Source of the DNA: a virus
IMG/VR virus record: IMGVR_UViG_3300031616_000018
Coordinates: 1-35,336 of that record
Direction: 5' to 3' (one strand)
Length of the DNA: 35,336 bases
Positions 1 to 35,336 of the stretch are shown in pieces; within the stretch, counting starts at the first letter, position 1; every line of letters starts with the position of its first letter. Under the pieces are notes generated by a model that saw nothing but the letters and a program-made list of their open reading frames with translations, was not told where the DNA came from and made no database searches. The translations under genes were made by a program, and so were the position numbers.

Positions 1-280
1 TGGGGTCCGCGAGCTTGTCGATGCGTGCCTGTAGCGCCATGACGTGAGCGGCCAGCGTCGCAACGGGCTCGGGCAGGCTGGCCAGAAGCTCGCCGTCGTC
101 GTCGGTGTGCTCCTGCCACCAGTCGGCGTAGTCCGCGCGCGGACCGCCGTGGCCCGTGCAGGTGCCGTCGCAGTGCTTCGGAGTCACCCGCACCTTGCGG
201 GCTGGACGAGTCAACGGCGGGAGCGAGATATCCAGATCCACGTCGGACTCGTCGAGGGCCCGCGCTTCCCGGCCAGTCAT
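1..280 (-). CDS. hypothetical protein, C-terminus cut by window edge
   Basis: The reading frame runs from an ATG at 278-280 off the left edge, so only about 93 residues are visible. A purine-rich ribosome site (GAGAGGGGAAG) lies just upstream. The visible part has an acidic start (DESDVDLDI), a short Cys/His patch (KHCDGTCTGHGG) and a helical tail (ALQARIDKLADP). Its start overlaps the stop of the preceding gene as ATGA, so it is the last visible gene of the leftward ParB-like operon. I do not recognise the family; the Cys/His patch could bind metal, but that is a guess. Confidence 0.7.
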   Translation of the reverse strand, partial: MTGREARALDESDVDLDISLPPLTRPARKVRVTPKHCDGTCTGHGGPRADYADWWQEHTDDDGELLASLPEPVATLAAHVMALQARIDKLADP

Positions 281-657
281 CGTCTTCCCCTCTCGTTTTT
301 GATCATGATGCGGTCTGGACATCGGGTCCACCGACAGGGGTCGGCCCGGAATGCGTGCTCATGCATGTCGGCGTCGGCTTCCTTGTAGAAGGCCCACTGC
401 TTGGCCCCGCCCGGGTGCCCGCAGTGCGAGCGGACCCACCAGTTGAACGAGTCGTCGCGCGGTAGCCGCTGGTCGGCGGGCCACTGGCCGTCAGGCATCG
501 GGCGCTTGATCCACACCACGCCGCTCTGGTTGACGGGGCCGCCCAGGATCAGCCAGACGCCGGTGTGGCCGGCGGCCGGAGCCCCACCCTCCGACGGGAG
601 GGTGGGGTTCTGGCGTGCCCGGTTCGCCTCGTGGCGTTCCCGGTCCCTTGCGGTCAC
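277..657 (-). CDS. hypothetical protein
   Basis: This is a 126-residue basic protein of unknown function. I chose the GTG at 657 because it forms a GTGA overlap with the stop of the upstream ParB-like gene, the junction style used across this genome; a GTG at 663 would add two residues. The middle carries a Trp-rich stretch (GVWLILGGPVNQSGVVW) and the C-terminal half has scattered Cys and His (SHCGHPGG, DPCRWTRC) before a basic end (KNERGRR). These might form a small zinc site. There is no signal peptide or membrane segment. Confidence 0.7.
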   Translation of the reverse strand: MTARDRERHEANRARQNPTLPSEGGAPAAGHTGVWLILGGPVNQSGVVWIKRPMPDGQWPADQRLPRDDSFNWWVRSHCGHPGGAKQWAFYKEADADMHEHAFRADPCRWTRCPDRIMIKNERGRR

Positions 658-1436
658 GACCACTCAGGTAGCGCGGTGGTGCGCCGGCGCTGGTTGTAGA
701 GGTTGGTGATGACCCGGGCGAGCTGCGTGGACAGGTTGCCAGTCCGGGTGAGCTGCTGGCCCCGGGCGTTGCCGACCAGACCGTCCGGACCGCCGGGAAC
801 CCCGGCGAGGCGCTTGGTCAGGTCGTCCAAGTCCACGTCGCGGCCGTACCTGGCGAGCATTCGGCCCAGGCCTTCGATCAGGGATCCTTGCACGGCGGCC
901 GGGCGGTGCCCGTACGCCTTGGTGAGCACGGCAAGCGTGGCGTCGGCCGCCTCGGGGGCCAGGGCGTAGACGCGCTCCAGGCTGCCGATGGCCGAGAGCC
1001 GCGCCTCGGTGGCGGAACCCCCGACCGCCCAGCCGTGATCGGCCAGGAAGGTGGACAGGCGCATCGCGTTCTCGTCCTGCTCCACGCAGGCGATGAGGAA
1101 CTGGTCGATACGGGAAACCTTCTCGGTGGTATTGAGCAGCCGGAACAGGGCCGCCTCTTCGGGGATGGTCAGGCCCCGGTACTCCATCGTCTGGATGACG
1201 CCGGTGAAGGCGGCGGCCTCGGCGGCACGGTAGCGGTGCTGCCCGTCGATGACGTGGATACGTTTGGGGGAGCGTAGCGAGGTGGTCAGCACCCCAAGGG
1301 CGTCGGGTTGGAGGTTGGCGGCCATCTTGGCGACGCGGGCCTTCTTCAGGCTGCGCTGCACGTTGGGGTCAACCCAGAGATCCCCGATCTTGCGCTCCAC
1401 CATCTTGTACGACACGCGGTCGGTGTTCGGGTTCAT
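654..1436 (-). CDS. ParB-like nuclease-domain protein
   Basis: This 260-residue protein has a ParB/Srx-type N-terminal domain: a stretch at about residues 12-65 (IGDLWVDPNVQRSLKK, then DALGVLTTS) leads to VIDGQHRYRAAE, which resembles the nucleotide-binding GxxR box of ParB-fold proteins. The remainder is helical and may bind DNA or a partner. It most resembles ParB-like proteins of actinophages (I recall a DUF6551-type group). The ATG overlaps the stop of a second ParB-like gene as ATGA, so the two are translationally coupled. Phage ParB-fold proteins may act as CTP-dependent clamps, DNases or regulators; the sequence alone does not decide which. Confidence 0.8.
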   Translation of the reverse strand: MNPNTDRVSYKMVERKIGDLWVDPNVQRSLKKARVAKMAANLQPDALGVLTTSLRSPKRIHVIDGQHRYRAAEAAAFTGVIQTMEYRGLTIPEEAALFRLLNTTEKVSRIDQFLIACVEQDENAMRLSTFLADHGWAVGGSATEARLSAIGSLERVYALAPEAADATLAVLTKAYGHRPAAVQGSLIEGLGRMLARYGRDVDLDDLTKRLAGVPGGPDGLVGNARGQQLTRTGNLSTQLARVITNLYNQRRRTTALPEWS

Positions 1437-2326
1437 GACTGGCTGGTCTCCCTCATCTTCTTGATCATCTTCTCCATTTCCCGGCGGATGGCCGAGAGTC
1501 GGGCATGCGCCGGGCCAACCTGCTCCCAGGTCAGATCGGGGTTCGGCGGGCCCAACTCGACAAGCCCGGCGACCAGCCCTTCCATCTGCGGAAGGGCCTT
1601 GTCCCAGGCGGCACGCTGGCGGGCGGCGCTGGCCGACTCGACCGGCGCGGCCGGATGCGGGCGGGACACGGGGGCGGAGCGGCTACCGGTAACCCGCTGA
1701 TAGTTGGCCCAGATGCTGCTGTTGCCGGCGTCGATCTCGGCCAGCGCTTCGCGGGCCTGCTCGCACCTGTCGTCGGGGGCGTCCGTCGGCCCGTTGGCCA
1801 GGACGTGGATCGTCCACAGGCGCTTGGCGGTGGAGGCGGACATGCCGAACGGCGCGCCGAGCGTGGACAGCACGTAGTCATCAGAGTGGTTGCTGCTGCG
1901 GCCCGGCTTGCGCTTGCCGGATTGGGTCTGGCGGCGCAACTCGACTCCCCGGCGCTGGGCTTCGGCACCGCGGTGGACGGCGGCCGGTTCGTCGAGGCGG
2001 CGCAGCACCTCCCAGAGGCGGCAAATCTCGGACGCCTTCCACGGCAGGGCGAGGTAGTCGTCTTCGTTGTCACGCTGCAAACACTTGGCGGCTTCTTCGA
2101 TGGTGTCGACGAAGACCACGGGGACGCGCCGCTTCTCCATCAGCAGGTGCGCGAACAGGCGGCGGCGCCCGGAGATCAGCGTCCCGTCCTTCCAGAGGGT
2201 CAGCGGATGGCGCAGCCCCTCGTCGCGGATGCTGGCGCCGAGGATCAAGCAACTGCCAGGGCCTTTACGCAGGCGCGGAATACGCACCGACTCGGCGCGC
2301 ATGAGCTGCACGGGGGAGGTGGTCAC
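1433..2326 (-). CDS. ParB-like N-terminal domain protein
   Basis: This 297-residue protein carries a clear ParB N-domain: SIRDEGLRHPLTLW, then DGTLISGRRRLFAHLL (the GxRR box) and RVPVVFVDTIEEA. A basic segment around residues 120-150 (RRGVELRRQTQSGKRKPGR) and an HTH-like region (GMSASTAKRLWTI) follow, so it probably binds DNA. The C-terminus is helical and Lys-rich (EKMIKKMRET). The GTG start overlaps the preceding stop as GTGA. With 654-1436 it forms a tandem ParB-like pair. No ParA-type ATPase is visible, so classic partition is not supported here; a regulatory or nuclease role is as likely. Confidence 0.82.
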   Translation of the reverse strand: MTTSPVQLMRAESVRIPRLRKGPGSCLILGASIRDEGLRHPLTLWKDGTLISGRRRLFAHLLMEKRRVPVVFVDTIEEAAKCLQRDNEDDYLALPWKASEICRLWEVLRRLDEPAAVHRGAEAQRRGVELRRQTQSGKRKPGRSSNHSDDYVLSTLGAPFGMSASTAKRLWTIHVLANGPTDAPDDRCEQAREALAEIDAGNSSIWANYQRVTGSRSAPVSRPHPAAPVESASAARQRAAWDKALPQMEGLVAGLVELGPPNPDLTWEQVGPAHARLSAIRREMEKMIKKMRETSQS

Positions 2327-2679
2327 CCGACGACCGCCAACTCATCGGTGACACCGTCAGACCAGGGCCACATGTCGCTTCCGGCGATCTCGGCCCGCTT
2401 GTGGGTGTCCTCGAGGGCGGCGGCCAGGTCGGCGTTGATCTGCTCGGCGGTACGAGTGGTGGCACGCTCGGCGAGGGTCGCCCAGCCCCGGGGCCGGTAC
2501 GGCTCGGTGGCGGAGTCGAGGCGGTGGCGGCCTCGGGGGGCGACCAGGCGGGCGGTCGGGGGCGTCCACGGATTCCAGGTGAGGCTTTCCAGCCAGAGCC
2601 GGTAGGCCAGCGCGGCGAGGGTCAGCGCCGCGAGGACGGCCAGGGCCGCTAGCGGGGATATCGCGACCGGGTTGAGCAT
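2323..2679 (-). CDS. single-pass membrane protein, first gene of leftward operon
   Basis: The protein has 118 residues. The ATG at 2679 has a good Shine-Dalgarno (GAAGGGACCGAAG) directly upstream; longer in-frame starts lack one. Residues 4-27 form a membrane helix (ISPLAALAVLAALTLAALAY). Next comes a Pro/Arg-rich part, then a helical segment (TAEQINADLAAALEDTHK). The family is unknown. It is the first gene after the leftward promoter at 2714-2743 and overlaps the ParB-like gene downstream as GTGA, so it is probably made with the ParB-like proteins and could tether one to the membrane (inference). Confidence 0.75.
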   Translation of the reverse strand: MLNPVAISPLAALAVLAALTLAALAYRLWLESLTWNPWTPPTARLVAPRGRHRLDSATEPYRPRGWATLAERATTRTAEQINADLAAALEDTHKRAEIAGSDMWPWSDGVTDELAVVG

Positions 2680-2713
2680 CTTCGGTCCCTTCTCGGGTGT
2701 CTTGAACGACACC

Positions 2714-2743
2714 ATCATGCACATGCCCGGCTCCCGCTGTCAA
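2714..2743 (-). promoter_or_regulatory. leftward promoter for the ParB-like operon
   Basis: On the minus strand a perfect TTGACA (2738-2743) is followed after 18 bases by CATGAT (2714-2719), four of six matches to the -10 consensus. It sits about 35 bases upstream of the ATG at 2679 and would transcribe 2679 down to the left edge. It is the best -35 hexamer in the window. Confidence 0.6.
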
Positions 2744-2781
2744 CCGGAACAGGACAGTGCATGTCGGGGCAGTCCGAGGAG

Positions 2782-2797
2782 GTCGGCCATGGCCGAC
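2782..2797. promoter_or_regulatory. perfect 16-bp palindrome, candidate operator
   Basis: GTCGGCCATGGCCGAC is an uninterrupted perfect palindrome. It lies between the leftward promoter and the rightward -10-like TATGCT at 2813-2818, where the -35 of that rightward promoter would be. This is a natural binding position for a dimeric regulator controlling 2859-3179 and perhaps the leftward operon. The binding protein is not shown by the sequence. Confidence 0.5.
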
Positions 2798-2812
2798 GGA
2801 AGGCCGATCCCG

Positions 2813-2818
2813 TATGCT
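2813..2818 (+). promoter_or_regulatory. candidate -10 box of the rightward early promoter
   Basis: TATGCT lies 46 bases before the ATG at 2859. The same hexamer occurs before the ERF gene (5087) and before 8296 (8263). There is no recognisable -35 hexamer; the expected place is occupied by the 2782-2797 palindrome, so an activator or repressor may act there. A ribosome site (GAGGATAA) precedes the gene. Confidence 0.4.
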
Positions 2819-2858
2819 GCTGACAGACGCACGCCCGAAGCATAGATGAGGATAAATA

Positions 2859-3179
2859 ATGGCCAGTTACAAGACGATGTGGCAGGAGGCGGTCGGCGAA
2901 GTCGAACGGCTGAGAGGCGAAGTCGAACGGCTGGCGGGCGAAGTCGAACGGCTGACACAGCCCCGGCAGATCGTGGACCTGGCCGGCATCGCCCGGCACA
3001 TGCACGTCGAGAGGTTCACGCCGCAGCAGTGGAAGCAGCGCAAACACCTTCCCCCAGTCGACTTCCCGGAAATCAAGGAACCCCTCTGGTACGCCGCGAC
3101 GATCCGCGAGCACTTCGCCGACCGCACGCATCGGATCTGGTACGACGACCCCGAGCAGGAGCTGTCGCCCGCCGCCTGA
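2859..3179 (+). CDS. coiled-coil plus excisionase/MerR-like HTH regulator
   Basis: The protein has 106 residues. Residues 10-33 hold heptads built on EVERL repeated three times, giving a short coiled coil for dimerisation. The rest (about 40-90: LAGIARHMHVE, then QQWKQRKHLPPVDFP, and WYAATIREHF) matches the layout of AlpA/excisionase-type winged helix-turn-helix proteins: helix pair, basic turn, wing ending in W-x-tIrehF. It starts at the divergent region with the palindrome at 2782-2797, so autoregulation is plausible. The heptads are encoded by a 21-base DNA repeat. It could be an excisionase, an activator or a replication-control protein; no integrase is seen in the window. Confidence 0.75.
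   Translation: MASYKTMWQEAVGEVERLRGEVERLAGEVERLTQPRQIVDLAGIARHMHVERFTPQQWKQRKHLPPVDFPEIKEPLWYAATIREHFADRTHRIWYDDPEQELSPAA
2895..2954 (+). repeat. three 18-bp units at 21-bp period inside the regulator gene
   Basis: GGCGAAGTCGAACGGCTG occurs exactly at 2895-2912, 2916-2933 and 2937-2954. The 21-base period equals one protein heptad and about two helical turns of B-DNA. The units are identical at synonymous positions, which suggests recent duplication or selection on the DNA itself. Confidence 0.9.
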
Positions 3180-3194
3180 CGGGTGCACAATGAA

Positions 3195-3225
3195 CAGCGC
3201 CCCGGGTTGGAAGCCCGAGGCGCTG
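3195..3225 (+). terminator. hairpin after the regulator gene, probable terminator
   Basis: CAGCGCC (3195-3201) pairs with GGCGCTG (3219-3225), and CGGG (3203-3206) pairs with CCCG (3214-3217), with one C-A mismatch between the stems and a TTGGAAG loop. It starts 16 bases after the stop at 3179. There is no T-run behind it, so it may be a partial terminator or a processing site before the initiator gene. Confidence 0.5.
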
Positions 3226-3322
3226 AAGGTGAAGCAGAACAGGTCGCCACCTGCACCCAGGAGTCTACCGACGCCATACAGGCTCGGCAACTCCCGAGGG
3301 TGCCCTATCTGAAAGAGGCACC

Positions 3323-4108
3323 TTGTCTAACAAGGCAACCAATTGGGCTCAGGCTCAGCACGTCGGCCACAGCGGCGCGAAGTTTGTCCTGCTGGTGCTT
3401 GCCGACTACGCCGACCAGGACTGGTCGTGCTTCCCCTCGGTCAAGGTCATCTCCCAGATCACCGAGATGGGCGAGAGCAGCGTGCGGAAGGCGCTCGCGC
3501 TGCTCACGTCGAACGGCCTCATCCGGAGCTTCGTGCGGCGGCGGGACGACGGATCCCAGCGCTCCAGTCGATACCAGCTCTTGCCTGATGGTGACGGAAC
3601 CCCGGAACCGGAGGTCTGTGACTGGTCCCACCAGCGGTCCACCCGAGAGCCCCCCCTCTCTGAGGGAGCGCCCCCCCCTCTCCCTCAGAGAGGGGGGCCC
3701 CTCTCTGAGGGAGCGCTTATTCCTTATATAGATCCATCACCAGTAGATCCATCACCACTTACCCCCGGCGCTTCGCGCACGGCGAAGGCGACTCGACTTC
3801 CCGACGACTTCCAGCCCACCGAGGAAATGCGGAACTGGTTCGTCGCCGAGAACCTGCACAACGCCATCCCGGACCCCCGCACGGAGCACGCCACGTTCTG
3901 CGACTACTGGCGCGCCAAGGCCGGCGCCGGCGCCCGGAAGGTGGATTGGCCTGCCACCTGGCGCAACTGGATGCGCAGGGCCGCGAACGACGTCAATCGG
4001 AGCACCTACCGCAACGCGACCGTAGCCGCATGCAAGCCCAGCACGACCGACCAGAGGATCGCCCAGGGCCAGGCCCTGGCCGCCAAGTACAGGGAGCAGG
4101 GACTGTGA
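3323..4108 (+). CDS. winged-helix replication initiator (phage O/DnaD-like)
   Basis: The protein has 261 residues. The start is a TTG at 3323 with AAAGAGG four bases upstream. Residues 15-88 form a winged helix-turn-helix (SGAKFVLLVLADYAD, then FPSVKVISQ and SSVRKALALLTSNGLI) as in phage replication initiators. A Pro-rich linker (about 100-155) holds two copies of PLSEGA. The C-terminal part (about 158-228: DDFQPTEEMRNWF, FCDYWRAKAG, WPATWRNWMRRA) matches the domain of O/DnaT-type initiators that contacts helicase or loader. The linker DNA contains hyphenated palindromes, inverted and direct repeats and an AT-rich tract, which look like an origin inside the gene. It overlaps the next gene as GTGA. 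Confidence 0.82.
   Translation: MSNKATNWAQAQHVGHSGAKFVLLVLADYADQDWSCFPSVKVISQITEMGESSVRKALALLTSNGLIRSFVRRRDDGSQRSSRYQLLPDGDGTPEPEVCDWSHQRSTREPPLSEGAPPPLPQRGGPLSEGALIPYIDPSPVDPSPLTPGASRTAKATRLPDDFQPTEEMRNWFVAENLHNAIPDPRTEHATFCDYWRAKAGAGARKVDWPATWRNWMRRAANDVNRSTYRNATVAACKPSTTDQRIAQGQALAAKYREQGL
3650..3760. other. candidate replication origin inside the initiator gene
   Basis: Three hyphenated palindromes CCCTC-N3-GAGGG lie at 3654-3666, 3682-3694 and 3699-3711. A 19-bp direct repeat is exact at 3653-3671 and 3698-3716, and 3680-3695 is the inverse of 16 bases of it, so alternative hairpins can form. Immediately after comes an AT-rich stretch (TTATTCCTTATATAG, 3717-3731), rare here, and a 14-bp direct repeat TAGATCCATCACCA at 3729-3742 and 3744-3757. 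Phage lambda's ori lies in the same way within gene O. The protein tolerates these repeats because this part encodes the linker. Confidence 0.6.
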
Positions 4109-4728
4109 ACCTTTCCGAGACCGCCGATCTTCTGACCGCCATGAGTGCGTACGACCGCCGGACCATCGGCGACGGTGACGTGATCGCCTGGCAGGCCATC
4201 CTCTCCGACGCGTCTTTCGATGACTGCCTGGAGGCGGTGAAGCAGCACTACGCGGAGCACACCGAGTGGATCATGCCCGCGCATGTGCGGCGTGCTGTCC
4301 GTGACATGGTGAGCCAGCGGGAGATGGCCGCGCGGGCGACGGGGTGGGCGCCGGGCCAGCACGGGGTGCCGAAGGACCAGGCGATGCCGGAGATCGCCGG
4401 GCCGGTCGACGAGGGCTCCATCTCCGGCCCGGTCCGGGCGTTGCTGGACTCGGTGCGGGCGATGCTTCCGGAGGGCTCCAGGGAGGCGCTGATGCCTCGC
4501 GCGGCGTACTGGGGTCGGGAGCACCGGGCGTTCGTGCGTACCCGCGACGGCGAGCCCAATCCGCTCTACAGGCCGAAGGCCGGTGCCGCCACGGTGCATC
4601 TGGTGCATGACGGCTCCGGTGCCGCCACGTGCTGCCACCGCACGCCGTTCGAGCTTCCGCTGGGCGAGTGCATCACCACCGACCCGCTGGCCGCCACCTG
4701 CACGGGTGACCCGAAGGTGACGTCGTGA
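4105..4728 (+). CDS. replication-associated protein, helicase-loader position
   Basis: The protein has 207 residues; the GTG at 4105 overlaps the initiator stop as GTGA. The N-terminal part (about 1-70: LLTAMSAYDRRTIGDGDVIAW, split as LLTAMSAYDRR and GDGDVIAWQAIL, then VKQHYAEHTEWIMPAHVRR) matches a family that I associate with actinophage initiator genes. The C-terminal 40 residues hold a His/Cys cluster (HLVHDGSG, then CCHRTPFELPLGECITT) that could bind zinc. Its place directly after the initiator fits a helicase loader, but no ATPase motif is visible, so the role is inferred from position. Confidence 0.7.
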   Translation: MNLSETADLLTAMSAYDRRTIGDGDVIAWQAILSDASFDDCLEAVKQHYAEHTEWIMPAHVRRAVRDMVSQREMAARATGWAPGQHGVPKDQAMPEIAGPVDEGSISGPVRALLDSVRAMLPEGSREALMPRAAYWGREHRAFVRTRDGEPNPLYRPKAGAATVHLVHDGSGAATCCHRTPFELPLGECITTDPLAATCTGDPKVTS

Positions 4729-4901
4729 AGATCCTCTCCAGGTGGCTGGACCGCGACGGCGAGGAGTGGTGGCAGATCGAGGGAGTGGGCTGGCGGCTGG
4801 CCGGACGGTCACCTGGTGGCGCCATGGACGGATGGGAGCGCAAGGAGGTCGAGAAGAGGTTCGGACCGCTCAGGCCGCTTGACGGGCGGGAGGCGTCGTG
4901 A
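4725..4901 (+). CDS. small hypothetical protein, 58 residues
   Basis: A GTG at 4725 overlaps the upstream stop as GTGA, and the TGA at 4899-4901 overlaps the next GTG in the same way. The product is charged and Trp-rich (EEWWQIEGVGWRLAG, then WERKEVEKRFGPL). It has no signal peptide, membrane helix or recognised domain. The back-to-back couplings are the main argument that it is a real gene. Confidence 0.65.
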   Translation: MKILSRWLDRDGEEWWQIEGVGWRLAGRSPGGAMDGWERKEVEKRFGPLRPLDGREAS

Positions 4902-5068
4902 CGGCCGCATGGATCTTGGGCCTGCTGGCCTGCTTCGCGGTGATGGTACTGGCGGCGGCCTGCATGTTCACCGTGCGGAGCGGGCGCGCCTTCACTGCCT
5001 GGTCGGTGGTGTTCGTTGCCGCCATCCTGTCGATCATCGCGCTGGCCAAGTTGACCGGGCAGGCTTGA
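4898..5068 (+). CDS. small two-helix membrane protein, 56 residues
   Basis: The GTG at 4898 overlaps the previous stop as GTGA. Residues 4-23 and 33-50 are hydrophobic helices (AAWILGLLACFAVMVLAAA and WSVVFVAAILSIIALA) joined by a short basic loop (RSGRA), so a hairpin in the inner membrane is predicted. The role is unknown. Its stop codon lies inside the -35 box of the ERF-gene promoter. Confidence 0.7.
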   Translation: MTAAWILGLLACFAVMVLAAACMFTVRSGRAFTAWSVVFVAAILSIIALAKLTGQA

Positions 5069-5092
5069 CGGGTAGCGTCACTCGTGTATGCT
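5065..5092 (+). promoter_or_regulatory. promoter of the ERF gene
   Basis: TTGACG (5065-5070), a 16-base spacer and TATGCT (5087-5092) form a good vegetative-type promoter 33 bases before the ATG at 5125. The -10 overlaps GTGTATGC (5084-5091), the same eight bases as the left arm of the perfect inverted repeat at 8260-8280. Here the right arm (GCGTAGAC, 5095-5102) is imperfect. Shared control of the two promoters is plausible. Confidence 0.65.
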
Positions 5093-5124
5093 GTGCGTAG
5101 ACAGTCGATCGAGGAGGCGCACGC

Positions 5125-6015
5125 ATGACAGACCCGCAGATGGCCGAGACCCCCCAGGTCCGGGACAACGGAACCGCCCCGCACGCAAGCCTCGCCGAGG
5201 CCCTGGCCGCATTCCAGGCCGAGGTGCCGAAGATGTCCAAGGATGAGCGGGCCAAAGTCAAGGGGGAGACGAAGGACGGGCGCGTGTACGACAAGTCGTA
5301 CGACTATGCGGGCCTGGACCAGTTCGTCGAGATCGTGGAGCCGGTCCTCGGCAAGCACGGCCTGTCGATAACCTCCAAGAGCACGTTCACGCCCGATGGC
5401 GTCTTCATGCTGGAGGTTTCGCTACTGCACGAGAGCGGCGAGCGAGAGACCGCGTACTGGCCGCTGCCGGACCCGCGCCGGTCCGGCCCCCAGGACATCG
5501 GCTCTGCCTACACCTACGGTCGCCGCTACCTCGGGTGGGGACTCACCGGCACCTTCCCCGGCGGTGTCGACGACGACGGCAAGCAGGCCCAGCAGCACGC
5601 CCGCGAGCGCTGGGAGGACGCCAAGCCGGTCCGGCCCGTGTCCGCCCCGCCCGCGCAGCCGCCAAAGACCTCCTGGACCGATGAGGAGGTGGCCGAATAC
5701 CAGGCCAAGCTGACTCAGGTCAGCCTGACGGCCGTCGGCGCCGCGTACGACTGGATGGCCAGCCGGGACCTGCACAACCGTGGCGTCGGACCCTCCGGAA
5801 AGACGGCGAGTCTCGTCCTGGCGCTTCGCCTGGCCGATTCAGCCCTGCTGCCGGAAACCACCCCTGAGGAGATCGCCACACTCAGGACGGTCGGCGAGGA
5901 ACGCGGCCTGATGAAGATCAAAGTAGCCCCGACGGCGACGCTGGAGGAGGCGCTGTTCGATGCCCTGGAACTGGCCAAGCACGCGATCCAGGTCTTCGGC
6001 ACGGACGGCCCGTGA
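5125..6015 (+). CDS. erf: ERF-family single-strand annealing protein
   Basis: The protein has 296 residues, with a strong ribosome site (GAGGAGG) before the ATG. The ERF hallmark is complete: LAEALAAFQAEVPKMSKDE at about 23-41, YDYAGLDQFVEIVEPVL with KHGLSIT at about 60-84, then QDIGSAYTYGRRY near 122-134 and VDDDGKQA near 147-154. Proteins of this family coat single-stranded DNA and anneal complementary strands, giving phage recombination and genome circularisation. Residues after about 160 are a Pro-rich linker and a helical C-terminus that may bind the host single-strand binding protein. It has its own promoter and leads the next block. Partner exonucleases are not obvious nearby. Confidence 0.88.
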   Translation: MTDPQMAETPQVRDNGTAPHASLAEALAAFQAEVPKMSKDERAKVKGETKDGRVYDKSYDYAGLDQFVEIVEPVLGKHGLSITSKSTFTPDGVFMLEVSLLHESGERETAYWPLPDPRRSGPQDIGSAYTYGRRYLGWGLTGTFPGGVDDDGKQAQQHARERWEDAKPVRPVSAPPAQPPKTSWTDEEVAEYQAKLTQVSLTAVGAAYDWMASRDLHNRGVGPSGKTASLVLALRLADSALLPETTPEEIATLRTVGEERGLMKIKVAPTATLEEALFDALELAKHAIQVFGTDGP

Positions 6016-6227
6016 TGCGCGCTAGCTCGACGGTTGCGGCAGCGTTCGAGCAGGCCGGATTCGTCCTGGTCCGTTCGAACAGGCACTCGATCTGGCGATG
6101 CCCCTGCGGGCATGCCCAGCTCGTGGGCAGCAAGACGCCTGGCAGGGGCCGGGCGGCGCAGAACACGGTGGCGGACATCGCCCGCACACTGAAAGCGTGC
6201 CGCCGGCGGGCAAGCGCCGCGGCCTGA
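6015..6227 (+). CDS. HicA-like mRNA-interferase-fold protein without a HicB
   Basis: The protein has 70 residues. It begins as a HicA/YcfA fold does: AFEQAGFVLVRSNRHSIWRC has the GF-x-LVR strand followed by the His that is catalytic in HicA toxins, then a strand (HAQLVGS), a basic patch (KTPGRGR) and a closing helix (NTVADIARTLKAC). HicA toxins cut mRNA, but orphan phage members may be inactive or regulatory. Two Cys pairs are not typical of HicA. No HicB-type antitoxin lies beside it. The ATG at 6015 overlaps the ERF stop by one base; a GTG at 6012 is an alternative. Confidence 0.6.
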   Translation: MRASSTVAAAFEQAGFVLVRSNRHSIWRCPCGHAQLVGSKTPGRGRAAQNTVADIARTLKACRRRASAAA

Positions 6228-6287
6228 GAGGCGGCAGGGGCTCACGGAGACGGTCTGACCTGCCTGACACCATGCGACGCCCGAAAG

Positions 6288-6316
6288 CGACCGGCAGCCC
6301 GCTTAAGGGCCGGTCG
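6288..6316 (+). terminator. hairpin between the HicA-like gene and 6342
   Basis: CGACCGGC (6288-6295) is the exact inverse of GCCGGTCG (6309-6316), with CCC/GGG able to extend it inside. It stands in the 114-base gap after the HicA-like stop. There is no T-run. It may be an attenuator or an operator. The gap otherwise holds only a ribosome site (GCGAGGAG) before 6342. Confidence 0.45.
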
Positions 6317-6341
6317 TCGCACCAAACGAAGCGAGGAGAAC

Positions 6342-6965
6342 ATGACCAACAAAACCCCCGGATGGATCGGCCCCCGCGACCCCGACCGCCCGCACCTGGA
6401 CATCGGCTACGCCGACGGCAACGTCGTCAACTGCACCGACCACGACAGGGGCGACTGCCTCTTGCACGAGCCGGTCCCGGCCGAGCACGCCCTGACCGAC
6501 GCGGAGAAGCTGGCCGCCCTGGAGACCTACCTGAAAGTCCTGAAGTCGACGGCGGACACGCTGCGAGCCTCCGTGACCACCGACATGCGCGACCGCAACG
6601 TGGAGCGTGTCGGCGCCTACCTGCCCGACGGCACCAAGATGGCCAGCGTCAGCTACAGCGACGGCCGCAAGGCCGTCAGGGTCATCGACGAGGCCGGCGC
6701 GCTGGCGTGGGCCGAGCGGAACTACCCGGACGAGGTGCAGACCGTACGGACCATCCGGCCCGGCTTCCTGAAGAAGCTGCTCGACGTGGCCGGTTCGCTG
6801 CCCGTCGGCAGCATGGGCCTGGACTCGGCCACGGGCGAACTGCTGCCCTTCATCCAGGTCCAGCAGGGCAACCCGTACGTCACGGTCACCACCACCAAGG
6901 ACGGCGTGAACCGCATGGCGACCCTCGCTGGTGGGTTCGTGGCGATGCTGGAGGCCGGACGGTGA
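6342..6965 (+). CDS. hypothetical early phage protein
   Basis: The protein has 207 residues, with GAGGAG just before the ATG. It contains a Cys/His N-terminus (NCTDHDRGDCLLHEP), a long helix (residues 47-80: DAEKLAALETYLKVLKS), and then a beta-rich part with GAYLPDGTKMASVSYSDG, split as GAYLPDGTKMA and SVSYSDGRK. The end reads PYVTVTTTKDGVNR. I know no function. Its place after ERF suggests a DNA-metabolism accessory role such as a nuclease inhibitor, but nothing in the sequence proves it. It overlaps the next gene as GTGA. Confidence 0.75.
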   Translation: MTNKTPGWIGPRDPDRPHLDIGYADGNVVNCTDHDRGDCLLHEPVPAEHALTDAEKLAALETYLKVLKSTADTLRASVTTDMRDRNVERVGAYLPDGTKMASVSYSDGRKAVRVIDEAGALAWAERNYPDEVQTVRTIRPGFLKKLLDVAGSLPVGSMGLDSATGELLPFIQVQQGNPYVTVTTTKDGVNRMATLAGGFVAMLEAGR

Positions 6966-7492
6966 GCGCGGAACGCGACTGGGAGGCCGCCGCCGCACGA
7001 CGGCTGGACCGCAACGTCGAGGGCCTGGTTTCCCGCATGCGGGCCACGGCCGACCAGATCGAGCGCGAGGCCAAGCACAACATCGCGGCGGCGACCAAGG
7101 GCGACCGCTCGTACGCCACCTACGCCCGGGTGGCAGGCCAGGCCATCCACGAACTGCACGCGCTGGTCTTCAACGCCAACGCCGCGGACATCACCGACGC
7201 GGCCCACGACGCCGACCGGGCCCACCAGGAGAAGCAGGCGGCGGGGAAGGGCTCCACCTCGTACGCGGCGAAGGTGGCGGCCCTGACCGCCGTCCTGGTC
7301 TCTCTGGACGGCTGGATCGAGGGCGCCCAGGAGAACCACGAAGCGATGGGCCACCGGCACGAGAACCGGGGCGAGGAGTGCTGGCGCTCGTACGCCCCCG
7401 GCGACATCCGCAACATGGTCAACGACGCTGCCCGCGAGGTGGGCGTCTCCGAGATCCCCATGCCCAGCGCCCGCAAGGAGGACCTGAAGTGA
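6962..7492 (+). CDS. hypothetical helical protein
   Basis: The protein has 176 residues, starting at a GTG coupled to the previous stop. It is strongly alpha-helical, with many Ala, Glu, His and Arg (ARRLDRNVEGLVSRMRATADQ is a clear amphipathic helix, seen as ARRLDRNVEGL and VSRMRATADQIER). No Cys, signal peptide or known motif is present apart from a short GEECWRSYAPGDIR stretch. The role is unknown. It is coupled to the lipoprotein gene downstream by GTGA. Confidence 0.72.
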   Translation: MSAERDWEAAAARRLDRNVEGLVSRMRATADQIEREAKHNIAAATKGDRSYATYARVAGQAIHELHALVFNANAADITDAAHDADRAHQEKQAAGKGSTSYAAKVAALTAVLVSLDGWIEGAQENHEAMGHRHENRGEECWRSYAPGDIRNMVNDAAREVGVSEIPMPSARKEDLK

Positions 7493-7692
7493 AGAGGCTC
7501 ATGCTGGCCGCCGTCGCCGTGGTGGCGCTGCTCACCACCACAGCGGGCGGGTGCGGGCACAAACCGCCCGCCAAGAAGACCGACACGTTCGTCCGCGACT
7601 GCACCGTCAAGGGCGGACACGTCACCACCGAGCGGCGCGGCCACAGCGTCGTGCGCGTGTGCGTCCCGAACGGCGGGGGGACCTGGCAGTGA
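7489..7692 (+). CDS. small phage lipoprotein
   Basis: The protein has 67 residues. A basic start (KR) and hydrophobic stretch (LMLAAVAVVALLTT) lead to a lipobox TAGGC at about residues 18-22, so a diacylglyceryl-modified Cys and outer-face anchoring are expected. The mature part is basic with two Cys (RDCTVKGGH and VRVCVPNGGG) that could form a disulphide. Surface lipoproteins of phages can act in superinfection exclusion, but that is only a possibility here. It lies in a coupled run of small envelope genes. Confidence 0.68.
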   Translation: MKRLMLAAVAVVALLTTTAGGCGHKPPAKKTDTFVRDCTVKGGHVTTERRGHSVVRVCVPNGGGTWQ

Positions 7693-7943
7693 TGCGCAGC
7701 CCAATGGTCACCGGTGCAGCCGTCGTGGCCATGCTGGTATCAACGGCCGCCCTAGCCGGGGCGGTGGCCGCCCTGCGTAGGCCCATCCCGGAAATCCCGG
7801 AGCAGCAGCCTCTCGGCGTGTGCGTGTTCCTCAACGACAGCTTCGCGGACACTACGGTCACGGCGACCGTGGAGCAGGCCACCAGGGTCAACGGGGTCGT
7901 CACCTGCGAGTCCGGTTCATATGTGCCGGTCACCCCGAAGTAG
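7692..7943 (+). CDS. small secreted or membrane-anchored protein
   Basis: The protein has 83 residues. It begins with a hydrophobic helix at residues 6-27 (VTGAAVVAMLVSTAALAGAV) and an Ala-x-Ala-like end, so it is either a signal peptide or a single anchor. The outside part is short, with two Cys (GVCVFLN and VVTCESG). The ATG at 7692 overlaps the lipoprotein stop by one base; a GTG at 7689 is an alternative. It is probably produced with the lipoprotein. Confidence 0.65.
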   Translation: MRSPMVTGAAVVAMLVSTAALAGAVAALRRPIPEIPEQQPLGVCVFLNDSFADTTVTATVEQATRVNGVVTCESGSYVPVTPK

Positions 7944-7944
7944 C

Positions 7945-7964
7945 GCATACCCTGAGCCGTATGC
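7945..7964 (+). promoter_or_regulatory. inverted repeat over a start codon
   Basis: GCATAC (7945-7950) and GTATGC (7959-7964) are separated by eight bases, and the right arm includes the ATG of the next gene. The same arms occur with longer matching in the repeat at 8260-8280. It could be an operator or a translational block. Confidence 0.4.
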
Positions 7965-8251
7965 AGCTTGCGCAGCTCGCCCGGGATCTCGGGTATGCCA
8001 TCCGTTCCTCCTTCGCCGTCACGCCCAAGGGCGTGGCGGGGGAGGAGAAGCTCGACCGCTACTGGACCGAGGGGGAGGGCGCAGCGAAGATCCGCTGGGC
8101 GGAGCCGTGCGCCTTCTGCCGGTGCAAGGAGCATCTGGGCAAGTTCATCCAGGGCAACAAGCTGGCTGGGCACTGTGCCAATCTTGAGAAAAGAGCGACG
8201 GGTCACTGGCCGAACCCGCAACACAGCAAGACCCACCACTGCCCTTGCTAA
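7961..8251 (+). CDS. Cys/His-rich hypothetical protein
   Basis: The protein has 96 residues. The N-terminal half (MQLAQLARDLGYAIRSSF, then PKGVAGEEKLDRYWTEGEG) resembles small proteins that are frequent in actinophages. The C-terminal half has a Cys/His set (CAFCRCKEHLG, then GHCANLEKR and HSKTHHCPC) fit to bind zinc. The function is unknown. The ribosome site is weak, and the start lies in the right arm of the inverted repeat at 7945-7964, so expression may be controlled there. Confidence 0.68.
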   Translation: MQLAQLARDLGYAIRSSFAVTPKGVAGEEKLDRYWTEGEGAAKIRWAEPCAFCRCKEHLGKFIQGNKLAGHCANLEKRATGHWPNPQHSKTHHCPC

Positions 8252-8259
8252 CGCCCTTG

Positions 8260-8280
8260 GTGTATGCTTAGGGCATACAC
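8260..8280 (+). promoter_or_regulatory. perfect inverted repeat over a -10 box, candidate operator
   Basis: GTGTATGC (8260-8267) and GCATACAC (8273-8280) are perfect inverse arms with a TTAGG spacer. TATGCT (8263-8268), the -10-like hexamer also seen at 2813 and 5087, lies inside the left arm. No good -35 is present. Binding here would be expected to block or gate transcription of 8296 and later genes. Confidence 0.6.
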
Positions 8281-8295
8281 GAGGAGATGAGCAGG

Positions 8296-8499
8296 ATGGA
8301 CACAGCAACCCGGATCGCACGAGTCGGCGCCCGGATGACCCCCCGCCAGCGGCGCCGGATCGTCAAGAAGGCTGGCCGCGACCCGTACGCCATCGTCTAC
8401 CGCGACGACGGCATGGGCTACCCGCCCAGCAAGCAGGGCTACCGCGAGGTTGTCGACGCCCGCCACGCCCCGGAGCCCGGCACAGAGGAGGCGTTCTGA
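8296..8499 (+). CDS. small basic hypothetical protein
   Basis: The protein has 67 residues. The ATG at 8296 is preferred over the one at 8287 because GAGGAG lies nine bases before it and directly abuts 8287. The product is basic (MTPRQRRRIVKKAGRDP) with a short conserved-looking end (YRDDGMGYPPSKQGYREV). The first part might bind nucleic acid. It follows the operator-like repeat at 8260-8280 and overlaps the next gene by one base. Confidence 0.68.
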   Translation: MDTATRIARVGARMTPRQRRRIVKKAGRDPYAIVYRDDGMGYPPSKQGYREVVDARHAPEPGTEEAF

Positions 8500-8753
8500 T
8501 GGTCTACACCACGCAGGGCCTGATGACCCGCGCCGACATCGCCGACCACGAGGCCCTGACCGACACCGGCCGCAACCCGGAGTGCCCCGGGCATCCCGAC
8601 GAGGACGGCTGGAAGGGCGGCCCGTTCGGCGTCACCTACTGCTCCCGCGCGGAGAACTGCCCGGACGAGCGGTGCCCGTACTGCGATGGACCGCTGGCCA
8701 GCGATCGGGTCTGCGCTGACGACAACTGCGACCCGCCCCCGGCCTGGAGCTGA
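8499..8753 (+). CDS. zinc-binding hypothetical protein
   Basis: The protein has 84 residues, starting at an ATG in a TGATG overlap. The C-terminal half contains several Cys (TYCSRAENCPDERCPYCDG, then DRVCADDNCDPPP), including a CPYC pair, which suggests a zinc finger or two. An earlier CPGHPDEDGW may join. The role is unknown. It precedes the HNH gene by one base. Confidence 0.65.
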   Translation: MVYTTQGLMTRADIADHEALTDTGRNPECPGHPDEDGWKGGPFGVTYCSRAENCPDERCPYCDGPLASDRVCADDNCDPPPAWS

Positions 8754-8754
8754 T

Positions 8755-9237
8755 GTGAGTTTCGAGGTCGCTAAGGCAATCGCCAGCGCAAGGGCTTTCT
8801 CGATTTGCGAGGGCTGCCGCGCGTTCACGACCCTTGACGCGCACCACCGGGTGACCCGCGGCTCCGGCGGCGTACACGGGGTCGCAGCCGGGGTGTCCAA
8901 CAGCCCGCAAAACCTGCTGATGCTGTGCCGGGGATGCCACGACCGCACGCTCAACGCAGCAGCCGAGTGCATCGAGATCGGCTGGGTTATCGAGCGGCGT
9001 TCCGGAGTCGACCCGCGCGAGGTTCCGGCGAAGATCCACACCGTGAACGGGCATGGCTGGTGGTTCCTGACCGAGGAGGGCGGCTACATATGGGCGGACA
9101 CTTTGAACCTGGACCCCGACTATGCCCTCAGTTACAAGATCGAAAACGAAGACGAGTGCCGCTCTGACCCAACGTGCCGTTGCGAGCCCGGCGAATGCCG
9201 CTGCAATGGTTCAACCCTGAAGGAAGGCACGGAATGA
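8755..9237 (+). CDS. HNH endonuclease
   Basis: The protein has 160 residues, with a GTG at 8755 right after the previous stop. The HNH fold is visible: C18 and C21 (ICEGCRAF), the HH pair at 30-31 (LDAHHRVTRGSGG), Asn at SPQNLLMLC, and C58/C61 with H62 (CRGCHDRTLN). Such enzymes use one metal ion to nick or cut DNA; in phages they serve in homing, or beside terminase for packaging. This one lies in the early block, away from any terminase. The C-terminus has a second Cys cluster (DPTCRCEPGECRC) that may bind zinc. It overlaps the next gene as ATGA. Confidence 0.85.
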   Translation: MSFEVAKAIASARAFSICEGCRAFTTLDAHHRVTRGSGGVHGVAAGVSNSPQNLLMLCRGCHDRTLNAAAECIEIGWVIERRSGVDPREVPAKIHTVNGHGWWFLTEEGGYIWADTLNLDPDYALSYKIENEDECRSDPTCRCEPGECRCNGSTLKEGTE

Positions 9238-9668
9238 CCCTCAGCTCCCCCGGCCAGCCCGTCATCGGCACCGCCGACCATGCCCGCCTGGTCACCCACG
9301 GCAGGCACTCCGGCGTCTTCACCGCGATGGCCTGGCTGGCGTTCAACCACCTGCCCGGCCCGCTCCAGGACCTCTCCCGGCCGCTCTACGTCGCCGCGAT
9401 GGACCTGCTGATCCGGATCCCCGACGACTCCGCCGAGCTGACCAGCGCCCTGAACAGGCTCGTCGAGGCCAAGGACTGGTTCGTGCGCGCTGGCATCCGC
9501 AGCGACCAGGGCCAGCCGGGCCCGGTCCCGCGCCCGGCCATCGTCGTCGACCCTCCGACCGACTGGGCGGCAACCGCCCGGGATCTGACCTCCGGCGACC
9601 AGGAGCGCACCGACAAGCACCTGCCGACGTTCCCGACCGAGCGGACCAGCGAGGACCCCCTGTCATGA
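9234..9668 (+). CDS. Acb2/Tad1-like helical hairpin protein, candidate anti-defence sponge
   Basis: The protein has 144 residues. Residues 37-90 resemble the helical domain of Acb2 (anti-CBASS) and Tad1 (anti-Thoeris): FNHLPGPLQDLSRPLY, a helix with MDLLIRIPDDSAEL, then TSALNRLVEAKDWFVRAGI. The family pattern, as I know it, is a Pro, an Ser-x-Glu, then A-L-T-x-L-E-x-A-x-x-W-A-N-A-x-I; here it reads SAELTSALNRLVEAKDWFV, with the Trp kept and the WANA motif changed to WFVRA. Proteins of this group bind cyclic nucleotides or cADPR-type signals and blunt CBASS or Thoeris. The acidic, Pro-rich tail after residue 95 is unlike the core. The change in WANA makes the function uncertain. Confidence 0.68.
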   Translation: MTLSSPGQPVIGTADHARLVTHGRHSGVFTAMAWLAFNHLPGPLQDLSRPLYVAAMDLLIRIPDDSAELTSALNRLVEAKDWFVRAGIRSDQGQPGPVPRPAIVVDPPTDWAATARDLTSGDQERTDKHLPTFPTERTSEDPLS

Positions 9669-10138
9669 GCAACCATGACCACTGGGCCGCCCGATGGACC
9701 GCCGACGACATGAACACCGACGAGGTCTCCGACGGTTACCACACGTTCGGCGAGCTGTACGACCACCGGCGGGCGCTCACGGCCGTCCTGGCCGCCGAAC
9801 GGGCGGATATCTCCTGGCGGTCCAAGGCGCACCACCCCGACGACGGCCCGATGTTCGAGGGCGGCTACTTCATCATGGGGATCGACACGCCCGCCGGGAC
9901 GATCACCTACCACTACAAGCTGTCCCACTGGGACGACTTCGCCGAGGTGCCCGCGCTGCCGCACGCGCCGAAGTGGGACGGCGCGACGCCGGGCGACACC
10001 GTGCTCCGGCTCCTGGCCTGGGCGCGGGATGAGCCGGTACCGGTGGCGTTAACCGCCCCGGTCCGACACCGCTTCCCGTCGGGCGATTGCGACCCGACCT
10101 GTCCGTGCCAGCAGCCGGGCTGGGCAACGCAGGAATGA
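9665..10138 (+). CDS. WDGH-domain-type phage protein
   Basis: The protein has 157 residues, coupled to the previous gene by ATGA. It shows the pattern of a phage family named for WDGH: DGYHTFGELYDHRRAL near residues 22-37, WRSKAHHPDDGPMFEGGYF, split as WRSKAHHPDDG and MFEGGYFIMGID, then ITYHYKLSHWDDF, and PKWDGATPGDTVLRLL (WDGA instead of WDGH). The molecular role is unknown. Behind it there is a Cys-rich end (GDCDPTCPCQQPG). It probably works in the same early accessory block as the Acb2/Tad1-like gene. Confidence 0.78.
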   Translation: MSNHDHWAARWTADDMNTDEVSDGYHTFGELYDHRRALTAVLAAERADISWRSKAHHPDDGPMFEGGYFIMGIDTPAGTITYHYKLSHWDDFAEVPALPHAPKWDGATPGDTVLRLLAWARDEPVPVALTAPVRHRFPSGDCDPTCPCQQPGWATQE

Positions 10139-10359
10139 ATAGCCGGGGGCGCCGGGCGCAGGCACGTGCTGATGCCCGGCGCATCGCGAACACCCGGCGG
10201 GAGCTGGCCGAGAAGGCACGGCGGGACGCCCGACACAAGATCAAAAACGATGAGAGGTTACGGGCCGAGCAGCGAATACGGCGCGACCTTGAGCTGGGCG
10301 GAGTCGACGTTCCACAGCAGTTGCGAGCCGTAGAACTGGATCGGGAACGGGCCGACTAG
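10135..10359 (+). CDS. small Arg-rich helical protein
   Basis: The protein has 74 residues; the ATG at 10135 overlaps the WDGH-type gene stop as ATGA. It is highly basic and helical (RRAQARADARRIANTRRELAEKARRDARHK, best seen as RRAQARADARR and TRRELAEKARRDARHK), so it may bind nucleic acid. It is the last gene of the rightward block. Its last 102 bases are antisense to the end of the structural gene 10258-10611. The coupled start favours a real gene, but the low-complexity composition reduces certainty. Confidence 0.5.
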   Translation: MNSRGRRAQARADARRIANTRRELAEKARRDARHKIKNDERLRAEQRIRRDLELGGVDVPQQLRAVELDRERAD

Positions 10360-10611
10360 CTGCGTCCCGGAGGCTGACGTCGGGATCGTGTACGGGCGAG
10401 GCCCCGCCGTCAGCCCGTCCACCCCGGATGCAACTTGCACCGTCAGGCCGTGCGTCGAGCCCGCATCACCGTTGAGCACGGCCAGCATGGTCGCCCCGTC
10501 GTTCGGACTCACATTGCCGTTGACCGCGTCCCCGGCCACACTCGGCGCCGGGAAGGCCGTCAGCGTGGTACGGCTCACGCTGGTCACGCTCGTCGCGGTA
10601 CGCCCGGCCAT
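10258..10611 (-). CDS. probable virion-associated beta protein
   Basis: The protein has 117 residues, from an ATG at 10611 with GAGGG upstream. The composition is rich in Ser, Thr, Gly and Ala with short beta motifs (TATSVTSVSRTTLTAFPAPS, seen as TSVSRTTLTAFPAP, then GATMLAVLNGDAG and PIQFYGSQLLW). This resembles small actinophage head- or tail-decoration proteins. It is the last gene of the leftward virion block, separated from the holin by a strong hairpin, so it may be expressed separately. Its 3' end overlaps the rightward gene 10135-10359. Confidence 0.68.
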   Translation of the reverse strand: MAGRTATSVTSVSRTTLTAFPAPSVAGDAVNGNVSPNDGATMLAVLNGDAGSTHGLTVQVASGVDGLTAGPRPYTIPTSASGTQLVGPFPIQFYGSQLLWNVDSAQLKVAPYSLLGP

Positions 10612-10642
10612 CGGCCCTCGTTTCGATCGGTGCTCGCTGCGG

Positions 10643-10657
10643 ATGCCAGTCTGGCAT
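10643..10657. promoter_or_regulatory. palindrome upstream of 10611
   Basis: ATGCCAG-T-CTGGCAT is a perfect 7+1+7 palindrome, 32 bases upstream of the ATG at 10611 on the minus strand. It may be an operator. No clear promoter hexamers were found beside it. Confidence 0.4.
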
Positions 10658-10662
10658 GCGTC

Positions 10663-10702
10663 CAGGGCGGCCGGCGCCCGCATCGGGGGGCCGGCCGCCC
10701 TG
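10663..10702 (-). terminator. strong hairpin after the lysis cassette
   Basis: CAGGGCGGCCGGC (10663-10675) is the exact inverse of GCCGGCCGCCCTG (10690-10702), a 13-bp stem, with CCCG/CGGG able to pair in the loop. It begins three bases after the holin stop at 10706-10708 on the minus strand. No T-run follows. Placement suggests it ends or dampens lysis-operon transcription. Confidence 0.62.
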
Positions 10703-10705
10703 ACG

Positions 10706-10969
10706 TCACTGCTGAGGCGGGATCAGGGGCTGGCCCTGCGCCGGCACCAGCCGACGCCCGTACGCGTCCCTCGGGGCCGCTACGGGCGTCGTGTGCTGCC
10801 TGGCGTACGCGGTCAGCACCACCTGCAGCACCCCGGCCGCCGCGTCCACCCACTTCGCGGCAGACCCCGTCAGAACGCCCGAAGTCTGCAGCACCACCAG
10901 CAGCGCCAGCACCGTCGTCCCGAACGTGATCAGCGTGGCCAGCGGGAACTTGCGGAACGGGTTGATCAT
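10706..10969 (-). CDS. holin-like single-pass membrane protein
   Basis: The protein has 87 residues. The ATG at 10969 overlaps the endolysin stop as ATGA. A short basic start (MINPFRKFP) is followed by a membrane helix at about 10-31 (LATLITFGTTVLALLVVLQT) and a second amphipathic stretch (GSAAKWVDAAAGVLQVVLTAY) before a Pro-rich end. This form and position right after the endolysin fit a small actinophage holin, which would open the membrane for the endolysin. It could also be a helper of the membrane gene 11834-12193. Confidence 0.7.
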   Translation of the reverse strand: MINPFRKFPLATLITFGTTVLALLVVLQTSGVLTGSAAKWVDAAAGVLQVVLTAYARQHTTPVAAPRDAYGRRLVPAQGQPLIPPQQ

Positions 10970-11844
10970 CCCTGCCACCTCACACCCATCTGCCCCCACG
11001 TCGCCGGGTAGACAACCCCGTCGACGTGGATGCCCCGCATGTTCTGATACCAGCGCACCCCGGCCGCTGTCTGCGGACCGTACTGGCCGTCGGCCGCGCC
11101 GCAGTGCTTCGCGCCGATGAAGCGCTGCACGAACAGCACGTCGTCGCCCGTCATGAGCGGGCTGGTGACCTTCAACTGCCGGGTGCCGGGGGCGCGAGCG
11201 CTCGGCTTCGGCGTCGGAGGCTTCGGCGCGGGCGGTTTCGGCGCCGGGCAGATGTCGAACACGGGGCTGGACGCCTGCGCGGTCAGGTCGTAGCCGGTAC
11301 AGGTCGAACTGTCCGCATGCTCGCCGCCGTGCTTGCCGGACAGATGCACGTGATCGGCGTGCGGGTTGGAGCCGGTGTAATTGCGCGGCTTCCAGCCCAC
11401 CGTCACCGACCAGATGACCCGGTTGTGGATGATGTACTGCAGGTCACCCGAATGCGCGAGGGCCTGGTTGACGATGGCCTGCGCGCGGGAGCCGGAGACC
11501 ATCGGGTCGATGGCGTGGACCACGCCCCAGGAGTCCCGGTTGTGGTCGGAGCACTCGCCCTGGTGCGCGGCGTCGCCGATCCAGCCGACCACCACACCGT
11601 GGCCCCAGCAGTCCCACACCTTCTGGCGCCGGACGGCGAGGTTGTGCGCGAGCGACACCGTGGCGTCCATCGGCACGACGAGGCTCGGGTCGAACGCGGT
11701 GGCGGGTACGTCCGGATAGTCGGCGAACGGGTCATGGTCGGGCGCGTCCGGGCCGATGAACTGCTCGTACTGGCCGCCACCGGCGTCCGTGGTCTGGCCG
11801 GTGAAATCGGCCAGGGTGATCGGGATGTCTTCGTCAGACTGCAT
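10966..11844 (-). CDS. endolysin: M15-like peptidase plus peptidoglycan-binding domain
   Basis: The protein has 292 residues; the ATG at 11844 follows GAGGAGGAGA. Residues 55-175 form an M15/VanY-like zinc peptidase: ECSDHNRDSWGVVHAIDP (H101 and D113 fit the first metal-ligand motif) and NPHADHVHLS (H165/H167 the HxH pair). A Pro/Lys linker follows at 200-215 (PAPKPPAPKPPTPKP). Residues 220-292 are a PG_binding_1 repeat (LMTGDDVLFVQRFIG, then ADGQYGPQTAAGVRWYQ). It would cut peptide bonds in peptidoglycan at lysis. The first 55 residues are an acidic extension that I do not recognise. It overlaps the upstream membrane gene by 11 bases and the holin as ATGA. Confidence 0.88.
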   Translation of the reverse strand: MQSDEDIPITLADFTGQTTDAGGGQYEQFIGPDAPDHDPFADYPDVPATAFDPSLVVPMDATVSLAHNLAVRRQKVWDCWGHGVVVGWIGDAAHQGECSDHNRDSWGVVHAIDPMVSGSRAQAIVNQALAHSGDLQYIIHNRVIWSVTVGWKPRNYTGSNPHADHVHLSGKHGGEHADSSTCTGYDLTAQASSPVFDICPAPKPPAPKPPTPKPSARAPGTRQLKVTSPLMTGDDVLFVQRFIGAKHCGAADGQYGPQTAAGVRWYQNMRGIHVDGVVYPATWGQMGVRWQG

Positions 11845-12193
11845 GGGTCTCCTCCTCGCCAGCCAGTCGGCTGTCTGCCTTACGGTACGCCCTGGCCTGC
11901 CGGTACCTGCGCAGGAACTGAAGATCGAAAATGATCCAGGAACGCCAGGCGAGCACCAACGGCATCCCCACGGCGAACGTACCGACGCGCAGCCAGACAA
12001 ACCAGGGCGGGTCAGCCAGGTGCGCCAGGGTCGACATGTCGAGAACCCACGAGATTATGAGCATGTACCAGAAAACGTGCCAACCGCCGCGTGAACGCCA
12101 GAAACGGGCGGTGATGGCGAAGCCGGCGAAACCGGCGGTGGAAATGGCGGCCGAGAGGTAAAGGCCGATGGTGCCGACTAACTGGGGGGTCAC
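11834..12193 (-). CDS. multi-span membrane protein, putative holin
   Basis: The protein has 119 residues. The GTG at 12193 overlaps the previous stop as GTGA. Three to four membrane helices are visible: residues 3-28 (QLVGTIGLYLSAAISTAGFA), about 38-58 (HVFWYMLIISWVLDMS), and 66-88 (FVWLRVGTFAVGMPLVLAW), before a basic end (RRYRQARAYRK). It resembles a membrane family found in lysis cassettes of actinophages, some of which are called phage holins. It sits directly before the endolysin, overlapping it by 11 bases. With 10706-10969, the cassette has two candidate holins. Confidence 0.72.
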   Translation of the reverse strand: MTPQLVGTIGLYLSAAISTAGFAGFAITARFWRSRGGWHVFWYMLIISWVLDMSTLAHLADPPWFVWLRVGTFAVGMPLVLAWRSWIIFDLQFLRRYRQARAYRKADSRLAGEEETHAV

Positions 12194-12399
12194 TCACTGC
12201 CTCGCAATATCGCGTCAATCAACGGACCGAAGTGGTTGTCGGTGCGCAATTTTTGCAGAGAGGCGGATACGGCAGCCACACGCGGGGCGATCAGCTCCGC
12301 GTGCCGCTGCTGCTCCTGGGCGTTGTCACGCAGAGCCTCCGCGTGGCGTACTGCCTCGCGGGACTCCTCCAGGCGCTTGCGCCAGGGCCTGCGGATCAC
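12190..12399 (-). CDS. small helical protein of the lysis cassette (DUF7620-like)
   Basis: The protein has 69 residues with a GTG start in a GTGA overlap. It is a charged amphipathic helix (RKRLEESREAVRHAEALRDN), followed by VAAVSASLQKLRTDNHFG and PLIDAILRG. I recall a DUF7620 group in actinophage lysis regions with the same ending (LRxxNHFxxxI). There is no membrane segment. The role is unknown; position suggests lysis support. Confidence 0.65.
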   Translation of the reverse strand: MIRRPWRKRLEESREAVRHAEALRDNAQEQQRHAELIAPRVAAVSASLQKLRTDNHFGPLIDAILRGSE

Positions 12400-12710
12400 G
12401 AGGCACCTCCCCGACCTCGAGTCTCCCCCCGGTCCGTGCGCTGGTGCAGGGCCTTAAGCACCTTGTCCTGGTTCTCCGCCAGCACCATCAGCTTCCTCAC
12501 CGACTCGACGAGCAGTTCGACGCTCTTAGTATTGGCGGCGACCCCGGCCTCGGCGATCTCGGCCCGTTTTTCGGCACTTTCCCGGAGAAGTTCGGCAACG
12601 CGGCTGGAGAGTACCCGGCCCCGGAGTAGGGAGTAGAAGACCGCGAGCAGCGCCGTGACCAGGACTCCGATCAGGTACCAGGGCAGGTCTTGCGCGTTCA
12701 CCAAGGTCAT
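12396..12710 (-). CDS. membrane-anchored coiled-coil protein
   Basis: The protein has 104 residues; the ATG at 12710 was chosen over a TTG at 12728. Residues 10-30 form a membrane helix (LPWYLIGVLVTALLAVFYSL), followed by a long charged helix (residues 35-92: VAELLRESAEKRAEIAEAGV, then ELLVESVRKLMVLAENQ). The layout (one anchor, extended coil) is typical of lysis-regulating or spanin-like helpers, but the family is not certain. It is first in the lysis cassette, after the candidate promoter at 12743-12751. Confidence 0.68.
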   Translation of the reverse strand: MTLVNAQDLPWYLIGVLVTALLAVFYSLLRGRVLSSRVAELLRESAEKRAEIAEAGVAANTKSVELLVESVRKLMVLAENQDKVLKALHQRTDRGETRGRGGAS

Positions 12711-12733
12711 TTCGCCCCGTTCTCCCAATGTGA

Positions 12734-12763
12734 GTCAGATTCATTATTCCACAATGGTCTGAC
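12734..12763. promoter_or_regulatory. AT-rich hairpin and extended -10 before the lysis cassette
   Basis: GTCAGA (12734-12739) pairs with TCTGAC (12758-12763), with CATT/AATG pairing inside. On the minus strand TGG-AATAAT (12743-12751) is an extended -10-type promoter 33 bases before the ATG at 12710; no good -35 is seen. The stretch is AT-rich against its GC-rich surroundings, as expected for a promoter. It could also serve as a weak terminator for the tail fibre genes upstream. Confidence 0.45.
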
Positions 12764-12766
12764 ATA

Positions 12767-13393
12767 TCAGGGGACGGTTGGCAGCGCGACCATCATCAGG
12801 CTGAGCGTCGGCGGGAACACCGTGTCGGTGTTGAACGGACCGGCCGGGGTGCCCGTCCAGAACATTTTCAGCTCCAGGAAGTCGCCAGCCGCAAGCTTCC
12901 ACATCGAGACAGCCGACGTCCACTGCTGGCCCGTAACCGTGCTGATCGGCCCCCACTTAGAGCCCTGCACGCCGGGCGCGGCGGTCGCACCGTTCAGGGC
13001 CACCGTGACCTGAAGGGCGCCGTTCACGCCCAACGCCGAGCCGATGTTGATGCCGCCGGCGGCGCTGGCCAACACCACGCACGGGGCCGGGGCGGTCAAG
13101 CGGGTCGGACTCGCGACGTTGAACCACGCCCCGTTGGACAGCGGACTGTTCGCCCCATTATTGAGCACCGCCGTGTCGAAGGTGATCGCCGTCAGGGCGC
13201 CCTTCACGAGGCTCTGTGCCGCCGCACGCTGAACCGCTACCGAGGCGAACCGTGAGAAGTTCGCGGCCAACGTAGCCGACTGCACCAACGCCTGATCGAC
13301 ATCGGAAGCCATCGACTGCACGTCGGCGGCGGAAACAACATCAGACGTCCACGGATAACGCAGCCGTAGATAAGGCGTCTTGCGCATAGTCAT
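12767..13393 (-). CDS. minor tail or tail-fibre protein
   Basis: The protein has 208 residues. The N-terminal part (RLRYPWTSDVVSAADVQSMA, then DVDQALVQSATLAANFSRFA) is typical of the trimeric base of actinophage tail fibres. The remainder is beta-rich, with Ser/Thr/Gly (LTAPAPCVVLASAAGG and VTVALNGATAAPG). It likely forms part of the host-recognition tip. It is separated by one base from 13395-13991, a sister protein with a similar layout. Receptor specificity cannot be inferred. Confidence 0.72.
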   Translation of the reverse strand: MTMRKTPYLRLRYPWTSDVVSAADVQSMASDVDQALVQSATLAANFSRFASVAVQRAAAQSLVKGALTAITFDTAVLNNGANSPLSNGAWFNVASPTRLTAPAPCVVLASAAGGINIGSALGVNGALQVTVALNGATAAPGVQGSKWGPISTVTGQQWTSAVSMWKLAAGDFLELKMFWTGTPAGPFNTDTVFPPTLSLMMVALPTVP

Positions 13394-13394
13394 G

Positions 13395-13991
13395 TCAGCT
13401 CACCGGCCCCAGATACATCCCCCAGAACCGCGAACCAGCGAGAATCGCTTTCTGGGAAGTCCCATTGAGCGCCAGATTGCACCTGGCGCCGCCCTGATAG
13501 ATGGGTGCCATGGCGAACAGATTGATCCATTCACCCGCGGTGTTCGTGTCGTCGTTACGCTGAAAGAAGTCGGTCGTCGACACCACCGTGGTTACCTGAT
13601 CTGTCGTGGTGACCTCAATATTTCCCATGGTCATGTCGCCGACAACCACAGAACCCGAGACCTGGGCGACCAGAACCGTAGCCCCGAACATCCACCACGA
13701 TGGCGCCTGACTGAAGGGTTGATTCCAGAATGTCGCGCCGACCGCCAGCCCACCCGTGTTGTCCCAGTCGACGGCGCCGAAGACCAGGGCCGAGCTTCCC
13801 GACAGAAATCCGCTACCGGTGACCGTCTGGCGTGCGATGAACGATGGACGACCCATGAACGCCCGGAAAGGCGCCTGCTCACTACGTAGGTTCGAGTCGA
13901 TCGCCGTGGCGAGACGATAGGAATCCTGCACGTCCGAGAAGTCGGATTCCAGCGGGTACGGGTAGCCCTCGGTGGTGGTGGTTCCGCTCAT
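13395..13991 (-). CDS. minor tail or tail-fibre protein
   Basis: The protein has 198 residues. It opens with a fibre-type helical base (GYPYPLESDFSDVQDSYRLA, then TAIDSNLRSEQAPFRAFMGR) and continues as beta-rich sequence (RQTVTGSGFLSGSSALVFG and MFGATVLVAQVSGSVVVGD). The ATG overlaps the stop of the larger tail protein as ATGA. With 12767-13393 it appears to be a second adhesin-type subunit, perhaps from ancient duplication of the base region. Confidence 0.72.
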   Translation of the reverse strand: MSGTTTTEGYPYPLESDFSDVQDSYRLATAIDSNLRSEQAPFRAFMGRPSFIARQTVTGSGFLSGSSALVFGAVDWDNTGGLAVGATFWNQPFSQAPSWWMFGATVLVAQVSGSVVVGDMTMGNIEVTTTDQVTTVVSTTDFFQRNDDTNTAGEWINLFAMAPIYQGGARCNLALNGTSQKAILAGSRFWGMYLGPVS

Positions 13992-15211
13992 GCGAAATAG
14001 TCCGATACCTTGATGGCGGATAGGGCCATGTATTTGACCGTGTATGTCGTTGCGGTGTTGGCCGCAAAGAACGACACACTGATCTGAACCGGCGTGGTCG
14101 GGTCGGTGCAGTAGGTCAGCGCCGACAGGTGCCCCGTCCCGCCGACGCCCTGATCGTTGGCCTGCGCGGCGTTGGACCGCATATCCGTTTCGAGCTGTCC
14201 GCTGATAGGGCCACCAAAGAACAGCAGGCCGATATAATTGCTAGGGGCTTCTGCTAACTGAATCTCGAAGGTGAGCAGCCAGATCCCCACCGGCAGGTAG
14301 ATCGACGTGTTGTTATATCCCAGGTTGGTAGGCGTGCCGACGTTGAATTCGGTGGCGCTATACGTCAGGGGCGGGAACAGCGCCGTGTTGATGGACAGAT
14401 TACTATTACTGATCCGTACGCGCGGGAACAAGGCGGCGAGCGATGTCAGCGGGTCGATCGTGGCCATCGCAGTGTCAGCCGCCTGCGCTAGCGACTGCAA
14501 AGCGGTCTGCCTCGGGAAAACGATGGACGGGTCGTAGCACATGGGATCCGTCGTAGCCGGCATCGGCAGGCTGTACGAACGGACCGAAACACTCTGATAC
14601 TTGGTGGTGATCGTTCCCAGCACCGTCGACTCGTCGCGGCCGTGGATACCCACCTGCGTACCCGACGTGTAGTCGGTGAACGCCGCATCAGTGCTGGTGG
14701 CCATCCAGCCGCCCGGCTCCGCACCGCTCGCCCACAGCTTCAGCGACATCACGTTTGTCTGGAGCGGCCGGCTCCAGTAGATCGAATAGCGCAGGTTATA
14801 GAAGGTGTTCGCCACGTACGTCAGCCCGGTCGCCACGGTGGCAATGGTCGTCAGGCCGCCTCCGACGACCTTGGAGAAGCGCAGCGAGACGGCGCCGCCG
14901 GCGGCAACCATCATCGAGCCCACGTAGTAGTTGGACGCGTTGGACAGCTTCGCGGCGAATCCAGCGGTGGCCAGGTTGGTAGCCGGGATCGCGCCTAACG
15001 CCACCTGTCCGACGATGTCGACGTTCGACGACTGCAGGTCGACGAACCCGAACTTCTCCCCGGCCGAGGCGATGGCGATCTGCGCCGTGGAGGGCGCCAC
15101 ACTGAACTGCGTGGCAGCGCCGTTGAGCGTGTACGCCTGTCCCGAGGTGGCCGACCCAAGGCCGTTGGAGACAGTGCGGTTGAACGTGTCGCTGTATCCG
15201 GTGGTCACCAT
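13988..15211 (-). CDS. tail fibre/minor tail protein with lectin-like N-terminal domain
   Basis: The protein has 407 residues. The ATG at 15211 follows GGGAGGAGG. Residues 6-205 form a concanavalin/laminin-G-like sandwich: YSDTFNRTVSNGLGSA, then FVDLQSSNVDIVGQVALG and NASNYYVGSMMVAAGG, ending with GTQVGIHGRDE. Such domains often bind carbohydrate. A helical region (RQTALQSLAQAADTAMATID, about 237-256) may trimerise, and the C-terminal half is again beta-rich. It is the main candidate for receptor binding, by position at the end of the tail block and by fold. Confidence 0.75.
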   Translation of the reverse strand: MVTTGYSDTFNRTVSNGLGSATSGQAYTLNGAATQFSVAPSTAQIAIASAGEKFGFVDLQSSNVDIVGQVALGAIPATNLATAGFAAKLSNASNYYVGSMMVAAGGAVSLRFSKVVGGGLTTIATVATGLTYVANTFYNLRYSIYWSRPLQTNVMSLKLWASGAEPGGWMATSTDAAFTDYTSGTQVGIHGRDESTVLGTITTKYQSVSVRSYSLPMPATTDPMCYDPSIVFPRQTALQSLAQAADTAMATIDPLTSLAALFPRVRISNSNLSINTALFPPLTYSATEFNVGTPTNLGYNNTSIYLPVGIWLLTFEIQLAEAPSNYIGLLFFGGPISGQLETDMRSNAAQANDQGVGGTGHLSALTYCTDPTTPVQISVSFFAANTATTYTVKYMALSAIKVSDYFA

Positions 15212-15236
15212 GCCATAACCTCCTCCCGCATTTCAG

Positions 15237-15740
15237 CTAGACGATAAATACCGCGACGTTGAACGCCAGGGTGCGCGCATCCGGTGACGTGCCGGTCGTG
15301 TTCGTCAAGATGATCTCGTACTGAGAATTGCTGGTATTCACCCACTGGCCATACCAGTGACGCGCGTTCGCGTTAGCGCTCTGCAGGTTGGTGAAGCCCA
15401 TCAGGTTCGCTCCCGCCGGGAACGCGACCGGATAGCTCTGCGGTCCGCTGGTCTGCAGCCCCGAGCCACCCGCCACCACATCTATGTTGACGGGAAAGAA
15501 CTGCGCTGGGACGGGGTTCGGGCGCCCCAGGATGACCCACGCCGCGTCTTGGCGAAACACGCTGACCGTGTCACCCACGTTGGGCATCAGTGTCCCCAGG
15601 CAGGCGAACGGGCCCACCTGAGCGCCGTTGATGTTCAGCGTGATACCCGCAGAGGACACGGCCGACACGACGCCGGCACGCAGCCCGTTGCCGATCCCGG
15701 CGGCCTTCTGCGTCTGGTGCGCAAGCTTGGTCGTGGCCAT
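15237..15740 (-). CDS. minor tail protein, small beta-barrel
   Basis: The protein has 167 residues; the ATG at 15740 shares its first base with the previous stop (TGATG). The first 75 residues look like a short OB-type barrel (RAGVVSAVSSAGITLNING, then GDTVSVFRQDAAWVILGR), seen in tail-tip proteins. The later part is beta-rich with conserved aromatic residues (HWYGQWVNTSNSQYEIILT). It is likely a tail-tip subunit associated with the DUF5047 protein upstream. Confidence 0.72.
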   Translation of the reverse strand: MATTKLAHQTQKAAGIGNGLRAGVVSAVSSAGITLNINGAQVGPFACLGTLMPNVGDTVSVFRQDAAWVILGRPNPVPAQFFPVNIDVVAGGSGLQTSGPQSYPVAFPAGANLMGFTNLQSANANARHWYGQWVNTSNSQYEIILTNTTGTSPDARTLAFNVAVFIV

Positions 15741-16882
15741 CAGGAGGCCACTGGGGCGTACGCGCGCAAACTCAACGACATGTCCCCAGTCTCGCGCAGG
15801 GGCAGCGTGAACCCGACAACCACCTGCGTGCTGGAGGCGTCCTCGGCATTCATCGCGATGAGGTCGCCCAACTCCAGTGATGGATCCGGGACGATCGATA
15901 CAGGGTCCCAGGTCTGCGTGATGGCGGTCGCCGCCTTCAGGTTGCTCTGGGCGGCCGACAGGCATTGTGCCTGCGTCAGCGCCGCCTGGTTTTGGATCAA
16001 GAGCGGCTTCTTGCCGAAGTTGCCCAGGTAGAAGGTGGGACTGCTCACGGTGGAGTCCCGGACGGTGGCGTAGACCGGCGCCGTGCCGTCCTGACGTTCC
16101 GAGGCGAACACCACCGAGTTGTAGACGCCAGTCCGCGACACGGTGATCGTCCAGTCCGCGATGGTGTTGCTCACCCCCGGCGCCGCGTTGGTGCCGTCCG
16201 ACAGGGTGATCTGCGCGGCCCGGCCCGGGCTCGTCCAGGGCGTCAGTTTCTGCACCATCGAACCGTCGGCCAGCGGATACCACAGCATGGCCACCGTCGC
16301 CGACATGTCGTCCAGGGCCTGCGCCCGGTCGGACTGCCACACCAGCGGCGGAATCAGCACGCCGGTCAGGTCGGAGGATCCGAAGACCACGTCGGGCAGG
16401 GCGTCACGCACGAGGCGCCGGAACTCCGTGCTGATCGTGTTCGTCGGCACCGACGACTGCGGCGTCTCGAACTGCGCGTCGACGACGTCCGCGGCAAGGT
16501 CGTTGGCGCCGAGGCTGACCGTGCCGTTGCGGCCCATCTGGACCTGTTCAATCCGGCCGTAGAAAACCGGGAAGGATGCTCGAGAGCCATCCCCGTAGAG
16601 GATTCCCCGGGAGGCACGCAGTCGATTCCCGAACGGGGTCAGCAGGCCGCCTGTGTCGATCGCTCCGTTGGCCAGCAGCGGAAACCATGACCGGTCCACC
16701 GACAGGGTGAGAACGCGCGCCACACGGCTGTTCAGGGTGGCGCGCACGCTGCCGTCGACGAACGGCAGGTTGGACAGCAGGACGTCGCCTTGCCGGTCGA
16801 GCACGTCGATCTGGTTGAAGACCACATGCGGGCGCGTCAGAGCATCCCGGTACTGCGCGTCGAGGCCCCCGGCCCACACCAT
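15740..16882 (-). CDS. DUF5047 minor tail protein
   Basis: The protein has 380 residues; the ATG at 16882 is in a TGATG overlap. It shows the DUF5047 pattern of actinophage tail proteins: RDALTRPHVVFNQIDVLD, then LPFVDGSVRATLNSRVARV and LTLSVDRSWFPLL in the first 80 residues, then a body ending in PDPSLELGDLIAMNAED and VVGFTLPLRETGDMSLSLR. By position it would be in the distal tail or hub. It is between two tail-tip proteins, all in one coupled run after the tape measure. Confidence 0.8.
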   Translation of the reverse strand: MVWAGGLDAQYRDALTRPHVVFNQIDVLDRQGDVLLSNLPFVDGSVRATLNSRVARVLTLSVDRSWFPLLANGAIDTGGLLTPFGNRLRASRGILYGDGSRASFPVFYGRIEQVQMGRNGTVSLGANDLAADVVDAQFETPQSSVPTNTISTEFRRLVRDALPDVVFGSSDLTGVLIPPLVWQSDRAQALDDMSATVAMLWYPLADGSMVQKLTPWTSPGRAAQITLSDGTNAAPGVSNTIADWTITVSRTGVYNSVVFASERQDGTAPVYATVRDSTVSSPTFYLGNFGKKPLLIQNQAALTQAQCLSAAQSNLKAATAITQTWDPVSIVPDPSLELGDLIAMNAEDASSTQVVVGFTLPLRETGDMSLSLRAYAPVAS

Positions 16883-18174
16883 CAGCCCGCCAGCCCGTCC
16901 AGAACCTGAGTCCAGGTCAGCCCGGCGCCGTTGACGGCCGCCCATGTCGCGTACCGGTTGCACGTGTCCTGCCAGCGCGCCCCCACGGCGCCCTGCATGG
17001 GGCCGCCCGGGGAGCTGACAGCCGCGTGCGGCAGCGAGAACACGCGCAGGGGGATGCGATGGTCGGGCAGCACCCGGCCCTTCGCCACAGTCCCCACGGA
17101 CAGGTACCGGTCGGGCAGGCCGAACTCGTCGGGCGCCTGGAAGAGCAGCGGCGAGCCCGGCGCTAGCAGCACGTCGAGCCGGTCACGGTCCGCGAAGGTG
17201 CGCGACACCAGCGTCAGGGTGGAGGTGACCGAACTGCGAACCTTCGACACGACGACCGGGTTCGGCTGGTTGTTGACGTTGAACGTCGCCGCGTTGGCCG
17301 CCTGGTCCTCGGTGTCCAGCGACTGCCAGAACACCCCCTCGGCGGGGATACACAGCGGATTCGGGTCGAACGTGAAGTCGACTCGCACGTTGTTGCCGGG
17401 CCGCAGCGGGTCCTTGAACTGGCACGCCCCCAGCGACGGCAGCAGCACGCCGCCCGAGGTCGCCGAGCCGGCCGCGTTCATCACGACGACCGAGGACGCA
17501 CTGACGACGGTCGTGGCGGCCGGGGTACCGCTCATCGTGATGAACGCCTGCACGGACACCGTGTTCGCTGGCGCGGTCGCAGTGGCCGTCACGACGGTGG
17601 CCGCGAGGACCGTGGCCGAGCTGCTGGTGCTGGACAGGATCGCCCCCGACGAGTCCCGGAAGCTGACCCCCACCGTGACGCCCTGCGAGACGTTCGCCGA
17701 CAGGCTGGCCGTCGCCGTGAACGAGGCGCCCGGGGTAGCCGCGATGTCCTCCGCCCGGATCGCCGGGTTGGCGGTCGCCCCCGCCGTGAAGAACGACAGG
17801 AAATCGGCGCCGGACCGCGAGGAGGTCGCCCGGATCGTGATCGCCGGGTCGGTCGGATACCACGGGTCGGTGAAGTTGCTGGAAAACGTCGGATTGGCGT
17901 TCAGGGTCACCGACGGTGCGGTTGCGGTGTAGTAGACCGAGGCGTCGAGTGGTGCCTCGGTGTCGTACAGGACCGCCTTGTACCCGGCCTGCATAGGCGC
18001 GTACGCCAGGCTGCCGATGGTGGCCGGGATTCCATGGTTGCGGACCGCCGTGGCCGCCCCCGTGCTCGGGTCGACGCGACTCACGTAGGCGTACGGGGCG
18101 TCAACGTCGGAGAAGTCCAGGTCGAGGCGGACCTGAGACTTCGTCACGTCGGCGGTCGCGGTGATCGTCGACAC
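16882..18174 (-). CDS. minor tail protein with carbohydrate-binding-like domain
   Basis: The protein has 430 residues and starts at an ATG three bases after the tape-measure stop. The N-terminal third is beta-rich (ITATADVTKSQVRLDLDFS). Residues 90-245 look like a jelly-roll/CBM-type insert (FTATASLSANVSQGVTVGVS, VTATATAPANTVSVQAFITM). The last third holds conserved distal-tail residues (FADRDRLDVLLAPGSPLLFQ, then YLSVGTVAKGRVLPDHR, then RWQDTCNRYATWAAVNG). It corresponds to the distal tail position, straight after the tape measure protein. Confidence 0.76.
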   Translation of the reverse strand: MSTITATADVTKSQVRLDLDFSDVDAPYAYVSRVDPSTGAATAVRNHGIPATIGSLAYAPMQAGYKAVLYDTEAPLDASVYYTATAPSVTLNANPTFSSNFTDPWYPTDPAITIRATSSRSGADFLSFFTAGATANPAIRAEDIAATPGASFTATASLSANVSQGVTVGVSFRDSSGAILSSTSSSATVLAATVVTATATAPANTVSVQAFITMSGTPAATTVVSASSVVVMNAAGSATSGGVLLPSLGACQFKDPLRPGNNVRVDFTFDPNPLCIPAEGVFWQSLDTEDQAANAATFNVNNQPNPVVVSKVRSSVTSTLTLVSRTFADRDRLDVLLAPGSPLLFQAPDEFGLPDRYLSVGTVAKGRVLPDHRIPLRVFSLPHAAVSSPGGPMQGAVGARWQDTCNRYATWAAVNGAGLTWTQVLDGLAG

Positions 18175-18177
18175 CTG

Positions 18178-20580
18178 TCACCTCGTCCCGTAGGCAAGCT
18201 CGCTGGCCTGGTCGTTCATCTTCTTGTCGATCCGCACGTCGAGGATATCGGTGATCTCCCGGGTGCCCAGGTACACCTTCACCAGCGTGGTGCCGACGTT
18301 GCCCATCTTGGAGCCCAGGATGTCCAGCAGGCCCGTGCTCTTGGCGACCGCAGCCGCCTTGGCAGGGTCTCCCATCGGGACCACCGCCTCCGGTCCGGCC
18401 TCGCCGACCACGGCCAGGGTGGGCTTGTTGACCAGGCCGCCGGACGCCAGCAGCGGCAGGTGCGGCAGGCCGATGTGCAGGAAGCCGCCCACCTTGTCGA
18501 TGCCCGAGTTGAAGCCGCTGATGACGGAGTCGATACCGGCGCGCAGGCCGCCCAGAATGTCGCCTCCGACATTGCGCATGAAGCCGGAGATCCGGCCCGG
18601 CAGCGACCGCACGAACCCGACTACAGCATCGGCCCCCTCGCTGACCTCACGTTTGGCCCACGTCCAGGCGCTGCGGAAGGCTCCGCCGATGATGCCGGGG
18701 AGCCTTCCCATGAAGGAGGCGATCTTGCCGGGCAGTTGGGTGAAGGTGAAGACCACAGCCGACACCCCGGCATCGAGAGTGGCCCTGCCCAGCGAGAAGG
18801 CCAAGTTCCACAAGTCCACGAACAGATGCCCGACGCCCTTGATGGCATCCCAGATCAGGCCCGGGGCCTTGATGAAGATGGCGAGTAGCAAGCCGACTCC
18901 GACACCGATGGCTTCCCCGGCGGCGTGCAGCGCGCCCAGGAAGAGCTGGCCGAGAAGGCCCGGCAGGGCGGACAGCGCGGACCAGATCCGGCCGGGGATG
19001 CTGGCGAAGAAGCCGGGCAGGGTGACGGTAAACCAGGTGGCTATGTCCTTGCCTACCGAGACGATCCAATGCCAGATGCCGATGAAGAAGTCGGAGATGG
19101 CACTCCACGCCGACTTGAGCGCATCGGTGACAACACCCCAGTTCTTGTAGATCAGGTACGCCCCGGCGGCGATGGCAGCGATGGCCAGCACGATCCAGGT
19201 GACCGGGTCCAGCGCATCCACGATCGCCTCATAGATGGCGACTGCCATCAGGGCCGCCTTGTAGACCCCCCACGCGGCGGCGGCGGCCAGGAGTAGGTGT
19301 GGGTGCTGGGCGAGCACGTTGGCGATACTCACGATCAACGGGGTGATCTTGACCAGGGCATCGGCGAGGCCGCCGGCGAGAACTCCCGCCAACGTGCCGA
19401 TCACCGGGAGAAGCGGCGTCAGCACCTGCTGCATGGTGCTCAGGGCGGTATTCAGCAGCCGGAATATCTGCGCCAATGCCTCCTTGCCCTGCGCGGTCCG
19501 AAAGAAGGCCGCGAGCTGGCCGATCAGCGTGCTCAGGAATCCGAGAGCCTGCGCGCCGTCCGCCTGTAGCGCTGAGATCAGCGACGACACAAGATCAAAA
19601 ACGTTGTGGAGAAGGCCGCCGAACTGCCGCAACACCACCAGGGCGTCATCGAAGAACTGCGCCAGCACGCCCGAGTTCGCGGCCTCGGAGATGAACTGCG
19701 AGAAGTTGCCCAGCAGACGCGCGAACCCTCCGGCCAGGGTGGCGAACAGCGGCCCGGCCACGGCGCCGATCGTGAGCAGCGCCGACACGAACTGCCCGAG
19801 CGCCGGGATGAACGGCTTGATCGCCTCGTGCGCCGCGATGAAGATCGACGCCAGATCCTGCTTCCCGTTGCCGAAGGCGGTCAGCAGATTCCGGCCCATC
19901 TGCCCCAGGTCGGCGGAGAGCTGACGCAGCCCGGCCCGCAGCGTCGGCAGCAGCGTGTGTGCGACCCGGGTCAGCACGCCCTGGAGCTGCACGAAAAAGG
20001 TCTGCTGCACATCCTGCTGCAACTGGTGGAACGCCGGATGCAGGATGCGGATCTCGTTGACGAAGGACCGCGCCGCCGGGGCCAGCTTCTTCATCGCCTC
20101 GTTGAACTGCGCCGCCTTCTTCGGGTCGAAGGCGTCCTTCAGTGCGGCGCCGACACCGTTGGTGGCCATCTTCAGCACGGCCAGCGAACCGACCATCGTG
20201 AAGACCGCAGCGGGGATGGTGGCCGACAGCGCGAGCGCGGCCGGGGCGAGCGCTGCTGCCGCCTCAATGCCCAAGGCGATCAGGACGGGCATGAACCCGG
20301 CGGCTATGCCGCTCATGGCGGCCGACAGCCCCTTGCCGAAGCTGCGTCCGCCCTTCTTGCCCTCCTTCTCCATGTCATTTTCGATCTTGGAGTCGACGCC
20401 CTTGGCGAGGTTGTCGGCCGCCGACTCGCCCGCCTTCTCCGCCGACTTGTCCAGCTCCTCGAACTTCAGACCCTTGGTCTGCTCGTCGAGCGCCTTCTTG
20501 ATCTCCTGACGCAGGCCGGGCGTGAACTTCGACAGGTCGGCGAACACCTGCACCAACGCCCGCCCGACCACACCTGCCAT
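18178..20580 (-). CDS. tape measure protein
   Basis: The protein has 800 residues, the largest product here. The N-terminal part is helical and charged (VQVFADLSKFTPGLRQEIKK, then EELDKSAEKAGESAADNLAK), followed by hydrophobic segments (about 100-160, ALGIEAAAALAPAALALSAT) and more at about 440-500. The second half has Trp and LPG repeats (WHWIVSVGKDIATWF, FTQLPGKIASFMGRLPG, VRSLPGRISGFMRNVGGD). It ends with the usual tape-measure signature GGLVNKPTLAVVGEAGPEAV. The protein sets tail length and helps DNA enter the host; by the common scale of about 0.15 nm per residue the tail would be roughly 120 nm. Separation from the chaperone gene is three bases. Confidence 0.93.
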   Translation of the reverse strand: MAGVVGRALVQVFADLSKFTPGLRQEIKKALDEQTKGLKFEELDKSAEKAGESAADNLAKGVDSKIENDMEKEGKKGGRSFGKGLSAAMSGIAAGFMPVLIALGIEAAAALAPAALALSATIPAAVFTMVGSLAVLKMATNGVGAALKDAFDPKKAAQFNEAMKKLAPAARSFVNEIRILHPAFHQLQQDVQQTFFVQLQGVLTRVAHTLLPTLRAGLRQLSADLGQMGRNLLTAFGNGKQDLASIFIAAHEAIKPFIPALGQFVSALLTIGAVAGPLFATLAGGFARLLGNFSQFISEAANSGVLAQFFDDALVVLRQFGGLLHNVFDLVSSLISALQADGAQALGFLSTLIGQLAAFFRTAQGKEALAQIFRLLNTALSTMQQVLTPLLPVIGTLAGVLAGGLADALVKITPLIVSIANVLAQHPHLLLAAAAAWGVYKAALMAVAIYEAIVDALDPVTWIVLAIAAIAAGAYLIYKNWGVVTDALKSAWSAISDFFIGIWHWIVSVGKDIATWFTVTLPGFFASIPGRIWSALSALPGLLGQLFLGALHAAGEAIGVGVGLLLAIFIKAPGLIWDAIKGVGHLFVDLWNLAFSLGRATLDAGVSAVVFTFTQLPGKIASFMGRLPGIIGGAFRSAWTWAKREVSEGADAVVGFVRSLPGRISGFMRNVGGDILGGLRAGIDSVISGFNSGIDKVGGFLHIGLPHLPLLASGGLVNKPTLAVVGEAGPEAVVPMGDPAKAAAVAKSTGLLDILGSKMGNVGTTLVKVYLGTREITDILDVRIDKKMNDQASELAYGTR

Positions 20581-20583
20581 GAG

Positions 20584-21153
20584 TCAGGATCCTACGGGTA
20601 TAGGTGGGGTGGCCTGCCCCATCAGGGCCGCAAACGCCGACTCGGCCGCACGCTGGTCATACATGTCCTCCGGCTTCACACCCTCCACCCCGATCGGGGG
20701 CAGCCGCAGGTCGATGTCGAACTTGTTGCGCTCCTTGTCGTCCATCGTGCGTACACAGATCACGTAGATGGCGTTCAGGGCTGCCCCCAGGCTCACCCGG
20801 TCCAGGTCCACCCCGAGCCGGGTCAGCTCCCCGCCGATGATGTGCCACGACGCCCCGGACGAGCGGATCAGCCGGTCCGCCTCCCACCACGGCCGCCCGG
20901 CCGCCGCCGTCAGTAGCTCCCGCGAGCGGGTGGCGATCAGCTCAGCCGTGACCTCGCCGTCCAGCAGCAGGTCGGCGATGCGCTCCTCGGCGTCGCCGTC
21001 CATCAGCCCGGGGATCAGCGGTAGCGGCGTCTCCTCGTCGAGGATCGCAAGGAACCATTCGGCCGCTGGCCGGGGCGGGACCACGAAGGTCTCCCCGGCC
21101 AGCTCAACTTCAAGCGCCCAGATCTTCAGGGCGGCGAGGGCGTCAGCCGCCAT
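20584..21153 (-). CDS. tail assembly chaperone-like protein (second, T-like)
   Basis: The protein has 189 residues, with the ATG at 21153. It lies directly before the tape measure, where the second chaperone normally lies. Characteristic segments are VVPPRPAAEWFLAILDE, then TAAAGRPWWEADRLIRSSG and DRVSLGAALNAIYVICV, with KERNKFDIDLRLPP. The protein would help fold and load the tape measure for tube assembly. Unlike many siphophages, it is not made by ribosomal frameshift from the first chaperone; three small genes separate the two. It overlaps 21143-21496 by 11 bases. Confidence 0.72.
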   Translation of the reverse strand: MAADALAALKIWALEVELAGETFVVPPRPAAEWFLAILDEETPLPLIPGLMDGDAEERIADLLLDGEVTAELIATRSRELLTAAAGRPWWEADRLIRSSGASWHIIGGELTRLGVDLDRVSLGAALNAIYVICVRTMDDKERNKFDIDLRLPPIGVEGVKPEDMYDQRAAESAFAALMGQATPPIPVGS

Positions 21154-21496
21154 TGCAACCCGGACAGGTGTGCTCCGGGGCTGACGGATGGATCGGCCCG
21201 CCCGGCATGTATCTGCGCCGCACGATGGCGTCGCGCTGCGCGGCCTGATAGCCCTGCCGGAATGCGATCTTGCGCAGGTGATCGTGGCGCCAGAAGTGGA
21301 ACGGCAGCCACACCGCAAGCGCCACGTAGGCGACCAACTGGATCGGCCAGGGCACGTACCGGGCCAGGTACTCCGTCCACGGGATGGTGCCCGCCGGGTG
21401 CAGCAGGCCCGCCACGCACTCCATGACGATCGCAGCCAGGGTGACCCCCAGGAACACGACCGTCCAGACGATCCGCGCCCGCTTGAGGCCGCTCAC
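21143..21496 (-). CDS. small membrane protein within the tail operon
   Basis: The protein has 117 residues from a GTG at 21496 (GTGA overlap). Two membrane helices are clear: residues 9-29 (IVWTVVFLGVTLAAIVMECV) and about 46-66 (WPIQLVAYVALAVWLPFHF). The C-terminal end is basic and carries a CPGC pair (PEHTCPGCNGG). An inner-membrane gene between two tail chaperones is unusual. It might prevent superinfection or anchor tail assembly, but no function is known. Confidence 0.7.
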   Translation of the reverse strand: MSGLKRARIVWTVVFLGVTLAAIVMECVAGLLHPAGTIPWTEYLARYVPWPIQLVAYVALAVWLPFHFWRHDHLRKIAFRQGYQAAQRDAIVRRRYMPGGPIHPSAPEHTCPGCNGG

Positions 21497-21762
21497 CTGG
21501 TCACCTTCGGGTCGAGCCGGGCACAGGCACCCTCTGGCAGGTCCGCCCCGTCTGTGTGGTCCACGGACGCCGACATGCCGCCGTCCACCAGGACCAGGCC
21601 GCCAAGTGGCCAGGTCGCCGGAGGCCCCTCCTGGCCGACCGGGACCGCCACTGCGGCCAGGTCGTAATCGAGCAGCAGCGCCCCGCACCAGGCGCACCGC
21701 TGTCGAAGGAACCGGTCGCCGATCTGGATGCGGTCACCAGCGATGTGAATCACGCCGGTCAT
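21493..21762 (-). CDS. Cys-containing hypothetical protein of the tail operon
   Basis: The protein has 89 residues. The N-terminal part (VIHIAGDRIQIGDRFLRQRC) leads to CAWCGALLLDYDLAAVAVP, a small beta fold with a CxxC pair. A later Cys (GACARLDP) could be a third zinc ligand. The function is unknown. The ATG overlaps the previous stop as ATGA, and it is coupled to the membrane gene by GTGA. Confidence 0.66.
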   Translation of the reverse strand: MTGVIHIAGDRIQIGDRFLRQRCAWCGALLLDYDLAAVAVPVGQEGPPATWPLGGLVLVDGGMSASVDHTDGADLPEGACARLDPKVTR

Positions 21763-22034
21763 TGGCGTTCCGCCCAGTCGGCGATGCGGACGGCCAGCGA
21801 CTGATCGGGCGCTCCGGCGTCCCGTTCGGCGATCAACTGCCGCGTATAACACGCCGCATCCAGTAATTCCTCATACAGGTCCCGCAGGGCGTCCCGGCCG
21901 TTGAACGGCTGCAACGCCGTGCCGTACCGCTGGATACCGACCCGCAGGCGCACCGTCAGGTCGTCGATGACCATGCCCTGCACCGACGGGGAGCCGTTCG
22001 GGACCGGCCTGGGCTGTTCGGTCGGGGCGGTCAC
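21759..22034 (-). CDS. helical protein with a MazG-like EExxD pattern
   Basis: The protein has 91 residues from a GTG in a GTGA overlap. It belongs to a frequent actinophage type with RYGTALQPFNGRDALRDLYE and EELLDAACYTRQLIAERD. The YEELLDAA part resembles the EExxD element of MazG nucleotide hydrolases, but only one half of such a fold is visible, so I do not call it an enzyme. The role in the tail operon is unknown; it lies between the two tail chaperones. Confidence 0.66.
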   Translation of the reverse strand: MTAPTEQPRPVPNGSPSVQGMVIDDLTVRLRVGIQRYGTALQPFNGRDALRDLYEELLDAACYTRQLIAERDAGAPDQSLAVRIADWAERQ

Positions 22035-22387
22035 CTGCGCCGCCGGACCGGCGCTGCCGCCTTCTTCGCCGGGGACACCCCGTTGAACTTCTCGCCCGCC
22101 GCGCGGATCGACCCGAAGACCTCCTCGGCCGTGACCTCGCCTTCGATCATCGCGTCTTCGAGCCAGTCCTTGTCATCGTCCTTGACGACCATGCCGTCCA
22201 CGATCTTGCCGAGGGTGCCGAGGTTGCGGACCAGGCGGTCCCGCATCTCGTCCGACAACTCGTCAGCGTTTTCGATCTTGGGGAGGCCCCTGGAGACCCG
22301 GGCCAGCACGACCATCGCGCCGTCGGTCGGCTTACGCATCTCCACCTGACGGCCGCCCAGATCCACCAGCACCGTCAGTTCGGTCAT
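22031..22387 (-). CDS. tail assembly chaperone (first, G-like)
   Basis: The protein has 118 residues. The pattern VLVDLGGRQVEMRKPTDGA, then VVLARVSRGLP, followed by IVDGMVVKDDDKDWLEDAMI and GEVTAEEVFGSIRAAGE, is typical of actinophage tail assembly chaperones. The basic tail (PAKKAAAPVRRRR) ends it. It should bind the tape measure during tail assembly. I looked for a slippery heptamer near its end for a frameshifted product and saw none. It overlaps the papain-like gene as ATGA. Confidence 0.8.
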   Translation of the reverse strand: MTELTVLVDLGGRQVEMRKPTDGAMVVLARVSRGLPKIENADELSDEMRDRLVRNLGTLGKIVDGMVVKDDDKDWLEDAMIEGEVTAEEVFGSIRAAGEKFNGVSPAKKAAAPVRRRR

Positions 22388-23307
22388 GCGCTGAACCCCT
22401 TGCCCGGACCCCAGCCACGGAGCACAGCCGCCAGGCGCCGGTACTCGGGCAGAGCGTGGTGCTCCTTGGAGAAGTTCTCCCCGGCCGCCCACAGGTCGGC
22501 ATCGCCCGCGCCCGGGACCGGCGCGGGCGGGCCGGGCGGCGTCGGAACCGGCGCGGGCTGGCTCTTCGGCATCCAGAAGTACACGTCGCCCTGCTGCTGG
22601 CGCAGCATCCACCAGTCATCCACGGTCAGGTAGCACCGGCCATGGTCGCCGAAGTTCGGGCCCCACGAGTTGGGCATCCCGACCAGCATCTTGCCGGTGC
22701 CGTTGCGGGGGTCGTCGGCCGCCACGATCTCGTCAACGCAGAGGGCATGCCCGCCGGCCAGACCCGACTTGACGTCCACGGTCAGCAGGCCGGACGAAGG
22801 TGCGCCGAACATGCTGTTGTACCACGGGATACCGGTCTGGCCGGGCCGGTCCTGCAACGTCTCCAGGGAGCTGTCCAGGTCGCCGGCCATCTGATAGCCG
22901 GTGATGATGCCCGCCTCCTGCGCCACCTTGGCGCTGGTCAGCGTGTCCGATCCGGTGTCGTCGCCACCAGTTGGCGGATACGTGAACGTGCCCGGATAGC
23001 TGTCCTCACGGGTGTTACGGGCGTACCACGCGTACGCACCGGGCTGGTCCGGGCTGAACGCCCAGCTTGGCGCCCCGGGGGCGTAGAACGGCTCGTGATA
23101 CGAGCACGACAGGGCCGACTCGCCGGTACAGGAGCCCACCTGACCCTGGTCCAGGATGCCGACGGCATCTTGGTGCCGGACCGGCTTGATCGGCGCCAGG
23201 ATGGGCTGTAGGGCGTAGTTCCAGCTCCGACTGTCGAGCAGGCCATTGCAGCCGAGCAGCGGATGGAACGGCCGCACATCCTTGACGATCGTGTAAACCT
23301 CGGGCAT
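22384..23307 (-). CDS. papain-like (C1A) cysteine peptidase in the tail operon
   Basis: The protein has 307 residues. All landmarks of papain are present: Gln54 of the oxyanion hole and Cys60 in DQGQVGSCTGESA, His187 in LAGGHALCVDEI, and Asn213 in MPNSWGPNFGDHG. The Gln-to-Cys distance of six matches papain. Domain length (about residues 40-245) is normal, without a prodomain or signal peptide. A Pro linker (252-265) leads to a 40-residue C-terminal part (ADLWAAGENFSKEHHAL). It is coupled to the tail chaperone downstream. It could process a tail protein, act from the virion on the cell surface, or work inside the host; the substrate is unknown. Confidence 0.85.
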   Translation of the reverse strand: MPEVYTIVKDVRPFHPLLGCNGLLDSRSWNYALQPILAPIKPVRHQDAVGILDQGQVGSCTGESALSCSYHEPFYAPGAPSWAFSPDQPGAYAWYARNTREDSYPGTFTYPPTGGDDTGSDTLTSAKVAQEAGIITGYQMAGDLDSSLETLQDRPGQTGIPWYNSMFGAPSSGLLTVDVKSGLAGGHALCVDEIVAADDPRNGTGKMLVGMPNSWGPNFGDHGRCYLTVDDWWMLRQQQGDVYFWMPKSQPAPVPTPPGPPAPVPGAGDADLWAAGENFSKEHHALPEYRRLAAVLRGWGPGKGFSA

Positions 23308-23318
23308 TACTCCTCCTC

Positions 23319-23771
23319 CTACATGTTCCCGCCACCGAGGGCGTCAGCGGCGGCGGGGCTCTGCATCTTGTAGCCCTCGCTCGCCGCGACCTCACGGAGG
23401 GCGTCACGCAGCCACGGCTTCCCGTGTCTGGCTGGCTGATGGACCCACTTGCGGACCATCGGGCGGCCGTGCCAGATGAAGGCAAGGGCCTGCTTGGTGT
23501 TGGGGCGGATGACCAGCGCACGGCGCCCCTCGTGTACAGCCAGAGCATACTTGACGTTGGTGAAGACGTCGCCGGTGATGGCGTTGCTGCTGCTCTTGAT
23601 CCTGAACTGGTGGCTTGCGCGCAGGTTTCCGGTGTCGACGGGTGTCAGCACCCGGGCGCGGTTCAAGACCTTGATCGTCGTCTTGACGACCTCGCGGCCG
23701 ACGTCGTCCTGCAGGATCGCCTTGATGACGCCCTGATAGAGATCAACCTTGACCGACGTCACCCCGGACAT
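23319..23771 (-). CDS. HK97 gp10-like head-tail/tail-completion protein
   Basis: The protein has 150 residues; a strong GGAGGAGG lies before the ATG at 23771. The layout matches the HK97-gp10 type: IKAILQDDVGREVVKTTIKV, then LTPVDTGNLRASHQFR (the VDTGxLR hallmark), FTNVKYALAVHEG and PWLRDALREVA. These proteins form the neck or tail terminator ring. It overlaps 23743-23937 by 29 bases, which is longer than most overlaps here. Confidence 0.83.
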   Translation of the reverse strand: MSGVTSVKVDLYQGVIKAILQDDVGREVVKTTIKVLNRARVLTPVDTGNLRASHQFRIKSSSNAITGDVFTNVKYALAVHEGRRALVIRPNTKQALAFIWHGRPMVRKWVHQPARHGKPWLRDALREVAASEGYKMQSPAAADALGGGNM

Positions 23772-23937
23772 CTACGGCCTCCTCCGTCACGTCGCGAATA
23801 TAGCCAGTCTCGACGTGCCGCGTCGCCCAGCCCAGGTCGTCGGCGTCCTGCGTAAACCGGTCGCCGACGTCCAGGTTGCTGAAGCTCACCAGCACCTCGA
23901 ACGTGCGTTTTCCTACCCTGCGGGTCGTACCGGCCAT
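23743..23937 (-). CDS. small hypothetical protein, head-tail region
   Basis: The protein has 64 residues (RVGKRTFEVLVSFSNLDVG, then GYIRDVTEEAVDVRGDVG), probably beta-rich. It sits between the connector fusion and the gp10-like gene and shares 29 bases with the latter in another frame. The function is unknown. A short neck or accessory role is possible by position. Confidence 0.62.
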   Translation of the reverse strand: MAGTTRRVGKRTFEVLVSFSNLDVGDRFTQDADDLGWATRHVETGYIRDVTEEAVDVRGDVGQG

Positions 23938-23946
23938 GACGCCTCC

Positions 23947-25389
23947 TTAGCAGTCCGCGCACGGTGCGGGCACGGAAACGGTCACCAGCATTTTGCCACC
24001 GGTGCAGCCGCCCTCCACGGGCAGCGGCGACCACTCGCCGACCGCCCGGCGCTGCGTCGGCCGCCAGCAGCACGCCGCCGAGCGACGCATCAGCGTCTGA
24101 TGCTGCATCTGCGTCGCGGCGGCGGTAGCCCAGTCGGTGGTGTTGGGCGGATCGCGGTTCTCGAACGAATCGTCGGAGTCCGACCAGGGCATGCAGAACG
24201 CCACGCCCATCTCCAGCACCACGGCGTACGCCAGCGGCCCGCACGGCAACCACGAGTTGTCCGGTGCCGGGAAGCTGTCCCACGACGGGTAGATGTTCGC
24301 GATGCGAATCCAGGCCAGCCCGGCGCAGCACTCGTCGATGTTCTCGCCGATCAGCGGCCCGGTCTCCTGCCCAACCCGTAACTGGATGTACTTGGGCGGA
24401 CTCGGCAGGGTCGAAAGCTGATCGGTGAAGCAGGTCAGCAGCTCCTGCGCGACCGGCGAGCCGATCGGGTCGACAGGTCCCAGGGTCGGCACGTTCAGGG
24501 TGACCGTCATCCCACCGGTGGCGGTGAAGTGCGCGGCCAGATCCACGGTGTCCGGTCCGAGCGTTGCCGACATGCCACCGGTAGCCGTCAGGGCTGCCGA
24601 GAGGTCGGCCTCGCGGGTCAGGGCAGCGCCCAGGCCGCCCGTCGCGGTGAGGGCCGCCGACAGCGGCGCCTCGCGTAGCAGCGTGACGCTCAGGCTGCCG
24701 GCGCCGGTGAGGTTGGCGGCCAGGTCCACGACCACGGCGGTCTGCGCCAGGATCTCGACCCCGGAGATCGTCCACACCAGCGACCCTGCTGGCACCGACA
24801 GGCCGATGGTGGTGGCGCCGGCGGTGGGCTCCGGCGTGTAGCCGAAGTATTGGACGCTGTTCGACCCCACATGCCCGTCGAACAGGCCATCTTCGACGGT
24901 GGTCACCGGAGTGTAGGTGCGCCCGGCCGGGTCCCGGGAGTTTATCTCGCCCATGCCCCACGAGATCACCGAGTTGGGGGCGGTCGTAGTGAACGGGGCG
25001 GACATCGTGGCCGCGCTGCCCGTGATCGAGGTGAACACGGCCGGGGTCGCGGCCAGCATCGCGCTGGCCCAGCGTTCCACGACCATCGAATGCCGGGTCG
25101 AGGTCGTCGGCATTGCTGCAGAGATCGAAAACGACGCGGGAGATCCAGCCACGGTGCAGACATAGGTGGCCGACCAGCACTTGAATCCGCCCGGCGCGGC
25201 GACCTGCGCAAGCTGGTAGGTCTGCCCGCCGCCGGACGGCGCCGCCATCGGGGAATTGGTGTCCCACGTTGTCAGCTTGACGACGACCACTTCGCCGTTG
25301 GCCGGGGTGAAGGCGGGCGTCGTCAGCGTCGAGGTGTCGGTGCCCGGCGAATAGACCTCGTAGTGGGTGATCAGGCTCGGATTGGCCAT
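23947..25389 (-). CDS. head-tail connector protein fused to a beta-rich, repeat-bearing N-terminal region
   Basis: The protein has 480 residues in one open frame. Residues 1-215 form a beta-rich domain (NGEVVVVKLTTWDTNSPMA, then STRHSMVVERWASAMLAA and VWTISGVEILAQ) like Ig/head-fibre modules. Residues 216-300 hold four repeats of about 20 residues on the theme LTATGG-x-x-x-x-L. Residues 311-480 look like an actinophage connector: AQELLTCFTDQLSTLP, then DECCAGLAWIRIANIYPS, then CGPLAYAVVLEMGV and LPVEGGCTGG, with many Cys. Stand-alone versions usually start near residue 311; here no ATG or GTG lies at that point, so this looks like a true fusion. The connector part joins head to tail. Confidence 0.75.
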   Translation of the reverse strand: MANPSLITHYEVYSPGTDTSTLTTPAFTPANGEVVVVKLTTWDTNSPMAAPSGGGQTYQLAQVAAPGGFKCWSATYVCTVAGSPASFSISAAMPTTSTRHSMVVERWASAMLAATPAVFTSITGSAATMSAPFTTTAPNSVISWGMGEINSRDPAGRTYTPVTTVEDGLFDGHVGSNSVQYFGYTPEPTAGATTIGLSVPAGSLVWTISGVEILAQTAVVVDLAANLTGAGSLSVTLLREAPLSAALTATGGLGAALTREADLSAALTATGGMSATLGPDTVDLAAHFTATGGMTVTLNVPTLGPVDPIGSPVAQELLTCFTDQLSTLPSPPKYIQLRVGQETGPLIGENIDECCAGLAWIRIANIYPSWDSFPAPDNSWLPCGPLAYAVVLEMGVAFCMPWSDSDDSFENRDPPNTTDWATAAATQMQHQTLMRRSAACCWRPTQRRAVGEWSPLPVEGGCTGGKMLVTVSVPAPCADC

Positions 25390-25396
25390 GACCGCC

Positions 25397-25792
25397 TCAC
25401 TGCATCGTCAGGGTGAGCGCCCCCGCGAGGATCCGAAGGGTGTCGCCCAGGTTGGTGCTCTTCGGCGCGACGGCCGCACCCCACCAGTAGCGGAACGGAG
25501 TGCCGTTGCTGTCCCAGATTTCGACGCCCACGATCGTCGCGGCAGGCATGTTGGCGAACACGATATCGGCGGTGTTCGCCGTCGAGGTGGTGCCGGAGGC
25601 CGCCGGGAAGGTGACCGTCTGCGCCGCGTACGTCGACCCGCCGCCGTTGACGACCTCAGTGCCAGGGGTGGCATCGGAGCCGTTGGCCGTCATCAGCCGC
25701 ACCGACAGCGGCAGCGTGGGGGCGGTGGTGCTGTTGCCGGTAAGCCAGTTGAGAACGCGGGCTTCCGCTCCGTCGGTCAGGTTGTCGGACAT
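25397..25792 (-). CDS. Gp80-type head fibre/tail fibre-like protein
   Basis: The protein has 131 residues. The start (SDNLTDGAEARVLNWLTGNS) and the run PLSVRLMTANGSDATPGTEV match a common actinophage structural family (which I know as Gp80). WWGAAVAPKSTNLGDTLRIL near the end is typical. The fold is expected to be a small beta sandwich that decorates the virion. It lies between the head-tail adaptor and the connector fusion, whose N-terminal half has a similar overall composition. Confidence 0.75.
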   Translation of the reverse strand: MSDNLTDGAEARVLNWLTGNSTTAPTLPLSVRLMTANGSDATPGTEVVNGGGSTYAAQTVTFPAASGTTSTANTADIVFANMPAATIVGVEIWDSNGTPFRYWWGAAVAPKSTNLGDTLRILAGALTLTMQ

Positions 25793-25800
25793 CTGTTACC

Positions 25801-26610
25801 TCACGGCCAGGTGGTGATGCGGTTGGGGGACACGTCGAGGGAGAACACCTTCGGCGACTGCACGAGGCGCCCCGGGTTGAACTGCACGACGACCTGATCG
25901 ACCTCGTTGAGCCCGGTCAGCCCACGATCAAGATACGTGTTCACCCCGGGGAACTGGATGGAGACTCCCGAACGGGACAGCGACTGCATCCGCTGTGGCA
26001 GGCGGCAGGGCTGGCCCTTGATCGCCTTGCCGATCTCGCAGGCGAGGATCGACGCGGCGTCCAGCGCCTCATCGGGGACCGCGCGGCCGAACACGCCGGT
26101 CACGGTCCAGGTGTCCTTGACGCCCGGGTTCTTGTCGAGGTCCTGGCATTGCGGCCAGCAGGCGCCGTCGGTGCGCACCAGGATGTACCCGTTGTCGACG
26201 CGGTAGGCGGTCGGGTCGACGGTGGCCCCATCGACGATCACGGAGGTGATCGAGACGGTCTTGGGCAGCTCCACTTCGCAGGTGGCGCCGCAGCAGTTGA
26301 TGCCCGCGCATCCGGCGTTGTGCCACACGCCGTTCTGGATGTAGAGCGGGTAATACGTGTTTCCCTCGTCGGTGCCCCACGGGTTGATCAGGTTCACCGG
26401 GTACACCTGGTACAGCGGCGGCAGCAGGGGGGCGTTGCAGGGCCTGAGCGTGAGCGTGACGGTTCCGAACTGCCGACCGGTCAGTGAGTACACCGTGAAC
26501 GCCGCGAGCCGCAGGGCGAGCGCCTGCTGACTCGGGTTCAGGGATGTCCAGGTGTCCGAGCAGGACGGGAAGTTGACGACGGTCCACCCGTCCGGAACCG
26601 CGCTGACCAT
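25801..26610 (-). CDS. head-to-tail adaptor
   Basis: The protein has 269 residues, starting at an ATG in a TGATG overlap. It looks like actinophage head-tail adaptors: LNPSQQALALRLAAFTVYSL, then GRQFGTVTLTLRPC, a Cys-rich beta centre (HNAGCAGINCCGATCEVELP), VDNGYILVRTDGACWPQCQ, and a helical end (DEALDAASILACEIGKAIKG) with QSLSRSGVSIQF. It would dock on the portal and start the connector. Eight Cys residues are unusual for a cytoplasm-assembled part and may bind metal or form disulphides in the virion. Confidence 0.78.
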   Translation of the reverse strand: MVSAVPDGWTVVNFPSCSDTWTSLNPSQQALALRLAAFTVYSLTGRQFGTVTLTLRPCNAPLLPPLYQVYPVNLINPWGTDEGNTYYPLYIQNGVWHNAGCAGINCCGATCEVELPKTVSITSVIVDGATVDPTAYRVDNGYILVRTDGACWPQCQDLDKNPGVKDTWTVTGVFGRAVPDEALDAASILACEIGKAIKGQPCRLPQRMQSLSRSGVSIQFPGVNTYLDRGLTGLNEVDQVVVQFNPGRLVQSPKVFSLDVSPNRITTWP

Positions 26611-26924
26611 CAGCTGCCAACCGTCTCGTCGGTGCCGTCCCAGCGGAACTCGGCCACCGGGGCGTGCCGGGCGCAGGACACGCAGTACGTCGCGCCGTAG
26701 AAGCCGGGCTCCCGGGCGTAGGTCTCGGCCAGGGCCCGGCCCATAGTCGTCACCGATCCGCAGGAGATGTGCCGGTAGGACCGGCGTAGCGGGCGCACGA
26801 ACCCCTTGCCGCGCTCCTCGTCCGACAGGACCAGGTACGCCGCAGCCTGCGGGACACGCACGCCTTCAGGGTCGGCGCCGTGCGTCAGGTCGGAGTCCGA
26901 CGGGTCGTCGGTGAGCCTGGCCAT
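26610..26924 (-). CDS. zinc-binding-type protein of the head-tail region
   Basis: The protein has 104 residues. The ATG at 26924 lies close to the previous stop (TGAGATG). Conserved-looking parts are ISCGSVTTMGRALAETYARE, then GFYGATYCVSCARHAPVAEF and RWDGTDETVGS. A Cys (SCGS) and a CVSC pair plus His suggest one zinc site. I recall similar proteins in actinophage structural blocks, with no assigned role. It probably interacts with head-tail proteins. Confidence 0.7.
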   Translation of the reverse strand: MARLTDDPSDSDLTHGADPEGVRVPQAAAYLVLSDEERGKGFVRPLRRSYRHISCGSVTTMGRALAETYAREPGFYGATYCVSCARHAPVAEFRWDGTDETVGS

Positions 26925-26925
26925 C

Positions 26926-27321
26926 TCAGTGACGCCCCACGATCGACATCGAGAAGGTGACGGATGTCGGTGCGCCGCCGATCGTCCAGCGCAGCCGCGC
27001 CGACTGGGTGAACACGGCGTGCTGGGTGAGCTGGTTCGGAGCGCCAAACGTCGAGAAGCCGGGGCCGATATCGATGCCCCAGTTGGTGGCCACACCGACC
27101 GAACCGGACGACCAGACCTGCGACCAATCGCCGTTGGCGGTCTGCCGGTCCAGGAAGAAGGTGATGCTCGGCGAGGTTCCGCCCGCGAAGCTGACCACGT
27201 TCATGTCCAGGGCAAGATTGTCCTGCTCCGAGGTGTCGAACACGCGCGGGCTGGTCGAGGCGTCGTAGGCGGCCTGCGGCATGGCCAGCAGGGTCCTTGA
27301 GCCGTACACGGGGCTAGTCAC
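26926..27321 (-). CDS. probable virion structural protein
   Basis: The protein has 131 residues. A GTG at 27321 with AAGGAAAGGG upstream is the start. The sequence is beta-rich with Ser/Thr/Gln (NVVSFAGGTSPSITFFLDR, then NWGIDIGPGFSTFGAPNQL and ARLRWTIGGAPTSVTFSMS), like small decoration or tail-side proteins. It follows the hairpin at 27349-27383, after the major tail gene. The function is unknown. Confidence 0.68.
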   Translation of the reverse strand: MTSPVYGSRTLLAMPQAAYDASTSPRVFDTSEQDNLALDMNVVSFAGGTSPSITFFLDRQTANGDWSQVWSSGSVGVATNWGIDIGPGFSTFGAPNQLTQHAVFTQSARLRWTIGGAPTSVTFSMSIVGRH

Positions 27322-27348
27322 GAGCCGATCCCTTTCCTTAGGAGGGGG

Positions 27349-27383
27349 GCGGGGACCGGGAGTTTAGGCCGCCCGGTCCCCGC
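27349..27383 (-). terminator. 12-bp stem hairpin after the major tail gene
   Basis: GCGGGGACCGGG (27349-27360) is the exact inverse of CCCGGTCCCCGC (27372-27383), with an 11-base loop. On the minus strand it begins 17 bases after the stop of the major tail gene and ends before the next ribosome site. No T-run follows. It may be a partial terminator or a stabiliser of the upstream message, which would make major tail protein more abundant than the genes that follow. Confidence 0.65.
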
Positions 27384-27399
27384 GCTCTCGACCCCCCGG

Positions 27400-28092
27400 T
27401 CAGCTCGCGCAGCCGCACGAGGCGGCAGGCGGTGCCAGGTAAGTCCACTGGAGGTGCCGGTGCGTGTCGTTCGGCAGAGCGACAAGCAGGTTCTCGGCGG
27501 CGCCGGTCGTCATGTTAGCCAGCACGGTCTTCGGACCAGCGCCCCAGTTGGTGCCCTGCTTGGTGCGGCCCGTCACCGTGAACGAGACGGCACCGTTTTC
27601 GATCTTGAGATCCCCGACGGTGCCCTCCACCACGTTCGGCATCAGGAAATACCCGTACGGCACCAGCGAGAAGGTGCCGATCGTGACGCACTGCCCGGCA
27701 GCGATGTTCGTCCACACTTCGAGACCGAACTGCCCCGTCGCATAGTTGCCGGTGCGGGTCTGGAAACCCACGGCCGCCGGCGACGCGGCGTCGTTGAGGA
27801 CCAGCGTCGAGCCGGTCACCAGGTTGAACAACTCGGGGTCGACGTTGCAGAAGGTGATCGTCACGTCGATCCACTTCAATTGCTTCGGCGACTTCTCGTT
27901 GACGCTCATCACGCCAGCCGCGTTCAGGACGATGATCTCCTGACCCGACTCGACCTGATCCTGCATCTCCACCGAGACGAAGCCGGTCGAGACGGCCGAC
28001 ACGCAAGAACCCGTCTTCGGGGTACCGCACGAGTTGACCGACTGGACCCGCATGGTCGTGCCCTGGATGGGTGCCTGACATACGGCCGTCAT
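27400..28092 (-). CDS. major tail tube protein
   Basis: The protein has 230 residues. The sequence matches a large actinophage tail-tube type: AVCQAPIQGTTMRVQSVNS, then STGFVSVEMQDQVESGQEII, KQLKWIDVTITFCNVDPEL, VPYGYFLMPNVVEGTVGDLK and ENGAVSFTVTGRTKQGTNWG, ending LAPPAASCGCAS. The subunits stack as rings into the tail tube, with the tape measure inside. It lies before the adaptor genes, not after them as in many siphophages. A strong hairpin follows. Confidence 0.83.
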   Translation of the reverse strand: MTAVCQAPIQGTTMRVQSVNSCGTPKTGSCVSAVSTGFVSVEMQDQVESGQEIIVLNAAGVMSVNEKSPKQLKWIDVTITFCNVDPELFNLVTGSTLVLNDAASPAAVGFQTRTGNYATGQFGLEVWTNIAAGQCVTIGTFSLVPYGYFLMPNVVEGTVGDLKIENGAVSFTVTGRTKQGTNWGAGPKTVLANMTTGAAENLLVALPNDTHRHLQWTYLAPPAASCGCAS

Positions 28093-28095
28093 CTA

Positions 28096-28368
28096 CTAAC
28101 TCCCTGCCTTGCCGGGCCGGGCCTTGCGGGCCGGCGAGTTGTTCGGGTCGAGGAAGGGCTCCTCGGGGGCCGGCCAGCGGCCGGCGCGGTCGGCGTCGAA
28201 CGCCTCCTGCACATCCCCTGGCACCTGGAAGGACAGGGCAGCGTTGTGCTCGCCACGCTGCGCCACAATGGTCCGGACGTCGTAGCCTTTCTCGTCGGCC
28301 AACTGCAGCAGGCGCCCCGCCACCTCGTGGTGCGGCTCATGCAGATTAACGATCACGATTCCAGTCAT
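28096..28368 (-). CDS. small hypothetical protein of the capsid region
   Basis: The protein has 90 residues, from an ATG at 28368 with AAAGGTG upstream. It has a short alpha/beta start (TGIVIVNLHEPHHEVAGRL, then ADEKGYDVRTIVAQRGEHNA) and a Pro/basic end (NNSPARKARPGKAGS). No family is recognised. It is between a head protein and the major tail protein, so a virion-assembly role is possible. Confidence 0.66.
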   Translation of the reverse strand: MTGIVIVNLHEPHHEVAGRLLQLADEKGYDVRTIVAQRGEHNAALSFQVPGDVQEAFDADRAGRWPAPEEPFLDPNNSPARKARPGKAGS

Positions 28369-28382
28369 GGCATCACCTTTTC

Positions 28383-29318
28383 TCACCACTGCACCGTCGT
28401 GCCCGGGGTGGTGCTGCTGTTCGCCGTCATGGCCTGCAGAGCGATCAGGACGAAGAACGCCACACAGTCCACGGTGATCGCGTACGCCTGCTGGCCGATG
28501 GCCTGCCAGGCGTTGCCGGACCGGTCGAACGACTTCTCCGGTGGGTTGACCCACACCTTGTCGTCGCGCCACACGGTCACAGCGCCGGTGCCCACCATGT
28601 AGGCGGTACCGGCGGCCGGGGCTGAAGCGTCGTTGTTCGGCTTGTTGCCGGAGTAGCCACGCCCGAAGCTCCACGTGTTGCCCATCGGCGTGTACTGCAC
28701 GCCGGTCGGCCCCTTCGGAAGCTGCAGCGGGGTAGGCGACAGCATCCGCTCGGCCGCGAACGGCGACACCACCGGCCTGGCGTGGATGATGCCCGGATAG
28801 CTGTACTGCGACAGCGCATCTTCGAGCAGGCCGAGGCCGTATTCGATGGTGACCGGCGTCCCCGGCGTCGGGGTGAGATCGAGGATGCCGGTGCCGCCGT
28901 TCAGCTCCGGCCGCTGAAGCGCGGGCTGCACGTCGGCGTTGCCACCCCAGAACGCCTGCTCGGTGATGTACTGCGAATTGTCGTTCAGCCGGATACGGAC
29001 GCGCCGCTCAACCTCTGCGGCGTCGTACGGGAACGCCCCTGCCTTCAGCCCGGCGACGACCTGGAACGGCAGGCCGATGGCCGTGCCGTCGCACCCGTCG
29101 AGGGTGGTCCCGGCCACGATGGTCGGGTTGGAGCAGGAGGCCGCCGCGAGCAGGTGCGCGCTACCGCAGTGCTCTTCCAGGTACTGCACGCCGCCCACGT
29201 CGCCGTGGTCGGGCATGGGGAAAGGCCCGTTGGCGGTGGTGAACAGGCCGTACCGGATCGTGCCGACGTTGGGCTGCGGGACGAAGACCGGCCCGGTCAT
29301 CGGCGTCAAGGTGGCCAT
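28383..29318 (-). CDS. probable head structural protein
   Basis: The protein has 311 residues, in a TGATG overlap with the 26-residue gene upstream. It resembles a capsid-linked family of actinophages: RYGLFTTANGPFPMPDHGDV, GLPFQVVAGLKAGAFPYDA, then AEVERRVRIRLNDNSQYITE, IEYGLGLLEDALSQYSYPG, and VGTGAVTVWRDDKVWVNP. A hydrophobic segment closes it (AITVDCVAFFVLIALQAM). It may be a second capsid-type subunit (for example at pentamers) or a minor head protein, but I cannot assign it firmly. Confidence 0.7.
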   Translation of the reverse strand: MATLTPMTGPVFVPQPNVGTIRYGLFTTANGPFPMPDHGDVGGVQYLEEHCGSAHLLAAASCSNPTIVAGTTLDGCDGTAIGLPFQVVAGLKAGAFPYDAAEVERRVRIRLNDNSQYITEQAFWGGNADVQPALQRPELNGGTGILDLTPTPGTPVTIEYGLGLLEDALSQYSYPGIIHARPVVSPFAAERMLSPTPLQLPKGPTGVQYTPMGNTWSFGRGYSGNKPNNDASAPAAGTAYMVGTGAVTVWRDDKVWVNPPEKSFDRSGNAWQAIGQQAYAITVDCVAFFVLIALQAMTANSSTTPGTTVQW

Positions 29319-29398
29319 CAGTCGCTCACGGCCAGCAGGAAGATCGTTGCCGGTGCGCCCGCCGAGACGTAGCCGTACACCTGGTCACTCTTGAACAT
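29318..29398 (-). CDS. 26-residue microprotein after the capsid gene
   Basis: An ATG at 29396-29398 follows a very strong ribosome site (AGGAGGCGTGGA), and the TGA at 29318-29320 shares a base with the next ATG (TGATG). The product has a short polar start (FKSDQVYGYVSAG) and a hydrophobic end (ATIFLLAVSD). It could be a structural microprotein or a translational leader that raises expression of the head protein. It would be missed by length filters. Confidence 0.55.
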   Translation of the reverse strand: MFKSDQVYGYVSAGAPATIFLLAVSD

Positions 29399-29423
29399 TC
29401 CACGCCTCCTTTCCCGTCGGAAG

Positions 29424-29456
29424 CCGTCCGGCCAGTGCGGGAAACTGGCCGGACGG
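29424..29456 (-). terminator. 13-bp stem hairpin after the major capsid gene
   Basis: CCGTCCGGCCAGT (29424-29436) is the exact inverse of ACTGGCCGGACGG (29444-29456), with a 7-base loop. It begins nine bases after the capsid stop on the minus strand and precedes the ribosome site of the microprotein gene. No T-run follows, so a partial terminator or RNA stabiliser is likely, which could raise capsid protein above downstream products. Confidence 0.65.
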
Positions 29457-29465
29457 TCGCGTTGG

Positions 29466-31343
29466 TTACGGGTTGGTCGGCCAGATGGCGGAGCCGGTCG
29501 ACTGCGCGTTGAGCGCGTAGGACGGCTGGCCCAGCGGGATGAGGCCACCGGACAGGTTGCCGACGGTGTAGACCCGGCTGTCGAAGCAGGTCTTCGCCGC
29601 GAGGATGCCCTGCTCGGTGAAGAGCTGGGTGGTCTTGTTCTGCGCCAGCAGCGTCGAGTCGTACACGGTGTCCAGGGTGATGATGTCCGCGTTGCCGCGA
29701 ACCCACGTACCGGCCGCGTACACCAGGAACTGGATCGTGTGAGGCCAGTCCTGGACGAAGTTGTTCGACGTCGGGTCGGTACCGAACTGCTGCCACTGCG
29801 ACGGAGCGCCGGACGGGTAGGCCGCCCAGTAGAAAGAGTCCTGCCAGTCGTAAACCCACTGGACGCGGGCACCGCGCACGGCGAGCCAGTCGTTCATCTT
29901 CTGCATGGTGGTGGCGAACTGGTCGCCGGACGCTTCGCCGTCGAGGAACTGCCGACGGGAGACATCCGCGCGGATGAGGGACTGCACCCAGTAGGGCAGG
30001 ACAACTTCCAGGGTGGAGGCGAGCTGCATCCGCTGGCGGTACTTGTAGTCCACGATCGCCATGTCCAGGGCGCTGAGCAGCGTGGAGACGACCGAATGGT
30101 CGGTGGTCCAGGTGGTGCCCGCGCCGGGGGTGTGGCTGGCCACGCCGGATGGCAGGCTGAGTGCGGTCGAACCGCCCACCAGGGCGTTGATCATGAACTG
30201 GTTGATCTTGTGCGTGTGCGCGACCATCGCACCCCGCACGAACCGGGCGATCAGCTCCGGGTAGCCGCGCAACTGGAGCAGGTCCGCCTGAATCGCCAGA
30301 CCGTCCGCCTCCAGGCGGGTGTCGGTGAACGACGGGCACGGAACCGGCATCGTCGGCTTCGTGACACCCGAGACGATCTGCGCTTCGGTGTAGTGGAAGT
30401 ACCCGGCACCCGAGTAGATCGACGAGAAGTCCGGGCCGGTCGTGTACTTGATGCCGCCCCGCGAGACGTTGATCTCCGGGATGTCGAGCAGGCCGTCGGA
30501 CGACTCCAGCTCGCACAGGTCGTAGATGACCTCGGACGGGGCACACCAACCGGCGCCCGCCGCCGTCAGCGACATGGCGGGGTTGTTGCTCGCCTCGATC
30601 TTCTTGCGGGCCAGGTTGACCGACGCCAGCAGCGACCCGCCCGCCAGCCGCTTCTCAGAGGCCGCGTAGTCGATGACCGCCGTCGCGTCGTCCGCGAGGC
30701 CACCCGACGCGGTCAGCTCCGCCGGGTAGTCCAGCTTGAACTGAGCGATCGGGTCACGCCGCGAGCCGCCCGCGCCGCCGAACGCCGAGTAGCGCAGGAA
30801 CGCCTTCTCGACGGCCTTGCCGACCTTCTCCCAGTCCATCTCGGAACCGGCCGGATAGTCGGAGGAGTTGGCCCCGGCGAGGATGACGGCAGGCGTGCGC
30901 ACCGCCGACTCGGCCGACTCGGCCGGGACGGCGGGGGTGGTCCGGGAGGCGACAGCGGCAACCCCCGGGGCGGTGGTCTTGCTGGCCGCCGCCGTGGTCA
31001 CTGCGGGAGTCTCCGGGGCTGCGGTCCCCTCGGCGCCCGCGCCGGTGTCGGCGCCTGCGTCGCTGGTGTCTTCATCCTCGCCGAGGCTGTCAGTGAGGGC
31101 GGCGAAGGCGCCGGCGGCACCGCTGCGCCGGGTGCGCTCCGCGTCGACACCCTGGACGATGGTGGTCAGCTCGCGCATCGTCGCGATGTCTTCGCCCGAC
31201 ACGTCGGAGACGTCCATCTCCGCGTACGTGGCTGCGGCATCACGGGCCTGCGAGCGAATCGAAGTCAGGTCTTCCGTCGACATCCCGGCGAAGGCGTAGG
31301 AGCCGTCATCGTTCGTCGGGACCTGGAAGGGCAGGTTTGGCAC
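29466..31343 (-). CDS. major capsid protein with long N-terminal scaffold-like region
   Basis: The protein has 625 residues from a GTG at 31343 with AAGAGAG upstream. Residues 1-150 are acidic and low in complexity, with helix-forming parts (EDLTSIRSQARDAAATYAE) and Ala/Thr/Pro runs, as expected of a built-in scaffold (delta) region. The capsid body follows from about 170: GGSLLASVNLARKKIEASN, then CELESSDGLLDIPEINVSRG, YPELIARFVRGAMVAHTHKI, STLEVVLPYWVQSLIRADVS and QDFATT-type segments, ending in a beta-rich domain (WVRGNADIITLDTVYDS). HK97-type capsids often use such an N-terminal part and cut it off; the protease gene is not in this window. Confidence 0.85.
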   Translation of the reverse strand: MPNLPFQVPTNDDGSYAFAGMSTEDLTSIRSQARDAAATYAEMDVSDVSGEDIATMRELTTIVQGVDAERTRRSGAAGAFAALTDSLGEDEDTSDAGADTGAGAEGTAAPETPAVTTAAASKTTAPGVAAVASRTTPAVPAESAESAVRTPAVILAGANSSDYPAGSEMDWEKVGKAVEKAFLRYSAFGGAGGSRRDPIAQFKLDYPAELTASGGLADDATAVIDYAASEKRLAGGSLLASVNLARKKIEASNNPAMSLTAAGAGWCAPSEVIYDLCELESSDGLLDIPEINVSRGGIKYTTGPDFSSIYSGAGYFHYTEAQIVSGVTKPTMPVPCPSFTDTRLEADGLAIQADLLQLRGYPELIARFVRGAMVAHTHKINQFMINALVGGSTALSLPSGVASHTPGAGTTWTTDHSVVSTLLSALDMAIVDYKYRQRMQLASTLEVVLPYWVQSLIRADVSRRQFLDGEASGDQFATTMQKMNDWLAVRGARVQWVYDWQDSFYWAAYPSGAPSQWQQFGTDPTSNNFVQDWPHTIQFLVYAAGTWVRGNADIITLDTVYDSTLLAQNKTTQLFTEQGILAAKTCFDSRVYTVGNLSGGLIPLGQPSYALNAQSTGSAIWPTNP

Positions 31344-31446
31344 TGCAGGCTCTCTTCACTTCGAGCGCTCGGCCGGACCGTGGCAGCACCGATACACCTG
31401 GCGAGATCATAGCGGTAGTCTGCGGGTTCACGGAGGAGGAGGCCGT
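31344..31446. promoter_or_regulatory. divergent control region between capsid and glycosyltransferase genes
   Basis: This 103-base gap separates leftward capsid and rightward glycosyltransferase genes. On the minus strand TATGAT (31406-31411) is a good -10 box for late transcription, with no clear -35. On the plus strand TAGTCT (31416-31421) with a weak TACACC 17 bases upstream is a poor candidate. A strong ribosome site (GGAGGAGGAGG) precedes the ATG at 31447. The two start points would overlap. Confidence 0.4.
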
Positions 31447-33150
31447 ATGGAGTTGAACGACGCCCATTTCACGCCCGGGGCGGTGGAGGAGTCGGTCCGG
31501 CTGGCGGATGCCGCCAACGCCAAGATCGAACTCGATCGGGCACTTAACCCGCGCGCCGGGGAGAAGGTCTGCATCGGCACGCCACACCTGAACGACGCCG
31601 GATGGAACTACGTCGAGTCGCTATGGCGGATGGGCGCCTACGACAAGGCCAACGGTGACCACCTGCTGCACAACTCGGGCCTGATGAACAACGGGTCGTT
31701 CGCCCCGGTGTGGGGCCGGTCGATGGAGCTGTCCCACGCCCGCAACACGTCCGCCGCCGCATTCCTGGCCAGCGAATCGGACTGGCTGCTCTGGATCGAT
31801 ACCGACATCGGCTTCGAGCCGGACGCCCTGGAGAAGCTGCTGGCCGTGGCCGACCCGCAGACCGCGCCGATCGTCGGCGGGCTGTGCTTCATCGAGGGCG
31901 ACTACTCGCACGACTTCCGGGGGGGCCTGCGCTCCAGCCTGGCCCCGACCCTGTACGACTGGGCGTGGGTCGAGCCGAAGTCGGGGATGCCCGGCGCGTA
32001 CAAGATGGTGACCCGCCAGGATTGGACCGGCGGGGTTGCGCGGGTCGGGGCGACCGGCTGCGGGTTCCTGCTCACCCACCGGTCGGTGTACGAGAAGATC
32101 GGCGCGTGGCTGCGGGAGCAGGGCGCCCCGCCGAACATCTGGTTTGAGCGTATCCCCGGCCCGGACGGGGAGCGGTGCGGCGAGGACGTCTCCTTCTGCC
32201 TGCGCGCACACCAGGTCGGCCTTCCGGTCATGGTGCATACGGGTGTCGTCACCACCCACCAGAAGACCGCCTGGTACGGGGCGGAGGACTACCGGATGAA
32301 GCCGTTCACGCCGCCGCCCATGAACGTGGTGGCGCTGCCGGCGGACCAATGGCCGAAGCTGATGGTCAACCGGGATGCCGCCGCGCAGGCCGCCCAGACC
32401 TCGCCGATGCGGGACAAGCAGGTCCCCGAGGCGGCCGAGGAGGTCGCCATCATCGTGCCCGTGGCCAGGAGGGACAACGCCGAGGCGTTCATGTCGAGCC
32501 TGGAAGCCAGCCTGGCCCCGGGACAGAAGGACAACGTGCGCGTCTACGTGATGGCCGACGCCTCGGACGTGGTGATGACCAGGCAGTGGCGCCGGGCCGA
32601 CCAGGGCGGGGCGGAGGTGTTCGTTGACCTGCACCACTACCTGCGGGAGATGGGCTCGTTCGCGGAGAAGGTCAACCGGGGTTTCGAGGTCAGCAACGAG
32701 CCGTGGCTGTTCCTCGTCGGCGACGACGTGCGCTTCCACAAGGGTTGGCTTGACCAGGCTATGGAGGTCGCGCGGCAGACCAACGTGTTCGTGGTCGGCA
32801 CCAACGACCTGGGCAATCCGGCGGTGCTGGCCGGGGAGCACGCCACGCACATGCTGATCAGCCGCAGCTACGTGGATCGGGTCGGGGCGTCGTGGGATGG
32901 TCCGGGCATCGTCTGCCACGAGGGGTACCGGCACTGGTTCGTCGACAACGAGATCGTCGTTGCGGCGAAGCAGCGGGGGGTGTGGGCGCCGTGCCTGGCG
33001 TCGCATGTCGAGCACCTGCATCCGTACTACGGCAAGGCCGCCCCGGACGAGGTGTACCGCATCGGGGAGCGGGCAGCCGGGACGGACCGGGCGTTGTGGG
33101 ACCAGCGGTGGCGCAAGTTCATGATCGAAAACGAGGATCGAGATGCATGA
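31447..33150 (+). CDS. two-domain GT-A glycosyltransferase
   Basis: The protein has 567 residues and a strong ribosome site. Domain one (about 38-285) contains SMELSHARNTSAAAFLAS, the metal-binding DTD at 118-120 (LLWIDTDIGFEPDALEKLL) and a CGEDVSFCLRAHQVG acceptor/ED motif. Domain two (about 330-540) contains VAIIVPVARRDNAEAF, the DD pair at 426-427 (LFLVGDDVRFHKGW) and a His-rich end (SHVEHLHPYYG). Both look like GT-A/family-2-type folds that use nucleotide sugars. Phage-encoded transferases of this kind glycosylate virion proteins in several actinophages, which fits its place next to the capsid gene. It overlaps the methyltransferase by eight bases. Confidence 0.85.
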   Translation: MELNDAHFTPGAVEESVRLADAANAKIELDRALNPRAGEKVCIGTPHLNDAGWNYVESLWRMGAYDKANGDHLLHNSGLMNNGSFAPVWGRSMELSHARNTSAAAFLASESDWLLWIDTDIGFEPDALEKLLAVADPQTAPIVGGLCFIEGDYSHDFRGGLRSSLAPTLYDWAWVEPKSGMPGAYKMVTRQDWTGGVARVGATGCGFLLTHRSVYEKIGAWLREQGAPPNIWFERIPGPDGERCGEDVSFCLRAHQVGLPVMVHTGVVTTHQKTAWYGAEDYRMKPFTPPPMNVVALPADQWPKLMVNRDAAAQAAQTSPMRDKQVPEAAEEVAIIVPVARRDNAEAFMSSLEASLAPGQKDNVRVYVMADASDVVMTRQWRRADQGGAEVFVDLHHYLREMGSFAEKVNRGFEVSNEPWLFLVGDDVRFHKGWLDQAMEVARQTNVFVVGTNDLGNPAVLAGEHATHMLISRSYVDRVGASWDGPGIVCHEGYRHWFVDNEIVVAAKQRGVWAPCLASHVEHLHPYYGKAAPDEVYRIGERAAGTDRALWDQRWRKFMIENEDRDA

Positions 33151-33745
33151 AGCAGTGCTGGCCTGGGTCGGCCAGTTCAGGACCACCGACGACCTCGCCG
33201 TCCTGGACATCGGTGGGCGTGATCTCAACGGCAACACGCGTGGCTTCTTCCCGAACGCCAGCCCGTACACCGTCCTGGACCTGCGGCCCGGCAAAGGCGT
33301 CGACATCATCGCCGACGCGGCCACCTGGGACGGAAAGGTCGATACGTTCGACCTGGCAACCGAGTCCTGGACCCCCACGAAGATCGCCTACGACCTGGTG
33401 CTCTGCACCGAGACGTTCGAGCACACCGAGAAGTGGCGGGAGATCATCGCAACCGCCTACGCCGCACTGCGGCCCGGCGGCTGGCTGGTCTTCACCTGCG
33501 CCGGGCCCGGCCGGCCGGAACACTCCGGCGTCGAAGCCGTGTGGGGTCTGATCGGCGACGAGTGGTACTCGAACGTGTCGGCGGCCGAGATCGCGGGCGA
33601 GCTGCACGACCAGGGCTGGACGGACATCGAGGCCCGACAGCTTGGCCTGGACACGCAGGGCAAGGCCGTCAAGCCGCTGGCCTCGAGCGAGGTGCTGTTC
33701 GGGGCCGAGCTGTCCCGGACGGCAGCGGGCTGCCTGGGCGCCTGA
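33143..33745 (+). CDS. class I SAM-dependent methyltransferase
   Basis: The protein has 200 residues and overlaps the glycosyltransferase gene by eight bases. Motif I is LAVLDIGGRDLNGNTRG at 18-34, motif II YTVLDLRPGKGVDIIAD (the acidic residue that holds the ribose), and YDLVLCTETFEHTEKW is the motif IV region; ALRPGGWLVFTCAGPG follows. This is a small-molecule-type methyltransferase. Pairing with a glycosyltransferase suggests methylation of an attached sugar or its donor (inference). The C-terminal half is less typical. It is ended by the strong terminator at 33751-33791. Confidence 0.82.
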   Translation: MHEAVLAWVGQFRTTDDLAVLDIGGRDLNGNTRGFFPNASPYTVLDLRPGKGVDIIADAATWDGKVDTFDLATESWTPTKIAYDLVLCTETFEHTEKWREIIATAYAALRPGGWLVFTCAGPGRPEHSGVEAVWGLIGDEWYSNVSAAEIAGELHDQGWTDIEARQLGLDTQGKAVKPLASSEVLFGAELSRTAAGCLGA

Positions 33746-33750
33746 CCGCA

Positions 33751-33791
33751 GCAAGAACGGCCCCCACCGGCTCGGTGGGGGCCGTTCTTGC
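33751..33791. terminator. 18-bp stem bidirectional terminator
   Basis: GCAAGAACGGCCCCCACC (33751-33768) is the exact inverse of GGTGGGGGCCGTTCTTGC (33774-33791), with a GGCTC loop. It lies between the convergent genes ending at 33745 and 33802 and can serve both. The stem starts and ends with an A/T-richer part (AAGAA/TTCTT), so it works like an intrinsic terminator in each direction. It is the strongest hairpin in the window. Confidence 0.88.
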
Positions 33792-33801
33792 ATGTCGGCG
33801 T

Positions 33802-34119
33802 TTACTGCCCTGCAGGCTTGCGGGTGCGGGGCTTGCGGGCCTTGTGCGGGGCGGCCAGCTCGGTGCGCACCCTGTCCGGCTGGCCGCCGACGATAAACCC
33901 GGACTGGGACACGCACGGCTCCCCGATCTCCGCGTCGCAGATCGAGCACTTGCGGTACAGGCTCCAGTCGGTCAACGGCGGGGCCTCGCGCGGAAGTACG
34001 GCGCCGGAGAACTTCGCCAGGTGCGTGTCCCAGTTCTCTCCCGATTTCCCAACCGTGGTCCGCGCCCACTTCTCGCGTTGGGCTTCGCCGTAGACCTCGG
34101 TGGCCGTCAGGTCGGTCAT
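33802..34119 (-). CDS. zinc-finger-type small protein
   Basis: The protein has 105 residues; the ATG at 34119 overlaps the previous stop as ATGA. The first half is helical (TDLTATEVYGEAQREKWART). Residues 59-92 hold RKCSICDAEIGEPCVSQSG and later APHKARKPR, a C-x2-C-x7-C...H set that I know from small actinophage and actinobacterial zinc proteins. The basic end (RKPRTRKPAG) suggests nucleic-acid contact. The function is unknown. Confidence 0.7.
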   Translation of the reverse strand: MTDLTATEVYGEAQREKWARTTVGKSGENWDTHLAKFSGAVLPREAPPLTDWSLYRKCSICDAEIGEPCVSQSGFIVGGQPDRVRTELAAPHKARKPRTRKPAGQ

Positions 34120-34316
34120 TTCGCTCCCTTCCGTTGGCACGCCGGGCACACCCGGACGTGCAGCGACTTGCTGGTGACGGAGAGGCCGTCGAAGACGACC
34201 CAGCCACGTACGCGCAATGCATCGTCGGATGCCCACGCCCCGATCAAGCAGCGGTCGCACGCCTGGTGTTTGCGGCCGGGGTCGGTCTGCTCGATGTCGA
34301 ACAGGGGTTCGGTCAT
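34116..34316 (-). CDS. zinc-ribbon small protein
   Basis: The protein has 66 residues. Two CxxC pairs (HQACDRCLIGAWASDD and RVCPACQRKGAK) flank a beta stretch (RVRGWVVFDGLSVTSKSLH), giving a classic zinc ribbon. The start is an ATG at 34316 that shares one base with the upstream stop; a GTG at 34319 is an alternative. It overlaps the next gene as ATGA. Confidence 0.72.
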   Translation of the reverse strand: MTEPLFDIEQTDPGRKHQACDRCLIGAWASDDALRVRGWVVFDGLSVTSKSLHVRVCPACQRKGAK

Positions 34317-34459
34317 CACCTGCGTCCTACGGCGTCGAACGCGGCGGCGAGCACGAATGCGATGACGTAGAGCAGGAGCGCGGCGGCGATGTACGGGCTG
34401 AGGGTCAGGACCACGATGAACGTCGCCACCGGGTGGTGCCGGGCCTGGTAGTGGGCCAT
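34316..34459 (-). CDS. 47-residue membrane protein
   Basis: The ATG at 34459 follows AGGGAGGCACGAA. Residues 10-41 are hydrophobic (VATFIVVLTLSPYIAAALLL, then YVIAFVLAAAFDAVG), enough for one long or two short helices. A basic/His-rich start (AHYQARHHP) suggests an inside N-terminus. It is the first gene of a three-gene leftward operon behind the promoter at 34485-34512. The function is unknown. Confidence 0.65.
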   Translation of the reverse strand: MAHYQARHHPVATFIVVLTLSPYIAAALLLYVIAFVLAAAFDAVGRR

Positions 34460-34470
34460 TTCGTGCCTCC

Positions 34471-34488
34471 CTCTGTCTGCCTACAGAG
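34471..34488. repeat. inverted repeat in the divergent region
   Basis: CTCTGT (34471-34476) and ACAGAG (34483-34488) are inverse arms around six bases. The right arm overlaps the leftward -10 box. A second repeat with related arms, GTCTGT (34516-34521) and ACAGAC (34535-34540), spans the rightward -10 box. Shared TCTGT/ACAGA half-sites suggest a common regulator. Confidence 0.45.
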
Positions 34489-34512
34489 TACGCCTATTGC
34501 GCCAGGCCGCAA
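34485..34512 (-). promoter_or_regulatory. leftward promoter for the 34459-33802 genes
   Basis: On the minus strand TTGCGG (34507-34512), a 16-base spacer and TACTCT (34485-34490) precede the ATG at 34459 by 25 bases. Both hexamers are only partial matches. It overlaps the rightward promoter, so the two directions may compete. Confidence 0.42.
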
Positions 34513-34526
34513 GGGGTCTGTATACT
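34497..34526 (+). promoter_or_regulatory. rightward promoter for the DUF1810 gene
   Basis: TTGCGC (34497-34502), an 18-base spacer and TATACT (34521-34526, five of six matches) lie before the gene. The inverted repeat GTCTGT/ACAGAC surrounds the -10. Downstream are GAGGAGG and two minicistrons (see findings). Confidence 0.55.
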
Positions 34527-34571
34527 TAACACTGACAGACATGAGGAGGACAGCATGAGCAGGTGGCGGCC

Positions 34572-35312
34572 ATGATCGACTGGTACGGGAACAAGGCGGC
34601 GGCACGCCCGGCTCGCCGCAAGCCCCTCCCGGCGGCTGACTCCCTGGATCGTTTCCACGTCGCGCACGCCACGGGCGCCCACTTCGACAAGGCGTACCGG
34701 GAGATCCAGCGGGGGCGCAAGCACACCCACTGGATGTGGTTCGTGTTCCCGCAGCTCCGCGCCCTGGGCAATAGTGAGACGGCCCGGTACTTCGGTATCG
34801 CTGACCTGACCGAGGCTCGCGCCTACCTGGGCGATCCGATCCTGGCGGGGCGACTGGCGAGATGCGTGATCGCCGTGCTCAGCCACAAGCGGCTGATGTT
34901 CGAGCACCCGGATAACTATAAGCTGCGCGCCTGCATGACGCTGTTCGCGAAGGTGGTCGAGGATCCGACACTACCGCTGGCGGTGCTGGAGAAGTTCTAC
35001 GCCGGTCAGCCGGATCAGCTCACGCTCGATGTGCTGGCCGGTAAGACGATCGCGCCGCAGACCGCGATGGGAAGGGTTGAAGTGGGGCGGCGCTGGGAGA
35101 AGCGGATCGATAGGGCCGTACGGCCGGTCGGGCGCCTGGCGGAGCCGGACCGGCCGATGGACCGGGCCGAGGTGGTCTCGTTCGTGCGGGGCTTCAACCT
35201 GTCGGCCGCCGCGACGCGGCATCTGGTCGACAAGTGGATGGAGGACCAGGAGCGCGCCCGGGAGGCCGGCTGGAATTCGCACGCGGATTCGGTCTGGTAC
35301 GACCAGGGATAG
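34572..35312 (+). CDS. DUF1810-family protein
   Basis: The protein has 246 residues from ATG 34572; a GTG at 34563 would add three. The DUF1810 signature is clear in residues 25-150: DSLDRFHVAHATGAHFDKAY, GRKHTHWMWFVFPQLRALG, ARYFGIADLTEARAYLGDP, LARCVIAVLSHKRLMFEHPD and LRACMTLFAKVVEDP. The family's biochemical role is not established to my knowledge. The remaining 90 residues (RRWEKRIDRAVRPVGRLAE, then VVSFVRGFNLSAAATRHLVD) are an extension that I do not know from the family. It has its own promoter and lies apart from the structural genes, as expected for an accessory gene. Confidence 0.82.
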   Translation: MIDWYGNKAAARPARRKPLPAADSLDRFHVAHATGAHFDKAYREIQRGRKHTHWMWFVFPQLRALGNSETARYFGIADLTEARAYLGDPILAGRLARCVIAVLSHKRLMFEHPDNYKLRACMTLFAKVVEDPTLPLAVLEKFYAGQPDQLTLDVLAGKTIAPQTAMGRVEVGRRWEKRIDRAVRPVGRLAEPDRPMDRAEVVSFVRGFNLSAAATRHLVDKWMEDQERAREAGWNSHADSVWYDQG

Positions 35313-35336
35313 CCCTGCATCGAGAAGCACGAGGTC

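Follow-up and report, generated by a model that had tools for sequence, protein, structure and literature searches.

A putative replication origin in the linker-coding DNA of a phage initiator gene and in its relatives

The initiator gene and its neighbours

The locus analyzed here lies in a stretch of viral DNA of 35,336 bases, called the window below, and consists of an initiator gene with an array of repeats inside it, followed by a candidate helicase loader gene:

3323..4108 (+), initiator gene; N-terminal winged helix aa 1-88, linker about aa 103-143, C-terminal helical domain aa 150-258
3654..3672 (+), putative iteron 1, CCCTCTCTGAGGGAGCGCC
3676..3694 (+), putative iteron 2, CCCTCTCCCTCAGAGAGGG; inverse-orientation palindrome core (3682-3694) together with the CCCTC-N9-GAGGG form of relatives
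3699..3717 (+), putative iteron 3, CCCTCTCTGAGGGAGCGCT; it ends as far from the AT-rich tract as the final iteron of 11 relatives does
3717..3757 (+), AT-rich tract, candidate DNA unwinding element, TTATTCCTTATATAGATCCATCACCAGTAGATCCATCACCA; holds both 14-bp direct repeats
4105..4728 (+), candidate helicase loader gene, from a fold match; overlaps the initiator stop

The product of 3323-4108 (plus strand) matches HTH_36 in a domain search of the translation (E=8e-13). Among PHROG families it matches phrog_1032, phrog_1408, phrog_391 and others named for replication initiation or as O-like, with a best E value of 1.5e-26; the O-like-named phrog_391 is matched with E=3e-16. An N-terminal HTH_36 and a C-terminal W..TWRNW domain are both present, as in the HTH_36 phage initiators (phrog_1032 and related families). 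In the AlphaFold model of the protein pLDDT is mostly >90 in both domains and <50 at aa 103-115, 123-135 and 137-143, and a disordered linker is predicted. These results corroborate a sequence-only reading of the locus, in which the product had been called a winged-helix initiator: HTH_36, the PHROG initiation families and a confidently modelled winged helix all agree with it, and the two PLSEGA copies that it listed are present in the translation. A PDB fold search with the initiator returned generic winged helices only, none with E<0.001, and BLASTN among phages matched part of the C-domain only.

The candidate loader gene adjoins the initiator gene in 10 close relatives as well. The N-terminal part of the AlphaFold model of its product matches SPP1 G39P (1no1) with Z 10.1 and rmsd 1.2 over 63 of 67 residues, and the same model matches lambda P in its complex with DnaB (9oa1) with Z 8.5. 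The match is one of fold alone, as sequence profile searches with this product found no solved relative and no Pfam match. It is strong but not conclusive, the fold being small and helical, and we regard 4105-4728 as a candidate for the helicase loader gene. A gene for an ERF-type annealing protein comes after it. Upstream of the initiator gene are two adjacent ParB-like genes on the minus strand (657-1436 and 1433-2326), possibly with a partition or nuclease function; relatives of the first, 56-85% identical, are found in all nine close phages tested. The small protein encoded by the frame at 2859-3179 (+) contains a heptad-like GEVERL repeat in tandem, specified by near-identical DNA repeats, and weakly matches a phage DNA-binding protein family.

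Repeats and AT-rich tract in the linker DNA

The window contains exactly three copies of the palindrome CCCTC-N3-GAGGG, each inside the linker DNA (3654-3666, 3682-3694 and 3699-3711); the copy at 3682-3694 has the same core on the opposite strand. By chance 0.08 copies are expected per whole window, and three were reached in none of 100 shuffles. Allowing up to two mismatches revealed no extra copies in the window. The stretches 3653-3671 and 3698-3716 form a 19-bp direct repeat, of which inverted copies, 16-18 bp long, are present at 3680-3697. TTATATA is located at 3724-3730, and the 14-bp sequence TAGATCCATCACCA is directly repeated at 3729-3742 and 3744-3757. The sequence-only reading had listed all of these elements; it was exact for the three palindromes, and the direct repeats, the inverted copy and TTATATA lie where it had put them.

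The repeats are best read as three iterons of ~19 bp, starting at 3654, 3676 and 3699 and thus spaced by 22 and 23 bp. The register of iteron 2 was set by comparison with three relatives (L186, L187 and L022); an automatic register search put the middle copy at 3678 (spacings 24 and 21), and 3676 was chosen on the CCCTC-N9-GAGGG form (3676-3694). At first sight the palindromes are irregularly spaced, with centres 28 and 17 bp apart; in the relatives' register the spacings are 22 and 23 bp. The array lies in the DNA coding for the linker that is disordered in the predicted structure. When synonymous codons were shuffled and the protein kept, the 93 repeat-covered bases of this linker compared with a null mean of 2.8 and a maximum of 54, and none of 2000 shuffles reached 93. 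The earlier proposal that DNA rather than protein is under selection here is supported by this loss of the repeats on shuffling.

The segment 3717-3736 is 75% AT, and only 4 of the ~35,300 20-base windows in this GC-rich sequence are equally AT-rich. TTCCT and GA..CATC in the AT-rich tract are conserved among relatives, and in close relatives the end of the last iteron lies at a constant distance from the conserved TTCCT that opens the tract. Family-wide there is an AT excess of 0.12-0.13 over the 20 bases past the last repeat. A search for DnaA boxes at 3000-4500 with at most one mismatch found none. GC skew over the window, a check that the sequence-only reading had proposed, gave no usable switch at the origin candidate. 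The features of an in-gene iteron origin are represented at this locus by tandem putative sites within the initiator coding sequence, as judged by their repeats, by an AT-rich tract adjoining the sites and by a candidate helicase loader gene next door, as judged by fold match.

Repeats in relatives and co-variation with the DNA-binding domain

Single-sequence searches of viral contigs and genome contigs found no relatives of the initiator, but searches with alignments did. Viral metagenomes supplied the close relatives (L022-L024 and L182-L191; 39-56% best-segment identity), phages and bacterial genomes the more distant ones. When 144 non-redundant relatives were anchored at the C-domain motif WRNW, local repeats covered 15-28% of the linker zone (-350 to -200 from WRNW) and mostly 0.3-1.5% elsewhere. 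Conservation of repeats in relatives was another check that had been proposed, and here the outcome was positive. Over 142 relatives 6000 bases are covered by repeats, against 514 (sd 84) expected by codon shuffle, a 12-fold difference. The close relatives have about three to five iterons, each ~19 bp and mostly 21-24 bp apart, and the sequence of the repeats varies by subfamily, for example in Pam5, Bcep176 and Panchino. In the Pseudanabaena phage Pam5 the open frame with iterons (1501-2166) is an initiator gene left unannotated in the deposited record.

The repeat spacings in relatives peak at 11-12, 22-23, 33, 44-45 and 66 bp, and their periodicity is stronger for a period of 11 (nR2=51.5) than of 3 (nR2=15.3). 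Spacings that are not a multiple of three, and so out of frame, occur at 70 of 120 loci. Judged from the sequences, these clusters correspond to the DNA helical repeat. In a sensitive test 110 of 208 linkers beat all 20 codon shuffles (~10 expected), and a 14/16 repeat pair is present in 171 of 208; the repeats are therefore not universal, and the iterons of some relatives are degenerate or absent. These comparisons of ~200 relatives suggest that the in-gene arrangement of repeats is common in this initiator family.

Similarity of the iterons follows similarity of the N-domain (partial r 0.545, corrected for the C-domain) and hardly follows the C-domain (0.082), with a permutation p of 0.0005 in both cases. 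For pairs with near-identical C-domains (ratio >=0.8), iteron sharing is 0.87 where the N-domains agree and 0.06 where they differ. Within the winged helix it is the recognition helix that best predicts the iterons, with a partial r of 0.250 when all other segments and the C-domain are held, compared with 0.130-0.179 for the wing. Part of the co-variation could stem from physical linkage of neighbouring DNA; however, the recognition helix outperforms the wing although the wing codons are nearer to the repeats, which argues against linkage as the sole cause. Within the close clade a VRK helix goes with CCCTC-type iterons (six members) and VRN, VRS, VRA or IRD with GGAGC-core iterons (six), a split that serves as illustration only since the members are related by descent. 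The co-variation of recognition helix and iterons is an indirect hint that the initiator may bind the iterons.

Two phages that are ~97% identical around the initiator gene, L022 and L024, differ jointly in the DNA-binding domain and the iterons. Their DNA identity is mostly 95-100% on both flanks and 50-93% across the HTH and iteron segment; in the protein the C-domain is 99% and the N-domain 74% identical. They form a natural recombinant-like pair, nearly identical in their DNA and differing in the segment of HTH and iterons. As shown by such comparison of sequences, the DNA-binding domain and the iterons are inherited and exchanged as one cassette, because domain and sites adjoin within one gene.

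Interpretation of the locus and comparison with known origins

We conclude that the linker DNA at about 3650-3760 is very probably a replication origin of this phage. Throughout the family the repeats concentrate in the linker, do not follow from the protein sequence, are helically spaced and co-vary with the N-domain; the linker is also predicted to be disordered and a loader-like gene comes next. The origin-like element that had been proposed in the initiator linker thus gains support from relatives, from the disorder prediction and from the loader-like neighbour.

Other functions of the repeats were considered. An operator, through which the initiator shuts off its own transcription while replication starts elsewhere, is unlikely. 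Self-regulation is frequent among initiators, and binding by the HTH domain would fit the co-variation of iterons and N-domain. However, sites deep in the gene beside a conserved AT-rich tract are typical of an in-gene origin and uncommon in an operator, and the palindrome is without other copies in the window; in any case operator and origin are compatible and both may hold. The palindromes might also be a centromere (parS) for the ParB-like proteins of 657-1436 and 1433-2326 (minus strand), since these genes are nearby and one closely related to the first occurs in 9 of 9 close relatives tested. We consider this very improbable: Pam5, Gingerbug, Bcep176 and Panchino carry linker repeats without a match to phrog_1033, L022/L184 and L024/L192 differ in their iterons while their ParB-like proteins share 89% identity, and the iterons track the recognition helix of the initiator. 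A ParB/parS pair would be expected to occur and vary together; the repeats and the ParB-like gene did not.

A linker predicted to be disordered tolerates changes in length, which would suit either neutral expansion of repeats in an unconstrained linker or selection for a peptide (PLSEGA, PSPVDPSP). There is little chance of this being the explanation, however, as the codon-shuffle null is far exceeded, the spacings are helical and often out of frame, the iterons co-vary with the recognition helix and the distance from the last iteron to the AT tract is fixed. The RNA of the window folds very stably (-55.7 kcal/mol, z -5.8), as would befit an mRNA hairpin controlling expression of the downstream genes, but this phage owes the strong hairpin to its inverted middle copy, and relatives whose iterons share a single orientation fold differently and with weaker z (-1.7 to -4.4). 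Such a hairpin is extremely improbable as the reason for the repeats.

For the linker DNA as an origin, the following mechanism can be proposed. The N-terminal winged helix of the initiator would bind the iterons, with about two copies of the protein per pseudo-palindromic iteron, as for lambda O. Repeats about two helical turns apart would present the bound proteins on the same face of the DNA, and the bound array would bend the DNA and strain the AT-rich tract downstream, which, as in lambda and SPP1, would then open. The C-terminal domain and the product of the next gene, the candidate helicase loader, would then recruit the replicative helicase.

The lambda origin is located in the middle of gene O. 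It consists of four iterons, hyphenated inverted repeats of 18 bp set 20-24 bp apart, with an AT-rich tract behind them (PMC7466680, PMC6022878). Our locus is similar in that the origin candidate lies inside the initiator gene, with iterons and an AT-rich tract, and a loader gene (P in lambda, a candidate here) is directly downstream; by analogy with lambda O, which binds its iterons, the same is proposed for this initiator. The arms of the iterons are also alike, TCCCTC-AAAAC-GAGGGA in lambda (L262, 2035-2119) and CCCTC-N3-GAGGG here, a likeness that is striking but may be due to chance. The spacer is N3 or N9 here and N5 in lambda, and there are three iterons here and four in lambda. The initiators differ as well: this one has HTH_36, whereas lambda O belongs to PF04492 (Phage_rep_O), which lambda O itself matches and for which no match was found in this initiator, and lambda O gave no significant match to the family profile (hhalign probability 1.5). 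The parallel with lambda that had been drawn from the sequence therefore holds for layout and mechanism, and not for homology of the initiator to lambda O, which is not detectable.

In the Bacillus phage SPP1, oriL lies within gene 38 and the loader is gp39 (PMC6316719), whose solved structure is matched by our loader candidate (Z 10.1). SPP1 has a second origin, oriR, whereas a second set of iterons was not found in the 35,336-base window. For the RepA-like HTH initiators of mycobacteriophages, among the actinobacterial phages, an earlier suggestion places a lambda-like origin within repA but does not map it to repeats (PMC7157519). Several mycobacteriophages that share the C-terminal domain described here also carry linker repeats, and many mycobacteriophage relatives differ from this phage in the N-terminal domain. 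This kind of origin is known; a search of open-access papers turned up neither this member nor the family-wide pattern, but both may still have been described.

The initiator gene is often annotated merely as a 'helix-turn-helix protein', yet it represents a large family with the layout of lambda and SPP1. For most actinobacterial and environmental phages no origin has been mapped, and here sequence alone places a candidate origin. The linked cassettes of domain and iterons are material for origin plasmids and for a recognition code from helix to iteron. For this initiator family in actinobacterial and proteobacterial phages and prophages we see an about even chance that the HTH domain and the iterons together make up a self-contained origin cassette, which recombination at the linker swaps and in which the recognition helix sets the iteron sequence; if this is true, origin specificity could be predicted from sequence alone.
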